From an uncultured Alphaproteobacteria bacterium (lineage in GTDB: Bacteria > Pseudomonadota > Alphaproteobacteria > Micavibrionales > Micavibrionaceae): a DNA stretch of 64,000 nt. Every line of letters begins with the position of its first letter. The first letter of the stretch is position 1. The notes under the pieces were generated by a model. The model was given only the letters and a program-made list of their open reading frames with translations. It searched no databases and was not told the DNA's origin. This document shows, piece after piece, positions 1 through 64,000 of the stretch. The stretch is taken from the NCBI GenBank assembly GCA_900696495.1, contig CAADGI010000005.1:124001-188000 (forward strand), given 5' to 3'. The position numbers were made by a program, and so were the translations under genes.

Positions 1-474
1 CTTAGGTTCAGCCCCGGGCTTCGGCGGCATATTATGCGGCGATTTTCCGCCGTGACGGCCCTTCCACGCGAAGGAATTCGCCACCTGGTCGGCCAGCTTC
101 TTGCGGTCTTCCGACGGCAACTGCGCTAGCAATTCCTTTGTAGATTGCGTTTTCTTCTTCGAGATCAGATCCTGCACGCCCCGGATGCGCGCCACCGCCT
201 CGTCGAATTTTTCCGGGTCGAATTCGTCCGCCCGCACGACATCCGCCAGGTAATTGCGGTTATCCACCGACTGGCGCATGGTGGAGCTCATATTCTTCCA
301 GTTATCCTGGAACATCTTGGTCACCAGCTCCTGCGATTCCGGCGTCAGCCCCGCCTTCATTTTCTCCCACGGCATATCCTGCCGCTTGTCCATCACCATG
401 CCGCCCAGCGCGCCGGCCAGCAGCACGTTCGCCAGCACCGAAATCGTCAAAAATATTTTCAAATTTTTATTCAT
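1..474 (-). CDS. CnrX-like periplasmic metal/stress sensor, partial (3' end beyond window)
   Basis: The open frame runs from ATG at 474 off the left edge, giving 158 visible residues. It starts with a short charged stretch and one hydrophobic segment (about residues 6-26), then a helical, Met- and charge-rich periplasmic domain ending in a His/Pro-rich part. This layout fits the heavy-metal resistance / CnrX-CpxP type family (inference from architecture; no diagnostic motif is certain). The ATG overlaps the stop of the upstream gene by 4 bp (ATGA), so the two are probably translationally coupled. Gene order is sigma factor, small membrane protein, then this one. That resembles ECF sigma / anti-sigma / periplasmic sensor cassettes such as CnrHYX, with this protein as the sensor. 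No metal specificity can be read from the sequence. Confidence 0.6.
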   Translation of the reverse strand, partial: MNKNLKIFLTISVLANVLLAGALGGMVMDKRQDMPWEKMKAGLTPESQELVTKMFQDNWKNMSSTMRQSVDNRNYLADVVRADEFDPEKFDEAVARIRGVQDLISKKKTQSTKELLAQLPSEDRKKLADQVANSFAWKGRHGGKSPHNMPPKPGAEPK

Positions 475-794
475 TGGAATTCTCCGTAATCAACGCTGAG
501 GTCAGCCACAACAAAAGAGGATAAATTCGCGCGCGCGACCGTCATTTCCATGCTCTGCTCGTTCGTATACTGCATGCCGCTGTAAACGCCTATCATCAAA
601 ACCACGACCATCGCGAACGCGGGCTGCGGGATGACGAAAATTTCCGCCATCACGCGCTGGAACGCGCCCCATGTAAATCCGCGCTCCTGGCCGCGCGGCT
701 TCGCCGCCTCGATAATCCGGTAGGCGAGGTTCGTCGGCGGTTCCGGCACATGCCGTTCTCTTAAAATCGCATCAAATAAAACATCTTCACGCAT
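471..794 (-). CDS. small single-pass membrane protein, probable anti-sigma factor
   Basis: A 107-residue protein with an acidic/basic cytoplasmic N-terminus of about 55 residues, one clear membrane segment (about residues 56-77) and a short periplasmic tail. It overlaps the stop of the ECF sigma gene by 8 bp and the start of the CnrX-like gene by 4 bp, so the three form one tightly coupled unit. Position and topology suggest an anti-sigma factor holding the upstream ECF sigma at the inner membrane. No zinc-binding HxxxCxxC motif of the ZAS class is present, so it would belong to a non-ZAS type such as CnrY. The function is inferred from context. Confidence 0.6.
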   Translation of the reverse strand: MREDVLFDAILRERHVPEPPTNLAYRIIEAAKPRGQERGFTWGAFQRVMAEIFVIPQPAFAMVVVLMIGVYSGMQYTNEQSMEMTVARANLSSFVVADLSVDYGEFQ

Positions 795-1377
795 AGCTTT
801 GTCTCCTTGCAGGTTCGGTCAATATCCCCCGTCTGGATAGTTCTTCCTTCAACGCCCCCTTGGCGCGGACCAGTAATGATTCCAGCGCCTTCACGCTGAC
901 TCCCATAATGTCGGCGGCTTCGCGGTTGCTCAGCCCCTCGTAAAAACATAAGTTCAGCGCCGTCTTCTGGCGCTCCGGCAGGGACTGTATCGCGCCTTCC
1001 AGCGCACCCTGCTTTTGCTGTTCGTACAGCGCCTGCTCCTGGCTGTCGCGCGTGTCCGAAAAAACATCGATCACGTCGCCCACCGCCACCGCTTTCTTGC
1101 GGCGCATTTTATCGATCGCGAGGTTCGTCACAATTCTATAGAACCACGTCGAGAACTTGGCGCCGCGCGAAGGATCCCACATCTGCGGCTTGCTCCACAG
1201 CTTCAGGAACGCTTCCTGCACGATATCCTCGGACTCCTGCGCGTCCGAACACATCCTGTACGCGGCAGCGTGGAATTTCTTCACGTGCCGCGTCACGAGA
1301 ACCGCGAAAGCCCTCTGGTCACCACGTTGAACGTGCACCAGCAGGCTTTCGTCTGTTTCGTTCTCGTAATCCGCCAT
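787..1377 (-). CDS. RNA polymerase ECF-type sigma factor
   Basis: A 196-residue group-4 sigma factor. Region 2 covers about residues 15-85 (QGESEDIVQEAF-like stretch seen as SEDIVQEAFLKLW, then FSTWFYRIVTNLAID). Region 4 covers about residues 130-180 (LPERQKTALNLCFYEGLSNREAADIMGVS, with a helix-turn-helix). It should direct RNA polymerase to a small stress or metal regulon. It lies 33 bp downstream of an EF-hand gene and overlaps the next gene by 8 bp, a putative anti-sigma. Autoregulation is usual for this class, but I could not find a convincing ECF promoter upstream. Confidence 0.92.
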   Translation of the reverse strand: MADYENETDESLLVHVQRGDQRAFAVLVTRHVKKFHAAAYRMCSDAQESEDIVQEAFLKLWSKPQMWDPSRGAKFSTWFYRIVTNLAIDKMRRKKAVAVGDVIDVFSDTRDSQEQALYEQQKQGALEGAIQSLPERQKTALNLCFYEGLSNREAADIMGVSVKALESLLVRAKGALKEELSRRGILTEPARRQSYA

Positions 1378-1410
1378 GGCGGTTGTAAAAGCTGGCCGTT
1401 GAGCCTGCCC

Positions 1411-1734
1411 TTACTCAGCGGGCGCCTCGGCAGGCGGTGCATCGGCAGGCGGAGATACATCTCCCTTGTGCATGCCTTTACGCTTTTCTTTCCATTCGGC
1501 CTTCTTGGCGTCGAACTCTTCCTTGCTGATCGTGCCGTCGGAGTTGGTGTCCATCTCGGCAAAACGCTGCTCGTGGAATGCCAGGAATTCGGCTTTCGTC
1601 ACCGAACCGTTCTTGTCGGTATCCAATTTCTCCATCATGTTTTGATGATGGGGCTTGCCGTCCTTGCCTTCTTCGGCGAAAGCGGGGGCGGACAAGGCGA
1701 GCGCCGCGGCGCTGAACATCAATAGTTTTTTCAT
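1411..1734 (-). CDS. secreted EF-hand calcium-binding protein
   Basis: A 107-residue protein with a signal peptide (MKK, hydrophobic core, APAFA/E cleavage region). Two canonical EF-hand loops follow, DTDKNGSVTKAEF and DTNSDGTISKEEF, with acidic residues at loop positions 1, 3, 5 and 12. The C-terminus is Pro/Ala-rich. It is exported to the periplasm and likely binds calcium, or another divalent ion. The ATG at 1734 was chosen over an in-frame TTG at 1740 because AAGGA lies 9 nt upstream of it. It is the first gene of the unit with the ECF sigma, putative anti-sigma and CnrX-like sensor, so it may be a target or co-sensor of that system. Confidence 0.85.
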   Translation of the reverse strand: MKKLLMFSAAALALSAPAFAEEGKDGKPHHQNMMEKLDTDKNGSVTKAEFLAFHEQRFAEMDTNSDGTISKEEFDAKKAEWKEKRKGMHKGDVSPPADAPPAEAPAE

Positions 1735-1853
1735 GAACAATGATCCTTGTGTTGTTTACTTGTTACTAATATACGCAGCCGGGAACCAAACCCTGCGGTC
1801 AATCTTTCAAGAACCCGACCGCTCCGTAATGCTGGAATACAAGGAAAATAGCC

Positions 1854-2600
1854 CTAAAGCGGGGCCACGTCAAAGACGATCCGGTGGCCGTAGCTTTCAT
1901 TAGGCTCCAGCGCGCTGCTCATGGTCAGTTTTGCCGGTTTTTTCAGCTCCACCGCCAGCGTCACCCCGCCCCCGGCCGAGGGCTTCGCCGTATAGCCGCT
2001 GACCAGCGCATTGCCACCGAAACTTCCCGTTGCGCCCGCCGGCCAGCTCGATTGCGGCAGATCGATAATCAGGAGTTTTTCGCCGTTATCGATATCATAG
2101 GAAAATTTCGCGGGGCCGCTCACATCCAGAACGATCCGCACCTTATCGGGATGCTCGCCGACCCGCACGCCCTTCACCGACGATGTCGCCGCGCCCGCGG
2201 CGGGCGCAATCGTCTCGGGCGGCAGCGAAGCCGTCTGCGTTACCTCTGGTGCTTCCGGCTTATGCTGCGGGCCCAGCTTGCGGAAATCGTCGCGCAGCCC
2301 CGCCACTTCGCTTTCAAGCCGCACGATCCGCACATTCGTATCCTTGTTGATCTCCTCGGCGGTCGGCGTCGTTGTGTATTGATGCGGGCCGTTCAAATCT
2401 TTCGGATCGACCTGTTTACGCGCGGCCATGTGCGCCGCCAGCGGGTCCATCTCGCCCTCGACCGTGTGCGCACCGTCGGCGGTGCTCAGCAGTTTTTCGC
2501 TGTTCTTGTTGCCCGGATAACCGCCCGTGTGCTGGCTGTTACAGCCCGCGAGAGTCAGAGCGGCGGTGAAAAGGATCATATGCGTGCGGAACGAACTCAT
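1854..2600 (-). CDS. AMIN-domain lipoprotein
   Basis: A 248-residue protein with a lipobox (LTLAGC, Cys at residue 20), so it should be lipid-anchored. It has a low-complexity region (about 25-150) with a short coiled coil, then a C-terminal domain (about 155-248) of beta strands. The start of that domain (SVKGVRVGEHPDKVRIVLDV) is typical of the AMIN domain, which binds peptidoglycan or targets proteins to the septum or the secretin machinery. ATG 2600 is chosen because it gives a normal lipoprotein signal; the frame is open to 2627. It sits just downstream of the wecA-like gene on the same strand. Its exact role is unknown. Confidence 0.7.
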   Translation of the reverse strand: MSSFRTHMILFTAALTLAGCNSQHTGGYPGNKNSEKLLSTADGAHTVEGEMDPLAAHMAARKQVDPKDLNGPHQYTTTPTAEEINKDTNVRIVRLESEVAGLRDDFRKLGPQHKPEAPEVTQTASLPPETIAPAAGAATSSVKGVRVGEHPDKVRIVLDVSGPAKFSYDIDNGEKLLIIDLPQSSWPAGATGSFGGNALVSGYTAKPSAGGGVTLAVELKKPAKLTMSSALEPNESYGHRIVFDVAPL

Positions 2601-2644
2601 AAGCCATTTTAAAAAAACCCGGGCCAAAGGGATACGGCGCGCGG

Positions 2645-3715
2645 TTAATTATCCACACCGGACGCAAAACGCGAAAACAGCCGGATATAATATTCCGAAC
2701 GCTCCGACATCGCCATATGTACCACCAGCAGGATAACCCAGCCCCCCGTCATGAAAATCTGCGGCGCCCCGGCGATGATGCCGAAATAACCGATGCCCCC
2801 CAGCACGAACCCGAGCAGCAGGATCATCGCCGTCGAACGCCCGACCGGCACACCGGCGTGGATAAAGTGATGGTGGAAATGCCCGTGATCCGCCGAGAAC
2901 GGGTGACGCCCTTCTCTCACGCGCCGGTAAAACTGCCCGCACGCGTCGATGACGGGCAGCGCCACAATCCACGCCACCGAAATCGGAACAAGTATAGGCT
3001 CCGAATGCTGCGTCAGCACGATGCAGAACCACGCCAGCACCAGCCCCAACCCGAGACTCCCCGCATCGCCGAGAAACACCGAAGCCTTGTCCCGCATCGG
3101 GTGACGCATGTTGTAAAACAAAAACGCCGCCAGCGCCCCCAGCAGCGGCATCATCGGCATCGCCGCCTGCGCGTCATGCGCCATCAAACACGCCAGCACC
3201 AGCCATCCCAGCACGACAAAACTTTTCCCCGCCGCGAGTCCATCCAGCCCATCCATCAGATTGATCGAATTCACCAGCAGCGCCACCGCCGCGATCGAAA
3301 ACGGGATGCTCATCCAGCCCAGCCCGACCTCGCCGAACCCGAACAGGTCGCCCAGCGTATAAATCCGCGCGCCGCCCAGGATAACCACCAGCGCCGCCGC
3401 CGAAATCTGCACCGCGAATTTGAACCATGCATGCAGCGGCACGAAATCGTCGATCGCTCCCGTCACCAAAATCATGATCAGCGCGATAAACAAGTAACCG
3501 TAAACCGCCAGGTCGCCGCCGAGGAAAATCACCGCCAGCATGAACACCGGCAAAATCACCAGCCCGCCGATCGGCGGCACTGCGTCGTCATGCTGCTTGC
3601 GCCCGCCCGGCTCGTCGACCAGCCCTATTTTCAGCGCGAGCATACGCGCCGCCGGGATCAACGCCAGCACAAGTACGAAAACCGCCAAAGCTGTAAGGAA
3701 AAGACCGGATGTCAT
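2645..3715 (-). CDS. wecA: WecA-like undecaprenyl-phosphate glycosyl-1-phosphate transferase
   Basis: A 356-residue integral membrane protein of the MraY/WecA family with about ten membrane segments. The family transfers a sugar-1-phosphate, usually GlcNAc-1-P, from a UDP-sugar to undecaprenyl phosphate and so starts O-antigen, enterobacterial common antigen or teichoic-acid type polymer synthesis. Visible signatures are the Asp pair in TGAIDD, the NSINLMDGLDGLA loop, FLGDAGS, and the HGHFHHHF His-rich cytoplasmic loop. The family assignment is firm. WecA versus another polyprenyl transferase is judged from the His loop. It lies 18 bp or more upstream of the AMIN lipoprotein on the same strand. 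Confidence 0.88.
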   Translation of the reverse strand: MTSGLFLTALAVFVLVLALIPAARMLALKIGLVDEPGGRKQHDDAVPPIGGLVILPVFMLAVIFLGGDLAVYGYLFIALIMILVTGAIDDFVPLHAWFKFAVQISAAALVVILGGARIYTLGDLFGFGEVGLGWMSIPFSIAAVALLVNSINLMDGLDGLAAGKSFVVLGWLVLACLMAHDAQAAMPMMPLLGALAAFLFYNMRHPMRDKASVFLGDAGSLGLGLVLAWFCIVLTQHSEPILVPISVAWIVALPVIDACGQFYRRVREGRHPFSADHGHFHHHFIHAGVPVGRSTAMILLLGFVLGGIGYFGIIAGAPQIFMTGGWVILLVVHMAMSERSEYYIRLFSRFASGVDN

Positions 3716-3760
3716 GCAGGGGGTGTTTTAGCATGAAAAAAATAAATGAACCACTGGTAA

Positions 3761-3880
3761 CGCACAAGCTCCCTCCCCCTGAGGGGGAGGGTTGGGGTGG
3801 GGGTTTACGGTGTTTATGTTTTTCCCGCACACCGTAACCCCTCCCCCTAACCCCCTCCCTTCAGGGAGGGGGAACTCGTT
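3761..3880. repeat. inverted pair of GC-rich palindromic elements (family B)
   Basis: Two related elements face each other between the wecA-like gene and the downstream sigma gene. One copy starts with CCCTCCCCCTGAGGGGGAGGG-type dyad symmetry (3771-3791) followed by GGTTGGGGTGGGGGTTTACG. The second (about 3832-3875) is the reverse complement of the same arrangement, ending in GTTACGGTG on the minus strand. Each copy is itself palindromic, so the block can form hairpins or one large cruciform. Related elements occur inside anmK (15644-15693) and mnmA (30034-30076). Confidence 0.8.
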
Positions 3881-3943
3881 AAACCTTCCTTTTTCTCCCA
3901 AGGACTTTATAATTTGGCTCGTCTCACCCTTAAAAGGCCCTTA

Positions 3944-4480
3944 ATGACCAAAAACGAGGACAGGGAGCTTATTAAACGAGCCCGGAGCGGCGATGCCACG
4001 GCCTTCGAGGCCTTGGCGAACACATATTATGAGACGATGTTCAAAATGGCGTATAAATTTTGCGGCAACCGTCAGGATGCGGAAGACATCACGCAGGACT
4101 CCTGCATCCGCCTCGCGCGCGGCCTGCACACTTTCAAGGGCGACAGCGCCTTCACCTCGTGGCTCTACCGTCTTGTCATCAACACGGCAAAAGACTGGTA
4201 CAAATCCAACAACCGCCACCCGAAAAGCGACGAAGGTCTCGAAACCGCGCAAATCTCAGCTCAAGGCGACGACCAGCTCTACGCCAAACAAGTCATCGCC
4301 GCCGTTTATGAATTGCCCGATGGCGAACGCGACGCACTGCTGCTCGTCATGAGCGAAGGCCTGTCGCACAAGGAAGCCGGGCAAATTCTCGGCTGCAAGG
4401 AAAGCACGATTTCATGGCGCATCCACGAGGCCCGCAAGAAACTCGGCGCCCTTTTCGAAAAGGAGCAGAAATATGGATGA
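3944..4480 (+). CDS. RNA polymerase ECF-type sigma factor (second cassette)
   Basis: A 178-residue group-4 sigma factor. Region 2 (about residues 10-80) shows NRQDAEDITQDSCIRLAR and SAFTSWLYRLVINTAKDWY. Region 4 (about 118-165) shows LPDGERDALLLVMSEGLSHKEAGQILGCKESTISWRI with a helix-turn-helix. I place the start at ATG 3944 because the family begins close to DRELIKRARSGD. An in-frame TTG at 3914 with an AAGGA 10 nt upstream is an alternative that adds ten residues. The gene overlaps the next one by 8 bp, so sigma and the vWA protein are made together. Confidence 0.9.
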   Translation: MTKNEDRELIKRARSGDATAFEALANTYYETMFKMAYKFCGNRQDAEDITQDSCIRLARGLHTFKGDSAFTSWLYRLVINTAKDWYKSNNRHPKSDEGLETAQISAQGDDQLYAKQVIAAVYELPDGERDALLLVMSEGLSHKEAGQILGCKESTISWRIHEARKKLGALFEKEQKYG

Positions 4481-6536
4481 GGCAAAACTGAAGAAAATCC
4501 TCGAAAACATCGAGGCCCCCGCCCCCGACGAAAACGCCCGCAAAACGGCCGTAAATCTCGCCGTAGCCGAATTCAAGTCATTGGAAAACCAGCGTAAAAA
4601 TACCCCCCAAGGAAACTCCATCTGGGCTCGTCTTACCAATAAGACAACCCAAACACGGAGCAATCCAATGCAACAGAAATCGAAACAGAGACTTATGTAT
4701 GGCGGCATGGCGACAGCCATGGCCGTTATCCTCATCGTCGGCATTACTACACAGCAAACGATGGTCAATACGGTGGGGCACGACGCCATGCAGGCCGCAA
4801 AACTTAAAAAAATTACCTTCGAAACCGACGGCGATGCCGCCGCCATCGCCATGGACTCTCTGGCCGAAGCCACTGAAGAAAGCTCGCCCGCTTACGTCGC
4901 TTCTATCCAGGAAAGCAATGAGGCGGAAACAACAGCCAGCGCCGCGCCAACGTCAATGGCCGCGCCAGTCGGCCGCCTCACGGCAAATCAAGCAAAGGTC
5001 TCGCGCAGTTTCGCAGGTGCGGGTGCCGATGCCTCACGCATGATGATGGTGGAATCGATGCCCTACGCGCCGCCGCCGCACGTTGTGCCGCTACCAGAAC
5101 CCATCAATCCTTATTATCAGGAGGAAGGCCGCGATAAATTCCAGGACTTCAAACCGAGCCCCGTGAAACTCGTCGCCGACGAACCCGTCTCGACTTTCTC
5201 AATTGACGTCGACACGGCCTCTTACTCCCTCGTCCGCCGCGAACTGAACAACGGCATCATCCCGAACCCCGACGCCGTGCGCATCGAGGAGTTGGTGAAT
5301 TATTTCGACTATAATTACCCCCTGCCCGAAACGCGCGAGCAGCCTTTCAAACCCACGGTCACCGTCACCGACAGCCCGTGGTCGAAGGACAAAAAACTCG
5401 TCCATATCGGCATCAAGGGCTTCGACGTCCAGACCGACAGCAAACCGCACAGCAACCTGGTCTTCCTCGTCGATGTTTCCGGCTCGATGAACAGTCCGGA
5501 TAAACTCCCGCTGGTAAAATCTTCCCTGAAAATGCTGCTCGACACGCTGCAGCCCAATGACACCGTCGCGCTCACAGTCTACGCGGGCTCGGCTGGAACC
5601 GTTCTGGAACCCACGAAAGTTTCGGACAAGCAAACCATCCTCAACGCCATCGATAACCTCAACGCGGGCGGCTCCACCGCCGGCGCAGCCGGGATCGAGG
5701 AAGCCTACCGCCTCGCCGAAAAACATTTCGACAAGGAAGGCGTCAACCGCGTCTTCATCGCCACCGACGGCGACTTCAATGTCGGCGTCTCCAGCGACGA
5801 AGACCTGAAAACCATCATCGAGAAAAAGCGCGAAAGCGGTATCTTCCTCTCGGTGCTCGGTTTCGGCCTCGGCAACCTTAACGACTCGCTGATGCAGACC
5901 CTCGCTCAGAACGGCAACGGCACCGCCGCCTATATCGACACCATCAACGAAGCCCGTAAAGTTCTCGTTGAAGAGGCCTCCTCGACGCTGTTCCCGATTG
6001 CAAAAGACGTCAAAATCCAGGTCGAGTTCAATCCTGAACTCGTCCAGGAATACCGCCTTATCGGTTATGAAACCCGCGCGCTGAACCGCGAGGATTTCAA
6101 CAACGATAAAATCGACGCGGGCGATATCGGTGCGGGCCACACCGTCACGGCGATCTATGAAATCACCCCCGCCGGCGTCAAAGGCTCGGTCGACCCGTCA
6201 CGCTATGCCGCGAAGAAGGAAGCCGTAAAACCTGGATCCGAATTCAGCAACGAACTCGGCTTCCTGAAAATGCGCTACAAGCTGCCGCATGAAAATGAGT
6301 CGAAACTGATCTCGACGCCGATCCCTGTCGATGCCGGCGCTCCTAACGCCGACATCACCTGGGCGACCGCCGTCGCGGGCTTCGGCCAGCTCCTGAAGGG
6401 CGACACGCATATCGGCAACTTCACCTACGATGACGTGATCAAAATGGCGAACGAAGCGAAAGGCGCCGATGAATTCGGCCAGCGCGCGGAGTTCATCAAC
6501 CTGGTCCGCAACGCGAAAGTGGCGGCAGGAAAATAA
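4473..6536 (+). CDS. YfbK-like von Willebrand factor A protein with N-terminal anti-sigma-like segment
   Basis: A 687-residue protein. The N-terminus (1-70) is cytoplasmic and helical. A single membrane segment lies at about 76-92, followed by a long periplasmic part: a vWF-A N-terminal domain (about 205-310; PVSTFSIDVDTASYSLVRREL), a vWA domain (about 325-500) with MIDAS motif DVSGSMNSPDK and later Thr/Asp ligands (ATDGDFNVG), and a DUF3520-type C-terminal domain (about 510-680). This matches the E. coli YfbK architecture. Coupling to an ECF sigma gene by 8-bp overlap, and the short cytoplasmic N-terminus before the membrane helix, suggest that it also acts as the anti-sigma factor (inference). 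Confidence 0.85.
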   Translation: MDEAKLKKILENIEAPAPDENARKTAVNLAVAEFKSLENQRKNTPQGNSIWARLTNKTTQTRSNPMQQKSKQRLMYGGMATAMAVILIVGITTQQTMVNTVGHDAMQAAKLKKITFETDGDAAAIAMDSLAEATEESSPAYVASIQESNEAETTASAAPTSMAAPVGRLTANQAKVSRSFAGAGADASRMMMVESMPYAPPPHVVPLPEPINPYYQEEGRDKFQDFKPSPVKLVADEPVSTFSIDVDTASYSLVRRELNNGIIPNPDAVRIEELVNYFDYNYPLPETREQPFKPTVTVTDSPWSKDKKLVHIGIKGFDVQTDSKPHSNLVFLVDVSGSMNSPDKLPLVKSSLKMLLDTLQPNDTVALTVYAGSAGTVLEPTKVSDKQTILNAIDNLNAGGSTAGAAGIEEAYRLAEKHFDKEGVNRVFIATDGDFNVGVSSDEDLKTIIEKKRESGIFLSVLGFGLGNLNDSLMQTLAQNGNGTAAYIDTINEARKVLVEEASSTLFPIAKDVKIQVEFNPELVQEYRLIGYETRALNREDFNNDKIDAGDIGAGHTVTAIYEITPAGVKGSVDPSRYAAKKEAVKPGSEFSNELGFLKMRYKLPHENESKLISTPIPVDAGAPNADITWATAVAGFGQLLKGDTHIGNFTYDDVIKMANEAKGADEFGQRAEFINLVRNAKVAAGK

Positions 6537-6571
6537 TCTTACTCTCCGCGCCGCCCAATGCCGAACATCAT

Positions 6572-6705
6572 GTCACCCCGTCTTCTCTCGTCACCCCCAT
6601 CTTCCCTCGTCATCCCTATCTTCCCTAGTCACCCCCGCCTTCCTTCGTCACCCCCGCGAAGGCGGGGGTCCGGCAAAAAACCGGATGCCCGCCCAAGGCG
6701 GGCAT
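6572..6705. repeat. 19-bp tandem repeats leading into palindromic elements (family A)
   Basis: Four tandem units of 18-19 bp start with GTCAC/TCCC at 6572, 6590, 6609 and 6628 and end in (C/A)TTCCCTC-like sequence. A fifth unit at 6647 passes into the palindrome CCCCCGCGAAGGCGGGGG (6651-6668), followed by a CCGG-flanked A-run (6670-6684) and a second palindrome ATGCCCGCC/GGCGGGCAT (6685-6705). The units look like iterated copies of the first half of the palindromic element. The block separates the vWA gene from the convergent mnmC(o) gene and may also serve as a terminator. Confidence 0.75.
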
Positions 6706-6712
6706 GACATTT

Positions 6713-7711
6713 TTATTGATTAAATCGCTGCGGACTCACCTTCTGAATCGCCTGCGCCGGAAACGGCAATGGCCTCTCCAAAATCATATTCGTCAAAATC
6801 TGCGCCGCCGCGATGCTCGACACGATCCCGTGCGAGCCGTGCCCCGCCGAGACATATATATTGTCGCGCAGATGCCCGATGACGGGAAAATGATCCGGCG
6901 GCGTCGTCCGCACCGCCGCCCGCTGCCCCGTAATCTCCAGCCCTTCCGCCAGTTCCGGCGCCACGCGCACCAGCTTCGCGATATTATCGTAATCGTCATC
7001 GCCGATAATCTGGTCATGATCGAGCCAACGCTGAAACGTCGCGCCGAGCGCATGCTCGCTCCGCTTCGCCGGGGAAAAATACCCGCCGTAACACAGATTG
7101 CATTTCAGCCTTTCACTCGCCGCCGTCGATTGCACAAATGTAATCTGCCCGCGCACAGCCTTGAGCGGCAGGCTTTTCGTCGCCATCCCCGCCGCGACGA
7201 TAATCGCGTCCGCCTGCACCTCGTTCAAATTCGTAATCAGCGTGTTGAGTTTCACCGGCACCGCCGTCGCATAGGAGCGGCACAGTTTCTTCGGCGAGAT
7301 CACCCCAGACCGTGCCAGATACAACGCGTCATAATGCACATTCACGCCCGCGATCTCGCTTGCCTCGGCCTTGTTCACGATCCGCATCTCACCCCGCGGC
7401 CAGCCCCAGCTTTTCACCGCGTCCGCAAATTTTTTCTGCCGCTTGTCATCGGTAATCAGGTGCAGCGCCCCGCATTCATTCCAGTCCGTGTCACGCAACT
7501 GCTCGAAAGCCTTCAGCGCCAGCGGGAACGCGTCGCTGTAAAAACTCCGCTCCGCCGACAGGCGCGGGTTGTAAAGCCCTACAGGATTTCCCGACGCCCC
7601 CGGCGCAATCTCCGGCCCCGCCTCGTAAATCACCGGCTCGGCCCCCGCCTGCCGCAGCGCCCACGCCGCCGCCGTACCCGCCAGGCCCGCCCCTATGATC
7701 GCCACTTTCAT
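6713..7711 (-). CDS. mnmC: MnmC oxidoreductase half (FAD-dependent cmnm5s2U34 demodification)
   Basis: A 332-residue DadA-type FAD oxidoreductase. The N-terminal dinucleotide-binding motif MKVAIIGAGLAGTAAAWAL is followed by GNPVGLYNPRLSAERSFYSDAF, which is typical of the MnmC C-terminal domain, and a late APELAEGLEITGQRAAVRTTPPDHFPVIG segment. It oxidatively removes the carboxymethyl group from cmnm5(s2)U at tRNA position 34. The frame is open upstream to 7927, but the real start is ATG 7711, which overlaps the stop of mnmD by 4 bp (ATGA). In E. coli both activities sit in one polypeptide; here they are two coupled genes in the same order. Confidence 0.85.
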   Translation of the reverse strand: MKVAIIGAGLAGTAAAWALRQAGAEPVIYEAGPEIAPGASGNPVGLYNPRLSAERSFYSDAFPLALKAFEQLRDTDWNECGALHLITDDKRQKKFADAVKSWGWPRGEMRIVNKAEASEIAGVNVHYDALYLARSGVISPKKLCRSYATAVPVKLNTLITNLNEVQADAIIVAAGMATKSLPLKAVRGQITFVQSTAASERLKCNLCYGGYFSPAKRSEHALGATFQRWLDHDQIIGDDDYDNIAKLVRVAPELAEGLEITGQRAAVRTTPPDHFPVIGHLRDNIYVSAGHGSHGIVSSIAAAQILTNMILERPLPFPAQAIQKVSPQRFNQ

Positions 7712-8364
7712 AATTTTGCCCCCACGAGCATGTCGCGCTTGCGCCCATAGCCCTGAATTTTTTTGACATCGAACCCCGCGGTCGCCAAACCTCTTTTCAC
7801 AAATCCCGCCGCCGTGAAAGTCGCGAATGTCGCACCCTTCTTGCTCATCCTCGCCATATTTTGAAAAACAGTTTCGCTCCACATCTCCGGGTTGCTCGCG
7901 GGCCGAAACCCGTCCAGGAACCAGCAATCGATCGCCTCATTTAACTCCGGCATCGCCACGTTCACATCCTCAAAAATCAAAGTGAGCATACAATTTTCAC
8001 CCATCGCGATACGATGCGTCCCGGAAAGATTACCCGGATAGTTCTCCAGCAGCGCCGCGAACTCTCCCTCGAAATTCCCCCGCCACATCTCCAGCGCGCT
8101 TTCAATCTCCGCCCGGCTCAACGGAAATTTCTCGACCGAAATAAAATACAGTTTTCGCCCCGCATTCGTCTCATTCCATAACCGCCACGCGCATAAAAAA
8201 TTCAAACCCGTTCCGAATCCCGTCTCGAAAATCGTGAAATCGCGGCCTGCCCACGCCTCCGGCAACCCGTTTCCCCGGATAAACACGTGCTGCGTCTCCG
8301 CGAAGCCGTTTTCTGCGGAAAAATACACGTCATCGAACTCTTTGGACCTTGGCGCGCCCTTCAT
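7708..8364 (-). CDS. mnmD: MnmD: tRNA 5-methylaminomethyl-2-thiouridine methyltransferase
   Basis: A 218-residue class I SAM-dependent methyltransferase of the MnmD family (DUF752). It finishes mnm5s2U34 synthesis by methylating the nm5 intermediate. Visible features are SKEFDDVYFSAENGFAETQHVF near the N-terminus, the SAM motif FTIFETGFGTGLNFL and WFLDGFRPASNPEMW, the usual MnmD catalytic-region signature. ATG 8364 is preferred over ATG 8403, which lies inside a repeat element. It is stand-alone and followed with ATGA overlap by the oxidoreductase half. Confidence 0.88.
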   Translation of the reverse strand: MKGAPRSKEFDDVYFSAENGFAETQHVFIRGNGLPEAWAGRDFTIFETGFGTGLNFLCAWRLWNETNAGRKLYFISVEKFPLSRAEIESALEMWRGNFEGEFAALLENYPGNLSGTHRIAMGENCMLTLIFEDVNVAMPELNEAIDCWFLDGFRPASNPEMWSETVFQNMARMSKKGATFATFTAAGFVKRGLATAGFDVKKIQGYGRKRDMLVGAKL

Positions 8365-8386
8365 TTTGTTCCATATAATAAAGATG

Positions 8387-8480
8387 TTAACCACAGAGTT
8401 CACAGAGAAAAATAAGAGGACACGTAATTTTAATAAAAAACTCCGTGAACTCCTTTTAACTCCGTGCGCTCCGTGGTTAA
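8387..8480. repeat. imperfect inverted repeat of iterated CTCCGTG-type heptamers (family C)
   Basis: The left arm TTAACCACAGAGTTCACAGAG starts at 8387. The right arm (8441-8480) is an iteration of CTCCGTG and ends GGTTAA, the complement of the left end. The interior is AT-rich. It fills the divergent gap between mnmD and the M3 peptidase gene. The same architecture, with CACGAAG/CTTCGTG units, is found at 20929-21021, and a half copy at 28893-28920. Confidence 0.7.
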
Positions 8481-8506
8481 ACTTTTAAATATTAAGAAAG
8501 AAAAAA

Positions 8507-10549
8507 ATGTCCAATCCGCTGCTCCAGCTTTCCACGCTCCCCAACCATGCGCCGCCTTTCGATAAAATCGAGACGGGTCACTATATGCCCGCCATCGAGC
8601 AGGCCATAGCCCAGGCCCGCGCCGAAATCGAAACCATTAAAAACAACCCCGAAGCGCCGACCTTCGAAAACACTATTGCCGCGATGGAAAATTCCTCGGA
8701 ACTGCTCGGCGTCGCGACTTCCATCTTTTACAACCAGCTCGCCTGCGTCGGCGGCGATGAGCTGCAGGCCCTCGCCGACACAATCGGCCCCGTCGCCTCG
8801 AATTTCTCCACCGATATCATCCAGGACGAAAAACTTTTCGACCGCGTTAAAATCGTGCACGACCATATGCACGAACTCACCCTGACGCCCGAGCAGAAAA
8901 CCCTGCTTGACGACACCTACAAAAGCTTCGTGCGCGGCGGTGCATTATTAGGCCGCGAACAGAAGCAGCGCCTGCGCGAGATCAGCGAGCAGCTCTCCGT
9001 CCTCAGCCCGGTCTTCGGCAATAATTCCAAAAAATCCGCCGAACAGTTTGAACTTATCATCACCGACAAAAACGACCTCGCCGGCTTGCCGGACATGGCC
9101 GTCGAACAGGCCGCCCACGCCGCCGGGGAACGCGGCTACAAGGGCAAATGGCTGATCACGCTCGACATGCCGAGCTACATCCCCTTCATTCAGTACGCCG
9201 ATAACCGCGCCCTTCGCGAAAAAGCATGGCGCGCCTTCGCCTCCCGCGCCTGGGGCGGCGAATTCGACAACACCGGAAACATCCTCAAAATGGTGCGTCT
9301 CAAGCACGAACGCGCCAACCTTCTCGGCTACAAAACCCACGCCCATTACGTGCTCGAGGAACGCATGGCCGAAAAACCGGAAACCGTTCTCGCCTTCCTT
9401 GAAAAACTCAAAAAATCCTACCGCCCCGCCGCGCTCAAGGATCTCGAAAACCTCCAGGAATTCGCGAAGGAACAAGGCCTCAAGGACGACCTCAAACCCT
9501 GGGACGTCCCCTATTACGGCGAGAAAATGAAAGAGGCGCTTTTCAAATTCTCCTCCGAGGAACTCCGCCCCTACCTCCCGCTTGATAACGTGCTGAAAGG
9601 TTGTTTCGAACATTTCAGCAGGCTCTTCGGCCTGAAATTCATCAAGACCGACCGTTACCCGCTCTGGCACCCGGATGTGCAGGCCTTCGACGTCACGAAT
9701 GAAAAAGACGGCAGCTTCGTCGGCACGCTCTACGCCGATTTCTTCCCGCGCAAGGGTAAGAAGGACGGCGCCTGGAAAACCAGCTACCGCGACCAGGGCA
9801 TCTTCAACGGCCGCATCGAGCGCCCGCTCATCGCCATCGTCTGCAACTTCACGAAACCAACCGCCACCGCGCCCTCGCTCCTCAGCCATGACGAGGTCGT
9901 GACGCTCTTCCACGAAATGGGCCACGCCATCCACGCCCTGCTCTCGAACGTCACCTACCGCTCGCTTGCGGGCACCAGCGTGCTTTACGATTTCGTCGAA
10001 CTGCCCTCGCAGGTCCAGGAAAACTGGTGCTACGAAAAGGAAACGCTCGATCTCTTCGCCGCGCATTACCAAACGGGCGAAAAAATTCCAGCCGATCTCA
10101 TCGAAAAAGTCCGCAGCGCCATGAATTTCATGGTCGGCTGGACGGGCCTGCGCCAGCTCAACTTCGCCCTGCTCGACATGGCCTGGCACGCGCAGGACAC
10201 GAGCGAAATCACCGACGTCGCCGCGTTCGAGGATGCCGCCTGCGCTGAAACCACGTTGTTCCCGCGCCTGGCCGGCCCGTCTTCCACCTCCTTCACCCAT
10301 ATTTTCGGCGGCGGCTATTCGGCGGGCTATTACAGCTATAAATGGGCGGAAGTCCTCGATGCCGACACGTTCGAGCTTTTCAAGGAACGCGGCCTGTATG
10401 ACCGCAAAACCGCCGACGCCTACAAAAACGAAATCCTTTCGCGCGGCGGCAGCGAGCACCCGAAAATTCTTTATAAAAGATTCCGTGGGCGCGACGCCGA
10501 TCCCGACGCGCTCCTGCGCCGCGAAGGCTTGCTCTCAAAAGCCGCTTAA
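8507..10549 (+). CDS. M3 family zinc oligopeptidase (oligopeptidase A / Dcp type)
   Basis: A 680-residue cytoplasmic metallopeptidase, full length for the M3A family. The catalytic zinc motif is HEMGH within VVTLFHEMGHAIHALL (about residue 470), with the further Glu ligand in the ELPSQVQENW helix. The C-terminal FGGGYSAGYYSYKWAEVLDAD signature is also typical. It degrades short peptides, including cleaved signal peptides in PrlC-type members, or removes C-terminal dipeptides in Dcp-type members. The sequence alone does not decide between these. No signal peptide is visible. A plain RBS region, AAGAAAG, precedes the ATG. Confidence 0.92.
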   Translation: MSNPLLQLSTLPNHAPPFDKIETGHYMPAIEQAIAQARAEIETIKNNPEAPTFENTIAAMENSSELLGVATSIFYNQLACVGGDELQALADTIGPVASNFSTDIIQDEKLFDRVKIVHDHMHELTLTPEQKTLLDDTYKSFVRGGALLGREQKQRLREISEQLSVLSPVFGNNSKKSAEQFELIITDKNDLAGLPDMAVEQAAHAAGERGYKGKWLITLDMPSYIPFIQYADNRALREKAWRAFASRAWGGEFDNTGNILKMVRLKHERANLLGYKTHAHYVLEERMAEKPETVLAFLEKLKKSYRPAALKDLENLQEFAKEQGLKDDLKPWDVPYYGEKMKEALFKFSSEELRPYLPLDNVLKGCFEHFSRLFGLKFIKTDRYPLWHPDVQAFDVTNEKDGSFVGTLYADFFPRKGKKDGAWKTSYRDQGIFNGRIERPLIAIVCNFTKPTATAPSLLSHDEVVTLFHEMGHAIHALLSNVTYRSLAGTSVLYDFVELPSQVQENWCYEKETLDLFAAHYQTGEKIPADLIEKVRSAMNFMVGWTGLRQLNFALLDMAWHAQDTSEITDVAAFEDAACAETTLFPRLAGPSSTSFTHIFGGGYSAGYYSYKWAEVLDADTFELFKERGLYDRKTADAYKNEILSRGGSEHPKILYKRFRGRDADPDALLRREGLLSKAA

Positions 10550-11502
10550 CGATTGACGGTGATCACCGGCTCGCGCACGTTTAAAATCGTCGCCAGCACA
10601 TCCTTGAGCAATTGATAGGTCTGCTCCGCCCCCGCAAGATCGGGATTGAACTCCACCACCTCGATCATGTCCGGCACGCGCAAATTCGTCAGGTGATCCA
10701 GCGCTGCCAGGACATCCTTCGCGCGCAGCCCCCCCTGCTCGGGCGAACCCACCGCCGGCGCTTCCGCCGGGTCGAACGCATCCAGGTCGATCGACAGCAC
10801 CAGGTAATCGATATTTTTCGAAATCGCCTTGAGCGCCTTGGCGAACACCTTCTTCATGTCCGCGCCGGAAATTTCCGCCATGTTGAAAGCATGAATGCCA
10901 AGGTCTGAAATCCGCCGGTTCTCGGCCGCTTCCGTGCTGCGCAGGCCGACATAAACGATATGCTCCGGCCTCAGCACCGGCGAAGCCCCGCCGATCGTCG
11001 CAAACTCCTTGTCGCCCAGCCCCAGCAGCGCCGCCACCGGCATGCCGTGATACGTCTTCGAAGGCGTCGTGTCCGGCGTGTGGATGTCGCTGTGCGCGTC
11101 GATCCATATCACCCCGATCCGCCCGAACGCGTCGTTCGCCCGCGCGAAACCCGCAATGCTGCCCGCCGCCATCGAATGATCGCCGCCGATCGTCACCGGC
11201 AACGCGCCCGCCTTCACCGCCCGCTCGACCCCGTCCGCGATCTCGCGGCAATGTTTCAGCACGGCTGCGCGCCGCTCGTCGCTGCCCAGCGGCGGCAGGT
11301 TCTTGTAAAACTCCTGCTCCCGGAGATAAAGCGCCTCAGGATCCGACTGCCATGCCGCCGGCCGCCGCTTGCTCAGCTCGTTATGCAGCCCGCGCTTCTT
11401 GATTTCGGCGGGCCCGCGCTCGCTCCCGGCTTTCTTGGCCCCCGCCCCGCACACGAACGGGATCAGGCTGATTTGTTTTTTATGATTGGCGGTCTTCGGC
11501 AT
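10546..11502 (-). CDS. rocF: arginase family hydrolase (probable arginase)
   Basis: A 318-residue ureohydrolase. The three manganese motifs are present: GGDHSM (about residue 106), DAHSDIHTP (about 137) and SIDLDAFDP (about 246). The YHGMPVAALLG loop following DIHTP is more like arginase than agmatinase, so arginine to ornithine plus urea is the likely reaction. Its end overlaps the stop of the convergent M3 peptidase gene by 4 bp. No other arginine catabolic gene is in the window. Confidence 0.85.
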   Translation of the reverse strand: MPKTANHKKQISLIPFVCGAGAKKAGSERGPAEIKKRGLHNELSKRRPAAWQSDPEALYLREQEFYKNLPPLGSDERRAAVLKHCREIADGVERAVKAGALPVTIGGDHSMAAGSIAGFARANDAFGRIGVIWIDAHSDIHTPDTTPSKTYHGMPVAALLGLGDKEFATIGGASPVLRPEHIVYVGLRSTEAAENRRISDLGIHAFNMAEISGADMKKVFAKALKAISKNIDYLVLSIDLDAFDPAEAPAVGSPEQGGLRAKDVLAALDHLTNLRVPDMIEVVEFNPDLAGAEQTYQLLKDVLATILNVREPVITVNR

Positions 11503-11602
11503 ATGAATCTGGATTTATTTATGAAAATATCCTGCCTTCAGAATAAGACAGACCCGGTAAATTTGAAGTTTATTGGCTGAAAATGGAAGGATTTTCGGTA
11601 TT

Positions 11603-11878
11603 TTACGCGCAGGCGCTGCAGCCCGGGCCGGCCATGCGGCTTTCCAGCATGGCGATCGCCTTCTTGGTCATCGGCGCGCTGTAACCCGCCAGGGACAGGC
11701 TCTTGGCGCGCTGGGCGAGCGTCGAAGCGCCGATTTTAAAGGAAATCCCGTTTTTCGCGGAAGCTTCGGAGAGGGTGAACACGGCCATGAAACCAAGCGG
11801 ATCGGCATCGCAGGACTCTATCGTCACCTCGCGGATGTCGGACTCCCAGTTCTCGCGTGAATAAAATGAGTAGTTCAT
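11603..11878 (-). CDS. hypothetical protein, 91 residues
   Basis: A small soluble protein without a recognised domain. It starts at ATG 11878 with AGGGA about 6 nt upstream; the frame is open to 11914. The first half is rich in aromatic and acidic residues. The second half is helical and ends in a Cys-containing tail (GPGCSACA), which could bind metal or form a disulfide. It stands alone between arginase and the CheD-like gene. I do not recognise it. Confidence 0.6.
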   Translation of the reverse strand: MNYSFYSRENWESDIREVTIESCDADPLGFMAVFTLSEASAKNGISFKIGASTLAQRAKSLSLAGYSAPMTKKAIAMLESRMAGPGCSACA

Positions 11879-11978
11879 GCTAATCCCTGACACGTGCGCA
11901 CGATTTGTAAGCACTTATTTTTCAAAGTAACTTACAAGATTGGGTCGCGGCAAGAAAAAATCAACCGTACCGGGAATT

Positions 11979-12602
11979 TTATTTTGAAATTTTTGATTCC
12001 AGCGCGCACATCGAGTCAAAATCCGGCTTGCGGCGCAGCACAATGCGAACGGCGCGTCCGGTCGACGGAAAAAAATGCACGCGGCGCACATAAGGCCCGC
12101 CAAGATCTTCGTTCAGAACGCCCAATCCCTTGCGCGTGATATATTCTCTCACAAAAATGTAATTTTTTGTGCCGACATCCTGCTTTTCCTGTCCCGGCAT
12201 CACACCCCCGCCGATCAGCCGCATCTGGATCCGGTGCTTGCCCGCGCCGCGCTTCTTCATCTCGGCGATGCATTGCTCGACAGGCTTTATACCCTGCACG
12301 CGCCATTTTTCGTCGGCCTGCTCGAAATGCGGAAATGTCTCCAGCAATGCAGGCGGCACCAGCACATAACCCATCGCCCCGATCTTCAGCTCCGTGTCAT
12401 GCATGGTCACCAGCACCCCGCTGCCCACACGCGCGACATACATGACCTCGTCATCATGACCGCACAGCGTCTGCCCCGGCGCCAGCGAAAGCGGTTTGGC
12501 ATCGAACTGCGCGTTGAAATAGGCGTCATGATCGCCTTCCCTGCGGCGTTCCTGCCGGGGCGGTTTGGAGTCAGGGGTGCTGTTCTCTTCGTTCGGGCTC
12601 AT
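11979..12602 (-). CDS. CheD-like protein lacking the catalytic Cys and His
   Basis: A 207-residue protein. Residues about 35-195 follow the CheD fold closely, including RLIGGGVMPG, then IGxxNV-like VGTKNYIFVREYI, then EDLGGPYVRRVHFFPSTGR. CheD deamidates chemoreceptor glutamines using a Cys in GSCV and a His in MxHxxLP. Here the equivalents read VGSGV and GAMGYVLVP, so Cys is Gly and His is Tyr, and deamidase activity is not expected. The frame is open to a TTG at 12641; ATG 12602 is used. No chemotaxis genes are nearby. It may be a binding-only relative. Family by eye: good; function: unknown. Confidence 0.7.
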   Translation of the reverse strand: MSPNEENSTPDSKPPRQERRREGDHDAYFNAQFDAKPLSLAPGQTLCGHDDEVMYVARVGSGVLVTMHDTELKIGAMGYVLVPPALLETFPHFEQADEKWRVQGIKPVEQCIAEMKKRGAGKHRIQMRLIGGGVMPGQEKQDVGTKNYIFVREYITRKGLGVLNEDLGGPYVRRVHFFPSTGRAVRIVLRRKPDFDSMCALESKISK

Positions 12603-12693
12603 GTCTCGTGAAAACGCAAGGCGCGGGAAAACGCTCCCCAATACCCTACCTCATGCCGGCCGGTTTCCAAAGGTAAAACAACCCCGGGTCGCC

Positions 12694-13635
12694 TTATGAA
12701 ACCTTCGCCAGCATGATCTGCTCGGGCGTGCGGCTGTGATCGGGGTAGATCGCCTGGATCGCCACGCGCTTTTTCTGGCTCAGGAACGGCCACATCAGCT
12801 GGTGCCTGAACAGCGGCGGCATATATTCCGGGATGCCGATGAATTTCGGCGGCCGCTTGCTTTCGCTGTTGTAATACGTGCCGAACAGCAAATCCCAGAG
12901 CACGACATTCTCGCCGTAATTCATGTCGCCCTCGTCCAAATTCATCGAATGGTGCCAGCGATGCACGCCCGGCGTCGCGAAAATATAATCCAGCCACCCG
13001 AAGCGCATCTCGACATTGCAGTGAGTCAGAACGCCGACATAGGCCGTCACGATGCTCGTCCACTGCACCACTTCCAGCGGCGCGCCGAGCGAGAGCAAAA
13101 CGCCCATGCCGAGCAATATCTTCCAGACGGAATCCATGAAATGAAACCGCCCGGTATTGATCACCCACAAGCGCCGCACGCTGTGATGAATGGCGTGCAG
13201 CCGCCAGAACAGCGGCCATTCATGCGAAATCCTGTGCGCCCAGTAAAGGCCAAATTCCGCCGCCACGACGCCGAGGCTCGCCTGCGCCCACATCGGCCAC
13301 GCGCGCGGCCAGATGCTGTAGCCCTGCTCCGCTACCGGCTTGATCAGTTCCGCAAGGCCCAGCGCCGCGCTGAAAATCATGATGCCCTGCACGGTGCCCT
13401 TGCTGGTGAGCGTATGCGCGATATTCGCGAAAGTCTGCCCGTCGCCCTCCAGCCATTCTTTTTCATGTGGCATCCAGCGTTCGAGAAAAATCAGCGTCGA
13501 TATCAGGAAAATATAAGCGATGTTGAAATAAATGATCGGGTGGCCCACGGAAAATCCATACGCCGAAATCGCGAGGCAGATAATCATCAGCCACGGCCAC
13601 GAAACCCATGAAATAATGTATTTAAACTTTTCCAT
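12694..13635 (-). CDS. fatty acid hydroxylase / sterol desaturase family membrane protein
   Basis: A 313-residue integral membrane di-iron protein. The three histidine clusters of the superfamily are visible: HRISH, HAIHH and HRWHH, with an extra His in VGVLTHCN. Four or so membrane helices lie in the first 150 residues and between clusters. Such enzymes hydroxylate or desaturate lipids or sterols using O2; the substrate cannot be told. It is 2 bp downstream of the secreted hypothetical gene at 13638-14219, so the two are probably co-transcribed. Confidence 0.88.
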   Translation of the reverse strand: MEKFKYIISWVSWPWLMIICLAISAYGFSVGHPIIYFNIAYIFLISTLIFLERWMPHEKEWLEGDGQTFANIAHTLTSKGTVQGIMIFSAALGLAELIKPVAEQGYSIWPRAWPMWAQASLGVVAAEFGLYWAHRISHEWPLFWRLHAIHHSVRRLWVINTGRFHFMDSVWKILLGMGVLLSLGAPLEVVQWTSIVTAYVGVLTHCNVEMRFGWLDYIFATPGVHRWHHSMNLDEGDMNYGENVVLWDLLFGTYYNSESKRPPKFIGIPEYMPPLFRHQLMWPFLSQKKRVAIQAIYPDHSRTPEQIMLAKVS

Positions 13636-13637
13636 GA

Positions 13638-14219
13638 TTAATCTGCCTCAACAAATCCGTCGAGCGTTTTATAAACGCCTACGCACTTACGCTTGAAACC
13701 TGCGCCAGATAAAGCGTCGATTTCCACCGCATATCTTTCGAATGAAGGAACAATACCTTCATCAACCGCAATTTTTGCGCAGCTCCCTTTTGATTGATGC
13801 AAACATTTCATAAATTTATCACCCCTGCCGTTTTCATAGCCAAGCTGATAGATTTCAAAAACATAATCGAAAGCTGTTTTGAAATACTCCCTTAAAAATT
13901 CATATTCTTCAGTTTTGGGAAATTCATAGTCACCTGCATGCACCGCCATAATGAGTATATTTCTCAATTTTGAAGCGTAATCACATCCGCCGGGCGCACA
14001 CAAATCAGGATGATGCATAATACCAAACATATATATGGTTAAATAAGCCCGCGCTTCTAAATCACCCTCTTTTGCCAGCGGCCATAAAACATCCCATTTC
14101 TCGCTGCATTTTGTAGTTTGGCCCAGTTTTTCAAGTACAGGGCTTTGTTCTGCGGCAATAGCAGAACTTGAAAATAAAACGCCCAGAAAAAGAAGGGTTT
14201 TTATATATTTTCTAAACAT
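13638..14219 (-). CDS. secreted hypothetical protein, Sel1-like in part
   Basis: A 193-residue protein with a clear signal peptide (MFRKYIKTLLFLGVLFSSS, cleavage near AIAAE). The mature part has six to seven cysteines and a stretch resembling one Sel1/TPR-like helical repeat (LWPLAKEGDLEARAYLTIYMFG). Base composition is clearly more AT-rich than the neighbours. It precedes the fatty acid hydroxylase-like gene by 2 bp. I do not recognise a family; periplasmic location is inferred. Confidence 0.65.
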   Translation of the reverse strand: MFRKYIKTLLFLGVLFSSSAIAAEQSPVLEKLGQTTKCSEKWDVLWPLAKEGDLEARAYLTIYMFGIMHHPDLCAPGGCDYASKLRNILIMAVHAGDYEFPKTEEYEFLREYFKTAFDYVFEIYQLGYENGRGDKFMKCLHQSKGSCAKIAVDEGIVPSFERYAVEIDALSGAGFKRKCVGVYKTLDGFVEAD

Positions 14220-14234
14220 AAAGCCAATTTTGCC

Positions 14235-15212
14235 TCAACTGGCGGCCCGCTTCAACCGGTCGTTTATCGCCACGCCCAGCCCCACATCCGGCACCGGCAT
14301 AACCGCGATACCCTTATGCTCGGTCCTGTCCAGCTCGCGCAGCATCGCGAACAAATTCGCCGCCGCCTGGTGCAGATCGCCCTCTTCGCTCAAATTTCTG
14401 CGCATAGACTCCGGCAGGCTCATCGCCGCCCCGCCGCCCTTAATACCCATAAATTTCAGCGACGAAAACCCGAGCAGCGCCTCACCCGGATTCAAATCAA
14501 TCGCATTTAATCGCAATGGAATTTTCGGCGCATAATGTTTCAGCAGCAACCCCGGCGATTTCGGGCTCAAAGCATCACCGCTCTCGTAAGAAACTCTTTC
14601 CCCCAGCACCTGCTCGATATCTTCCGCCATCACCGCGCCGGGCCGCAAAATAAAGACCTTGTCTTCCGATAAATCGACCACAGTGGATTCCAGCCCGACA
14701 GAAGAAGACCCCGCCGCCAAAATCATGTTGACCTTGTCGCCTAAACTTTCCGACACATGCGCCGGGCTCGTCGGCGAAACCGTGCCCGACAAATTCGCGC
14801 TCGGCGCCACCAGCGGAAACCCGCAAGCCTTGATCAATTTCCTCGCCACCGGATGATTGGGAACCCGCACCGCAATCGTCTCCAGCCCCGCGCTCGCCAG
14901 TTCCGAAACCGGACAACCCTTCGCACGCGGCAGCACCATCGTCAGCGGCCCCGGCCAGAATGCCTGCGCCAAAGCCCTCGCCTTCTCATTCATCACCGCG
15001 CAGCTTTCAACATCCGCCCCGTCTGCGAAATGCGCGATCAGCGGGTTGAACTGCGGTCTGCCCTTCACCTCAAAAATCTTCGCGACCGCCCTGCCGTCAA
15101 ACGCATTCCCCGCCAGCCCGTAAACCGTCTCGGTCGGCATCGCCACCACGCCGCCGGATTTCAAAATCTCCGCCGCCTTGGCAATATTCTCATCTGTCGC
15201 TGATACAAGCAT
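14235..15212 (-). CDS. tsaC: L-threonylcarbamoyladenylate synthase (TsaC/Sua5 type)
   Basis: A 325-residue protein with an N-terminal YrdC domain (PTETVYGLAG, KGRPQFNPLIAHF, SANLSGTVSPTSPAHV) and a C-terminal Sua5 domain (about 215-325). It makes threonylcarbamoyl-AMP from Thr, bicarbonate and ATP for t6A37 of ANN-decoding tRNAs. The two-domain length is that of Sua5 rather than the short TsaC. ATG 15212 is chosen; a TTG at 15230 would add six residues. It is downstream of anmK, separated by palindromic repeats. Confidence 0.92.
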   Translation of the reverse strand: MLVSATDENIAKAAEILKSGGVVAMPTETVYGLAGNAFDGRAVAKIFEVKGRPQFNPLIAHFADGADVESCAVMNEKARALAQAFWPGPLTMVLPRAKGCPVSELASAGLETIAVRVPNHPVARKLIKACGFPLVAPSANLSGTVSPTSPAHVSESLGDKVNMILAAGSSSVGLESTVVDLSEDKVFILRPGAVMAEDIEQVLGERVSYESGDALSPKSPGLLLKHYAPKIPLRLNAIDLNPGEALLGFSSLKFMGIKGGGAAMSLPESMRRNLSEEGDLHQAAANLFAMLRELDRTEHKGIAVMPVPDVGLGVAINDRLKRAAS

Positions 15213-15247
15213 GGCCGTAAATAAGCACAAAACCTAAAAAAACGAAA

Positions 15248-15308
15248 CCCCGGCGAAAGCCGGGGCCCATAATATATAATCCCATGGATCCCGGTTTTCA
15301 CCGGGATT
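15248..15308. repeat. palindromic elements (family A), one with terminator shape
   Basis: CCCCGGC-GAAA-GCCGGGG (15248-15265) is a perfect 7-bp stem with a GAAA loop. On the minus strand it is followed by TTTCGTTTTTTT, so it can terminate anmK transcription. A second palindrome, around GATCCCGG...CCGGGATT, occupies about 15287-15309. The elements lie between anmK and tsaC and belong to the same family as the element inside anmK at 15913-15937. Confidence 0.65.
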
Positions 15309-15318
15309 ACGGATTAAG

Positions 15319-16485
15319 TTAAGGCTTAAACAAAACCCCGCCCGTCATCGGCTTCGGAACCCCCGTCGTTTCCGGCAGGCTCAGCGCCTCTCTCAATAAA
15401 CTCCGCACGGCTAAATAAGCAAACCCTTCCGCCTCGATCGCATCGCCGTTCCAGCCCGACTTCTCGACCGGGTTCACCGGCGCGGCCAGGACAATCCCGA
15501 GATAATCCATCAGGAAAGCATTATGCCGTCCGCCGCCGCAGACAAGCCACTGCCTTGGCCGCTCAGGAAAAAACTCCAGCCCGCGCTTCACCGCCCCGGC
15601 CGTAAATGCCGCCAGCGTCGCCGCGCCGTCCTCGCAGGACATACCCCCCTCACCCCGGCCCTCTCCCCGATGGGAAGAGGGAGGGTGAGGGGGAAAAGAA
15701 AAATGATTACGGTCAAGAGACTTCGGAGGTTTTCGCAAAAAATAATTATCCGATAACAATTCTTCTAAAATCTTTTTATCGATCGTTCCTTTCGCGGCAT
15801 ACATCCCGTCTTTATCGTAATCGCCGCAATCATGGCTCTTCACCCAGTCGTCGATCAGCGCATTTCCCGGTCCGGTGTCGAACGCCATTATATTTGTCAC
15901 ACCGGCTCCTTTTGTCATCCCGGCGGAAGCCGGGATCGGGTTGGATGATGCTCCAATATAAGTCACATTCGCCACCCCGCCGATATTCAACACCGCCACC
16001 GGCGGCTCGATATTGTCGCCCCGCACCCGCGCCGCATGATAAAGCGGCAGGAACGGCGCGCCCTGTCCGCCCGCCTTCACATCCGCGCTGCGAAAATCCG
16101 CAACCGTCTGGATTCCCGTCTCCCGCGCCAGCCGCGCCGCGTCGCCGATCTGCACCGTGATCTTTTTCGCGGGGTTGTGATAAACCGTCTGGCCGTGAAA
16201 TCCGGTCACCTCGACATCCCCCGCCGCAACCTTCTCCTGCTTCAGCAGCGCCTGCACCGCCTCGATATGCCGGTCGGTGACAACCTTCTCCGCCGCCGCA
16301 TCCCGCTCGGCCTTCCCGAAATTCGCCCTGATCGCCTTCCGCTCCGCCTCCCCGTAAAGCAGGCTGAAAAACCCCAGCGGCCGCACGAATTCATGCCCGT
16401 CCGTCTCCACCAACGCCGCGTCCACGCCATCCAGCGACGTGCCCGACATGAGCCCAATGGCCCTATAGACTTTCGCGTTTTCCAT
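15319..16485 (-). CDS. anmK: anhydro-N-acetylmuramic acid kinase with two in-frame repeat insertions
   Basis: A 388-residue AnmK, somewhat longer than the usual 365-370. It phosphorylates and opens 1,6-anhydroMurNAc during peptidoglycan recycling. Motifs seen are the N-terminal GLMSGTSLDGVDAALV, VLNIGGVANVTYIG, FDTGPGNALIDDW and EDGAATLAAFTA. Two segments do not fit the family: SSNPIPASAGMTKGAGVTN after VTYIGA, and [17 protein letters not shown] before MSCEDGAAT. Both coincide exactly with palindromic DNA elements at 15913-15937 and 15644-15693. Both lie in loops, so the enzyme may still work. The start ATG is 17 bp from the divergent tyrS start. Confidence 0.9.
   Translation of the reverse strand: MENAKVYRAIGLMSGTSLDGVDAALVETDGHEFVRPLGFFSLLYGEAERKAIRANFGKAERDAAAEKVVTDRHIEAVQALLKQEKVAAGDVEVTGFHGQTVYHNPAKKITVQIGDAARLARETGIQTVADFRSADVKAGGQGAPFLPLYHAARVRGDNIEPPVAVLNIGGVANVTYIGASSNPIPASAGMTKGAGVTNIMAFDTGPGNALIDDWVKSHDCGDYDKDGMYAAKGTIDKKILEELLSDNYFLRKPPKSLDRNHFSFPPHPPSSHRGEGRGEGGMSCEDGAATLAAFTAGAVKRGLEFFPERPRQWLVCGGGRHNAFLMDYLGIVLAAPVNPVEKSGWNGDAIEAEGFAYLAVRSLLREALSLPETTGVPKPMTGGVLFKP
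15644..15693. repeat. family B palindromic element inside anmK
   Basis: A GC-rich dyad element with core CCCTCTCCCCGATGGGAAGA followed by GGGAGGGTGAGGGGG. It lies fully inside the anmK coding frame and is translated on the minus strand as a Pro/Ser then RGEGRGEGG stretch, preserving the frame. The same core and the same translated phase recur in mnmA (30034-30076). Confidence 0.8.
15913..15937. repeat. family A palindromic element inside anmK
   Basis: ATCCCGGCGGAAGCCGGGAT (15917-15936) is a near-perfect palindrome preceded by GTC. It is translated on the minus strand within NPIPASAGMTK. Homologous palindromes with the same GTCATCCC-like flank lie in intergenic DNA at 6647-6705, 15248-15308 and about 26362-26385. 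Confidence 0.75.
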
Positions 16486-16502
16486 GCGTATAGAATACCA
16501 CT

Positions 16503-17759
16503 ATGACAAAGTATAAATTCGAATTCCTGAACATCTTAGACGAGCGCGGCTTCATTCACCAGTGCAGCGATTTCGCCGCCCTGGACAAAAAACTCTCCGA
16601 AGACGTGCAATCCGCCTATATCGGCTTCGACGCCACCGCCAAATCGCTTCATGTCGGCAATTTGACCGGCATCATGATGCTGCACTGGTTCCAGAAATGC
16701 GGCCACAAACCCATTACCCTCATGGGCGGCGGCACCAGCAAGATCGGCGATCCCTCGTTCAAAGACGAACAGCGCAAGCTGCTCGACGACGCCACCATCG
16801 AAGCCAACATCAAGAACATCGAACGCACCTGCTTCAAGCAATTTTTAAAATACGGCCCCGGCAAAACCGACGCGCTCATGGTCAACAACAACGACTGGCT
16901 GGATGGTCTCGGCTACCTTTCCTTCCTGCGCGATTACGGCCGCTTTTTCACCGTCAACCGCATGATGTCGTTCGACTCCGTGCGCCTGCGCCTCGAACGC
17001 GAAAGCCCGCTGACGCTGCTCGAATTCAATTACATGGTCATGCAGGGCTACGACTTCCTCGAACTCTACAAGCGCAACGGCACCATCCTGCAGATGGGCG
17101 GCTCCGACCAGTGGGGCAACATCATCAACGGCGTCGATCTCGGCCACAAGGCATCCCAAGTCCAGCTTTTCGCGCTCACCGCGCCGCTGCTCACCACCGC
17201 CAGCGGCGAGAAAATGGGCAAGACCGTCAACGGCGCCGTCTGGCTGAACGCCGACATGCTCAGCCCGTACGATTACTACCAGTTCTGGCGCAATGTCGAC
17301 GATGCCGATGTCTCGACGCTGCTCCGCCGCTTCACCATCCTGCCGATGGACGAAATCAAAAAGCTCGAAGCGCTCAAGGGCCAGGACATCAACGAAGCCA
17401 AAAAAATCCTCGCCTTCGAAGCCACGAAACTCTGTCACGGCGAAGCCGCCGCGAACGATGCGCAAGGCACCGCCCGGAAAGTCTTCGAACAGGGCGGCGT
17501 CGGCGGCGACCTGCCTTCGATTTCAATCGACTCCGCGCGTCTTAAATCCGGCATCAACATCGTCGATCTTCTGGTCGAGGCCGGCCTTGCCGCATCAAAA
17601 GGCGAAGCCAAGCGCCTGATCGAGGGCGGCGGCGCGAAACTCAATGACAACAAAATTGAAAAACCCGACCAGTCCGCATCGGCCAGCGATCTCACCGGCG
17701 AAGGCTACATCAAGCTCTCCGCCGGCAAGAAAAAACACGCGCTCGTGAAAATTAAGTAA
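16503..17759 (+). CDS. tyrS: tyrosyl-tRNA synthetase
   Basis: A 418-residue class I aminoacyl-tRNA synthetase. The HIGH-equivalent is HVGN in [14 protein letters not shown], the KMSKS-equivalent is KMGKT, and [18 protein letters not shown] is the tyrosine-binding signature. The C-terminal S4 RNA-binding domain covers about 350-418. No Shine-Dalgarno sequence is visible. A TAGACT-17 bp-TATAGA promoter candidate (16466-16494) ends 8 bp before the ATG, so the message may be leaderless. Its stop abuts the stop of the convergent AsmA-like gene with no gap. Confidence 0.96.
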
Positions 17760-20700
17760 TCAGTTCTGCTCGAACAAAATCCGCCGCAAAATCCCCGGCG
17801 TCAAAACCGACAGCGGATTCACAAACACCTGCGGCGCTTTCGCATCGCCCTTGACCGAATAGGTCGCTGCGAAAACCCCGCCGCTGCCGCCCGTTAGAAT
17901 ATCCCCGATCAGCGGAATATTCCCGATCACCTTGTTCACGCCCGACAACGGGATCATCGTCCCCTCGACATCGATCGTGCTCTTGGCCTGGTCATAGGTG
18001 CCGTCGAACGTGAAGCCGACGGAATTCCCCGACGTCCGCCCGTCCTTCACCACCAGCAGGCTTCCTCTCGGCCTATAGACCCAGTCGAAATTCGCCTCCA
18101 GCTTGGTGAAGCTCAACCCCTCGCCGCGCAGCCCCGACAGAACACCAGGCAGCGAGAGCATGCCGAGCAGCCGCGCCAGCGTCGGCGCGCGCACCACCTT
18201 GAAATCCGTGATCGTGCCGAGGCCTTTCACGTTGCGGTCGTTATAACCCTTGATCGGCTCGCCATAGATATCCAGCCGACCGCCGACGATATTCTCGTAA
18301 ACGCCAAACGCCCGCAGCGTCGCGCCCGCGTCATCCGCTTCCATGCGGAACACGCGCTTGCCGCTTTCGTCAGGCCGGTAGCGGATGACGACCTTGCCCT
18401 TGCCCGCCGTGCCGTCGAGATCGAGCGTGTTGAAATGCCCCTCGCCGTCGATATCCACGCTTACCTGCGCATGCTGCAGCGTATCCTTGTCCGACGCGCG
18501 CAGCCGGTCGACATTCAGCGAAATCCGCATCGGCGGCTCGTCGTAAACTTCTGCCTGCGCCGCGTCATTATCCAGCGAGGGCCGCAAATCAAAAAATGAT
18601 CCATCGATCGCGATGTTATATTTCCCGTTCACGACATCGAATTTGAGCTTGGCAGCCGTCTCGCCCGCGGCAAAACTGTCGATCGACCCGCCCGCCAGCG
18701 CGTTCTTGGCGCCGAAAGAAAAATTCGCGTTGTTGATCTGCAAATTCGGCCCCGTCGCCTTCAGGCCCGTAATGGTTTTCAGCTCGCCGTTCTGCAGCGT
18801 CGCCTTCAGCGTGGCATTCCCCGCCTCGCCCGGCTTTTTCTCGTATCCCAGCGGCTTGAAAAACAGCAATCCCGGCTTGAGGTCGACATTCAAATCCGCC
18901 TCCGCCTTGCCGCCCGGATATTCGGTGTAATTCGCATCCACATACACATCGCCGTCCAGGAATTCACTGAGATCGATCCCCATCAGCGAGCGCATATTGT
19001 TATCGACCATCAGCCCCGCCGCAACTTTGCTTTTATAGTCCTGCCCTGCGCTGTCGAGGAATTCGCGGTAGTCGATCTTGGCGTCGCGCCCCTGTATTTT
19101 CGCATCGCCCTTCAGGACGAACTGGTTGTCCTTCACGGTAAAATTCAGCGGCCCGCCGGTCAGCGTCAGGTTTTTCATCACGCCCGGCAGCGTCACATCG
19201 CTCATCACGCCTTCCGCGTTCACCTTCACATCCTTGACGTGAATATCCTTGGTCGGGAAATTGATATTGATCGTCGCCTTCGCGTTGCCCTTCACCTGCG
19301 CCAGGTCGAAATCATGCTCCAGCGTGATCGGCTCGCGCTCCAGATATTCAAGCCCCGTCTTCAACGGCCCCTCCAGCTTCACGCGGATATCCGCCTTGCC
19401 CTTGCCCGCCTCGATGATATTGACGAATTCCAGCTCGGCCTCATGCACTTTCATATCGCCGATCATCCCGTCCTCGATATCGACGCTCAGCTTCTCCTCG
19501 GCCAGCTTGAACGAACCCGCGCCCTTGGCCTTTTTCACCGGCATCATCGGCGGGCGGTAATCCACCGCCATGTTTTCGAACTTGAACGAGGCCCGTGCAT
19601 CCTCGACCCCGAAATCCCATCCCTCTTCGCCTCGCAGCGCGAATAATTCAACCACCGCCACCACGTCATGGAACGTCCCTTCCGACATTTTCTCGACGAT
19701 CCATTCCTCGGCATTATCACCCTCCAGCGCCTTCGGCCAGAGCGGCTTGATCTGCGATTGCTCAAGGTCCTTGATCGAGAATTTCAGCGGCCCGGCGATT
19801 TCCTTTTCATTCGCGCGGAACGCGCCTTCCGCGTTGATCGTTACGCCTTTCACCGTCACCTGCGTCCCCATCAGATCAAGCCGCTGCTTGTCGACGTTAT
19901 AATCGAGCGCAAAAGTGAAATCCTCGTAAGGCACGCGCTCGGCGGAAAATTCCGGCAGGACGAACCCGCCGCTCGCCGAACTCGCCAGCAGTTGCCCGTG
20001 CTGCGGCCTGAAATTTGAATCCAGCACGGCATAAAGCTTGCCGTCCACCTCGATATCCTGCCCGTCGAGAACCGCCAGCGCCGGGATTTTATCGGCCAGG
20101 AACGTAATGTCGAAATTCTCGAGATACGCATCGATAATCACATCCTTCGTCTCCCACGGGATCAGGAAACTCGCCCGCAAGCGTGACGGCCATTCCGGCG
20201 TATCGTCGAAACTGATCAGCAAGTCTGAATCCAGCCCCTCGCTCGTGCTCTGGAAGACGATATTCACTTCCGGCAGGAACGACGTCGTGCCCGATTGCCT
20301 GTCCTCGACATTCACCTGCGCGTCTTGAATTTCAAACGTCTTCAGCGCCGCCTGCGGCGAGCCGGATTCATTCCCCGGCCGCGCGACATGCTCGAGAATG
20401 CGCTCGGTCAGCGCCGTCTGGTCCTTGACGTCCTCTTCCTTCACGCCTGGCCCGAAGCCCACATCGATCTTGCCGTCCTTGCCGCGTATCAGCGTCACCT
20501 GCGGGTGCTTGAGCGTCAGTCCGACCGGCATGATGCGCCCGATAAAAAATCCCGCCTTCGACAGCGTGATCGCCGCCTCGTCCACCTCGACGATCGTGTG
20601 GCCGTCCGCGCCCTGGATTTTCGCGCCGCGCACATCCAGCAGCAGCGGCCCCGCGAGATCGGGCCAGTGCAGAACCAGGCTGTCCAGTTTCGTGTAAATG

Positions 20701-20915
20701 CCGCGCGACCGGTTGGTCAGCGCATCCTCGATATACGGCTTGGCGAACGCCATATCGAGCGGGCTGGTCGAAACCCGCCAGAAAAACAGGCCGATCAGGA
20801 AGAAAAACAGGAAGCACAGCGCCGCCAGGATCTCCAGCAGCGCCTTGCTCTTCTTCCAGTTGAAAAATCGGACTTTTTTCTCCAAAAAAAACGGCTCCGG
20901 CGGAATTTTTCTCAA
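17760..20915 (-). CDS. AsmA/YhdP-like (DUF3971) large inner-membrane-anchored protein
   Basis: A 1051-residue protein with one N-terminal membrane helix (about 26-50) after a basic cytoplasmic stretch, then about 1000 residues of periplasmic beta-rich sequence. The DUF3971-like middle and AsmA-2-like C-terminus (GVLSGLRGEGLSFTKLEANFDW, then GNIPLIGDILTGGSGGVFAATYSVKGDAKAPQVFVNPLSVL) are typical of the YhdP/TamB/AsmA group. Members bridge the periplasm and are implicated in phospholipid transport to the outer membrane. It ends directly against tyrS. Confidence 0.85.
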   Translation of the reverse strand: MRKIPPEPFFLEKKVRFFNWKKSKALLEILAALCFLFFFLIGLFFWRVSTSPLDMAFAKPYIEDALTNRSRGIYTKLDSLVLHWPDLAGPLLLDVRGAKIQGADGHTIVEVDEAAITLSKAGFFIGRIMPVGLTLKHPQVTLIRGKDGKIDVGFGPGVKEEDVKDQTALTERILEHVARPGNESGSPQAALKTFEIQDAQVNVEDRQSGTTSFLPEVNIVFQSTSEGLDSDLLISFDDTPEWPSRLRASFLIPWETKDVIIDAYLENFDITFLADKIPALAVLDGQDIEVDGKLYAVLDSNFRPQHGQLLASSASGGFVLPEFSAERVPYEDFTFALDYNVDKQRLDLMGTQVTVKGVTINAEGAFRANEKEIAGPLKFSIKDLEQSQIKPLWPKALEGDNAEEWIVEKMSEGTFHDVVAVVELFALRGEEGWDFGVEDARASFKFENMAVDYRPPMMPVKKAKGAGSFKLAEEKLSVDIEDGMIGDMKVHEAELEFVNIIEAGKGKADIRVKLEGPLKTGLEYLEREPITLEHDFDLAQVKGNAKATININFPTKDIHVKDVKVNAEGVMSDVTLPGVMKNLTLTGGPLNFTVKDNQFVLKGDAKIQGRDAKIDYREFLDSAGQDYKSKVAAGLMVDNNMRSLMGIDLSEFLDGDVYVDANYTEYPGGKAEADLNVDLKPGLLFFKPLGYEKKPGEAGNATLKATLQNGELKTITGLKATGPNLQINNANFSFGAKNALAGGSIDSFAAGETAAKLKFDVVNGKYNIAIDGSFFDLRPSLDNDAAQAEVYDEPPMRISLNVDRLRASDKDTLQHAQVSVDIDGEGHFNTLDLDGTAGKGKVVIRYRPDESGKRVFRMEADDAGATLRAFGVYENIVGGRLDIYGEPIKGYNDRNVKGLGTITDFKVVRAPTLARLLGMLSLPGVLSGLRGEGLSFTKLEANFDWVYRPRGSLLVVKDGRTSGNSVGFTFDGTYDQAKSTIDVEGTMIPLSGVNKVIGNIPLIGDILTGGSGGVFAATYSVKGDAKAPQVFVNPLSVLTPGILRRILFEQN

Positions 20916-20928
20916 ATATAAGCGTTTT

Positions 20929-21021
20929 TAACACGAAGACCACGAAGAAAGCACCAAGGACACGAAGAATTCAGTAAAAAACTTTGCGATCTTCGTGGAA
21001 ACTTCGTGTCCTTCGTGTTAA
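20929..21021. repeat. inverted repeat of iterated CACGAAG / CTTCGTG units (family C)
   Basis: The left arm from 20929 reads TTAACACGAAGACCACGAAG and continues with further CACGAAG-like units. The right arm (20991-21021) has three CTTCGTG units and ends GTGTTAA. The arms are complementary across an AT-rich centre. It fills the divergent gap between the AsmA-like gene and bcp. Its architecture matches 8387-8480 with a different heptamer. Confidence 0.75.
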
Positions 21022-21053
21022 AAAATTCACCAAACATGCCAAGGAGAAGAATT

Positions 21054-21533
21054 ATGTCAGAACTCAAGGAAGGCAGTCCGGCTCCCGACTTTTCCATCCC
21101 TGCCGACGGTGGCCGCATCGTCTCGCTGTCCGATTTCAAAGGCCGCAAACTGGTCATATATTTCTACCCCAAGGATGACACACCTGGTTGTACGACTGAA
21201 TCCTGCGGATTCCGCGACCAGATCAAGGAATTCAACGCCCTCAATATCGGCATCGTCGGCATCTCGCGCGACAGCGTCAAAAGCCACGACAAGTTCAGGG
21301 AAAAATACGACCTGAATTTCCCGCTCGGCTCCGACGAGGACGGCAAGGTCTGCGAGGCCTACGGCGTCTGGAAGGAAAAATCGAGGATGGGCAAGAAATA
21401 CATGGGCATCGAGCGCTCGACCTTCCTCATCGATGAAAAAGGCAAGATCGCCCGCATCTGGCGCAATGTCAAAGTGAACGGCCATACCGACGAAGTCCGC
21501 GAAGCCGCGGAAGGGCTTCCAAAAGCAGCCTGA
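21054..21533 (+). CDS. bcp: thioredoxin-dependent thiol peroxidase (Bcp/PrxQ)
   Basis: A 159-residue atypical 2-Cys peroxiredoxin. The peroxidatic Cys46 lies in DDTPGCTTESC and the resolving Cys51 is five residues on, as in E. coli Bcp. It reduces H2O2 and organic hydroperoxides using thioredoxin. ATG 21054 is preceded by AAGGAG at the right distance; the frame is open to 21006 but that part lies in the repeat. It is monocistronic, ahead of the hsp20 gene on the same strand. Confidence 0.95.
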   Translation: MSELKEGSPAPDFSIPADGGRIVSLSDFKGRKLVIYFYPKDDTPGCTTESCGFRDQIKEFNALNIGIVGISRDSVKSHDKFREKYDLNFPLGSDEDGKVCEAYGVWKEKSRMGKKYMGIERSTFLIDEKGKIARIWRNVKVNGHTDEVREAAEGLPKAA

Positions 21534-21640
21534 TCTCCCCGGCCCTGTTTTTCTTTAAAACGCAGGAACCTCTCCTGCGCGCTGGCGTTGAGATTATACC
21601 CCGAAAACCCATCAACTTGCACAAACCAAGGAGCTTTGCC

Positions 21641-22261
21641 ATGGCCAGAACAGCACCATCGGAAAGAAATCAAAGAAACCCTCAGAGAGACGAATTCCAG
21701 AGGGAACGATCTCAAAGGGATCGCTCGGAAAAAGATCGTCCGGACAGAAACCGGCAGGAAAATGATCAGGGCATAAATCGCAACCTTATGCGCGCGCCCG
21801 GTGAAATTGCCGGCAATATGGATAATTTCATGTCGCCTTTTCTCGACATGCACAGGCAAATGAACCGGATGATGGAAAATATGTTCTCCTCCATGACCGA
21901 TCAGTGGCAGGCACCCATGGCAGCGGATAAAATGATGCCGAAAGTCCGCGTCTGGGAAGACAGCGATGCCTTTCACCTGATGACCCGCCTGCCGCAGGAC
22001 AATCCCGATAACATCGAGGTCGCCATTAACGACAACGTCCTGACATTGAGATGGCATGAAGACCAGCGGCAGGATGACGGCCCGCACCAGTTCTTCAGAT
22101 CGCATGATGCCTACCGCACTGTCATGATTCCTGATAACGCCGACCCGGAAAAAGCGGAAGCCATTTGTGAAAACGGCTCGCTGGAAGTGATCGTTCCGAA
22201 AAGGCAGGATGCCGGAAAAAATGCGCGCTCCATTCCCATCCGGAGAATGGGCCGGCAATAA
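21641..22261 (+). CDS. Hsp20 / alpha-crystallin family small heat shock protein
   Basis: A 206-residue protein. The first 50 residues are very rich in Arg, Gln, Asn and Asp and probably disordered. A Met-rich segment follows (MDNFMSPFLDMHRQMNRMM), then an alpha-crystallin domain (about 100-200) with the typical strands ending NGSLEVIVPKR. The domain is divergent, and the C-terminal IxI motif is represented by RSIPI. It should be an ATP-independent holdase. ATG 21641 has AAGGAG upstream. A strong terminator follows directly. Confidence 0.85.
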   Translation: MARTAPSERNQRNPQRDEFQRERSQRDRSEKDRPDRNRQENDQGINRNLMRAPGEIAGNMDNFMSPFLDMHRQMNRMMENMFSSMTDQWQAPMAADKMMPKVRVWEDSDAFHLMTRLPQDNPDNIEVAINDNVLTLRWHEDQRQDDGPHQFFRSHDAYRTVMIPDNADPEKAEAICENGSLEVIVPKRQDAGKNARSIPIRRMGRQ

Positions 22262-22289
22262 AAAAAGGCCCCGCTTGGGGCCTTTTTTT
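22261..22289. terminator. bidirectional rho-independent terminator
   Basis: A six-bp stem GGCCCC-GCTT-GGGGCC flanked by A6 on the left and T7 on the right. It can terminate both hsp20 (plus strand) and the hydrolase gene (minus strand), which converge here. Confidence 0.92.
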
Positions 22290-22303
22290 AAAATCTTTGA
22301 AAC

Positions 22304-22981
22304 TTACTCCGCCGCCGCGAGCGCGTGCGTCTGGACTTTCAATCCGCCATCAGCCTTGTCGAGGTGATCGTGGACATGCGAAATCAGCGTGTCCGTATGG
22401 CCGTGGAAGAAATGGTTCGCGCCGGGAATGACGCGGTAATCGATCTTGATGCCCTTCTGCTGGTGCAGCTTGTCGACGAAACCCGATACTTCCGGCTCGG
22501 TCACGACATCGTCTTTCTCGCCCTGGATAATCAATCCGCTCGTCGGGCACGGCGCAAGAAACGTAAAATCCTGCGTATTGGCCGGCGGCGCGACGGAGAT
22601 GAACCCGCGGATTTCCGGGCGGCGCATCAGCAACTGCATGCCGATCCAGGCGCCGAACGAAAATCCCGAGATCCACGCATAAGGCGCGTTCGGATTTATT
22701 TCCTGCATCCAGTCGAGCGCCGAGGCGGCGTCGCTCAGTTCGCCTTCACCGCGATCGAAAATCCCCTGTGATCGTCCCACGCCGCGAAAATTGAAACGCA
22801 GCGTCGAGAAGCCGCGCGCGACGAAAGCCTGGAACATCATGTAGGTGATCTTGTTGTTCATCGTGCCGCCATGTTCGGGCGAAGGATGAAGAATAAGCGC
22901 CAGCGGCGCGTGTTTGATTTTGGAGTGAGAGTAGCGGCCTTCAATGCGGCCTGCCGGGCCATTGAAAATAACTTCTGGCAT
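22304..22981 (-). CDS. alpha/beta hydrolase (COG2945-like)
   Basis: A 225-residue cytoplasmic alpha/beta hydrolase. The nucleophile is in GFSFGA, the acid in EKDDVV and the catalytic His in GANHFFHG. The FNFRGVGRSQG oxyanion-side motif is typical of COG2945. Substrate unknown; members are probable esterases. ATG 22981 is chosen because AAGGGG lies 7 nt upstream; the frame is open to 23008. It is monocistronic. Confidence 0.85.
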   Translation of the reverse strand: MPEVIFNGPAGRIEGRYSHSKIKHAPLALILHPSPEHGGTMNNKITYMMFQAFVARGFSTLRFNFRGVGRSQGIFDRGEGELSDAASALDWMQEINPNAPYAWISGFSFGAWIGMQLLMRRPEIRGFISVAPPANTQDFTFLAPCPTSGLIIQGEKDDVVTEPEVSGFVDKLHQQKGIKIDYRVIPGANHFFHGHTDTLISHVHDHLDKADGGLKVQTHALAAAE

Positions 22982-23174
22982 AGTGTCCCCTTGGTTTTGC
23001 CCCTTCACACCGGGGCGTCTTTAAAAAGGCGGGAAGCATAAAACCCTTCCCGGGCACTGATTTTGCCCTCTCTATATGGCACTCACCCGGAAATGTCTAT
23101 AAATTTATCGTAACCTGTTGATAAATTTGTGGATAATCAAGACCCGCCTGTGGCATGGATTATTTATATCGACA

Positions 23175-23202
23175 TTGACATAAAATAATCGACTCTGATA
23201 CT
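23175..23202 (+). promoter_or_regulatory. sigma70-type promoter for the ankyrin-like gene cluster
   Basis: TTGACA (23175-23180) and GATACT (23197-23202) are separated by 16 bp, 41 bp upstream of ATG 23244. The rest of the 23009-23243 gap is AT-rich and holds nothing else I recognise. Confidence 0.6.
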
Positions 23203-23243
23203 CTCCCCCGCAACAAAAAAATTCTGAACAGAGGACTTAACTC

Positions 23244-23561
23244 ATGCCGAGCTCGAAAACACCGACCGAACTGCCCGAAATCCTTCGCGATGTGCCGGAC
23301 CAAATCAAAACCATGCTGTGCGATGAATTCCACGAAAGCAGCACCGCATCACAGCGTATGGAGAAGCTGCAAAGAACCCGGGACATTCTTGAGACATTTC
23401 AGGCAACGTCCGTAGGCGACCCGCTGCTTGGCGAGAAAATGGAAGCTCTCTACACCTATGCCCGCGCGAACGGTCATTCCCATGTCAGCTTCGCCATTCG
23501 CGGTCTCATGAAAATTGAATTGCCGGAATCCGCTTACAACATGTCGCTGGACAAGCCGTGA
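23244..23561 (+). CDS. hypothetical protein, 105 residues
   Basis: A soluble, helical, charged protein without a recognised domain. It is the first gene behind a good promoter and is followed after 36 bp by two genes with ankyrin-like repeats. AGAGGA about 10 nt before the ATG can serve as RBS. Its function is unknown; it may be a partner of the downstream proteins. Confidence 0.65.
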   Translation: MPSSKTPTELPEILRDVPDQIKTMLCDEFHESSTASQRMEKLQRTRDILETFQATSVGDPLLGEKMEALYTYARANGHSHVSFAIRGLMKIELPESAYNMSLDKP

Positions 23562-23597
23562 AATAAAAAAATTAAAAAACAGGGAAGTAAAATCGCT

Positions 23598-24395
23598 ATG
23601 AGTTTTTTCAAACAGAACGGCTTGCCCGAGCGTGTCTATTGCTGTGTTCAAAGAATATACCGGGACATAAAACATGACGCCTCGACCCTCTCGCCCCTGA
23701 GAGCGGAAGGTCTGCTTGCGGATGTTGAGTTTATCTACCAGCCTGAGATAGCGGAACAAATCCGGAAGGCCGGTAACGATGGCATGTTTTACGGTGAACT
23801 CAGCATTCCGAAGCTCACCATATTATATGGTCATGAAGAAATTGTTCCTGTCCTCAAAAAATTTAACGTCGACCTCGAAGAAACACAGGTGGACGGCCAT
23901 ACACTGGCTTCCACCGCAGCCATGATCGGCCGCATTCCCATGCTCAGGGCCCTCCACGAAGCCGGCGTCAATTTGACAAGCCCTGATTGTAATGGCGACA
24001 GGCCCATGGAATGGGCGCAACCGGAGCACGGCACGCGGATCGCCCTCATAGAACTCATGGAAGGAAAATCCGCAGGAGAAAAACACATCAGGGAACTTAA
24101 GAAAAAAATTATTTCCGCATTTTCGGATTTTTCATCTTGGGGCGGCATCAGCAGCCTTGAAAAGAACAAAAGGCTGAATGAACTGCGTTATAACGCCCAG
24201 GAATTTTACAGCCCCTACGTCTCGAAGCGCCGCGAGGAACTCGGCATCGACGATCTCATTCCCGGCTCAGGCACCCTGACTATAAAAAACAAGGCTCAGG
24301 AAGCCGCATATAATAACCATGTCGGCTTCATCTTTTTCGACATGCCTGCGGCCCGCACAGGTCAGGTGCTGGAATGCACAATAGACGGCCCGTGA
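23598..24395 (+). CDS. ankyrin-repeat-like protein, 265 residues
   Basis: A soluble protein. Residues about 80-155 contain two to three degenerate ankyrin-like units (DGHTLASTAAMIGRIPMLRAL, HEAGVNLTSPDCNGDRPMEWA). The remainder is helical and unassigned. It shares the GHTLA...GV(N/D)LT.P..NG pattern with the next gene, so the two are paralogous in part. Ankyrin proteins mediate protein binding; no partner can be named. Confidence 0.7.
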   Translation: MSFFKQNGLPERVYCCVQRIYRDIKHDASTLSPLRAEGLLADVEFIYQPEIAEQIRKAGNDGMFYGELSIPKLTILYGHEEIVPVLKKFNVDLEETQVDGHTLASTAAMIGRIPMLRALHEAGVNLTSPDCNGDRPMEWAQPEHGTRIALIELMEGKSAGEKHIRELKKKIISAFSDFSSWGGISSLEKNKRLNELRYNAQEFYSPYVSKRREELGIDDLIPGSGTLTIKNKAQEAAYNNHVGFIFFDMPAARTGQVLECTIDGP

Positions 24396-24847
24396 ATCGC
24401 ATGAACGCGCTGGCCAACCTGAATCTTTCAAAAACTGAGACAGAAACCCTCAAGGCCGGGATCGTCGAAATTCTCAGCGAGGATAATTTTCTCGGCTATT
24501 CGAAACCTTCCTATTTCGAAGAAAAAATAAAATTGGCGCTGCAGGTTAAAAAATTTTATTGCTCCATCGCGCTCAATCCGCATTTCGAAATCGACGATAT
24601 AATAAAGGAATCCGGGCATACGCTGGCCACACTCGCCGCCGCGAATGGCTATGATTTTCTGATGTGCCGGTTCAAGGAAAGAGGCGTTGATTTAACCAGG
24701 CCCGCGCCCAATGGCCTCACGCCCGCCGCCGCGGCCTGGAACGGCAGACATCAGAAAGTTCTCAACAAGCTTGAAGATCTGGGCATTCCGCTTGGACAAT
24801 ACAGCCAGCCCGTCAACTCCCCCTACGTGCTGCACCACACGCCTTGA
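24392..24847 (+). CDS. ankyrin-repeat-like protein, about 151 residues
   Basis: The likely start is GTG 24392, giving a 4-bp GTGA overlap with the preceding stop, a junction type also used elsewhere in this window (34997, 50000). ATG 24401 is the alternative. Residues about 70-135 carry ankyrin-like units (SGHTLATLAAANGYDFLMCRF, KERGVDLTRPAPNGLTPAAAA). It is related to the preceding gene's repeat part. Unknown function. Confidence 0.65.
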   Translation: MNRMNALANLNLSKTETETLKAGIVEILSEDNFLGYSKPSYFEEKIKLALQVKKFYCSIALNPHFEIDDIIKESGHTLATLAAANGYDFLMCRFKERGVDLTRPAPNGLTPAAAAWNGRHQKVLNKLEDLGIPLGQYSQPVNSPYVLHHTP

Positions 24848-24905
24848 CCTCGTCCGCGCCTGCGCCCCATTTGAAAAACCCGTCATAACCCGCTACAAAC
24901 AGCGC

Positions 24906-26024
24906 ATGACAGGCAGAAAACCCGCCATATACCTCGATTATAACGCGACCGCCCCCCTGCGGCCGGAGGCGCTGGCCGCCGTGAACGCCGCGCTGGCCGC
25001 GCCGCATAACGCGTCGTCCGTCCATTCTTACGGCCGCGCCGCGCACAAGATGATCGAGGATGCGAGGCAACAGGTCGCCGCGCTCGTGAACTGCCCGCCC
25101 GCGCAGGTGATTTTCAATTCCGGCGCGACCGAAGGCAACAACACGGTCCTTAAATATTTTGCGAAGGAGCGCATTCTCGTCTCCGCGATCGAGCATCCGT
25201 CCGTCCTCGAGGCCGCGCCTGCGTCCGAAAAAATTCCGGTCGACAAACACGGCATCGTCGATCTGGACGCGCTGGAAACTCTGCTCAAAAAAAATAAAAC
25301 CGCGCTTGTCTCGGTCATGATGGTGAACAACGAAACCGGCGTGATCCAGCCCGTCGATAAAATTTCCGCTCTCGCTAAAAAACACGGGGCGCTCTTTCAC
25401 TGCGACGCCGTGCAGGCCGCCGGGAAAATTTCCATCGACATGTCGCCCGGCCATATCGACTTCCTCACGCTCTCCGCGCACAAGATCGGCGGGCCGCAGG
25501 GCGCGGGCGCATTGTGCCTCGGCATCTGCGGCATCACGCCGACATTGCTGGACGGCGGCGGTCAGGAGAAAAAAGCGCGCCCCGGCACCCAGAACACCGC
25601 CGCCATCGCCGGCTTCGGCGCCGCCGCGGCAACCGCCACGCGCGATCTGCCGCCCACCGCTACCCACACAACTAAATTGCGCGATAGATTGGAAAATACA
25701 TTATGTAAAATAAATAAGAGTATAGTCATTCATTCTAAGAAAGCAGCCCGCGTACCAAACACCACGCTCTTCTCTCTACCCGGCGCATCGTCCGAAACCC
25801 TGCTCATGGCGTTCGATCTTGAGGGGCTCTGCCTCTCCAACGGCTCCGCCTGCGCCTCCGGCAGCGTCAAACCAAGCCACGTTCTGAAAGCCATGAACGC
25901 CGAAAGCGCCGGCACCATCCGCGTCTCCACCGGCTGGGCCTCAACTGAAAACGACATAGATCAATTTCTCGCGGCCTTTGAAAAAATCGCCGCGCGCATG
26001 AACAGGAAAACCGTAAATGCCTAA
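24906..26024 (+). CDS. cysteine desulfurase (NifS/IscS type)
   Basis: A 372-residue PLP enzyme. The N-terminal IYLDYNATAPLRPEAL, GATEGNN, the PLP Lys in TLSAHKIGGPQGAG, and the catalytic Cys in LSNGSACASGS identify a class I (NifS/IscS-like) desulfurase. It mobilises sulfur from cysteine as a persulfide for Fe-S clusters or thio-modified tRNA. The frame is open to 24711, but ATG 24906 is the natural start. It overlaps the ferredoxin gene by 8 bp. No iscU, hscA/B or iscR accompanies it. The spacer 24848-24905 shows no feature. Confidence 0.92.
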   Translation: MTGRKPAIYLDYNATAPLRPEALAAVNAALAAPHNASSVHSYGRAAHKMIEDARQQVAALVNCPPAQVIFNSGATEGNNTVLKYFAKERILVSAIEHPSVLEAAPASEKIPVDKHGIVDLDALETLLKKNKTALVSVMMVNNETGVIQPVDKISALAKKHGALFHCDAVQAAGKISIDMSPGHIDFLTLSAHKIGGPQGAGALCLGICGITPTLLDGGGQEKKARPGTQNTAAIAGFGAAAATATRDLPPTATHTTKLRDRLENTLCKINKSIVIHSKKAARVPNTTLFSLPGASSETLLMAFDLEGLCLSNGSACASGSVKPSHVLKAMNAESAGTIRVSTGWASTENDIDQFLAAFEKIAARMNRKTVNA

Positions 26025-26355
26025 AATCACTTTCCTCCAGCCCGACGGCGCGTCCCGAACCATCGATGCCGACGAAAACCTTTCCATCATGCAGGCCGCG
26101 ACCGAAAACCGCATCGACGGCATCGAAGGCGCGTGCGGCGGCTGCATGGCCTGCGCGACCTGCCACGTCTATATTCATCCCGATTGGGCCCAGCGCGTCG
26201 CCGCCGAGGACAACGAGCAATCCGAGGAGGAAATCGACATGCTCGACACCGCGTCGGACATCCGCGAAACCTCGCGCCTCGGCTGCCAGATCAAACTGAC
26301 GAACGCGCTCGACGGCCTCGTCGTCGCTCTTCCCGGCACCAAAACAGGTTGGTGA
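26017..26355 (+). CDS. fdx: 2Fe-2S ferredoxin, adrenodoxin type
   Basis: A 112-residue ferredoxin. The cluster Cys pattern is C-x5-C-x2-C in GACGGCMACATCHVY, with the fourth Cys in SRLGCQIKL. The EEIDMLDTA segment is the adrenodoxin/Isc-Fdx recognition helix. It likely donates electrons in Fe-S assembly, supported by translational overlap with the cysteine desulfurase. It could also serve a P450 or oxygenase. Confidence 0.93.
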   Translation: MPKITFLQPDGASRTIDADENLSIMQAATENRIDGIEGACGGCMACATCHVYIHPDWAQRVAAEDNEQSEEEIDMLDTASDIRETSRLGCQIKLTNALDGLVVALPGTKTGW

Positions 26356-26451
26356 TTTCTTGCCATGCCCGCGCAGGCGGGGACGGGGTAACAAATTCCG
26401 TTTTGCAACCTAGATTATAAAAGACATTATTTTTTTAAAAGGAGATTCCCC

Positions 26452-26841
26452 ATGCCCCGTTATGTTGACGGCTTCGTCATTGCGATCAAAAAATCGAAAC
26501 TGAGGGCCTATAAAAAAATGGCCGCCGCTGCCGGGAAAATCTGGCTGAAATACGGCGCGCTGGAATATGTGGAATGCGCAGGCGATGACCTGAATATTAA
26601 AATGTGCCTGCCTTTTACTAAACTTGCGAAAACCAAACCCGGCGAAACAGTTGTGTTTTCCTACATTGTTTACAAATCCCGCAAGCATCGCGATGCCGTA
26701 AACAAAAAAGTCATGGCCGACCCGAAAATACATGAAATGTGTCCCGACCCGAAGGACATGCCGTTTTCGATGAACAAGATGGCCTATGGCGGTTTCACCG
26801 CGATGGTCGATCTCAGCGCCAAAAAGAAGCCCCGCAGGTAA
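26452..26841 (+). CDS. DUF1428 family protein
   Basis: A 129-residue soluble protein with the DUF1428 start (RYVDGFVIAIKKSKLRAYKKMA) and the late MAYGGFTAMVDL segment. It has a dimeric ferredoxin-like fold by family; function unknown. A strong RBS, AAGGAG, lies 7 nt before the ATG. The gap before it (26356-26451) holds a family A palindrome around 26362-26385 and an AT-rich promoter-like stretch. Confidence 0.85.
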   Translation: MPRYVDGFVIAIKKSKLRAYKKMAAAAGKIWLKYGALEYVECAGDDLNIKMCLPFTKLAKTKPGETVVFSYIVYKSRKHRDAVNKKVMADPKIHEMCPDPKDMPFSMNKMAYGGFTAMVDLSAKKKPRR

Positions 26842-26923
26842 CGCGCGGTTTCTTGCATTTTTCTGGAACCCCCGCCTCCCCGTGCCCGTTGGCTTTCTCA
26901 AGCGAAACGAAAAGGAGAAAATC

Positions 26924-27073
26924 ATGCGCAGCACAAATTTCCGCAACGGCCAGAACAAAGGCATGAACAGCGTCAAGGGACGCCGCTTCAAAAAAGCGGG
27001 CGGCCAGTCCGGCGGCGCCGGCTATAACGAGCGCGCCGTCGGCCGAGCCCATGAACAGGGCGACAGCGCGTAA
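26924..27073 (+). CDS. small basic protein, 49 residues
   Basis: It starts at ATG 26924 behind a strong AAAGGAG and ends in TAA, whose last A is also the first base of the next ATG (TAATG). The product is rich in Gly, Arg, Lys and Asn and has no hydrophobic segment, so it is probably disordered and may bind nucleic acid (inference). I do not recognise a family. It forms a two-gene unit with 27073-27249. Confidence 0.6.
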   Translation: MRSTNFRNGQNKGMNSVKGRRFKKAGGQSGGAGYNERAVGRAHEQGDSA

Positions 27074-27249
27074 TGGATAAATTTACAGGGAAAAAACCGC
27101 CGCGCCCCGATGTGGGGCCGGCGGGCGACATGCACAAGGGCGACCGCGCACGCCAGCATGCGCCCGAATACGTCAAGCAAACGCGCGTGAAGAAAAAAGA
27201 CAATTCCAAAACGCCCAGGGACAGACTTCCCGGGAACGCCTGGGAATAA
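27073..27249 (+). CDS. small basic protein, 58 residues
   Basis: ATG 27073 overlaps the previous stop (TAATG), which is typical of translational reinitiation. The product is very rich in Lys, Arg, Pro and Asp without a hydrophobic stretch, and ends PGNAWE. No known domain. Tight coupling to the upstream small gene is the main evidence that it is real. Confidence 0.55.
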   Translation: MDKFTGKKPPRPDVGPAGDMHKGDRARQHAPEYVKQTRVKKKDNSKTPRDRLPGNAWE

Positions 27250-27400
27250 TCTCCGCTGCGCGCGCAATCGATGGCCTCCTTCCGGGTTTAAAAACCGTTT
27301 GGGGTTCTTCTTTGTGTTCATAAAAAATATAGGAAATAAGAAGTTTCAAAATTATTTACCGACAAAGACAAATAACAAAAAATAATGTTATCTTCTCTGA

Positions 27401-28513
27401 ATGAAAATCTTCTCATTAACTTTCATTCTTTTAGCTTTCATAAGCACTCGTGGGCTTGCTGCGGATAATGCCAATCTTAATTATGTTTACACTGATGTGG
27501 GAACAAAAGCTGGACCGTCAATAATATTAAATGACATACTATGGGTATTTGGCCCTGAAAGATTTATGGCTTTTAATGAAAAATTATCCGTAGCACGTTT
27601 CTCAGGCCCACATAAAATCGACGGTTACGCTCAATATATACGCAAGCTTCCTGATGACACTCTGATAATCGCAGGCCTGAATTATAAAGGCTTTGATATA
27701 CTTGGAAAGGACACACGTCAGGGAATTATTTTAAAATGGAATCCTAAAAAACTTTCCGATCCAGTAGAAAAATTTATTGAATTGGGCAAAACATCGCATG
27801 GCCTCGAAATTAATGCCCATGATCAACCAGTTTTATTATCAAGCAAAGATGGATATACGCTTACAATCTTCAGCACCTCCTTGAATAAGCTGAATAGTGT
27901 ACCCTTCGGATCCGGCGGCGCAGCAAGCATGGCTATTACCGACCAAAATAACTATGTCGTCATTGGTTTTGATCACAACGAAAATTCTAGCGGTATTGTT
28001 CCAACCTACTGGGAGTATTCCTCAGACTTAAAATTAATAACAAAAAAGCAACTCACCAGTGATACACGGCCTTCAGGCAGCAACTTGGTTGCAATCAATG
28101 TTCTTCCCTATAAAGACAGCCTATATTTGATATACGGTTGGGATCGCAGCGGAATAAAAAAAGAAAATCCTGATGAAGTGACCATTAAAAAAATGCAGAA
28201 CGGAACGGATATTTGGGAACAAAAAATTCCTTATCATCACAATATGGTTTTTTACGTGTCGAATAATGGAGCGTTAAACGCGCTATATGGCAAAGTGGAC
28301 AACATCCATCAATTTATTTTCAATGCCGAAGATGGAAAGAAAACAACAAAAATCTTAAATAGGCCTACCACACCCGTGCAGTGTTTCCCGCCAGAGTGGA
28401 AATATGATCTTGTAGAAGTTCTTTCATCTGATAAAAAACCATTGCTGGTAATACGCGGAGACCCTCTAAATCACGCTGAAGCTGGCTGCACCACGGTAGC
28501 CGAAATAAATTAG
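27401..28513 (+). CDS. secreted hypothetical protein, AT-rich gene
   Basis: A 370-residue protein with a signal peptide (MKIFSLTFILLAFISTRGLAADN). The mature part looks beta-rich with repeated short hydrophobic strands (for example DDTLIIAGLNYKG, NNYVVIGFDHNENS), reminiscent of a beta-propeller, but I cannot name a family. Codon use is strongly AT-biased compared with nearly all other genes here, which suggests recent transfer. The gap 27250-27400 is AT-rich and holds nothing else I recognise. Confidence 0.65.
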   Translation: MKIFSLTFILLAFISTRGLAADNANLNYVYTDVGTKAGPSIILNDILWVFGPERFMAFNEKLSVARFSGPHKIDGYAQYIRKLPDDTLIIAGLNYKGFDILGKDTRQGIILKWNPKKLSDPVEKFIELGKTSHGLEINAHDQPVLLSSKDGYTLTIFSTSLNKLNSVPFGSGGAASMAITDQNNYVVIGFDHNENSSGIVPTYWEYSSDLKLITKKQLTSDTRPSGSNLVAINVLPYKDSLYLIYGWDRSGIKKENPDEVTIKKMQNGTDIWEQKIPYHHNMVFYVSNNGALNALYGKVDNIHQFIFNAEDGKKTTKILNRPTTPVQCFPPEWKYDLVEVLSSDKKPLLVIRGDPLNHAEAGCTTVAEIN

Positions 28514-28528
28514 GAGTTAATTGAGACG

Positions 28529-28780
28529 ATGGAAAACAACGTAATTAAAATGGTCGAGCGATTTGGAGAGGTTTGTTACTGGATGGGGTGTCTTGGAGTC
28601 CTGATAGCATTTCCTTTTGGGTACGACGAAGCGCCTCTCGGAAACGACGGCAAAGAGGACCGAGCTCTCAATGTCATTGTAGGTCTTTTCTACGCAGTGC
28701 CGGTTTGGCTCGCTGGTTTTTGGATGAGATACATCCTGACGGGACGATGGTTGCTCAAGAAACGCGAAGATATTTCTTAA
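28529..28780 (+). CDS. small membrane protein, 83 residues
   Basis: It follows the secreted protein gene by 15 bp, with GGAG overlapping the preceding stop. Two hydrophobic segments (about 15-32 and 52-70) suggest two membrane helices with a short charged loop between. It is probably co-transcribed with the upstream gene. No recognised family. Confidence 0.5.
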   Translation: MENNVIKMVERFGEVCYWMGCLGVLIAFPFGYDEAPLGNDGKEDRALNVIVGLFYAVPVWLAGFWMRYILTGRWLLKKREDIS

Positions 28781-29116
28781 ATAAAGTCGGGCACAAAAGT
28801 ATAATAATAGGAATTAATTCCTGTACTTTCCCGCCGCTTTTTGCTACCCTTTGTCCATGCTTTACCCCCACCGAACACACCGCCCCTCTCTTCTCCGTGA
28901 ACTCCGTGCGCTCCGTGTTTCATTTATTTTGCATTATGACAAACAATTCCAATCAAACTATTCAAAAAAACAAAAAAATGACGACCGGACTATTAAACCG
29001 CCCCCCCCTCGCAAAAGCGCCGTAGTGAAACCGGATCCCTCCGCGAATTCAAAGGCTTATTTTTCGCCGCCCCGCCAATTTGCTTTTCGCAGCCGTAAAA
29101 CCCTATATTCCCCGGC
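28781..29116. other. gene-free stretch between the AT-rich pair and mnmA
   Basis: This 336-bp gap holds a GGAATTAATTCC palindrome near 28810, half of a family C repeat (28893-28920) and an AT-rich run. A 29-codon frame from ATG 28937 has no RBS and I do not call it. No convincing promoter was singled out for mnmA. Confidence 0.6.
28893..28920. repeat. half copy of family C repeat
   Basis: Three CTCCGTG units in direct order, nearly identical to the right arm at 8441-8480. No matching left arm is seen, so it is a fragment. Confidence 0.6.
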
Positions 29117-30268
29117 ATGACAAAGAACAGCCTCGGCATAGCAAAGGAACCCAAGGATACCCGCGTGGTCGTCGCCATGTCGGGCGGGGTCGATTCATCC
29201 GTCGCCGCCGCGCTGCTGCACGAACAGGGCTACGACGTCGTCGGCGTCACGCTCCAGCTCTACGACCACGGGGCCGCCACCGCGAAATCGAAAACCTGCT
29301 GCGCCGGCCAGGACATCCACGACGCCCGCCGCGTCGCCGATGCGCGTGGCTTTCCGCACTACGTTTTGAATTACGAAAGCAATTTCCGCGAGAGCGTGAT
29401 CGATGACTTCGCCGACTCCTACATCCGCGGCGAAACACCCATCCCCTGCGTGCGCTGCAACCAATCCGTCAAGTTCCGCGATTTGCTCCGCGTCGCGAAC
29501 GATCTCGGCGCCGACTGCATGGTGACGGGCCACTATGTGCAGCGCGTGAATGGCGACCGCCGCGCCGAGCTCCACCGCGCCATCGACGACACGAAAGACC
29601 AGAGCTATTTCCTCTTCGCCACCACGCAGGAACAGCTGGATTTCCTGAGGTTTCCGCTGGGCGGCTGGACGAAAGACATCACGCGCAAACACGCCGAGCG
29701 GCTTGGCCTGCTCACTGCCGACAAGCCGGACTCGCAGGATATCTGCTTCGTCCCCGGCGGCGACTATACAAAAGTGGTCAAGAAAATCCGCCCGGAAGCC
29801 GGAAAGCCCGGCGAGATCGTCCATGTCGACGGCCGCGTGCTTGGCACGCATGACGGCATCATCCATTTCACCATCGGCCAGCGCAAAGGTCTCGGCATCG
29901 GCGGCGGCCACAGCGACGACAACAACCCGTTCTATGTCCTGCGCATCGACCCGGCGAAAAACCAGGTCGTCGTCGGCCCGAAAGAAGCCCTCGCGAAGGA
30001 CCTTTTGTATGTGAAAGAATGCAATTGGCTTTCTTCTCCCTCTCCCCGGCGGGGAGAGGGCCGGGGTGAAGGGGAAGCGGCTACAATAAAATTCCGCTCC
30101 TCGATGAAGCCCGTTCCCGCCACTATATTAAGGAACGGCGCCGAGGCCGAAATCCGGCTCGAGAGCCCTCAGTACGGCATCTCCCCCGGCCAGGCCTGCG
30201 TTTTTTACGACGGCAGCCGCGTCCTCGGCGGGGGCTGGATTAGCGGAACCGGCAAGCAGCCTGCGTAG
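29117..30268 (+). CDS. mnmA: tRNA-specific 2-thiouridylase MnmA with in-frame repeat insertion
   Basis: A 383-residue enzyme that thiolates U34 of Lys, Glu and Gln tRNAs using ATP and relayed sulfur. The PP-loop [15 protein letters not shown], the catalytic Cys in [12 protein letters not shown] and the second Cys in [11 protein letters not shown] are present, with the C-terminal beta-barrel from about 285. In the barrel, after KECNW, a stretch [15 protein letters not shown] does not fit the family and coincides with a palindromic element (30034-30076). It works in the same pathway as the split MnmC genes at 6713-8364. Confidence 0.94.
30034..30076. repeat. family B palindromic element inside mnmA
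   Basis: CCCTCTCCCC and GGGGAGAGGG form a near-perfect dyad (30038-30060), followed by CCGGGGTGAAGGGGA. It is translated in frame on the plus strand as an [14 protein letters not shown] stretch. The core and the translated phase are the same as in anmK at 15644-15693. Confidence 0.8.
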
Positions 30269-30284
30269 CTTTAGCGAAGCAGGC

Positions 30285-30313
30285 TTGCAAAATCCTTCCG
30301 GAAAGGCCATAAA
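30285..30313 (+). promoter_or_regulatory. promoter for tRNA-CAU gene
   Basis: TTGCAA (30285-30290) and CATAAA (30308-30313) with 17-bp spacing. The -10 ends 14 bp before the tRNA 5' end. Confidence 0.55.
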
Positions 30314-30327
30314 ACCCCTCGCACCAT

Positions 30328-30402
30328 GGCGGTGTAGCTCAGTGGTAGAGCAGAGGAATCATAATCCTTGTGTCCGGGGTTCAAATCCCTGCACCGCCAC
30401 CA
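30328..30402 (+). tRNA. tRNA with CAU anticodon, probably elongator tRNA-Met
   Basis: A 75-nt cloverleaf including encoded CCA. The acceptor stem GGCGGTG pairs with CACCGCC, the D-arm is GCTC...GAGC, the anticodon stem GAGGA/TCCTT holds loop ATCATAA (anticodon CAT), and the T-arm contains GGTTCAAAT. Initiator hallmarks (C1-A72 mismatch, GGG anticodon stem pairs) are absent. Elongator Met is most likely; Ile with lysidine-modified CAU is possible. Confidence 0.9.
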
Positions 30403-30516
30403 TCTCCCCTTTTACCCCCACATCATTGTATGCAAAAACGCTGAAAATATTGGCTTTCAGGCGAGTTTCTGCAACACTTCACGAAGCTTTAAACCTTCCC
30501 GAATAAACTCAATTCC

Positions 30517-30726
30517 ATGATCAGATATTACGAACATCGCAATCGCGAGGAAATTCAGGCCATTCTGTTCGGCGCATTTCTGGTCGCCTTTTTCGTCGGT
30601 TGCATCGCGGTTTCTGTCGCCAGCGCAAAACCGCTCATTCTCGGCACAGAACTGAACTCTAATGGAACTGTCGAATATCTATGTCTTGGAAATGGCTGTG
30701 AGAATCTCGCGCCAATGGACTGGTAA
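30517..30726 (+). CDS. small membrane or secreted protein, 69 residues
   Basis: A charged N-terminus (MIRYYEHRNREE) is followed by one hydrophobic segment (about 16-36) and a short extracytoplasmic tail containing two Cys (YLCLGNGCENL). There is no clear RBS, so the call is moderate. It lies between the tRNA and the CDGSH gene on the same strand. Confidence 0.45.
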   Translation: MIRYYEHRNREEIQAILFGAFLVAFFVGCIAVSVASAKPLILGTELNSNGTVEYLCLGNGCENLAPMDW

Positions 30727-30755
30727 AACCCGTTCAAATCCCCTAAAACGCTTCC

Positions 30756-31007
30756 ATGACACTGAAACCCGAAATCGCAGGCAATTCGCCTGTTACAGTC
30801 GAGCTTGAGAAGGACAAACTCTATTCCTTCTGCACTTGCGGCAAATCCCAGAAACAACCCTTCTGCGACGGCGCGCACAAAGGCTCCGAATTCCGCTCCC
30901 ACAAATTCACCCCGACGGAAAGCGGTTCGGCGTCGCTCTGCATGTGCAAACACACCAAAACGCCGCCTTATTGCGACGGATCGCACAACGAAGTCTGCGG
31001 AAAATAA
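30756..31007 (+). CDS. double CDGSH iron-sulfur domain protein
   Basis: An 83-residue protein with two CDGSH motifs: CTCGKSQKQPFCDGAH (about residues 27-42) and CMCKHTKTPPYCDGSH (about 62-77). Each has the C-x-C-x(8)-C-x3-H ligand set for one 2Fe-2S cluster. Short tandem CDGSH proteins of this type are common in proteobacteria; they are redox or cluster-transfer proteins of unclear role. It directly abuts the stop of the convergent gene at 31008. Confidence 0.92.
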   Translation: MTLKPEIAGNSPVTVELEKDKLYSFCTCGKSQKQPFCDGAHKGSEFRSHKFTPTESGSASLCMCKHTKTPPYCDGSHNEVCGK

Positions 31008-31676
31008 TCAGGGCTGTTTATCGCTGTCCTGCTTCAGCAACTCATCCTGCTGGGCGTAAAGATCCTTAATGTGCTGCTGCAGGCGCTCCGCTTCGGCCTC
31101 ATCTTCGGGATTCTTGAAAGTAAAAATATGGGTTTCAGGAACGACCTTGAACGTCTCGCGCTTGTTGTAATAAAACCGCATCAAATCTTCATAGGCCGTA
31201 AGAATATCGTTCTCGGCGGCGAAATAACCGATATAAACCTGACCTTGCGCCTGCTTCATATCCGCCCATTTTTTTAAAATTCCCGTCTGCACATTTTCCG
31301 GCTGACCTTCCACAAGACCGGCGATTTCAGTTTCGGCATCCTCGAAAATCTTGATCACATTCGCCATGCGCTTGCGCAGCGAGGGAATAAGCATTTGCAC
31401 GAGTTGATAGTTTTCCTCAACGTAAACCGGATCGCTCAAATTGCGCGGACCTGTCGCTTCAACCAGAACCTTGCGCTCCTGTTTATAATCGATCATGCCT
31501 GCATGCACATTTTGGAGAAATTTATTGAGAAAATCCTCGAAACTCTGGTTCAGCGCATCACGCGCCGCGCGTTCTTTCTGCTCGGCGGCATATTGCTTGT
31601 AATAAACGCCGCCGCCGATGCCGAGAATAACAACCGCGACAATTGCAGGAACGATAAATTTAAGCGTTTTCTGCAT
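31008..31676 (-). CDS. hypothetical single-pass membrane protein, 222 residues
   Basis: An N-terminal membrane helix (about 6-27) is followed by a helical, mostly charged periplasmic domain and a Gln/Glu-rich coiled-coil C-terminus. The start overlaps the preceding stop by one base (TGATG), making it third in an operon behind an MFS carrier and a nucleosidase. No domain recognised. Confidence 0.65.
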   Translation of the reverse strand: MQKTLKFIVPAIVAVVILGIGGGVYYKQYAAEQKERAARDALNQSFEDFLNKFLQNVHAGMIDYKQERKVLVEATGPRNLSDPVYVEENYQLVQMLIPSLRKRMANVIKIFEDAETEIAGLVEGQPENVQTGILKKWADMKQAQGQVYIGYFAAENDILTAYEDLMRFYYNKRETFKVVPETHIFTFKNPEDEAEAERLQQHIKDLYAQQDELLKQDSDKQP

Positions 31677-32233
31677 CAGTAACCGGCCTTCGCGAGCGCT
31701 TCTTTCAGCCTTTCCGCCGTATCATGCAGGGCTTCATGCCAATCCTTGTGCGCGTCGTCATTCGCGCCGTCGGAAACATATTTCAGGCACATAAACGGCA
31801 TTTTTTCACGCTGGCAGATGAGCGCCAGCGCATAGGCTTCCATATCCACGACGTCGAAATTTTCCGCGCCAGCCGTCGCATCAAAATTATCGCCGCTGCC
31901 GCACACGCCCTCGGGAAATCCTTTCGCATGAACGCCGTGACTGATGACGATCGGGTCATCGGAAAACGGCGTCTTCCATTTCTCAAAACCCAGCGCGGTG
32001 ACGTCCATATCGCGCTGAATAAACGATGTGCAGCTAATGATCGATCCACCCGCATGCTTGCGGCTTCCCGCCGTGCCCATATTGATGACAAGAGCAGGTT
32101 TTTCTTTTTTCAGCCGCGACGTCAGCGCATAAGCGGCGTTAACCTTGCCGATGCCGGAATGCAGAACATCGTAGCCCGAAAAAACATCCTGGCTTTCCTC
32201 TTTCATCGCGAAAACGAGTAACGGTTTGCTCAA
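31676..32233 (-). CDS. MTA/SAH nucleosidase-like phosphorylase superfamily protein
   Basis: A 185-residue protein of the purine nucleoside phosphorylase/MtnN superfamily, shorter than the usual 230. SGIGKVNAAYAL, VINMGTAGS, FDVVDMEAYALALIC (ribose-binding Met-Glu) and the catalytic Asp in YVSDGAND are present. It likely hydrolyses 5'-methylthioadenosine, S-adenosylhomocysteine or a related nucleoside. It overlaps the MFS gene stop by 4 bp. Confidence 0.8.
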   Translation of the reverse strand: MSKPLLVFAMKEESQDVFSGYDVLHSGIGKVNAAYALTSRLKKEKPALVINMGTAGSRKHAGGSIISCTSFIQRDMDVTALGFEKWKTPFSDDPIVISHGVHAKGFPEGVCGSGDNFDATAGAENFDVVDMEAYALALICQREKMPFMCLKYVSDGANDDAHKDWHEALHDTAERLKEALAKAGY

Positions 32234-33555
32234 TTCTGCCTCCTGAAAATTTTCCTGAATGCGCTCGCCGGGGCGAGAGGGCTAAGATAATACGCCATGC
32301 CCGCGCTTCCGGCCGCCAGCAGCAGGAACAGATGTTCTATATCAAATCCGGCCGACAGCATAAAGATGGCAATAATGGATGAACCAAGAATAAAGGAGGC
32401 ATCCAGTAAGGACCCGGCGGCAATCACGCGCGCGCGTGAGTCTGGCGCGGCGCGGTGCTGGACGATAGCCTTGAGCGGAACCACGTAAAGCCCGCCCGCC
32501 AGTGAAATCATCAGCAGGTCGATGACAATCCGCCACCCCGCCGTGTGCGAAAGGAATGAGGGCAACGTTATAAGATAATCGCCCATGAGCGGGCTGGCGG
32601 CATGGTAAAGGCCGCTTGCGAAATAAAGGTCGCAAGCAAAAAACGCGATGACCAGCGCGGCAAAGGGCACATAGGTGGCTTCGATTTTGGAATTCAGCAA
32701 CTTGTTATTGATCAGGCCTCCGAGACCGATACCGACTGAAAAAACCACCATGAAAAAAGTCAGCACCACATTATCAACGCCTAGAACCTGTTTCGTGTAA
32801 TTGGGAAGCTGCGAGAGTATCATCGCGCCGACGAAGAAAAACCACGACGCGCCGATCATGGCGGTGAAAACATGATTGGGCAGCTTACGCGCAAAAACGA
32901 AAATACGCCGCGCTTCCTGTAGCGTGTTGAAGGTAAATTTCAGATCCGGCGACGGCGGGGGCGCGGACGGAATGTAAAAACTGGAAACCAGTCCCACAAC
33001 GGCCCCGATCAACAAAAGCACGCACACCGCGGTGATCCCGGCGCCTTCAAACGCCAGCAATCCGCCGAGAATATTGCCAAGAAGAATGGCAAGATACGTC
33101 CCCGTATTCACCAGCGCGTTGCCCGCGATCAGTTCGGAATCCGGCAGATGCTGCGGCAGGATCGCGAATTTGCACGGGCTGAAAAAAGCGGAATGCGTGC
33201 CGAACGCGAACAGCACCGCAAGCAGCAACGGCACCGACTGGAACCAGATGCCGGCGGCCGCGGCCAGAACGATCAGGATTTCAATTATCTTGATCGTCTG
33301 CATCACGCGGTTTTTGAAAAATTTGTCAGCGACCTGCCCGGCCAGCGGCGCGAATAAAATAAACGGAAGAATGAACAAGGCCGCCGCCAGGCTGACGACG
33401 ATCTCGGGCCGCCAGCCACCGATAGCCCACACGGCATAGGCCACCAGGACACTCAGCGCGGTTTTATAAAGATTGTCGTTGAACGCCCCCAGGAACTGGG
33501 TGACGAACATCGGCAGGAACCGCCTGTGTTTCAGCAATAGGAACTGGTTGTCCAT
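32230..33555 (-). CDS. MFS transporter, LplT-like
   Basis: A 441-residue carrier with about 12 membrane helices. The N-terminus (LPMFVTQFLGAFNDNLYKTALSVL) is characteristic of LplT-type carriers that flip lysophospholipids inward for reacylation. In many bacteria this carrier is fused to or next to an acyltransferase; none is seen here. It is first gene of an operon with the nucleosidase and the coiled-coil membrane protein. Confidence 0.85.
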   Translation of the reverse strand: MDNQFLLLKHRRFLPMFVTQFLGAFNDNLYKTALSVLVAYAVWAIGGWRPEIVVSLAAALFILPFILFAPLAGQVADKFFKNRVMQTIKIIEILIVLAAAAGIWFQSVPLLLAVLFAFGTHSAFFSPCKFAILPQHLPDSELIAGNALVNTGTYLAILLGNILGGLLAFEGAGITAVCVLLLIGAVVGLVSSFYIPSAPPPSPDLKFTFNTLQEARRIFVFARKLPNHVFTAMIGASWFFFVGAMILSQLPNYTKQVLGVDNVVLTFFMVVFSVGIGLGGLINNKLLNSKIEATYVPFAALVIAFFACDLYFASGLYHAASPLMGDYLITLPSFLSHTAGWRIVIDLLMISLAGGLYVVPLKAIVQHRAAPDSRARVIAAGSLLDASFILGSSIIAIFMLSAGFDIEHLFLLLAAGSAGMAYYLSPLAPASAFRKIFRRQN

Positions 33556-33743
33556 GGAAGGGCTTTGGCCTGTTTTATCAGCTTTTAATAACTAGCACCC
33601 TGCCCGGCGAAATTAAAACCCTATCGCGATTATTATGGAAGATTAGGAGAGGCATCCTAACTTTTTATGTTGAGAAATCATGGCAACCCTGTACTTTGCG
33701 TGTCTGCGCCATATATTCAGGAGCCGGGGGCTCGAGGGATCAG

Positions 33744-35000
33744 ATGAAAATTCTGAAATTATTGTTAGTTTTGATAGTGTTAGCGGCAATCGGCTTTGGC
33801 GCCGGGCGCCTGCTGACGAAGGGCGGCAAAGCCCCCGATGGCGCGGGCGCCCATGCTGCCGGCGCACCCGCTGAAATGCCTCCCATGCCCGTCCCGGCCA
33901 TCGTGCTGGAAGAAGCCCCCGTCCAGATCTGGAAGGAATTCCCCGGCAGGCTGGAAGCGGTGGACAGCGTCGAGCTCCGCGCGCAGGTCAGCGGCACGAT
34001 CAACGCGATCAAATTCGAGGACGGCCAGAGCGTGAACAAGGGCGATGTGCTCTTTGTCATCGATCCGCGTCCCTATGAAGCGGAAGTGTCGCAGGCGAAA
34101 GCGGATTTGCAGGCCGCAAAAAATCAATATGACCTCGCCGTCAAGGAACTGAAGCGCGCGGAAGAGCTGATCGGCACCGGCGCGATTCCGAAACGCACAT
34201 ACGATGAACGGCTGAACACCGAACTCGTGACCAAGAGCGCGATTGCATCCGCAGAGGCAAGGCTGAAACGCGCGCAACTGAATCTGGATTACGCCTACGT
34301 CAAGGCGCCGATCTCGGGCCGCGTCAGCCGCGCCGAAATCACCGAAGGAAACCTGGTCGAGGCCGGGCCGAACGCGCCGGTTCTGACGACAATTGTGTCC
34401 AGCGATGGCATTTACGCAGGCTTTGAAGTCGACGAGCAGACATACCTGCGCTACCTGCGCGGCGCGTCTTCAAACCGCGAGGAAGAGCAGAAAATCCCCG
34501 TAAGGCTTGCGCTGCAAAGCGCGCCGGATATCGTCTATGAGGGCAATATCCAGTCCTTCGACAACAAGATCGACGCGAGATCGGGCACCATCCGCGCCCG
34601 CGCGCATTTCAAGAACGAAGACGGCGCGTTGCTGCCCGGCATGTTCGTGACCGTGCGCATCGGCAGTCCGCAGACAAAGACCGCGATTGTCGTTCCCGAA
34701 CGCGCCATCGGCACCGACCAGGACCGCAAATATGTTTACATCGTCGGGCCTGAGAACAAGGTGGCCTACCGCGAAGTCGCTCCGGGCGAGTCCGTCAACG
34801 GCAGTCGCATCATCACCAGCGGCCTCGCCGCGGGTGAAATGGTCATCACCGACGGCGTCATGAAAATTCACCCCGACATGGTGGTCGCGCCGCAAACCGA
34901 CGGCCCCGCAGCGGCGGAAGCGCCGCCCGCGCCTGCTGCTGCTCCTGAAGCGATCGAAGCCGCGCCCGCGGAAGAAACCCCGGAAAAGACCGAGCCGTGA
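33744..35000 (+). CDS. RND efflux membrane fusion protein (AcrA/MexA family)
   Basis: A 418-residue periplasmic adaptor. It has an N-terminal membrane anchor or signal (about 4-22), a lipoyl/barrel-sandwich part (VELRAQVSGTINAIKFEDGQSVNKGDVLFVIDPRPYEAEV), an alpha hairpin (about 100-165), a beta-barrel domain and a Pro/Ala/Glu-rich tail. ATG 33744 is preferred (GAGGGA 6 nt upstream). It overlaps the RND permease gene by 4 bp. The C-terminal 40 residues are low-complexity. Confidence 0.93.
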   Translation: MKILKLLLVLIVLAAIGFGAGRLLTKGGKAPDGAGAHAAGAPAEMPPMPVPAIVLEEAPVQIWKEFPGRLEAVDSVELRAQVSGTINAIKFEDGQSVNKGDVLFVIDPRPYEAEVSQAKADLQAAKNQYDLAVKELKRAEELIGTGAIPKRTYDERLNTELVTKSAIASAEARLKRAQLNLDYAYVKAPISGRVSRAEITEGNLVEAGPNAPVLTTIVSSDGIYAGFEVDEQTYLRYLRGASSNREEEQKIPVRLALQSAPDIVYEGNIQSFDNKIDARSGTIRARAHFKNEDGALLPGMFVTVRIGSPQTKTAIVVPERAIGTDQDRKYVYIVGPENKVAYREVAPGESVNGSRIITSGLAAGEMVITDGVMKIHPDMVVAPQTDGPAAAEAPPAPAAAPEAIEAAPAEETPEKTEP

Positions 35001-38000
35001 CGCATATCCCATCCAAAGAGCAGATGGAGAACCCGGGCCCGGTTACATTCTCGAGCTTCTTCATCGACAGGCCGATTTTCGCGGCCGTGCTCTCGATCCT
35101 TGTCTTTATCGCCGGCACCATCGCGATGTTCCAGCTGCCCGTTGCCGAATATCCGGGCGTCACGCCGCCCACGGTCAATGTCGTCGCGTTTTTCCCCGGC
35201 GCCAACCCCGCCGTCGTCGCTGAAACCGTCGCGGGTCCGCTGGAGGAGCAGATCAATGGCGTCGAGAACATGCTCTATATGTCCTCGCTGGTTTCCGCCG
35301 AAGGCCAGCTCAGCCTGACGGTCACATTTAAAATCGGCACCAATCCCGACCTCGCCCAGCAGATGGTGCAGAACCGGGTCCAGCAGGCCCTGCCGCGCCT
35401 GCCCGACATCGTCCGCCAGCTCGGCGTGACGGTGATCAAAAGCTCGCCCGACCTGACGCTGGTCGTGCACATCCTTTCGCCGAATAACCGTTACGATATG
35501 CTTTACCTGCGCAATTACGCCGCGCTGAACATCCGCGACCAGCTGGCGAAGGTTCAGGGCGTCGGCAATGTCGAGATTTTCGGCTCCGGCAACTACGCGA
35601 TGCGCGTCTGGCTGAACCCCGACAAGATCGCCGAGCGTGGCATGAACGCGACCGAAGTCGTCAACGCCATCCGTGGCCAGAATATACAGGTCGCCGCCGG
35701 AACCATCGGCGGACCGCCCTATAACAAGGGCGCGCAGATGCAGTTCCCGATCAACACGCAAGGCCGCCTGCAGACCCCCGAGGATTTCGAAAAAATCATC
35801 ATCAAGCGTGACGCCAATGGCGCGATCACACGCCTTGGCGATGTCGCCCGCGTCGAAATCGACGCCGAGCAATACGGCATGATGTCGCTATTGAACAATA
35901 AACAGGCTGTCGGCGCCGGTATTTTCTCCGCCCCTGAAGCGAACGCGCTGGAAATTTCGCGCAACGTCCGCGCGACAATGGAGGAGCTCAAGAAAAACTT
36001 CCCCGAGGATATCGATTACGCCATCGTCTATGACCCGACTACATTCGTTAAGGATTCCATCGAGGCGGTTATCCATACGCTGCTGGAAGCCATCCTTCTC
36101 GTCGTTCTTGTCGTAATCGTATTCCTGCAGACCTGGCGTGCGTCCTTTATCCCGTTGCTGGCCGTCCCGGTTTCGATCATCGGCACCTTCGCCTTTATGA
36201 TGTTGTTTGGGTTCTCGATCAATGTTCTTTCACTGTTCGGATTAATCCTCGCGATTGGTATCGTCGTCGATGACGCCATCGTCGTCGTCGAAAACGCCGA
36301 GCGGAACATTGAAAATGGCCTATCCCCGCGCGCCGCCGCCATGCAGGCCATGAGCGAGGTGACCGGCCCGATCCTGGCTACCGGTCTCGTGCTGACCGCC
36401 GTATTCGTACCCATCGCCTTCATCAGCGGCCTGACAGGCCAGTTTTACAAGCAGTTCGCGCTGACAATCGCCATCGCCACCGTCATTTCCACGGTCAATT
36501 CCCTGACGCTTAGTCCCGCGCTCTGCGCATTAATGCTGCGCGGTCATGACCAGCCAAAAGATGCGCTCATGCGCGGCATGGATTTCACGCTCGGCTGGTT
36601 CTTCAAGGGTTTCAATATTTTCTTCAGCAACGCCACGAAATTTTACTCCAAAGTCGTCAGGACAACGCTGAATTTCAAGGCCCTCGCCTTCCTCGTTTAT
36701 CTTGGTCTCATAGGCCTTACCGTTTACATCTTCCAGCTCGTCCCGCCCGGATTCGTGCCCGCGCAGGACAAGCAATACCTGATTTCATTCGCCCAGCTTC
36801 CCTCCGGCTCGACGCTTGAGCGCACGGAACAGATTATCCGCGACATGTCGGAAATCGCCATGAAGGAACCCGGCGTTGAAAATGCCGTCGCCTTCCCCGG
36901 TCTTTCGGTGAACGGTTTCATGAGCAGCTCCAGCGCCGGCATCGTCTTCCTGACGCTAAAACCTTTTAAAGAAAGAACCTCGCACGAACTCAGCGCGCAA
37001 TCGATCGCCAACAGCATCCAGCAAAAATATATGGGCATCCAGGGCGCGTTCGTCGTCATCTTCCCGCCGCCCGCGGTCATGGGACTCGGCACGATCGGCG
37101 GGTTTAAGCTGCAAATCCAGGACCGCCTCGACCAGGGCTACCAGGCGCTCGACGGCGTCGTGAAAGCCGTCACGGGCCGGGCCTGGCAAACGCCGGAACT
37201 GGCGGGCGTGTTTTCAAGCTACAACATCAACGTGCCGCAGCTCTATGCCGACCTTGACCGCGCCAAGGCCATCCAGCTCGGCATTCCGATCAACGAAATA
37301 TTCGAGGCCATGCAGATTTATCTCGGCTCGCTCTACATCAACGACTTCAACCAGTTCGGACGCACCTACCAAGTCATCGCGCAGGCCGACAAGGAATACC
37401 GCTCGAAGCCGGAAGACATCATGAAACTTCAGGTGCGCAACAATGACGGCCAGATGGTGCCGCTCGGCTCTGTCGTAACAGTGAAGGAAACATTCGGACC
37501 TGAAACCGCGATGCGTTACAACGCCTTCCGTTCCGCCGACATCAACGGCGATGCCGGCCCCGGATTCTCGAGCGGCGAGGCGCAGGCAGCGATGGCAAAA
37601 ATCCTTGACGAAACCCTGCCGCAGGGCATGACTTATGAGTGGACGGACCTGACCTACCAGAAAATCCTCGCGGGCAATACGACCGTTTTCATTTTTCCGC
37701 TTTGCATTCTGCTCGTATTGCTGGTTCTGGCCGCGCAATATGAAAGCCTGACCCTGCCGATCGCCGTCATCCTCATCGTGCCGATGACGATTTTGTCGGC
37801 GATCTTCGGCGTACACATGACGGGCGGCGACAACAACATTTTTACGCAGATCAGTTTGTTCGTCTTGGCGGGCCTTGCGTGCAAAAACGCGATCCTGATC
37901 GTCGAATTCGCGCGCGAGCTTGAGCACCGCGGCCGCACGACCGTCGAGGCTGCCATCGAGGCCAGCCGCCTTCGTCTGCGCCCCATTCTCATGACCTCTT

Positions 38001-38179
38001 TCGCCTTCATCATGGGCGTGACGCCGCTCATCACCTCGCACGGCGCGGGCGCGGAAATGCGCCACGCCATCGGTATCGCGGTATTTTCGGGCATGCTCGG
38101 CGTGACGTTCTTCGGCCTGGTGTTGACGCCTATTTTCTATGTTCTGCTGCGCAAGCTTTCGCGCACACCCAGGGTCTAG
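34997..38179 (+). CDS. RND multidrug efflux permease (AcrB/HAE1 family)
   Basis: A 1060-residue inner-membrane pump with 12 membrane helices and two large periplasmic loops. The FFIDRPIFAAVLSI start, the proton-relay Asp pair in AIGIVVDDAIVVVENAER and the Lys in LACKNAILIVEFA are intact. It exports drugs, detergents or toxic metabolites with the upstream adaptor and an outer-membrane channel encoded elsewhere. GTG 34997 makes a GTGA overlap; ATG 35024 is an alternative. Its stop overlaps the convergent ABC ATPase stop by 4 bp. Confidence 0.96.
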   Translation: MTHIPSKEQMENPGPVTFSSFFIDRPIFAAVLSILVFIAGTIAMFQLPVAEYPGVTPPTVNVVAFFPGANPAVVAETVAGPLEEQINGVENMLYMSSLVSAEGQLSLTVTFKIGTNPDLAQQMVQNRVQQALPRLPDIVRQLGVTVIKSSPDLTLVVHILSPNNRYDMLYLRNYAALNIRDQLAKVQGVGNVEIFGSGNYAMRVWLNPDKIAERGMNATEVVNAIRGQNIQVAAGTIGGPPYNKGAQMQFPINTQGRLQTPEDFEKIIIKRDANGAITRLGDVARVEIDAEQYGMMSLLNNKQAVGAGIFSAPEANALEISRNVRATMEELKKNFPEDIDYAIVYDPTTFVKDSIEAVIHTLLEAILLVVLVVIVFLQTWRASFIPLLAVPVSIIGTFAFMMLFGFSINVLSLFGLILAIGIVVDDAIVVVENAERNIENGLSPRAAAMQAMSEVTGPILATGLVLTAVFVPIAFISGLTGQFYKQFALTIAIATVISTVNSLTLSPALCALMLRGHDQPKDALMRGMDFTLGWFFKGFNIFFSNATKFYSKVVRTTLNFKALAFLVYLGLIGLTVYIFQLVPPGFVPAQDKQYLISFAQLPSGSTLERTEQIIRDMSEIAMKEPGVENAVAFPGLSVNGFMSSSSAGIVFLTLKPFKERTSHELSAQSIANSIQQKYMGIQGAFVVIFPPPAVMGLGTIGGFKLQIQDRLDQGYQALDGVVKAVTGRAWQTPELAGVFSSYNINVPQLYADLDRAKAIQLGIPINEIFEAMQIYLGSLYINDFNQFGRTYQVIAQADKEYRSKPEDIMKLQVRNNDGQMVPLGSVVTVKETFGPETAMRYNAFRSADINGDAGPGFSSGEAQAAMAKILDETLPQGMTYEWTDLTYQKILAGNTTVFIFPLCILLVLLVLAAQYESLTLPIAVILIVPMTILSAIFGVHMTGGDNNIFTQISLFVLAGLACKNAILIVEFARELEHRGRTTVEAAIEASRLRLRPILMTSFAFIMGVTPLITSHGAGAEMRHAIGIAVFSGMLGVTFFGLVLTPIFYVLLRKLSRTPRV

Positions 38180-38856
38180 TCTTTCACGATTTTTCCATCG
38201 ACGATGTGAATACGGCGGTCGGCCATCCCTGCAAAATCCATATCATGCGTGACGGCGACCACCGCGCGTTTCTGCGTGCGGGCCAACTCACGGAATATAT
38301 CATGCACCGCGGCGCTTGCCGCCGTATCCAGGTTGCCGGTCGGCTCGTCGGCCAGCAATAGCATGGGGTCATTGGCAAGCGCCCGGGCGATGGCCACGCG
38401 CTGACATTGACCGCCCGACATTTTGCGCGGGAGTTTATGCATGTGATCTTTTAATCCCAAATCCGTCAGCAACTGCGCGGCGCGGGCCTTCATTTCCTGT
38501 TCCGTCATTTTCCCAAGGCGGCGCATCGGCATCATCACGTTTTCAAGCGCGGTGAATTCCGGCAACAGGAAATGGAACTGGAAAACGAAACCGATTTTCT
38601 CGAGCCTGACGGCGGCAAGCTCGTCGTCTGTCATCTCCGCCGTGCTCAGACCGTCAATCTTGATCTGCCCTGACGTCGGGTGATCGAGCAGCCCGAGAAG
38701 ATAAAGCAGCGACGATTTCCCTGATCCTGAAGGCCCCGTGACAACAACGAATTCGCCCGCCTTGATCTCGACATCCGCGCCGCGCACCAGCGTCACCGGT
38801 ACATCGCCGGGCAGTGTGCGCGTGATATTCTCAGTCTTGAGAAGGATGTCAGCCAT
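38176..38856 (-). CDS. ABC transporter ATP-binding protein (MacB/LolD/DevA type)
   Basis: A 226-residue ATPase. Walker A is GPSGSGKSS, the signature is MSGGQCQRVAIARAL, Walker B is LLLADEPTGNLD and the switch His is in VAVTHD. NLDTAAS is typical of the MacB/LolD clade. It energises the permease encoded immediately upstream (no gap). With the adaptor gene it forms an adaptor-permease-ATPase operon like DevBCA. Confidence 0.93.
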   Translation of the reverse strand: MADILLKTENITRTLPGDVPVTLVRGADVEIKAGEFVVVTGPSGSGKSSLLYLLGLLDHPTSGQIKIDGLSTAEMTDDELAAVRLEKIGFVFQFHFLLPEFTALENVMMPMRRLGKMTEQEMKARAAQLLTDLGLKDHMHKLPRKMSGGQCQRVAIARALANDPMLLLADEPTGNLDTAASAAVHDIFRELARTQKRAVVAVTHDMDFAGMADRRIHIVDGKIVKD

Positions 38857-40101
38857 TTACATCCCTCCCCTCAGGATATCGACGGGAAGAACCTCCGCCG
38901 CCTTGCGCGCGGGCAGGTAAGAGGCAAATAGCGCCGCGAAAAACGCGAACGCTCCCGCGATCACGAATTGCGGCAAACTCCAGTCGAGTGGCATCGATAT
39001 TTCTTCGGTCAGCCCGGGCGGCTTGAAACGCACCTGCATGAGCGCGAACATCAACAGACAGCCAAGCGGCAGGCCAGCCGTGAGTCCCGCAAAACCGAGT
39101 AACGCCCCCTGAATCACGAAAATCTCTTTAATATCGCCCGCGCGGAAACCCATCGATTTCAGGATGGCGATGTCGCGGTGCTTTTCCATGACGACGGTGG
39201 AAATGATGTTGTAAATCCCGAATGCCGCGACGATCAGAACCGCGCTCACCACTGAATACATGATGATATTGCGGATGACGAGCGTGCTGGTGATGTCCTC
39301 GGACGCTTCCTGCCAGGAAACGGCCTTGTAACCGATGCGGCTTTCAAGCTGCGCGGCGAAATCGCGGGCGCGCTCGGCCCTGTCGAGTTTTATGATGATT
39401 GTATTGGCGCGGTTCGAGCGGTCGGTCAGCGCCTGCACGCGCTTGATATCAACGAAGGCCTGCGTTTCATCGTAATCGGAACGGCCCGTCTGGAACTGCG
39501 CGACGATTTTGAACACGCGCACCTGCCCGGTGGATGACGCCAGCGTGATATTATCGCCCATCCCCAGCGACATTTTATCCATCAGCGCCTTGCCGACCGC
39601 GATGCCGTTCCGGTCGGCGATAATGTCATCCACCGATCCCTGCAGCATATGCTCCTCGATCGTGGTGATATCGCGGATATCCTCCGGCACCATGCCGTTG
39701 AGCACGATATTGACGTCTTTCCCTGCGAAACTGAGAATCGCCTGCCCGCTCAGCACCGGGGACGCGCGCACGCCGGGCTGGCGTTTCAATCCTTCAACGA
39801 TCCGGCGGTAGCCGCGAATGCCGCGCGTTTCCGTTAATGGCTTCACATTGCGCAGTTCGATCAGCGCGCCCGGATATTCATCCTCGACCGGCTGTTTTTT
39901 AACGCCGCGATATTCGTCTGAAATCGTGATGTGCGGCGAATTATCGACCAGCCGCGCGATAAAATCCTTCTGCGAACCCTGCATCAGCGAGGAAATGGCG
40001 AGAAAAAACGCAACGCCGATGATAATGCCGAGCAGCGACACCACGCTCTGCCGCTTGCGGGCGAGAAGATGCCGGAGCGCGATGAAAACCGTCAGGCGCA
40101 T
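38857..40101 (-). CDS. ABC transporter permease, MacB/FtsX family
   Basis: A 414-residue protein with one N-terminal membrane helix, a large periplasmic MacB_PCD domain (about 45-260) and three C-terminal helices (FtsX domain; EKHRDIAILKSMGFRAGDI). The core topology is that of the MacB/LolC mechanotransmission group. The start overlaps the adaptor stop by one base (TGATG). It could export a peptide, glycolipid or macrolide; not decidable. Confidence 0.9.
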   Translation of the reverse strand: MRLTVFIALRHLLARKRQSVVSLLGIIIGVAFFLAISSLMQGSQKDFIARLVDNSPHITISDEYRGVKKQPVEDEYPGALIELRNVKPLTETRGIRGYRRIVEGLKRQPGVRASPVLSGQAILSFAGKDVNIVLNGMVPEDIRDITTIEEHMLQGSVDDIIADRNGIAVGKALMDKMSLGMGDNITLASSTGQVRVFKIVAQFQTGRSDYDETQAFVDIKRVQALTDRSNRANTIIIKLDRAERARDFAAQLESRIGYKAVSWQEASEDITSTLVIRNIIMYSVVSAVLIVAAFGIYNIISTVVMEKHRDIAILKSMGFRAGDIKEIFVIQGALLGFAGLTAGLPLGCLLMFALMQVRFKPPGLTEEISMPLDWSLPQFVIAGAFAFFAALFASYLPARKAAEVLPVDILRGGM

Positions 40102-41114
40102 CAGGGCGCCTTCCAGTCCGTCATTTTTATATGGACGTTTTGGCCTTCTTCCGGGCTGGCGCCGGGATCGAGAACGACAACATCTTCCGCTGTAATGCCG
40201 CTGCGGATTTCAACGGCGGACGGCGTTTTCGCGCCGGTCTCAACAGTACGCCGCGCGAGTTTGCCATCCTGCACCACCCAGACTGTATCGCTTTTCACCG
40301 CAGCCGTCGGAACCAGCAGCGCATCTTTCGTCTCGCTGATAAGAATATTCGTCTCCGCCGTCATGCCGGTCATCAGCGGCGTCTGGCCCTCGATGCCTAT
40401 ACGCACGCGGTAGCTGCGCGAAACCGCATCGCCCTTGGGCGTGATGCTGTCGACCTTGCCCCTGAAATCCTTGCCCGGGAAAGCATCGGCGCGAATGAGA
40501 ACCGGCATGCTTGCTTTCACCAGCGCGATATCCTCCTCGTCCACCTCCGCCGAAATGCGCAGCGGCGCGCAGCAGGACAGCCAGAACACCGGCTGGTTCG
40601 CGGGGATAAGCTCGCCCACCTCGCCGTCGCGGCGCATGACAAGACCATCCTCCGGCGCGATCAACTGCATGTAGCCAAGCTGCGCCTTGATCCGCTCCAC
40701 CGACGCGCGCGCGGCATCGAGATCGGCCTTGCTCTGGTCCGCCGTTCCCTTCGAAATCGCGCCGCGCTTTAAAAGTTCGGCCTTGCGCGCGTAATCTTTC
40801 TCCGCGAACTCGGCGCGGGCGCGAACTTCCTCAAGCTGGTTTTGAATATCGCTGTCTTCGAGCTGGCCGAGCACATCGCCTTTTTTCACGATATGGCCTT
40901 CGTCAGCCTGCAGGCTCATGAGCCGCGCCGTGCTGCGCGGCGCGATCGGCATCATCACGGTCGGCTCGACAGTCCCGGTCGCATATACCGCCTGCACCGC
41001 CGGGCCGCGCACAGGGCGCACGGTTTCAAGCGCCGACTCATTTCTGCCCTGAATGGCTAAAAAACCCGCCGCCAGCGCGGCTAAAACGATAAGAGGCAAA
41101 AGAATTTTTTTCAT
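40101..41114 (-). CDS. periplasmic adaptor (HlyD/MacA family) of ABC exporter
   Basis: A 337-residue membrane fusion protein with an N-terminal anchor (MKKILLPLIVLAALAAGF), the lipoyl half-motifs (ARLMSLQADEGHIVKKGDVLGQLE ... LIAPEDGLVMRRDGEVGE) around an alpha hairpin, then a beta-barrel domain. ATG 41114 has AAGGA upstream; the frame is open to 41153. First gene of the ABC exporter operon. No outer-membrane partner is in the window. Confidence 0.9.
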   Translation of the reverse strand: MKKILLPLIVLAALAAGFLAIQGRNESALETVRPVRGPAVQAVYATGTVEPTVMMPIAPRSTARLMSLQADEGHIVKKGDVLGQLEDSDIQNQLEEVRARAEFAEKDYARKAELLKRGAISKGTADQSKADLDAARASVERIKAQLGYMQLIAPEDGLVMRRDGEVGELIPANQPVFWLSCCAPLRISAEVDEEDIALVKASMPVLIRADAFPGKDFRGKVDSITPKGDAVSRSYRVRIGIEGQTPLMTGMTAETNILISETKDALLVPTAAVKSDTVWVVQDGKLARRTVETGAKTPSAVEIRSGITAEDVVVLDPGASPEEGQNVHIKMTDWKAP

Positions 41115-41278
41115 GGCCGGTCCTTGCTCTGCGGGCGTATCGGATTGGGGCAAAACGTTTAAATGCCTGTTTTATCTAGCATTACGGCCCGGCCATGACC
41201 AGTCCTGCTGAATTTTGCGGATTTTCCTGCAAAAAGGTACAATGTGTCCAAGACCAAAAAGACGATCCGTTAACTTTT

Positions 41279-41304
41279 TGTAAAGAATTAAGAATTACTT
41301 TACA
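41279..41304. promoter_or_regulatory. 26-bp palindrome upstream of the coiled-coil protein gene
   Basis: Arms TGTAAAG (41279-41285) and CTTTACA (41298-41304) flank an AT-rich 12-bp centre that is itself near-symmetric (AATT..AATT). It lies 75-100 bp upstream of ATG 41379 and may be a regulator site. The left part resembles the element upstream of the response regulator at 59539 (TGTAAAGAATCAA). A TACAAT -10 candidate lies at 41238-41243. Confidence 0.45.
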
Positions 41305-41378
41305 TACAACGGGCAAACGACGGTAATAAAAAACAAAAAGGCCATAAAAACAGGCCACGATAATAGAAGGTGTGAAGC

Positions 41379-43031
41379 ATGGTGGACGACAAGATTCACC
41401 CAAAGGGTTCTGGCCCCGATAAAGTTGCTCCTGAAGAGGAGAACAGCACCGACCCATCGAAATACTATCGCAATCTTCACCTCGCCGACGGCGGTCATAC
41501 GAGCTTTGCTCACCTCAGCATTTTCGACAAGGTCGAACAGGAAGAAAAACGGCGAGAATCAAGAGATTTCCTGAGATCCCTGCTCAACCAGGCTTTTATT
41601 GATGATCTGGAACGCCGCAATAATGAGCTTCTGGATCTTATAATGCAGACCGAGGAAAACCTGCAGAACACAGAAAATGAGCGCGAAGCAGCTCTTTCAG
41701 AATTGAAAGACGCGGAACGTAAACTGACAACAAGTGAGCATGGCAGGGACCAGGCCGAAAAGATCCTCGAGGAAGTGCAACGGCAACAGGATGCCGCCGA
41801 TGATCTGGTTCAGCAGGCCCAGGCAGATTTTCCTGACAATGTCTTAACGGATGACATGGTACAGCTTACCTTTAAGCTTGATAACGGCAAAGACAGGCCT
41901 CATGTGGCGGACGTTCAGGTCGCGGTATACAAGGAAAACGGTAAATATTACTTCACGAACCCGCTGACCGGGCTGCCGCAGGAAGTCTCTGAAGAACAGC
42001 AAAAAGAAATACTAAAACAGCTAAAAGAGGGCAAAAAAACCTATGACGAATTGCCCGGGGACGTAAAACACAAGATCGACCACCATTATAACGGGGCTGC
42101 ACACAATTTTATCTTGCATGCACTGCATGCCGATCAGCACAGGGCGGAGCTTGAAAAAGCGCAGGAAGATCTGGAAACCAAAAGAAAAGAATATATCGAG
42201 CAGCGCGACAAGGTGAGCGAACTGAAACAAAAAATTCGCGAGATAGACAGTGAAATAGAAGAGTTAAAAAACAAGAAATCGACCTATAAAAGCGAACTGA
42301 AAGAAAACGAGAAGCGGTTGGAAATACTGTACGCCGAGCGCGAAGCATTACATGAACAAAAGATATCGGCAAAAAAACAGCTCAGGGAAAACAGGAAAGA
42401 ACTGCGCCAGTCGCTTGAGGCGAATCAGGAAGCTGCGGCAAAATATTTTGAAGCGGCGCAGGCCCAGAGCGATTACAGCAAAAAAGCTCTTGAAGCCTGG
42501 AAAAATTACCAGGATTGCAAGAGCGATGAAAAGACGCTGCAGCAAATGGGGATCGCGGTTGTTGATGTCGTGCACCAGGATCCTGCGCACCCCGGATCGC
42601 ATGCGCACATGGTGCACACGGTGCACAGGGATGAAAGCGGTTACTACTACCTGGATGCTCATAATCTGCGGCAGGATTTAAGCGCGGATTCAATCAGGCC
42701 CGGAACAAAAGCGGTTGAAGATCTTGCAGGTGATGAACATGTGCAGAAAGCCGTACTGCTTTACGATCAGAAAGCGGACAAATTCCACACAACGCTACAT
42801 GAATTCGAAAAACTCAGTCACGAGACCGAGAGCTTCATAAACGGAAACGACGATGAAAAACCTGAATCATCCACCCATACTTACTTCAGCAATGAAAAAC
42901 CAATGACGGGCCTGACTGAAACCGGCGTGTTCGCCGAAGCCGCGGGCCGACCTTACACCGCGCCGCATGAACATGAACACGGCCTCACTGCGCCTGCAAT
43001 ACCGCTTAAAAAAGACGGACCAGCCACCTGA
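41379..43031 (+). CDS. large coiled-coil protein with two internal beta modules, 550 residues
   Basis: A highly charged soluble protein without signal peptide or membrane segment. Coiled coils cover about residues 70-150 and 255-380. Between and after them lie two similar small modules: about 160-205 (VQLTFKLDNG...KYYFTNPLTGLPQEV) and 392-436 (VVDVVHQDPA...YYYLDAHNLRQDL). Each has two strands and a central aromatic triplet. The C-terminus is Pro/His-rich. RBS AGAAGG precedes the ATG. It is followed after a promoter by the GH108-M23 gene. I do not recognise a family; a structural or effector role is guesswork. Confidence 0.75.
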   Translation: MVDDKIHPKGSGPDKVAPEEENSTDPSKYYRNLHLADGGHTSFAHLSIFDKVEQEEKRRESRDFLRSLLNQAFIDDLERRNNELLDLIMQTEENLQNTENEREAALSELKDAERKLTTSEHGRDQAEKILEEVQRQQDAADDLVQQAQADFPDNVLTDDMVQLTFKLDNGKDRPHVADVQVAVYKENGKYYFTNPLTGLPQEVSEEQQKEILKQLKEGKKTYDELPGDVKHKIDHHYNGAAHNFILHALHADQHRAELEKAQEDLETKRKEYIEQRDKVSELKQKIREIDSEIEELKNKKSTYKSELKENEKRLEILYAEREALHEQKISAKKQLRENRKELRQSLEANQEAAAKYFEAAQAQSDYSKKALEAWKNYQDCKSDEKTLQQMGIAVVDVVHQDPAHPGSHAHMVHTVHRDESGYYYLDAHNLRQDLSADSIRPGTKAVEDLAGDEHVQKAVLLYDQKADKFHTTLHEFEKLSHETESFINGNDDEKPESSTHTYFSNEKPMTGLTETGVFAEAAGRPYTAPHEHEHGLTAPAIPLKKDGPAT

Positions 43032-43097
43032 CACGAATAGCTGAGTAATTTCAATATATTAGAACAAAAATATCGAAAGGACCAAACCTCCGGAAAC

Positions 43098-43126
43098 TTG
43101 AAAAAAAGCCCCGTTTCGACTACAAT
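43098..43126 (+). promoter_or_regulatory. sigma70-type promoter of the GH108-M23 gene
   Basis: TTGAAA (43098-43103), a 17-bp spacer and TACAAT (43121-43126) lie 57 bp before ATG 43183. The gene therefore has its own promoter apart from the coiled-coil gene. Confidence 0.7.
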
Positions 43127-43182
43127 GAGGGTAATTAAATTATAAAAAAATACTGGTAATTAGAGATACTTAGGGTGTGACA

Positions 43183-45012
43183 ATGAACGGCGACGAGCCC
43201 CGCGACGGCGGGCGCAGCATCACCGACAGATTCAATAATCGTAAATCGTGGGCCAATAGCGGCCACTCGAAACGCGGGGAACGCACCGATCCCGCGAGCA
43301 ACGGTTTTTCAGGACACCAACCGGAACGCGAACATAGCGGCGAACCCTACGTCACGACCATCGGCCAGGACATAGGAAATTTCTTTAAAGTCCTCTTCGC
43401 CTTTTTCAAAGGAATCTGGACGCAGGACTTCGCGGATTTCGACCTGCTTTCGAGCGTCTATTTTCCTCCGCAGCCTAAAAGCGAAGTCGAAGTTCCTGCG
43501 CCTCAGCCGCAAATAACTGTTCCCCCACCGCAGATTCCGCGTCAACCTGAATCCAAAACTCCGGCAGAAACGAAGAAAGAACCCGAAGAGCGGCAGCAAC
43601 AGCAACAGACAAAACAGGAAGAGAAACCTAGCTCGTCTGCATCATCAGGCGACACGGGACAAAAACCTCTTGCGCCAAAAACTGCCGAAGAACCGCAGCA
43701 GAAACTATCGCCTACACAAGACTTCAAAGGTTCTTCCGCGCCGGCTGAAAAACCTCTCTCTTCGGTAACGCAGCAAAAGACCGAACCTTCCGATCAAAGA
43801 AGCCCGATCCAAAAAAGCGTCGATACCATGTTGGCCATGCGCAAGGATTCCAAACATCCCTATTGGGACTTGCCGCTCAGCGAGCTGGCCGGGCGCCTGA
43901 CGCACGGCATTAAAGGTCCGGCCAATATTGATGATATGATTCAGCGCGTCTTGATGCTCGAAGGCGGCGGCAAAGTCAACGAGCATGAGCCGAACGGCGG
44001 AATTTCCAAATACGGCATCAACAGCAAGATCTATCCCGATCTCGACATCAGAAACCTGACCGAGAAAGAGGCCGTTAAAATCCTTCGCGAAGATTACTGG
44101 AAAAAAATAGAATGGCCGGGCGGCGGCGTCAACAAGATGAGTCAGGCCGTCCATTTTATCGCGTTTGATACGGCGGTAAACAGCCAGAGCTACGTAAACA
44201 AACTCCTTCGCGACAGTTACAAAGAGGCAGGCGGCGACGTCACAAAAATGCCGAAAATCATGCTCGACATGCGCCAGAAACGTTATGACGATCTGATTGA
44301 AAAAAATCCTAAAAAATTCGCAAAATTTGAAAAGGGCTGGCACAAGAGAATAGAAGAATTGAGAAAGCTGACCGGTCAGTACGCCATGACCGCGCCCACC
44401 GCCGAGATCGCCACGAAACTGGCTATATTGAAACCGGTTGATTTTCCCACCACAAGCCATTTCGGTTTGCGCGAAGACCCCCATAAACACGGCACGATCA
44501 CGCACCACCATGGCACGGATTACAAAACGCCCATGGGCACGCCTGTCGCGGCAAAGCTGGAAGGCGATGTTTTCAAAGTCGCGACTTATAACGGTTACGG
44601 CAAGACCCTGATCGTCTCACATGGAAACGGCCTGCTGTTTCAGGTCTATGCGCACCTCAACGAAGTCATGGTCAAGGAAGGCCAGCATATTTCCGTCGAC
44701 GATGTAATGGCCAAGACGGGCAAGTCCGGAAAAACCACGGGACCGCATTTGCACCATGAACTCTGGATCCGTGAAAAAGATAAATTTTATGTTATCGATG
44801 AAATAGACGCCATTTCGAAGGATTTGAGCGATCCGGCGGTTCGCAAGCAATTGATCGAGCGCGCGCACATGGTTGAACCGGCGCTGTTTAAGGACGCGGC
44901 ATTCAGAAAAGCCGCGCTTGAACTGCAGGAAAGAAAACCGGCAGCCGGCGAAGACGGCACGCTGGTAGCGTCAATCGCCGATACCGCGCCGGCCCCGCTT
45001 GCCACCCGCTAG
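43183..45012 (+). CDS. bifunctional cell-wall hydrolase: GH108 muramidase plus M23 endopeptidase
   Basis: A 609-residue protein. Residues 1-60 are basic and disordered; an aromatic hydrophobic stretch lies at about 62-80 (IGNFFKVLFAFFKGIW). A Pro/Gln/Glu/Ser-rich linker runs to about 210. A GH108-like lysozyme domain covers about 248-400 (RVLMLEGGG with catalytic Glu260, GGISKYGIN). An M23 domain covers about 425-535 with zinc ligands H442/D446 (HHGTDYK), H491 (YAHL) and H522/H524 (GPHLHHEL). It should cut both glycan and peptide bonds of peptidoglycan. No signal peptide is visible. An in-frame GTG at 43177 would add two residues. Confidence 0.85.
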   Translation: MNGDEPRDGGRSITDRFNNRKSWANSGHSKRGERTDPASNGFSGHQPEREHSGEPYVTTIGQDIGNFFKVLFAFFKGIWTQDFADFDLLSSVYFPPQPKSEVEVPAPQPQITVPPPQIPRQPESKTPAETKKEPEERQQQQQTKQEEKPSSSASSGDTGQKPLAPKTAEEPQQKLSPTQDFKGSSAPAEKPLSSVTQQKTEPSDQRSPIQKSVDTMLAMRKDSKHPYWDLPLSELAGRLTHGIKGPANIDDMIQRVLMLEGGGKVNEHEPNGGISKYGINSKIYPDLDIRNLTEKEAVKILREDYWKKIEWPGGGVNKMSQAVHFIAFDTAVNSQSYVNKLLRDSYKEAGGDVTKMPKIMLDMRQKRYDDLIEKNPKKFAKFEKGWHKRIEELRKLTGQYAMTAPTAEIATKLAILKPVDFPTTSHFGLREDPHKHGTITHHHGTDYKTPMGTPVAAKLEGDVFKVATYNGYGKTLIVSHGNGLLFQVYAHLNEVMVKEGQHISVDDVMAKTGKSGKTTGPHLHHELWIREKDKFYVIDEIDAISKDLSDPAVRKQLIERAHMVEPALFKDAAFRKAALELQERKPAAGEDGTLVASIADTAPAPLATR

Positions 45013-45013
45013 T

Positions 45014-46000
<987 letters not shown>

Positions 46001-46050
46001 TTAAATATATACGCTAAAAGGGTTTTTTGAAATAGGCTTCCGAATACAAA

Positions 46051-46992
46051 TCAGGAATGCTGAAGCGCGAGATCCAGCACCGCGTTGGTTTTCTTTATGG
46101 CGTCTGCGGAAAGATGCAAAAGCTGCTGCTCTGATGGGCTTAAGGGAGTTTTTATAATTTTCACCCCATCTCGATCGATATATGTAGCCGCTCCCATGAA
46201 AACATCCGTTATTCCGTATTCGCCCGTGAATAAGGCGGCACTTGGAATAATTTTGCCTTTGGGATGAAGATGGCTTTCGATGATGCTCTGTATGCCTGCA
46301 GCAGGCCCCTGCGTTGCACCGCCTGTTTTTAACAGGCCAATAATCTGCGCGCCTGCACCCTGAACTCTCTTACGAATTCTTTCCTGCTGTTCCTCTGTGA
46401 CTGTAATGGGTTCGCCTTTTATTCTGACCTGGCTGAATACAGGGACCATAGTCGGTCCATGTTCTCCGAAAACCATGGCATTCGATACAGCTTCGGGCTC
46501 AATTGCGAATTCCTCAGCTATAGCTTTTGTAAACCGGGCGCTGTCCAGTTGGGCGGCCATGCCGCAGATTTTTTCCGGCGGGCCGTCGACGATGTTGTGC
46601 ATATGCGCCGTCATATTATCGAGCGGATTGGTGACGACGATAATGAAAGCGGAAGACGCCTTTTTACGAATGGCCTCGCCAACCCCGCTGATAATAAGCG
46701 CATTCTGCTTGAGAAGATCCTCTCTCTGCATCTTTTCCGTACGCATTTGCCCGGCCGTCATAACGACGATTTTTGCATCCTCGACAGCTTCATAATCATC
46801 TGAATAGGAAATTTCAGTGCTGCTTTGTGTGATGATTGCAGCATCTTCAAAATCGAGTGTTTTACCTTTGGCTCTCTCCTGGCTGCGTCCGATCAAGACA
46901 ATTTTTTCGATGGGAACATTTGAATTCACCAGGCGGTGAGTCAGCACCTCGCCAATGGCTCCCGTTCCGCCAACAATTACAACTTTTGTCAT
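46051..46992 (-). CDS. second malate/lactate dehydrogenase-type enzyme, possible NADP specificity
   Basis: A 313-residue paralogue of Mdh. The catalytic His (FGEHGPTMVP), the substrate-binding Arg (LDSARF) and the specificity-loop Arg (TAGQMRTEKMQRED) are kept, so a dicarboxylate 2-hydroxyacid is likely. The nucleotide site differs: GGTGAIGE instead of GAGMIGG, and the strand-2 Asp is replaced in LIGRSQERAKG. Arg-Ser here is the pattern that favours NADP(H) in this superfamily. GHGD has become EHGP. Base composition is slightly more AT-rich than mdh. Confidence 0.82.
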   Translation of the reverse strand: MTKVVIVGGTGAIGEVLTHRLVNSNVPIEKIVLIGRSQERAKGKTLDFEDAAIITQSSTEISYSDDYEAVEDAKIVVMTAGQMRTEKMQREDLLKQNALIISGVGEAIRKKASSAFIIVVTNPLDNMTAHMHNIVDGPPEKICGMAAQLDSARFTKAIAEEFAIEPEAVSNAMVFGEHGPTMVPVFSQVRIKGEPITVTEEQQERIRKRVQGAGAQIIGLLKTGGATQGPAAGIQSIIESHLHPKGKIIPSAALFTGEYGITDVFMGAATYIDRDGVKIIKTPLSPSEQQLLHLSADAIKKTNAVLDLALQHS

Positions 46993-47033
46993 TATTCCCC
47001 CTACTCAGAAAATTAATGCCATAATCTAGGATA

Positions 47034-48134
47034 TTATAGAAAATTATTCAAGTATTCCGCTGACTGCATCTCCAGCAGGCGTGAAACCGTGCGCTGGAAC
47101 TCGAATTCATGGTCATGACCGTAATAAAGCTTGTCCGGCGGGGCGTCCGCCGTGACGATCAGGCGCGTGCGGTTTTCATACAGGGCATCGATCAGGGTCA
47201 TCAGGCGCTTGGCCTCGTTGCGGCGATCATAGGCCATCTTGGGGACGTTCTCGAGGAACACCGTGCGGTAGGATTGGGCGATTTTCAGGTAGTCCTCGGC
47301 GCCGAGCGGCTGCTCGCAGAGCTGCGAGAAGGTGAACCATGCCACGCCCTTGGCGGCGATGACCGAAATATCCCTGCCCTTCACCTGCAGAATTTCCTCG
47401 CGCGGCGCGATGCCGTCCGTCAGCTTGGTGAACAATTCCTTCACGCGCGCGGACGAATTATCGCCGAGCGGCCAGAAATAGATGCCTTCGCTCTGCAGGA
47501 ACATGGTGCGGTAATCGTTCGGGCTGTCGAGATGGATGACTTCCATTTTCGATTTCAGAAGTGCGATGAAAGGCAGGAAACGGTCGCGCTGTAACCCGCC
47601 CTCATACAATTTATCCGGCGGCCAGTTGCTGGTGGCGATAACGACGACGCCCCATTCGAACAGCGCCGTGAACAACCGCCCCAGGATCATCGCATCGGCG
47701 ACATCGGTGACATGGAATTCATCGAAACACAAAATCTTTGACCGTTCGGCAATGCGCGCCGCCAGCGCGGGCAGAACGCCATCTATGCCTTCGTCGAAAT
47801 CATCATCCTCGCGGCGCGTATGGATGTAATCATGCACCTCGATCATGAATTCATGGAAATGAACGCGGCGCTTTTTAAGCGTGGACGGCAGCGATTTATA
47901 AAACAGGTCCATCAGCATGGATTTTCCGCGCCCGACGCCGCCATATATATAAATGCCCTTTATGGATTCTTTACGGCGCGAACCGGCAATTTTCTGAATA
48001 AAATTTTTCGGTTTCTCGCTGAGCTGTTCATGCAGGCGCTGGAAGGAGCGCAGCGCCGCTTCCTGCGCGCGGTCGGGCTTTATTTTGCCCTTGTCGAGGC
48101 TGTCTTTATACTGGATTTGCGGGCTTTTGGACAT
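47034..48134 (-). CDS. zapE: cell division protein ZapE (AFG1-like ATPase)
   Basis: A 366-residue AAA-type P-loop ATPase. Walker A is GGVGRGKSMLMD, Walker B is ILCFDEFHVTD, followed by ATSNWPPDKLYEGGLQRDRFLPFI, a hallmark of the AFG1/ZapE family. It associates with the Z-ring in E. coli. ATG 48134 is used (a TTG at 48143 is in frame). It overlaps the end of tatC by 29 bp and lies near mdh, as in many alphaproteobacteria. Confidence 0.93.
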   Translation of the reverse strand: MSKSPQIQYKDSLDKGKIKPDRAQEAALRSFQRLHEQLSEKPKNFIQKIAGSRRKESIKGIYIYGGVGRGKSMLMDLFYKSLPSTLKKRRVHFHEFMIEVHDYIHTRREDDDFDEGIDGVLPALAARIAERSKILCFDEFHVTDVADAMILGRLFTALFEWGVVVIATSNWPPDKLYEGGLQRDRFLPFIALLKSKMEVIHLDSPNDYRTMFLQSEGIYFWPLGDNSSARVKELFTKLTDGIAPREEILQVKGRDISVIAAKGVAWFTFSQLCEQPLGAEDYLKIAQSYRTVFLENVPKMAYDRRNEAKRLMTLIDALYENRTRLIVTADAPPDKLYYGHDHEFEFQRTVSRLLEMQSAEYLNNFL

Positions 48135-48858
48135 GGCGGACAAGAATAATTGAAAGTTCGTAAAGCAGCAGCAGCGGCACGGCCAGCAGAACCTGGCTGA
48201 GAATATCGGGCGGCGTTAAAATCGCGGCGACGACGAAAATGATCACGATTGCGTAACGCCGTTGTTTGCTCAGCGTTTCGGCAGTGATCATGCCCATTCT
48301 GCCCATCAGCGCCAGCAGCACCGGCATTTCAAAACACAAGCCAAAAGCAAAAATCAGCGTCATGAGGAGGTTGAGATATTCGCTGACCCGCGCCTCGAGC
48401 TGGATCGGCAACGCGGTTTCGGCGGGCGTTGTCTGGAAGCTCAGAAAAAACGGCAGCGCCATCGGCAGCACGAGATAATAAAGGCACGCGCCGCCGAGGA
48501 AAAACAGCGCGGGCGTGGCAACTAAAAACGGCAAGAACGCCTTGCGCTCGGCTTTATAAAGCCCCGGCGCGATGAACAGCCATATCTGCCAGAGCAGAAA
48601 CGGAAATGTCAGGAACACACCGGCGAAAAACGTCACTTTCAGCGATGTGAAAAATGCCTCGGTCAGACCGGTATAAATGAGACGGCGCGAGTCATAGGGC
48701 CCCATCGCATGCGCGAGCGGCACGACCAGGAAATCATAAATCTGGTCGACGAATAAATAACAAATCCCCATCCCCGCCGCCATGATCACAAGCACCCGGA
48801 GAAGCCGCTTACGCAGCTCCGCCAAATGCTGGATCAGGGTCATGCGCTCAGTTTCCAT
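48106..48858 (-). CDS. tatC: twin-arginine translocase subunit TatC
   Basis: A 250-residue inner-membrane protein with six helices. LIQHLAELRKRLLRVL at the N-terminus and the FLTFPFLLWQIWLFIAPGLYKAERK loop are the TatC signatures. It binds the twin-arginine signal of folded substrates. The gene overlaps tatB by 11 bp and completes the tatABC operon. Confidence 0.96.
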   Translation of the reverse strand: METERMTLIQHLAELRKRLLRVLVIMAAGMGICYLFVDQIYDFLVVPLAHAMGPYDSRRLIYTGLTEAFFTSLKVTFFAGVFLTFPFLLWQIWLFIAPGLYKAERKAFLPFLVATPALFFLGGACLYYLVLPMALPFFLSFQTTPAETALPIQLEARVSEYLNLLMTLIFAFGLCFEMPVLLALMGRMGMITAETLSKQRRYAIVIIFVVAAILTPPDILSQVLLAVPLLLLYELSIILVRHVQKPANPV

Positions 48859-49132
48859 CGCTGGCCTTCCGCGGTGGCTCTAAATCTTCCCCTTCGTCGC
48901 TTTGCGATTCATCGAAATCCTTCGCCTCGAAATTCACCTGCTTGCGGATATCGGCGAGATCGTTCTCTTTCATGAAATCTTCGAATTGCTGCGAAAAAGC
49001 ATAGCGAACATACTGAAGCCTGCGGACGACGCGGCCCAGCATACGCATGATGGCGGGAAGCTCGTCCGGCCCGATCACCAGAACCGCGACAACCGCAACC
49101 AGCAGCAATTCCGACCAGCCGATGTCAAACAT
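48848..49132 (-). CDS. tatB: Sec-independent translocase protein TatB
   Basis: A 94-residue protein. MFDIGWSELLLVAVVAVLVIGPDELP is the TatB membrane helix and hinge with the conserved Glu8 and GP. An amphipathic helix follows (RMLGRVVRRLQYVRYAF), then an acidic tail. It partners TatC in substrate recognition. Confidence 0.94.
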   Translation of the reverse strand: MFDIGWSELLLVAVVAVLVIGPDELPAIMRMLGRVVRRLQYVRYAFSQQFEDFMKENDLADIRKQVNFEAKDFDESQSDEGEDLEPPRKASDGN

Positions 49133-49143
49133 GGCGGCCCGGC

Positions 49144-49320
49144 TTAGTTCTTGTTGTCTTTTTTCTCGATTTTGGGGGAAGCATCATCGTCCTTGAGGCC
49201 CTGCTTGAAACTTTTCACGCCCTTGGCGATGTTTTCCATGATGCCCGGCACGCGGCCCGCACCGAACAGCAGGAGAATGACAAGAACAATCAGGAATAAT
49301 TCTAACGGACCGGCGGACAT
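49144..49320 (-). CDS. tatA: Sec-independent translocase protein TatA
   Basis: A 58-residue protein. [20 protein letters not shown] is the membrane helix, then GAGRVPGI at the hinge, an amphipathic helix ([17 protein letters not shown]) and a Lys/Asp-rich tail. AAAGGAG lies 7 nt before ATG 49320. It forms the pore-like assembly of the Tat system. It sits between scpB and tatB, 11 bp before tatB. Confidence 0.94.
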
Positions 49321-49340
49321 AAATTTTCTCCTTTAAAAAG

Positions 49341-50000
49341 CTAGGCAGCTTCCTCTTCAAGTTCCGAGGGAGCTTCGGACTCAAATTCTGAATCGTCGTC
49401 ATCAGAACCCCCCAATGACTCTAATTCTTCATCATCGGCAAAAAGATTTCCTGTCGGGATCGCCTCGATCGCCGGACGGCGGTCAAGCAGGCCCGATGCC
49501 TTGAGGTCTTCAAGACCCGGCAGATCCGCGAGGCTTTCGAGCGAGAATTGATCGAGGAATTCCGGCGTCGTCACCCATGTCATCGGGCGGCCCGGCGCTT
49601 CGCGGCGGCGGCCAGGTTTGATCCAGCCCATTTCCATCAGCGCGTCCACCGTGCCGCGATGCGTGGCAACGCCGCGGATATTTTCAATCTCGGGACGCGT
49701 CACCGGCTGGTGATAGGCGATGATCGCAAGCGTTTCCATCGCCGCGCGCGAAAGTTTCCTTTGCGCCTCGCGCTGGATTTCAAGAACATTGGCAAGATCG
49801 GCCGCCGTGCGGAACGCCCAGTGCCCGTCAGTTTCTATCAGGTTAACGCCGCGCGATTCATACTGCGCCTTGAGCTCCATCAGCGCGCCGCCGACATCGG
49901 CCCCTTCCGGCATGCGGTCATGCAGCTCTTTCGTGCTTACAGGCGCAGCGCTCGCGAACAGCAAGGCTTCGAGAATGCGGATATTTTGTTCGTTGCTCAC
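49341..50000 (-). CDS. scpB: segregation and condensation protein ScpB
   Basis: A 219-residue protein with winged-helix domains (LEALLFASAAPVSTKEL, MLAIIAYHQPVTRPEIENIRGV-like stretch, then GRPMTWVTTPEFLDQFSLESLADLP). It binds ScpA and the SMC ATPase for chromosome condensation. It starts with GTG at 50000 in a GTGA overlap with scpA. The C-terminal 50 residues are very acidic. Confidence 0.93.
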   Translation of the reverse strand: MSNEQNIRILEALLFASAAPVSTKELHDRMPEGADVGGALMELKAQYESRGVNLIETDGHWAFRTAADLANVLEIQREAQRKLSRAAMETLAIIAYHQPVTRPEIENIRGVATHRGTVDALMEMGWIKPGRRREAPGRPMTWVTTPEFLDQFSLESLADLPGLEDLKASGLLDRRPAIEAIPTGNLFADDEELESLGGSDDDDSEFESEAPSELEEEAA

Positions 50001-50815
50001 TCTGTTTCTCCTTTTGCGCGCATATAGATGGGGCGATAAAGCCCTTCCTGCCTGATTTCCAGCCTGCCCTGCTTGGCAAGCTCAAGACTCGCCGTCAGGA
50101 TCGACGCCATCGCCGAACGGCCAAATAATTTATCCTTGATGCCTTCGGGAATAAAGCTCTCGATCGTCGCCCACGCGCTGTGCAGCCCCATGCGCGGCAG
50201 CTTGCCCAGCATACGCGTCATACGCGTGATCGCGTCCTCCGTGGACATCAGATTGTAATGCGGTAAATCGTAACGGCTGTCATTGCGGCGCTTTTCGATG
50301 TCGCCATAAGCCTTGAGCAGCTCATACAAATTCACATCCCAGTGCACGGTCGTGCGCACGCCGAGCCCTTCAGGATTCCCGCGCGCGAAAACCTGTTGGC
50401 CCAGACGCGGCAGTTCGCCGATCTTTTTCGCGGCGTTCTGCATCGCCTCCAGGCGGCGTAATTGAAACTGCAACGCTTCGGCCATTTCGGCGGCGCTGGG
50501 TTCATTGTCGTTAGACTCGCGCGGCAACAGCAGGCGCGATTTGAGGTAAGCAAGCCACGCCGCCATAACGAGATATTCGGCGGCGAGTTCCAGATTCAGT
50601 TTCTGCGCGCGCTCGATAAAACCCAGATACTGGCGGGTCAGCTGCAGGATTGAAATTTTTGTGATATCGACCTTCTGGTTGCGGGCAAGGTCGAGCAAAA
50701 CGTCAATCGGGCCTTCGTAACCGTCGATATTCAGCAGCAGATTGTCGGCCTCGTTGACAACGAGGTCGGCGGCGCTGCGGGGCGCATCTTCTTCAAACTG
50801 GACGGCGTTTTGCAT
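49997..50815 (-). CDS. scpA: segregation and condensation protein ScpA
   Basis: A 272-residue kleisin. IDGYEGPIDVLLDLARNQKVDI is the N-terminal SMC-binding signature, and AAWLAYLKSRLLLP follows. The C-terminal winged helix binds the SMC cap. Its ATG overlaps the nagZ stop (TAATG), and its stop overlaps scpB. Confidence 0.94.
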   Translation of the reverse strand: MQNAVQFEEDAPRSAADLVVNEADNLLLNIDGYEGPIDVLLDLARNQKVDITKISILQLTRQYLGFIERAQKLNLELAAEYLVMAAWLAYLKSRLLLPRESNDNEPSAAEMAEALQFQLRRLEAMQNAAKKIGELPRLGQQVFARGNPEGLGVRTTVHWDVNLYELLKAYGDIEKRRNDSRYDLPHYNLMSTEDAITRMTRMLGKLPRMGLHSAWATIESFIPEGIKDKLFGRSAMASILTASLELAKQGRLEIRQEGLYRPIYMRAKGETE

Positions 50816-51819
50816 TATGCGGCCAATCTTATGTATTCCGCTGCTTTTTGCAAGCGTTGCAGGCTTTTCGGGGTCAATTTAGGCACAGATTCAGCGATTT
50901 TTTTCATATCCTGAAGCTTGCCTGCGCAATAAAGGGCCGCGTCGCACCCGGCCTGCAGCGACAAGACCGCCTTTTGGCCAAGATCCCCATATTTATCAAG
51001 GGCTTTCATGTCGAGGTCGTCGCCCAGCAGAAACCCGTTAAAACCCAGCGATTCCCGGATTATGCCTTGGATGCCGGGCGCCGAGAGCGTGACCGGCTTT
51101 TCGGCATCGATAGCTGTAAAAATAATGTGGGCCGTCATGCCCCAGAGCGCCGGGGCGACATCGGACGAGGCAAGATTTCTGAACGGCAGGAAATCGCTTT
51201 CCAGTTCGGCAAGCGAGGCCTTCACGATCGGCAGATCAAGATGCGAGTCCAGCGTCGAACGACCATGGCCCGGAATATGCTTTATGACCGGCGTGATACC
51301 CGCCGCCAGCAGGTTGCGGCAAACCGAAAGACCGAGCCGCGCGACGATCGCGGGATCGGACGAGAAAGAACGGTCGCCGATCACATCATGGGTCTGCGGC
51401 GTCAGCACATCGAGCACCGGCGCGCAGTCCACGTTAAAACCAGCGTCGCGCAACTCCTCGCCGAGTTGAAGCGTGGTGAAACGCAGCGCATCGAGCGCGC
51501 CTTCCATGTCGCCGACCGCGGTATCGCCGAAAGTTTTCATGGAAGGATATTGCCGCCAGTGCGGCGGCTTCAGACGCTGCACGCGCCCGCCTTCCTGGTC
51601 TATCAGGATAGGACATTCGCGCCCGACGCTCTCCTTGAGCGAGGCGTTAAGCGCATTCAGCTGTTTTGGATCGACGCAGTTGCGCGCGAACAGGATGAAA
51701 CCCAGCGGATTGCTCTCGCGGAAGAAACGGATTTCATCTTTGGAAAGTTCAGTGCCGCTGACGGAAAAAATCGCGGCCAGGGCATTTTCAGCACCGCCCG
51801 CGAAACCTTTATTGGACAA
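50815..51819 (-). CDS. nagZ: beta-N-acetylhexosaminidase NagZ (GH3)
   Basis: A 334-residue cytoplasmic GH3 enzyme that removes GlcNAc from anhydromuropeptides in peptidoglycan recycling. ILIDQEGGRVQRL, KHIPGHGRSTLDSHLDLP (loop with the catalytic His/Asp) and LLGDDLDMKAL with the nucleophile Asp are present. The start appears to be TTG 51819, overlapping the SPOR gene stop by 11 bp. It works in the same pathway as AnmK at 15319-16485. Confidence 0.94.
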   Translation of the reverse strand: MSNKGFAGGAENALAAIFSVSGTELSKDEIRFFRESNPLGFILFARNCVDPKQLNALNASLKESVGRECPILIDQEGGRVQRLKPPHWRQYPSMKTFGDTAVGDMEGALDALRFTTLQLGEELRDAGFNVDCAPVLDVLTPQTHDVIGDRSFSSDPAIVARLGLSVCRNLLAAGITPVIKHIPGHGRSTLDSHLDLPIVKASLAELESDFLPFRNLASSDVAPALWGMTAHIIFTAIDAEKPVTLSAPGIQGIIRESLGFNGFLLGDDLDMKALDKYGDLGQKAVLSLQAGCDAALYCAGKLQDMKKIAESVPKLTPKSLQRLQKAAEYIRLAA

Positions 51820-52876
51820 CTATGCACCCGCCGGGCTTCTGGGCCTTAACGGAGTCGCATACGCTTTTGGCGCTGTCCTTGCTCATCGGACCGGCCTGGA
51901 TACGGTAGAATACCCCCTTCGCTCCAAGATCGGCACGCTGCACACGGTATTCCAGACCCGACAGTGAGGGGAAAGTCTTCTGCAGTTTCGTCCACTCTTT
52001 CGGCGCGGCGGATTCCGACGAGATACTCGCAAGCTGCACGAAGCTGCTGCCCGGAGAAATCGCCGCTCCAGCCGAGGTTGCGGCGCCCGATGCGGGTTCC
52101 GTAGCGGCAACACGCGCGGCGGCGGCATCGGCACTTGCGGTTTTCGTCGTACCGGCGTCTTTCTTCTCAAGAACCGAGCGGACATAGTCCAGCGTTTCCG
52201 GCGTCGTTGCGGCCGGGGCCATCGTCGGCTTGTCAGCATTCGCGAGCGGCGTTTTTTCGGACTTCATCGGGATGCTGCGCGTTTCGGCAACCGTAACGTC
52301 GGGGACTTTGGGCTCCCCCGCTTCCTCGATTTCCTTCGTTGCGTCGGCCATTTCAGATGGCGGCGGCGCTTCGCCGGCGTCAGCGATAATTTTTTCGGCC
52401 TGGGGCGCAGGCTGCAGATCGCCTGCCGCAGGCTCAACCGCTGCGGCCGCCTGGCCGTCGGCAAAGGCGGTCTGCGTGTTCACAGGCTGTTCGTCGGCGA
52501 GAAGATTTTCAATCGGCGCGGTCTCCTGCAGTTCAGCGGAACGGATGCTGTTGAAAATGGTGCTGTCCTCGTTGGCGACATCCATGCCGCCGGGCTCGGA
52601 AGGAGCCTCGCGCAGCGGCGACGCATCGGCCGTAATCACCGGTATGCTGCCGTCGGGCGCATCGCTGTCGGGATAGCTGGCGATAATGATTCCGGCGAAA
52701 GCAACGCCTGTAACCAACAGGGCTGCGGTCGCGAACAACGGGCTGCGGAAGCGGGCGGCCAGTTCAGGGCCGAAAACGCGTTCCGTCAGGCTTTCTTCGT
52801 GAGAATGTCTTCTTGGAGGCACGGGTTGGTCGAAGCTTTCGTAAGTATGCTGGAGATAAGGGTTACGCTTAATCAT
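51809..52876 (-). CDS. SPOR-domain membrane protein
   Basis: A 355-residue protein with a cytoplasmic N-terminus, one membrane helix (about 48-68), a long Ala/Pro/Glu/Thr-rich periplasmic linker and a C-terminal SPOR domain (about 275-355; SSFVQLASISSESAAPKEW ... YRIQAGPMSKDSAKSVCDSVK). SPOR domains bind denuded glycan strands at the septum. It lies in the usual alphaproteobacterial neighbourhood between dgt and nagZ, but argS, often present there, is missing. Confidence 0.9.
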   Translation of the reverse strand: MIKRNPYLQHTYESFDQPVPPRRHSHEESLTERVFGPELAARFRSPLFATAALLVTGVAFAGIIIASYPDSDAPDGSIPVITADASPLREAPSEPGGMDVANEDSTIFNSIRSAELQETAPIENLLADEQPVNTQTAFADGQAAAAVEPAAGDLQPAPQAEKIIADAGEAPPPSEMADATKEIEEAGEPKVPDVTVAETRSIPMKSEKTPLANADKPTMAPAATTPETLDYVRSVLEKKDAGTTKTASADAAAARVAATEPASGAATSAGAAISPGSSFVQLASISSESAAPKEWTKLQKTFPSLSGLEYRVQRADLGAKGVFYRIQAGPMSKDSAKSVCDSVKAQKPGGCIVVQ

Positions 52877-52945
52877 TGGCCGAATCCTGATGTAGGAAAA
52901 CAGGAGTAAATCCTAGAAAGAGTCGCCGCCCAATGCAAGTCCGCT

Positions 52946-54154
52946 TTACCGGTGATCCCAGTAAATATCGAACATTTTCTCATGCTCGCGGATGGCATAG
53001 CGGTCGGTCATACCGGCGATATAATCGGCCACAACCCGCGCTAGCGCCTTATCATCCTGCAAGCCCCCGGCTTCTTCAACACGCTTCTGCCACGGATCGG
53101 GCAACAATTTATAGTTTTTCGTAAAAGCTGTGAATAAGTCGGTGACGATACGCTCGACCTTCAGCCAGAGCCTTTTCATCGTGTAATGGCGGTACATGCG
53201 CTCGAACAGGAAATCGCGTAAGGAGTCCACCTTGTCTTTCATGCTCTCGGAAAACGCGACGACCTGCCGCCCGGCCTTGCGGATATCGTCTGGATTTTGG
53301 GCGTTAATTTTCTGAAGGTTTTTACGGGACTCCGCCAGCACATCCTCGACCATCGCGCCAATCATCTCGCGCACCATCTCCTGCACAATGTAATGTTCCG
53401 AAAGCTCGCCATGATTGCTGCGCACGCGCTGCATCGCCTCGCGCAGCAAAGGAATGCCCTCCAGTTCTGCAAGCGTGAACATACGCGCGCGCAAGCCGTC
53501 TTCGACATCGTGATTGTTATAGGCGATGTCATCGGAAATCGCCGCCGCCTGCGCCTCGACCGAGGCATAGGTTTTGAGTTGCAGATCGGTTCTGGCCTGG
53601 AGTTCACGCACGGCGATAAACGGTTTGCCGGTGAGCGGGCCGTTATGCTTCACAACGCCTTCGAGCGTTTCCCATGTCAGGTTAAGACCGTTCCATTTCG
53701 GATATTTGCGCTCCAGCGTCGTCAGCACGCGCAGCGACTGGTCGTTATGATCGAAACCGCCGTAAGGCTCCATGCATTTCGCCAGGTATTCCTCGCCGAT
53801 ATGCGCGAACGGTGTATGGCCGAGATCATGGGCAAGAGCAATCGCCTCGGCTAGGTCCTCGTTCACCATCAACGCGCGCGCCAGCGTGCGGGCAATTTGC
53901 GAAACTTCCAGAGTATGCGTGAGGCGCGTGCGGTAATGATCGCCCTCGTGATAGACGAAAACCTGCGTCTTGTATTTCAGGCGGCGAAATGCGCTTGAAT
54001 GGATGATGCGGTCGCGATCGCGCTGAAAACCGGTACGGTAACGGCTTTCCGGCTCGTCATGCACACGTCCCTTACTCTGGTCGGGCCGGCACGCATAACC
54101 GGCAAGGGGAAGAGCGCAGTAATTATAGGATGCTTGTTCGGCTGGTTTGGGCAT
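52946..54154 (-). CDS. dgt: deoxyguanosinetriphosphate triphosphohydrolase-like HD protein
   Basis: A 402-residue HD-domain dNTPase. The motif series RLTHTLEVSQIARTLAR ... AIALAHDLGHTPFAHIGEEYL supplies the metal-binding His/Asp residues, and YRTGFQRDRDRIIHSSAFRRLKYKTQVF is the family's N-terminal signature. It hydrolyses dNTPs to deoxynucleoside and triphosphate. It is divergent from erpA with a 34-bp gap. Confidence 0.92.
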   Translation of the reverse strand: MPKPAEQASYNYCALPLAGYACRPDQSKGRVHDEPESRYRTGFQRDRDRIIHSSAFRRLKYKTQVFVYHEGDHYRTRLTHTLEVSQIARTLARALMVNEDLAEAIALAHDLGHTPFAHIGEEYLAKCMEPYGGFDHNDQSLRVLTTLERKYPKWNGLNLTWETLEGVVKHNGPLTGKPFIAVRELQARTDLQLKTYASVEAQAAAISDDIAYNNHDVEDGLRARMFTLAELEGIPLLREAMQRVRSNHGELSEHYIVQEMVREMIGAMVEDVLAESRKNLQKINAQNPDDIRKAGRQVVAFSESMKDKVDSLRDFLFERMYRHYTMKRLWLKVERIVTDLFTAFTKNYKLLPDPWQKRVEEAGGLQDDKALARVVADYIAGMTDRYAIREHEKMFDIYWDHR

Positions 54155-54188
54155 GTGACTTTTTCGCGTTGAATGCTATAATAATATT

Positions 54189-54506
54189 ATGACCATAACG
54201 GTTGATGACAGCGCCGTAAAGCGCATTGAAACCCTCCGCGCCCTTCAGAAAAAGGACGGGTTGATGCTGCGCATTACCGTCGAGGGCGGCGGCTGCTCCG
54301 GCTTTCAGTACAAGCTTGAACTGACCGACGATGTCGGCTCGGGAGATCATGAATTCGCCGATGCAATCGTAACTGATGAAATTTCCCTGCCCTATCTTGA
54401 CGGTTCGGTCGTGAAATTTAACGAGGAATTGATCGGGTCGGAATTCGTGATCGAAAATCCTAATGCTTCCGGCGGCTGCGGCTGCGGCGCGTCATTCGCA
54501 GTCTAG
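54189..54506 (+). CDS. erpA: iron-sulfur cluster insertion protein ErpA
   Basis: A 105-residue A-type carrier. The three cluster Cys are C36 (EGGGCSGFQYKL), C97 and C99 (GGCGCGASF). It delivers Fe-S clusters to apo-enzymes such as IspG. erpA divergent from dgt is a common alphaproteobacterial arrangement. The truncated haemoglobin gene follows 64 bp downstream. Confidence 0.93.
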   Translation: MTITVDDSAVKRIETLRALQKKDGLMLRITVEGGGCSGFQYKLELTDDVGSGDHEFADAIVTDEISLPYLDGSVVKFNEELIGSEFVIENPNASGGCGCGASFAV

Positions 54507-54570
54507 GAAAAATTTCCCTCAGCCATAAAAAAGGGCTTGCTCTAACGCGCTGGCAGGATTAAGCAAAATT

Positions 54571-54954
54571 ATGGACGGTTCAGGCAATCAGCTTTCACTG
54601 TACGAAAGATTGGGTGAAGAAACCCTTGAGCGCGCGGTTTATCTTTTTTACGACAAGGTTCTTGCCGATGATCGCGTCCGGCATTTCTTCAAAAACGTAA
54701 ACACCGCCATCCTGGCACAGCATCAATACAATTTTTTGCTGACGGTAACAGGCGGCCCGGGTGCTTATACAGGACGCACGCTCCGCGATGCGCACCGCAA
54801 ACTGGTGCTTAAATACGGGCTGAATGACGAACATTTCGATGCCATTCTCGAAAACCTGAAAAAAACCCTTGAAGAGCTGGGCGCCGACTATAGCACAATC
54901 GAGGAACTTTTAAACGCCGTGAACGGTTTTCGCGGCGAGGTTCTCAACCGCTAG
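54571..54954 (+). CDS. group I truncated haemoglobin
   Basis: A 127-residue 2-on-2 globin. LYERLG at the N-terminus, Tyr at B10 (LFYDKVLADDRV), the GG glycine pair in TGGPGAYTGR and proximal His F8 in LRDAHRKLVL identify group I (trHbN). Such proteins bind O2 and NO and can detoxify NO. No NsrR-like site is seen upstream. It lies between erpA and xthA. Confidence 0.92.
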   Translation: MDGSGNQLSLYERLGEETLERAVYLFYDKVLADDRVRHFFKNVNTAILAQHQYNFLLTVTGGPGAYTGRTLRDAHRKLVLKYGLNDEHFDAILENLKKTLEELGADYSTIEELLNAVNGFRGEVLNR

Positions 54955-54968
54955 CCCAAAATTTTGTA

Positions 54969-55730
54969 ATGAAAATCGTTTCCTGGAACGTCAATTCGGT
55001 CAAATCACGGCTTGAACATGTCAAAAAATTCCTGGCTGAAACAAAGCCGGACATCCTCATGCTGCAGGAACTCAAGGGGCTGGATTTTCCCGCGCAGGAT
55101 TTCGAAACGCTTGGTTATAAAACCGATGCGGTCGTCCAGAAAGCCTATAATGGTGTCGCGGTAATATCGAAAACGCCCTTCAGGGTCGTTCATAACAGGC
55201 TGCCGGGCGACGATACCGACGATCATGCGCGTTACCTTGAAGTTGAAACAAACAACTTCAGGGTGATTAATATTTACGCTCCCAACGGCAACCCGGTCGA
55301 TACGGAAAAATTCACCTACAAACTCGCATGGCTGGAACGGCTGAAAAACCGTCTCAAAAATCTACGCGCCGACAACATCCCTTTCGCGATCGGCGGCGAC
55401 TTCAATATCATACCCGAAGAGAAAGATTGCTGGGACCCCAAAGCCTGGATACAAGACGCGTTGTTTCGTATCGAATCTCGTCAGAAATACAGGGCTATCC
55501 TTAACTTGGGACTGACCGATGCTTTCCGGGTTTTCAATTCCGCGCCCGGACAATACAGCTTTTGGGACTATCAGGCCGGGTGCTGGCCGCAAAACAAGGG
55601 CATCCGCATCGACCACTTCCTGCTCTCGCCGCAATTGACCGACCGGCTTATTTCCTGTTCCATCGATCCCGGCCCCAGGAATTGGGACAAGCCATCGGAC
55701 CACACACCCGTCATGGTGGAGATAGCATGA
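54969..55730 (+). CDS. xthA: exodeoxyribonuclease III
   Basis: A 253-residue EEP-fold nuclease, an AP endonuclease in base-excision repair. Signature residues: WNVNSVKSRL, the metal Glu in LQELKG, NIYAPNGN, GGDFNIIPEEKD, and the C-terminal IDHFLLSPQL and SDHTPVMVEI catalytic His. Its stop overlaps the next ATG by 4 bp (ATGA). Confidence 0.95.
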   Translation: MKIVSWNVNSVKSRLEHVKKFLAETKPDILMLQELKGLDFPAQDFETLGYKTDAVVQKAYNGVAVISKTPFRVVHNRLPGDDTDDHARYLEVETNNFRVINIYAPNGNPVDTEKFTYKLAWLERLKNRLKNLRADNIPFAIGGDFNIIPEEKDCWDPKAWIQDALFRIESRQKYRAILNLGLTDAFRVFNSAPGQYSFWDYQAGCWPQNKGIRIDHFLLSPQLTDRLISCSIDPGPRNWDKPSDHTPVMVEIA

Positions 55731-56347
55731 AATATTTGCCGCTCCTGTGCCTCCTGCTGCTGGCCGCCTGTTCCGGGAAACCGGGCAATTATGAATCCTA
55801 TCTCGAGGGCCGCAAGGTCGGCCTCTCCACTTCTGAAACGATCCGTCACTGTCATGGTTACGGCTGCCAGCGCATCGCCAACGTCACCTTCACCAAAAAA
55901 GACTGGCGCGATATCAACGCTGTTTTCAGGCCCAAATCCCGCAGCGCCGAGCAGGAACGCCAGCGTATTTCCAAGGCCATCGCCCTGTTTGAAAACAAAA
56001 TCGGGCCGCGGGCAGGCACGCAAAACGATGTGCGCGGCACTTTCCGCGAGACCGGCGATTTCCAGCTGGATTGCGTCGATGAAAGCACCAACACCACCAC
56101 ATACCTGTCCCTGCTGGAAAAAAGCGGCCTGCTGAGATTTCACGCGGTGAAAGGCCCGACCATGCGCTTTCCCATCGTCCATGCGGGCCGCTGGCCGCAC
56201 CAGACCGCGGTAATCGAGGAAACCAAGACCGGAACTTTATATGCCGTGGACTCCTGGTTCCGTGATAATGGCGCGCCCGCCGACATTATCAGCCTGAAAG
56301 AATGGAAACAGGGCTGGAAACCCGCGGACGTTCATGATTTACTTTAG
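55727..56347 (+). CDS. hypothetical lipoprotein, 206 residues
   Basis: ATG 55727 overlaps the xthA stop. The signal ends with lipobox LLAAC (Cys15). The mature part has conserved-looking blocks (FRETGDFQLDCVDESTNTTTYL, FPIVHAGRWPHQTAVI, YAVDSWFRDNGAP) that suggest a folded domain, possibly a cysteine-peptidase-like fold with the LDCVDEST Cys and the HAGRW His. That is only a guess. I do not recognise the family with certainty. Confidence 0.7.
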   Translation: MKYLPLLCLLLLAACSGKPGNYESYLEGRKVGLSTSETIRHCHGYGCQRIANVTFTKKDWRDINAVFRPKSRSAEQERQRISKAIALFENKIGPRAGTQNDVRGTFRETGDFQLDCVDESTNTTTYLSLLEKSGLLRFHAVKGPTMRFPIVHAGRWPHQTAVIEETKTGTLYAVDSWFRDNGAPADIISLKEWKQGWKPADVHDLL

Positions 56348-56383
56348 GGACCTGAATTATTGAATTCATCCATGGGGTCGATC

Positions 56384-57295
56384 ATGCAATTTTCTAAAAA
56401 TCTAGTTCTCGGGCTTGTCATGCTGGGCGCCCTTACCGCCTGCGAAAGAATGTCCAAACCTTATCTGCGCGATGAGGTCGCCGACCGCCTCGCCCACCCG
56501 GTCTGGATGGTGGAGCGCGAAATTCCCGCCGGCCCGTTTGCGCTGACCGCTTATGAGCGCATGCATGAACGCCACGCCCCCGCGACGATCTACATCGAGG
56601 GCGACGGCGAACTGACCAACGACTTCCGCATGGATTCAAAAAACCCGACCCCGCGCAATCCTGTTTCGCTCCACCTCGCGACCAAGGATAAATCCAAGAA
56701 CGTCGCCTGGATCGCCCGCCCCTGTCAGTACTACGGCATCACGAATTGCGGCGAAGCCTACTGGGGCAACGAGCGTTTCAGCCCGGAAGTCATCAGCTCC
56801 TACAATCACGCGCTGGATGAAATCAAAAAGCGCTGGGACATCGATTCATTCCACCTCGTCGGCTTTGACGGCGGCGGCGCAGTGGCCACAATCTTGGCAG
56901 CACAGCGCAGTGATGTCCTGAGCCTGCGCACCGTGGCCGCAACGCTGAACACCGACGTCTACGCCAGCGAGCACCAGATCCCGCCCCTCGCCGGATCGCT
57001 CAACCCCATCGATTTCGCGCCCGAACTCGCCGACGTCCCGCAGACACATTATATCGGCGGTCAGGACAAGGTGATTTCACCCGCGCTGCTGCACAGCTAT
57101 TTGCAGGCGGTGGGCGATTCAAACTGCGTGCAGTACCGCTTTATACAAGAGGCGGAGCACGATCAGGGCTGGGTCGAGAAATGGCCTGAATTCCTCGCCG
57201 ACAAGCCGCGCTGCGAAGGTCCGGTCGAGCCCGTGGAATTCGTGCCTGAGCCCGAACCCATTCGCATCCAGCCGGAAACGCCGGATAAGAAATAA
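56384..57295 (+). CDS. alpha/beta hydrolase-fold lipoprotein with Asp at the nucleophile position
   Basis: A 303-residue protein with lipobox LTAC (Cys20). IYIEGDGELTNDF, ARPCQYYG and PLAGSLNPIDFAPEL match a family of secreted alpha/beta hydrolases whose nucleophile elbow usually reads GYSGGGA. Here it is GFDGGGA, so Asp162 replaces Ser. His remains in EAEHDQGW. The protein may be inactive, or may use Asp as some dehalogenases and epoxide hydrolases do. Starts at TTG 56360 or ATG 56372 are possible. A terminator follows. Confidence 0.75.
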   Translation: MQFSKNLVLGLVMLGALTACERMSKPYLRDEVADRLAHPVWMVEREIPAGPFALTAYERMHERHAPATIYIEGDGELTNDFRMDSKNPTPRNPVSLHLATKDKSKNVAWIARPCQYYGITNCGEAYWGNERFSPEVISSYNHALDEIKKRWDIDSFHLVGFDGGGAVATILAAQRSDVLSLRTVAATLNTDVYASEHQIPPLAGSLNPIDFAPELADVPQTHYIGGQDKVISPALLHSYLQAVGDSNCVQYRFIQEAEHDQGWVEKWPEFLADKPRCEGPVEPVEFVPEPEPIRIQPETPDKK

Positions 57296-57314
57296 CGGTG
57301 ACCTAAAAAGACAA

Positions 57315-57346
57315 CAAAAAACCCTCCGCATGACGGAGGGTTTTTT
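57315..57346. terminator. bidirectional rho-independent terminator
   Basis: Stem CCCTCCG / CGGAGGG with loop CATGA, flanked by A6 and T6. It can end both the plus-strand lipoprotein gene and the minus-strand small gene at 57361-57462. Confidence 0.92.
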
Positions 57347-57360
57347 ATTGAACCGGACAA

Positions 57361-57462
57361 TTAGCAACCGCAGCTGCCGCCATCCTTGTTCATATTCTTG
57401 TCTTTATTCATCCTATCCTGACGGTTTTCATCAGGCTTGGGATTCTGCTGATTATTTTGCAT
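57361..57462 (-). CDS. small protein, 33 residues, Cys-Gly-Cys C-terminus
   Basis: It starts at ATG 57462 behind a strong AAGGAG and ends at TAA 57361, just before a terminator. The product is very hydrophilic (Asn, Gln, Lys, Asp) and ends GGSCGC. A perfect RBS and a terminator right after the stop support a real gene despite its size. A metal or thiol role is inferred only from the CxC end. Confidence 0.6.
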   Translation of the reverse strand: MQNNQQNPKPDENRQDRMNKDKNMNKDGGSCGC

Positions 57463-57569
57463 CTCAGGTCTCCTTGTTTAGTTGGATTTATCCAACGAAG
57501 GAAAGAGTCTTTGGTTCCTGTTGCTTCGGCATTATTTTCCCGTTTTACACATGCCGCCTACTGCCCGCT

Positions 57570-58790
57570 TTATGCCGCCCGCTCCAGCTCCTGTCTTGGC
57601 CCGAAGAATTCGAAACGCACTTGCGACGCGGGGATGCCCCATTTCAGCAGGTCGTGGTAAATGCTCACCATGAAGGGCTGCGGGCCGCAGAAATAATAAT
57701 CCGCATCGCGTCCGGGCAGTAAGGATTCAATCAACTCCGCCGTGACAAATCCGGTGCTGGCGTTTCCTGTGCGGGTTCCGGCATCGCTGTAACGGTAATG
57801 GACTTTTAGCTTCGGGTGTTTCTTTTCCAGTGCATCAACGGTCGCTTTGAAAGCCTGGACCTGTTCATTCAAGCAGGCATGGATGAAGACGATGTCGCGC
57901 TCCGGCATGGTGTCGAGCGCGGTCAACAAAATGCTCATGATCGGCGTGATGCCGACCCCTGCCGCCAGCAAAACCAGCGGGCGGTCATGCTTCTCGGTCA
58001 CATCGAGGAAGAATTCCCCGCAGGGCGGCGCAATCTCAACCGTATCGCCGACTTCAATCCTGTCATGCAGCCAGTTGGAGACAAATCCGGCTGGCGTATT
58101 CGCTTCCGGCGGCACTTCGCGTTTCACGCTGATGCGGAAATGCTCTTGCCCCGGTTGATCGGAGAGACTGTAATTCCGCATGGTCGTTTGCCCGTCCGGC
58201 ATTGCCACGCGCACGGTGATATATTGCCCCGGCTTGAACGCAGGCAACGGCGCGCCGTCGGCGGCGACCAGGTAGAACGATGTGATATTGCTGCTTTCTT
58301 TTTCTTTACGGGTGATGCGGAAGTTTTTGAATCCTTCCCACCCGCCCGGTTTTTTGGCGTTCTCTTCATAAATCTGCTTTTCGCGACCGATTAAAATATC
58401 GGCCAGGAAACCATAGGCTTCCGCCCATGCGCTGATAATCTCATCCGTTGCGCCATCGCCTAATACTTCCCTGATGGAAGCCAGGAGGTTTTCACCAACG
58501 ATAGGATAATGTTCCGGTTTAATCATCAGCGAGGCATGTTTTTGCGCGATAAGCTCTACCGCCCCGCCCAGCACTTCCAGGTTGTCGATATTGGCGGCAT
58601 AAGCGGCAATCGCGCCGGCCAGGGCGCGTTGCTGCTTGCCGGCGGTCTGGTGGGCGGGATTGAAGAAAGGCGCGACTTCCGGGTTATGCTTGAACATCCG
58701 CTTGTAAAAATGCCTGGTGAGCGTTTCACCATGCTCCTGCAGGATGGGCGCAGTCGACTTAACGATCTGGACAGTTTTTTCAGCAAGCAT
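57570..58790 (-). CDS. hmp: flavohaemoprotein, nitric oxide dioxygenase
   Basis: A 406-residue protein: globin domain 1-140 (HGETLTRHFYKRMFKHNPEV, proximal His in IKPEHYPIVGENLL), FAD domain about 155-260 (MRNYSLSD) and NAD domain about 265-400 (LLAAGVGITPIMSIL, YFCGPQPFM). It oxidises NO to nitrate with O2 and NAD(P)H. Upstream are TTGACT and TTTAAT with 17-bp spacing and an NsrR-like operator over the -10/+1 region; nsrR is divergent. Confidence 0.95.
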   Translation of the reverse strand: MLAEKTVQIVKSTAPILQEHGETLTRHFYKRMFKHNPEVAPFFNPAHQTAGKQQRALAGAIAAYAANIDNLEVLGGAVELIAQKHASLMIKPEHYPIVGENLLASIREVLGDGATDEIISAWAEAYGFLADILIGREKQIYEENAKKPGGWEGFKNFRITRKEKESSNITSFYLVAADGAPLPAFKPGQYITVRVAMPDGQTTMRNYSLSDQPGQEHFRISVKREVPPEANTPAGFVSNWLHDRIEVGDTVEIAPPCGEFFLDVTEKHDRPLVLLAAGVGITPIMSILLTALDTMPERDIVFIHACLNEQVQAFKATVDALEKKHPKLKVHYRYSDAGTRTGNASTGFVTAELIESLLPGRDADYYFCGPQPFMVSIYHDLLKWGIPASQVRFEFFGPRQELERAA

Positions 58791-58804
58791 GGAAGATCTC
58801 CTTT

Positions 58805-58825
58805 ATATGTATTTTAGATACATAT
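58805..58825. promoter_or_regulatory. NsrR-type operator between hmp and nsrR
   Basis: A 21-bp dyad made of ATATGTATTT (58805-58814), a central T and AGATACATAT (58816-58825); nine of ten arm positions match. It resembles the NsrR consensus of two AAGATGCATTT-like arms. It overlaps the -10 of hmp and the likely -35 of nsrR, so it can repress both genes. Confidence 0.75.
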
Positions 58826-58852
58826 TAAACTGCATGCTATATTCGAAGTCAA
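58824..58852 (-). promoter_or_regulatory. hmp promoter
   Basis: On the minus strand TTGACT (58852-58847) and TTTAAT (58829-58824) with 17-bp spacing. The transcription start falls inside the operator at 58805-58825. Confidence 0.75.
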
Positions 58853-58880
58853 ACGAAAAGATTTCCGGAAAGCGTTCAGT

Positions 58881-59351
58881 ATGCAACTTACAATCTTCAC
58901 CGATTACGGCCTTCGCAGCCTGATGTTTCTCGCGGCGCACCCGGATCGGTTATGCAGTGTCCGGGAAATTGCAGACCATTACGGGATTTCATACAATCAC
59001 CTGGTCAAGGTCGTGCATCGCCTGTCGCAACTCGAATATGTGCAAAGTGTGAAGGGGAAAGGCGGCGGCGTCAAACTCGCTAAAGACTCCATGACGCTCA
59101 AACTGGGCGACATCGTGCAGACGCTGGAGCCGAATATGGAGCTCGTTGAATGCTTCAATTCCGATACAAATACATGCCGCATTACCAATAGCTGCCAGCT
59201 AAAACACTATCTGTTCGATGCGAACAGGGCGTTTATTGCATCATTGAACAACCATACGCTCGCGGATACTTTGAAAAATACCCGTGCATTTAAAGGGCTT
59301 GATGCTCTCACCGCCCTTACAGACAAGAATGGTGCTGCCGAGAAGGATTGA
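58881..59351 (+). CDS. nsrR: NsrR, nitric oxide-sensing Rrf2-family repressor
   Basis: A 156-residue Rrf2 regulator with an N-terminal winged helix (about 1-75; VREIADHYGISYNHLVKVVHRL, wing GKGGGVKLA). Three Cys (C91, C99, C105) sit where NsrR binds its NO-sensitive cluster, and Asp8 (FTDYG) is kept. Divergence from hmp with an NsrR-type operator between supports the name over IscR. A -10 (TATATT, 58838-58843) with a weak -35 over the operator implies autoregulation. The last seven codons overlap the 3' end of the convergent tRNA-Thr gene. Confidence 0.92.
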   Translation: MQLTIFTDYGLRSLMFLAAHPDRLCSVREIADHYGISYNHLVKVVHRLSQLEYVQSVKGKGGGVKLAKDSMTLKLGDIVQTLEPNMELVECFNSDTNTCRITNSCQLKHYLFDANRAFIASLNNHTLADTLKNTRAFKGLDALTALTDKNGAAEKD

Positions 59352-59404
59352 ACTTCCGACCTCCCCCTTACCAAGGGGGTGCTCTACCACTGAGCTACGG
59401 CAGC
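59330..59404 (-). tRNA. tRNA-Thr (GGT anticodon)
   Basis: A 75-nt cloverleaf on the minus strand with encoded CCA. The acceptor GCTGCCG pairs with CGGCAGC, the D-arm is GCTC...GAGC, the anticodon stem CCCCC/GGGGG carries loop TTGGTAA (anticodon GGT), and the T-loop is TTCAATC. Its 3' end overlaps the end of nsrR by 22 bp in the opposite direction. Confidence 0.95.
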
Positions 59405-59431
59405 CTGGGAGGCATGTAAAAGTCAGCCCCG

Positions 59432-59460
59432 TGCATAAACAGCTTTCCCTGCCCTGTCAA
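59432..59460 (-). promoter_or_regulatory. tRNA-Thr promoter
   Basis: On the minus strand TTGACA (59460-59455) and TATGCA (59437-59432) with 17-bp spacing, 27 bp upstream of the mature tRNA 5' end. Confidence 0.6.
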
Positions 59461-59538
59461 TTTAAGGTCCAAAGAAACTTGCACCTTTTTTAATTTTATG
59501 TAAAGAATCAAAGAAAAAACAAACAGGGACTGGGAGCG

Positions 59539-59937
59539 ATGGAACAGGTAACACCAAATCCCGCAGACATTCTCGTCGTTGATGACAGTGAAATCATGCG
59601 GCATATGATTGCCGAGATTCTTAAAAATTCTGAAATTCTTAAAAAAGACGACGCCCCCGTAGCAACAGCGAGCAGCGGCGAGGACGCTCTTGCAAAGATC
59701 GCCAACCGTAAATTTAAAGTCGTTGTCACTGATAACAACATGCCCGGTATGTCAGGTGTCGAACTGACCGAAGCGATCCGCCAGCAACTTCATGATCAGG
59801 AAACGATCATTATCGGCACGTCTGTTAACCGTGAGGCCTGGATCGCCGCCGCCTTTAAAAACGCCGGGGCAAACCGATTCATATCCAAGGAAGAGGCGCA
59901 TATGCTTCCGGAAATGATCGCTGAACTGGCAACCTAG
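59539..59937 (+). CDS. single-domain response regulator 1
   Basis: A 132-residue receiver domain with no output domain. The acidic pair is in LVVDDSE, the phospho-acceptor Asp in VVTDNNMPGMSG, then Thr/Ser in IIGTSVN and Lys in RFISKEEA. RBS GGGAG lies 4 nt before the ATG. An element TTGCAC...TATGTAA lies 40-65 bp upstream and recurs before the next two genes. It may relay phosphate or bind a partner, CheY-like; no kinase is nearby. Confidence 0.9.
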   Translation: MEQVTPNPADILVVDDSEIMRHMIAEILKNSEILKKDDAPVATASSGEDALAKIANRKFKVVVTDNNMPGMSGVELTEAIRQQLHDQETIIIGTSVNREAWIAAAFKNAGANRFISKEEAHMLPEMIAELAT

Positions 59938-60014
59938 CATTTGAAATATAAAGAATTTTTGAATTTTCTCTCTAAAAGTTTGCAGTATTTTTTATATTTA
60001 TGTAAATTATTGCC

Positions 60015-60470
60015 ATGCTGAACCAGGACTCAAGAATATTAATTGCCGACGACACAGAGATGGCGCCTTTCATGTTGAAAAAACATTTACCGGCCTTGTT
60101 CGGCATGCCTAAGGAAAACATAGACTGGGCCAAAAGCGGCGCGGCGGCGCTGAATCTTTTACAAACAAATCGCTATGACCTCCTTTGCACCGATATGGAG
60201 ATGGCCGAAATAAAAGGCGGGCAAAAGATAGGGATGAATGGCGATGAATTAATCGCGCAATTGCTGCAAGACCCAAGCTTGAATCACATGCCTGTAATCC
60301 TTATTTCAGGCAATAAATACTCCGAAGCAAACCCCTATGGCGCCGATGCATCCTGCAAAAAGGGCGACTGGCATGAATTGCCGAAAGTCATTGAACGTGC
60401 CTTCATCTGCGTTGCTTCACGTAAAGACCGCTTAAATCCTCAGCCCGCTGTTCCCACCCCATCCCCCTGA
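60015..60470 (+). CDS. single-domain response regulator 2
   Basis: A 151-residue receiver-only protein. Acidic pair in LIADDTE, phospho-acceptor Asp in LLCTDMEMAE, Ser in ILISGNK and Lys in ASCKKGDW. The beta3-alpha3 loop carries an insert (EIKGGQKIGMNGDE) absent from its neighbours. The C-terminal tail is Pro-rich. The TATGTAAA element ends only 8 bp before the ATG and no Shine-Dalgarno is visible. Confidence 0.85.
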   Translation: MLNQDSRILIADDTEMAPFMLKKHLPALFGMPKENIDWAKSGAAALNLLQTNRYDLLCTDMEMAEIKGGQKIGMNGDELIAQLLQDPSLNHMPVILISGNKYSEANPYGADASCKKGDWHELPKVIERAFICVASRKDRLNPQPAVPTPSP

Positions 60471-60531
60471 TACCCGGACTTCCCTGCACATAAAGCTTGT
60501 CTTTTTTCTATATTTATGTAAAAAACAAACC

Positions 60532-60960
60532 ATGCAAATAAATGAATTAAAAATGATCCTGGCAGAAGACCACAAAAATCTTCGCCTGATGCTGGCGCAA
60601 GTATTCAAAACCCTTGGCGTGCCCGAGGGGAATATCCGCCTTGCTGAAAACGGCGAGGAAGCGTTTGCGCTTCTGCAAGAAGAAGAGGCCGATCTCCTCT
60701 GGAGTGATACCGAGATGCCTAAATTGAATGGCTTGCAATTAACACAGGCTATTCGCAAAAAAGAAGAAACCAACGGCAGGCATACAATTATTATCCTTAC
60801 TTCAGGCAAAGACTTTGAAGAAGCCGCCAGTGACGCCGGCGCCGACAACTTTTTGTCAAAGCCGGTTGGTATGGATCTAATCAAAAAGACGCTTAACACC
60901 GTTTTACAGTGTGTCCAGCGGCCTGCTCCGGCATCCCGCCTTCCGGAAGCGCGCCTCTAA
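60532..60960 (+). CDS. single-domain response regulator 3
   Basis: A 142-residue receiver-only protein. Acidic pair in ILAEDHK, phospho-acceptor Asp in LLWSDTEMPKLNG, Thr/Ser in IILTSGK and Lys in NFLSKPVG. It is closest to CheY-type receivers of the three. The TATGTAAA element lies 12 bp before the ATG, again without a clear Shine-Dalgarno. Confidence 0.9.
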   Translation: MQINELKMILAEDHKNLRLMLAQVFKTLGVPEGNIRLAENGEEAFALLQEEEADLLWSDTEMPKLNGLQLTQAIRKKEETNGRHTIIILTSGKDFEEAASDAGADNFLSKPVGMDLIKKTLNTVLQCVQRPAPASRLPEARL

Positions 60961-61039
60961 TCCTGTTGATAGTTTCAATTCGGCAGCCCAAAATACCCCG
61001 TAAATTTTCTATAGTTGAGTCCATACGAAAGCCTTAAAC

Positions 61040-61183
61040 ATGCCTGCCAGCGACAGGAAAAAACTGAAACAGGACAAGCGCGCCGCCGCCTTGCGCGACA
61101 ATCTGCGCCGCCGCAAACAGCAGGCCAAAGAACGGGATACGAAAGATGACCGCCCAAGGGATACAAGTGAAGGAAAAAAATAA
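61040..61183 (+). CDS. small basic charged protein, 47 residues
   Basis: An open frame from ATG 61040 to TAA 61183, one long Lys/Arg/Asp/Gln-rich helix ([20 protein letters not shown]) without hydrophobic segment. Similar short Arg/Lys-rich frames are often seen upstream of murA in alphaproteobacteria (recollection, not verified). A promoter candidate TTGATA-17-CAAAAT is at 60966-60994. There is no strong RBS. Confidence 0.5.
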
Positions 61184-61208
61184 AATCCAGTCGATGCAGG
61201 AACTCGCG

Positions 61209-61769
61209 ATGCTGCCCGGCCTGCTGGCCGACCACCAGATCCGCGAATTGGCCCGCACGCAGGGCATGATCGACCCCTTCGTCGAAAAGCAGACGAAAGA
61301 CGGCGTGATTTCCTACGGTCTCTCCTCGTTCGGTTACGACGCGCGCGCCGCGAAGGAATTCAAGATTTTCACCAATGTCGACAATGCCATGGTCGACCCC
61401 AAGGATTTTTCGCACCAGAGCTTCGTCGACCGCTCTGTCGATGTGTGCGTCATTCCGCCGAACTCTTTCGCGCTCACGCACACGGTTGAATATTTCCGCA
61501 TCCCGAAAGACGTGCTCGTGATCTGCCTCGGCAAAAGCACTTATGCGCGCTGCGGCCTGATCGTCAATGTCACACCGCTCGAGCCCGGCTGGGAAGGCCA
61601 CGTGACGCTGGAAATCTCGAACACCACCCCCCTGCCCGCCAAGGTCTACGCCAATGAGGGCGTGGCCCAGTTCCTGTTCTTCAAGGGCAGCGCCGCCTGC
61701 GAGGTCAGCTATGCCGACCGCAAGGGCAAATATATGGGCCAGCGGGGCGTAACCCTGCCAAAACTCTAA
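61209..61769 (+). CDS. dcd: dCTP deaminase
   Basis: A 186-residue trimeric deaminase converting dCTP to d[40 protein letters not shown] with the catalytic Glu (EYF), [33 protein letters not shown] and [15 protein letters not shown] are characteristic, the last being the alphaproteobacterial C-terminus. ATG 61209 fits the family length and has AGGAA 6 nt upstream; the frame is open from 61146. Confidence 0.94.
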
Positions 61770-61823
61770 AGATTCCGCCCCTTTCAGCTATCTTCCTAAA
61801 AAATCTCGCTTTTTTGAGGGAAA

Positions 61824-61842
61824 ACGGAGTATAACACTCCGT
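61824..61842 (+). promoter_or_regulatory. 7-bp inverted repeat directly before murA
   Basis: ACGGAGT (61824-61830) and ACTCCGT (61836-61842) flank ATAAC and end one base before ATG 61844. In RNA the hairpin would include the only GGAG near the start, so it could hide the ribosome site. In DNA it could be an operator. Confidence 0.45.
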
Positions 61843-61843
61843 C

Positions 61844-63175
61844 ATGAAGCCCCATTTAAAGACAGTCGAAGCGCTCGAACTCCCCGTCGAAACCCCCAAG
61901 GAAAGCGGTCTCGATAAAATCCGGATCGTCGGCGGCCAGAAGCTGAACGGCACCATCCCCGTCAGCGGCGCGAAAAATGCTGCGCTGAAACTGATGTGCG
62001 CGGCGCTCCTGACCGATGAAACGCTTTTCCTGACCAACGCGCCGAATGCATTGCGCGACATTCAATCACAAACGGATTTGCTTGAGCATCTCGGATGCAC
62101 CGTGCAGCGCGAGGATGGCCGCATGGCGATCAGCGCAAAAAATATCACCAGCCAGACCGCTCCTTACGATTTGGTCCGCAAGATGCGCACCAGCATTCTT
62201 GTGCTCGGCCCCCTGCTCGCACGTTTCGGTGAAGCAAGCGTGTCACTGCCAGGCGGTTGCGCGATCGGCACACGCCCGGTCGACATGCACATCTACGCGC
62301 TCGAAGCGCTTGGCGCACAAATCACGCTGGAAAACGGTTACATCCACGCGAAAGTGCCGGGCGGGCGCCTCAAGGGCGGCAAAATTTTGTTCCCGAAAGT
62401 CTCGATGGGCGCGACGGAAAACGCGCTGATGGCCGCGACACTGGCCGAAGGTGAAACAATCATCGCCAACGCCTCGCGTGAGCCGGAAATCGTTAATCTC
62501 GGTGAATGCCTGGTTAAAATGGGCGCCAAGATCGAAGGCCTCGGAACCCCGACTATCACCGTACAAGGCGCACAAAAACTCGGTGGGGCTTACCACGAAA
62601 TCCTGCCCGACCGCATCGAAACCGGCACATACATGATCGCCGTTGCCCTCACCGGCGGCACGGTGCGCCTCAAAAACGCGCGCGCGGATCTGCTCTCGGC
62701 TCTCATCGGTCCGCTGCAAAAAGCAGGCGTCAAAATCGAACAGGAAGAGACCGATATCATCGTCTCGCGCAACGGCACCCCGCTGCGCGGAACCGACATC
62801 ATGACGGAACCGTTCCCCGGCTTCCCGACCGACCTGCAGGCGCAGTTCATGACCATGCTCACGCTGTGCGACGGCGCGGGCCTCGTCACCGAAACGATTT
62901 TCGAAAACCGCTTCATGCATGTGCCGGAATTGTGCCGCATGGGCGCCAACATCACCGTGCACGGCAATTCCGCGATCATCCGCGGCGTGCCGAAACTGAC
63001 CGGCGCGGAAGTGATGGCCACCGATCTGCGCGCCTCCGTCGCGCTCGTTCTCGCGGGTCTCGTCGCCGAGGGTGAAACCACGATCAACCGCATCTATCAC
63101 CTCGAGCGCGGGTATGAAAACCTCGTCGAAAAACTTTCTGCTTGCGGCGCCCGCATTCAACGCGCACACGCTTGA
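61844..63175 (+). CDS. murA: UDP-N-acetylglucosamine 1-carboxyvinyltransferase
   Basis: A 443-residue enzyme for the first committed step of peptidoglycan synthesis, adding enolpyruvate to UDP-GlcNAc. [18 protein letters not shown], the active-site Cys in [15 protein letters not shown] and the [12 protein letters not shown] signature are present. The first 24 residues are an extension beyond the usual start (MDKIRIVGG-like); an internal start is not visible. hisG follows after 6 bp. Confidence 0.96.
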
Positions 63176-63181
63176 TTCGTC

Positions 63182-63835
63182 ATGACTCCCAAACAAAAAT
63201 TCATTCTCGCCGTCCCGAAAGGCAGAATTTTAAAAGAACTGAAACCGCTCATGAAAAAGGCGGGCATCACGGCCGATCCTGATTTTTACGATGAAGACAG
63301 CCGCGCCCTGCAATTCAGGACAAGCGACGATACGCTCGATCTTATCCGCGTGCGCGCGTTCGATGTCGCAACATTCGTCGCTTATGGCGCAGCCCATATG
63401 GGCATCGCCGGTTCCGACGTGCTCGAGGAATTCAATTACTCGGAAATTTACGCGCCGGTGAACCTCAATATCGGCCATTGCCGCCTGTCGGTCGCCGCGC
63501 CGGCCAACGACCCGGAAGCCAAAACAGCCGCCCGCAGCCACATCCGCATCGCCACCAAGTACCCGCAGCTCACCCGCCGCCACTTCGCGGAACAAGGCGT
63601 GCAGGCGGAATGCATCAAGCTGAACGGCGCCATGGAAATCGCCCCGGCGCTCGATCTAGCGCCCTATATCGTCGACCTTGTTTCCACCGGCGGCACGCTG
63701 AAAGCCAACGGCCTGCGTGAAACCGAAACGATCCTGCAGGTGTCTTCACGACTGGTCGTCAACCGTACGGCGATCAAAACCCGGCCCGAGGCCCTGGGCG
63801 AATGGGTCGAGAATTTCAGGAAAGCCGCCGCTTAA
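63182..63835 (+). CDS. hisG: ATP phosphoribosyltransferase, short form
   Basis: A 217-residue HisG_S catalytic subunit, first step of histidine synthesis (ATP plus PRPP). [38 protein letters not shown]-like stretch, [30 protein letters not shown] (PRPP loop) are typical. The short form lacks the regulatory domain and needs HisZ, which is not in the window. In many relatives hisD follows; here infA comes next. Confidence 0.95.
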
Positions 63836-63847
63836 CCATTATCCCCG

Positions 63848-63875
63848 TTGCATTTTCTGGCCCGGGGAGTATAAA
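63848..63875 (+). promoter_or_regulatory. infA promoter
   Basis: TTGCAT (63848-63853) and TATAAA (63870-63875) with 16-bp spacing, 30 bp before ATG 63906. Confidence 0.65.
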
Positions 63876-63905
63876 CAATATGCTTTTAACAACTTATAGG
63901 GGCCT

Positions 63906-64000
63906 ATGCCTAAAGAGGATCTGATAGAAATGAAGGGCGTTGTTTCGGAAGTTCTTCCGAACGCCATGTTTCGCGTGACGCTCGAAAACAACCACGTCAT
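63906..64000 (+). CDS. infA: translation initiation factor IF-1, partial (runs off the right edge)
   Basis: The 31 visible residues ([20 protein letters not shown], then [10 protein letters not shown]) are the alphaproteobacterial IF-1 N-terminus. IF-1 is a single OB-fold protein of about 72 residues binding the ribosomal A site during initiation. AGGGG lies close before the ATG. Confidence 0.93.

Follow-up and report, generated by a model that had tools for sequence, protein, structure and literature searches.

The window, meaning the whole 64-kb stretch of DNA analysed here, is part of a contig (C5) of 205,971 bases in a 2.04-Mb genome (G000) of 25 contigs from the Micavibrionales, which have been termed alphaproteobacterial (PMC9933672). 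The gene order at the locus of interest is hmp, an Rrf2-family gene, tRNA-Thr (minus strand), three genes for receiver proteins, dcd, murA and hisG. Domains and protein sequences suggest the names hmp, murA and hisG, and the Rrf2-family gene is presumably NsrR-like. The flavohaemoglobin gene (minus strand) and the Rrf2-family gene (plus strand) diverge within 57570-59351, and the palindrome ATATGTATTTTAGATACATAT that lies between them at 58805-58825 is likely to be an operator. The ORF lists of two other genomes of the same genus, G001 and G002, have no such pair here; in them tRNA-Thr comes no more than about 0.4 kb after the gene that corresponds to 56360-57295. The best -35/-10 pair found for the divergent tRNA-Thr promoter has its -35, TTGACA, at 59455-59460 (minus strand) and a -10-like TATGCA at 59432-59437, with a spacer of 17 (TTGACA-N17-TATGCA). 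TTGACA is also present upstream of tRNA-Thr in G001 and G002, where the best pair has a spacer of 16, and the upstream regions of tRNA genes held too few clear promoters to build a genome consensus. Insertion into the 3' end of the tRNA is ruled out by the position of the receivers on the 5' side of tRNA-Thr, and an RNA element in the leaders was discarded as Rfam, at the gathering threshold, returns tRNA-Thr alone. Among the publications listed on response regulators in Micavibrio, on Micavibrionales and on orphan tandem response regulators, no title or opening of an abstract refers to this locus, and no paper on promoters and transcription starts in Micavibrio aeruginosavorus was found.

The three genes lie on the plus strand and encode single-domain receivers: gene 1 (59539-59937, 132 aa), gene 2 (60015-60470, 151 aa) and gene 3 (60532-60960, 142 aa). 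Their PF00072 scores are 76.3, 39.5 and 71.2 bits, all above the Pfam cut-off of 30.2 bits. The invariant residues are D16, D65, S95 and K117 (alignment numbering) in gene 1, D12, D13, D60, S98 and K115 in gene 2, and D13, D59, S91 and K110 in gene 3, the acidic residue, the acceptor Asp, the Ser and the Lys being invariant both within each ortholog set and across the three paralogs. Identity to gene 1 is 28% for gene 2 and 29% for gene 3, and gene 2 has an eight-residue insertion after the phospho-acceptor Asp that is shared with G001 and missing in G002. The plasmid records that match gene 1 number 233, all at less than 60% identity, with five listed at 35.2-36.7%. DivK and CpdR are alphaproteobacterial single-domain response regulators. 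MrrA is another, described as working with several kinases, and its type of single-domain regulator is named after the FATGUY motif (PMC5964349). The window receivers resemble all of these in consisting of a receiver domain without an output domain, but differ from them in being tandem and fast-evolving. No FATG was seen by eye in the three translations. The NCBIfam CpdR equivalog has a cut-off of 180 bits, far above the 21.7 and 41.8 bits of genes 2 and 3, and it was not among the best 25 of 77 families listed for gene 1.

Each of the three receivers in the window is preceded by TTGY-N14/15-TATGTAAA, and the preliminary description of tandem receivers with a like upstream element is borne out by both the ORFs and the elements, which lie where it had placed them. 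Candidate promoter 1 (59479-59506, plus strand) reads TTGCAC-N16-TAAAGA, contains TTTATGTAAA at 59495-59504 and is conserved in G001 and G002; candidate promoter 2 (59980-60008, plus strand) reads TTGCAG-N17-TAAATT and candidate promoter 3 (60497-60524, plus strand) TTGTCT-N16-TAAAAA. The three hexamers (59479-59484, 59980-59985 and 60497-60502) are each followed by a run of six T and then by TTTATGTAAA, which starts at 59495, 59997 and 60513. The spacing of 12-13 bp to TATGTAA that had been reported is reproduced (12, 13 and 12 bp) when counting begins just after the TTGnnn hexamer; begun just after TTGC or TTGT, the count is 14, 15 and 14 bp. Candidate promoter 1 is followed by an A-rich stretch (59507-59538, plus strand), of which the first part is conserved in the three-species alignment and in which the window copy has the Shine-Dalgarno-like GGGAG.

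The same three genes are found between tRNA-Thr and dcd in both G001 and G002, with the element before each, so that it precedes nine of nine genes. The preliminary description had taken co-transcription from one start, together with absence of the element elsewhere or from relatives, as evidence against itself, and the element is present in both of the close relatives examined. The spacing from the TTG of the -35 to the TA of the -10 is 16-17 bp in all nine copies, within the 16-18 bp of a sigma-70-type core promoter. TTGC is found in eight of the nine, TTGT being confined to gene 3 of the window, and TTTATGTAAA, which is nearly palindromic, is almost invariant over the nine, one copy reading CTTATGTAAA. 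Of the parts originally assigned to the element, TTG and TTTATGTAAA are kept; the T6 run is not conserved and there is none at gene 2 of G001. A final T in the -10 hexamer is present only at gene 2 (TAAATT), genes 1 and 3 having A (TAAAGA, TAAAAA). The three elements are missing from the output of a consensus sigma-70 scan, which instead lists a pair that overlaps candidate promoter 3, TGCACA-N18-TATATT at 60485-60514.

The receivers themselves are far less conserved. At the protein level gene 1 of the window is 44% identical to its counterpart in G001 and 30% to that in G002; gene 2 has 73 and 35%, and gene 3 has 69 and 51%. The neighbours dcd, murA and hisG share 92-100% identity among the three species. 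By the Nei-Gojobori method the receivers have dN values of 0.18-0.71 and these neighbours 0.01-0.05; the corresponding dS values are 0.8-3.2 (partly saturated) and 0.4-0.8. Compared within one species pair, a receiver exceeds a neighbour in dN by a factor of at least about four. In three-species alignments the invariant columns before genes 2 and 3 amount to 67-71% at -30 to -1, compared with 33-40% at -60 to -31, and for both genes 77% of the first 30 coding bases are invariant, later 30-base blocks being at 15-57% in gene 2 and 38-67% in gene 3. For gene 1 the invariant part lies further upstream, at 83% in -60 to -31 (where the element and the first part of the leader lie), 53% in -30 to -1 and 47% in the first 30 coding bases. 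As the element has been kept before all nine genes whilst the receivers diverged, the earlier statement that it outlived gene divergence holds good.

In each of the three species the TAAANN hexamer of gene 2 ends 6 nt before the ATG; at gene 3 the distance is 7, 6 and 6 nt. The window copies of these two genes have no Shine-Dalgarno-like tetramer at -18 to -5, gene 1 having one; on both grounds the suggestion that genes 2 and 3 are near-leaderless is supported. As judged from the sequence, both would give leaderless mRNAs starting at the A of the ATG, and the leader of gene 1, going by the position of its -10, would be about 26 nt long. The 464 kb of the genome that was sampled has 563 candidate ATGs, of which 169 are preceded by a Shine-Dalgarno-like tetramer. 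Loose -35/-10 pairs at these 563 ATGs numbered 11 and 8 at 6-7 nt as compared with 3.2 per position elsewhere, an excess of 19 sites against 6.5 expected, one of the 19 being gene 2. Under a stricter promoter definition the 563 candidate starts showed one site at 6 nt and two at 7 nt, which is no clear excess. Leaderless transcription has been reported for 375 mRNAs in Caulobacter crescentus (PMC4117421) and for 171 transcription start sites in Sinorhizobium meliloti (PMC3616915). The elements before genes 2 and 3 resemble such alphaproteobacterial leaderless promoters in a start at or beside the ATG, in having no need of a Shine-Dalgarno sequence and in belonging to the same class, but here one promoter is repeated before adjacent paralogous receivers and the starts are predicted from sequence.

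An important consideration is whether the element is particular to the receivers. The 64-kb window has three exact copies of TTTATGTAAA, all at the receivers, and the genome as a whole has nine; allowing up to one mismatch raises the count in the window to eight, as against 2.05 (sd 1.47) in shuffles, and none of 100 shuffles reached eight. In the window and a further 400 kb of this genome, three of 414 ORFs of 100 aa or longer have exact TTATGTAAA at -100 to +30, two of them being genes 1 and 2; gene 3 was dropped by the simple gene caller used, probably owing to a longer overlapping antisense frame at 60432-60899. Across the three genomes of the genus the TTTATGTAAA 10-mer is found in 23 places, eight of them at the receiver locus. 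The form TTGC-N12-18-TTATGTAAA matches eight times in the genus, always at the receiver locus, the ninth copy (window gene 3) having TTGT. The more relaxed TTG-N14/15-TTATGTAAA gives 15 matches in the same three genomes, nine at the receiver locus and three before one conserved small gene with TTGACA. This small gene, which lies beside a miaA-like gene, has TTGACA-N17-TAAATA with TTTATGTAAA in all three species (L079, which is G000:C12:174794 on the minus strand, L076 and L075). An inverted repeat, TACATAAAATTTTATGTA, is present in G000 and G002 and, with one change, in G001 (L096:1489-1510, L094 and L107); in G002 it sits upstream of a gene, and similar strings occur among the matches of other genera. 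The G002 gene is presumably glpD-like.

A genome search for the composite element had been proposed. With the T run, as TTTTNNNATTTATGTAAA with one mismatch, the 58 genomes of relatives gave 75 matches against 74 in a reversed control, which is no enrichment (with two mismatches in the genome itself there were 13 against 7). For TTG-N14/15-TTATGTAAA the 58 genomes gave 84 matches, and its reversed control 37. When 28 of the TTG-N14/15-TTATGTAAA sites in other genera were read, 21 had a downstream frame, with N-termini unlike those of receivers, and in three of the 28 an ATG lay exactly 8 nt past TTATGTAAA, as at gene 2. For the order as a whole the spacing from TTGAC to TTATGTAAA was counted from 0 to 30 bp in 104 genomes, a test in which the elements of the receivers themselves, with TTGC or TTGT, fall outside the count. 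There were 128 matches in total against 57 in the reversed control (a control total, not one by spacing), and the tallest peak was at 12-13 bp, with 34 of the 128 where 8.3 would be expected from an even distribution; the binomial P comes out at 9e-13, which overstates the significance, since related genomes are not independent. This peak has the geometry of the receivers: TTGACA and TAAA come to lie 16-17 bp apart, the separation that a -35 and a -10 should have. Two more excesses, one at 0-5 bp (46 of 128) and a lesser one at 21-24 bp (20 of 128), are not explained by a core promoter.

Given the spacing throughout the order and the matches before genes that do not encode receivers, the element is read here as an ordinary core promoter, and the dedicated promoter class or regulator of the preliminary description, before other genes in the genus too as the element is, cannot be maintained as the main reading. 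A variant of that idea is that the promoter is ordinary but TTTATGTAAA is an operator, at which a dedicated repressor or activator acting on the -10 co-regulates the three receivers. The near-palindromic form of TTTATGTAAA and its near invariance in nine copies whilst position 6 of the -10 varies are in keeping with this, as are the recurrence of the 10-mer in the genus, one conserved place being inside a longer inverted repeat, and the excess at 0-5 bp. However, a core promoter alone accounts for the order-wide TTG-TTATGTAAA spacing before non-receiver genes, and the restriction of TTGC-N12-18-TTATGTAAA to the receiver locus within the genus leaves no wider regulon in that form; such an operator is thus a rather unlikely explanation. 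It could also be the case that the three genes are one operon transcribed from promoter 1 and that the inner elements are relics of duplication. The genes are on the same strand, separated by gaps of 77 and 61 bp, and scanning of these gaps revealed no terminator-like site. Nevertheless, the inner elements are conserved in three species at a fixed distance from the ATG although the DNA before them and the genes have diverged, and in the window genes 2 and 3 lack the Shine-Dalgarno sequence, all of which makes a single operon distinctly improbable. That the elements within one genome are alike through recent gene conversion and not selection is scarcely credible, for each retains a gene-specific signature in all three species, indicating that there has been no recent homogenisation.

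The origin of the array was approached through a tree of 37 rows, consisting of the nine receivers and 28 other receiver domains of the genome, five further PF00072 matches being left out. The nine form one group (66/83; 70% of bootstraps, the bootstrap not having settled), which weakly favours a single origin; gene 2 of G002 is on a long branch, and the tree neither shows nor rejects a replacement of the receiver there. For comparison, 57 dcd matches yielded 30 loci, 27 of them from other genera, in which ORFs of at least 70 aa were searched by blastp (E 1e-4) up to 1.5 kb upstream. A receiver array common to the family can be set aside, as a receiver lies upstream of dcd in only two of the 27 loci (G007 and G065); the other 25 gave none by blastp within 1.5 kb, a search in which the upstream region of one locus (L122) was incomplete and which diverged receivers could escape. 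In 15 of the 27 loci dcd has a tRNA-Thr(ggt) close by. G007 and G065, from one other genus of the family, each have one single-domain receiver upstream of dcd, without the element as far as reading of the sequence goes (L124:677-1174 and L130:581-1183). Tandem duplication of a promoter-receiver unit in the lineage of the genus would be the simplest account.

The genome has 19 matches to HATPase_c and 15 to HisKA, none of which is on contig C5 (206 kb), and neither profile matches contig C19 of G001 or C14 of G002; kinases of the HWE and HisKA_2 families were covered only so far as these two profiles match them. The earlier proposal of a phosphorelay without a linked kinase is therefore sustained as regards the kinase, but only receivers are present and a relay as such does not follow. 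The receivers keep the residues needed for phosphorylation (acceptor Asp, Ser and Lys), and on our analysis are most likely phosphorylated by unlinked histidine kinases, acting by protein contact or phosphate shuttling. They share size and domain family with the CheY of chemotaxis, but with 49.8, 25 and 46.3 bits they fall far below the cut-off of 189 for the NCBIfam CheY equivalog (PRK10610), and no CheW match turned up in G000, G001 or G002, while 7 of 14 control genomes have one. A role in chemotaxis is disfavoured by this lack of CheW matches, and the receivers are probably not chemotaxis CheYs.

Taking these observations together, we favour, at a probability of roughly 0.7, duplicated receiver units that have their own sigma-70-type core promoters, with genes 2 and 3 leaderless and the kinases unlinked. 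According to this scheme one core promoter and one single-domain receiver gene would have been duplicated in tandem in the interval between tRNA-Thr and dcd in an ancestor of the Micavibrio-like genus. Every copy would retain its own sigma-70-type promoter (TTG at -35, 16-17 bp, TAAA at -10), so that each receiver could be transcribed separately; transcription of genes 2 and 3 would start at the A of the ATG, and gene 1 would have a short leader with a Shine-Dalgarno sequence. The receivers would then diverge rapidly whilst the promoters and the first ten codons of gene 2 stayed constrained, and the proteins would accept phosphoryl groups from histidine kinases encoded elsewhere. We infer the use of sigma-70, the transcription starts, leaderless translation, the duplication and the biochemical role. 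The strict leaderless scan and the scanned pair that overlaps promoter 3 count against this explanation, and the missing T of the -10 at genes 1 and 3, the near-palindromic TTTATGTAAA and the excesses at 0-5 and 21-24 bp count against a core promoter. A bolder reading, which we think unlikely, is of an array for receiver diversification, in which fixed leaderless promoters, read by one regulator through TTTATGTAAA, drive interchangeable receivers that track changing kinases in bacteria without CheW-type chemotaxis; this would also have the first codons of gene 2 be part of the initiation signal and the receiver proteins change at least about four times faster than their neighbours.

The arrangement is real and conserved, and is one of ordinary parts in unusual repetition, tidy and not exotic. 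It offers a clean natural case of promoters being kept while the signalling proteins behind them drift, and a hint of leaderless starts in Micavibrio-like bacteria. Should the receivers prove to be interchangeable outputs that have their kinases in common, the locus would serve as a small test bed for change of receiver specificity under fixed expression.
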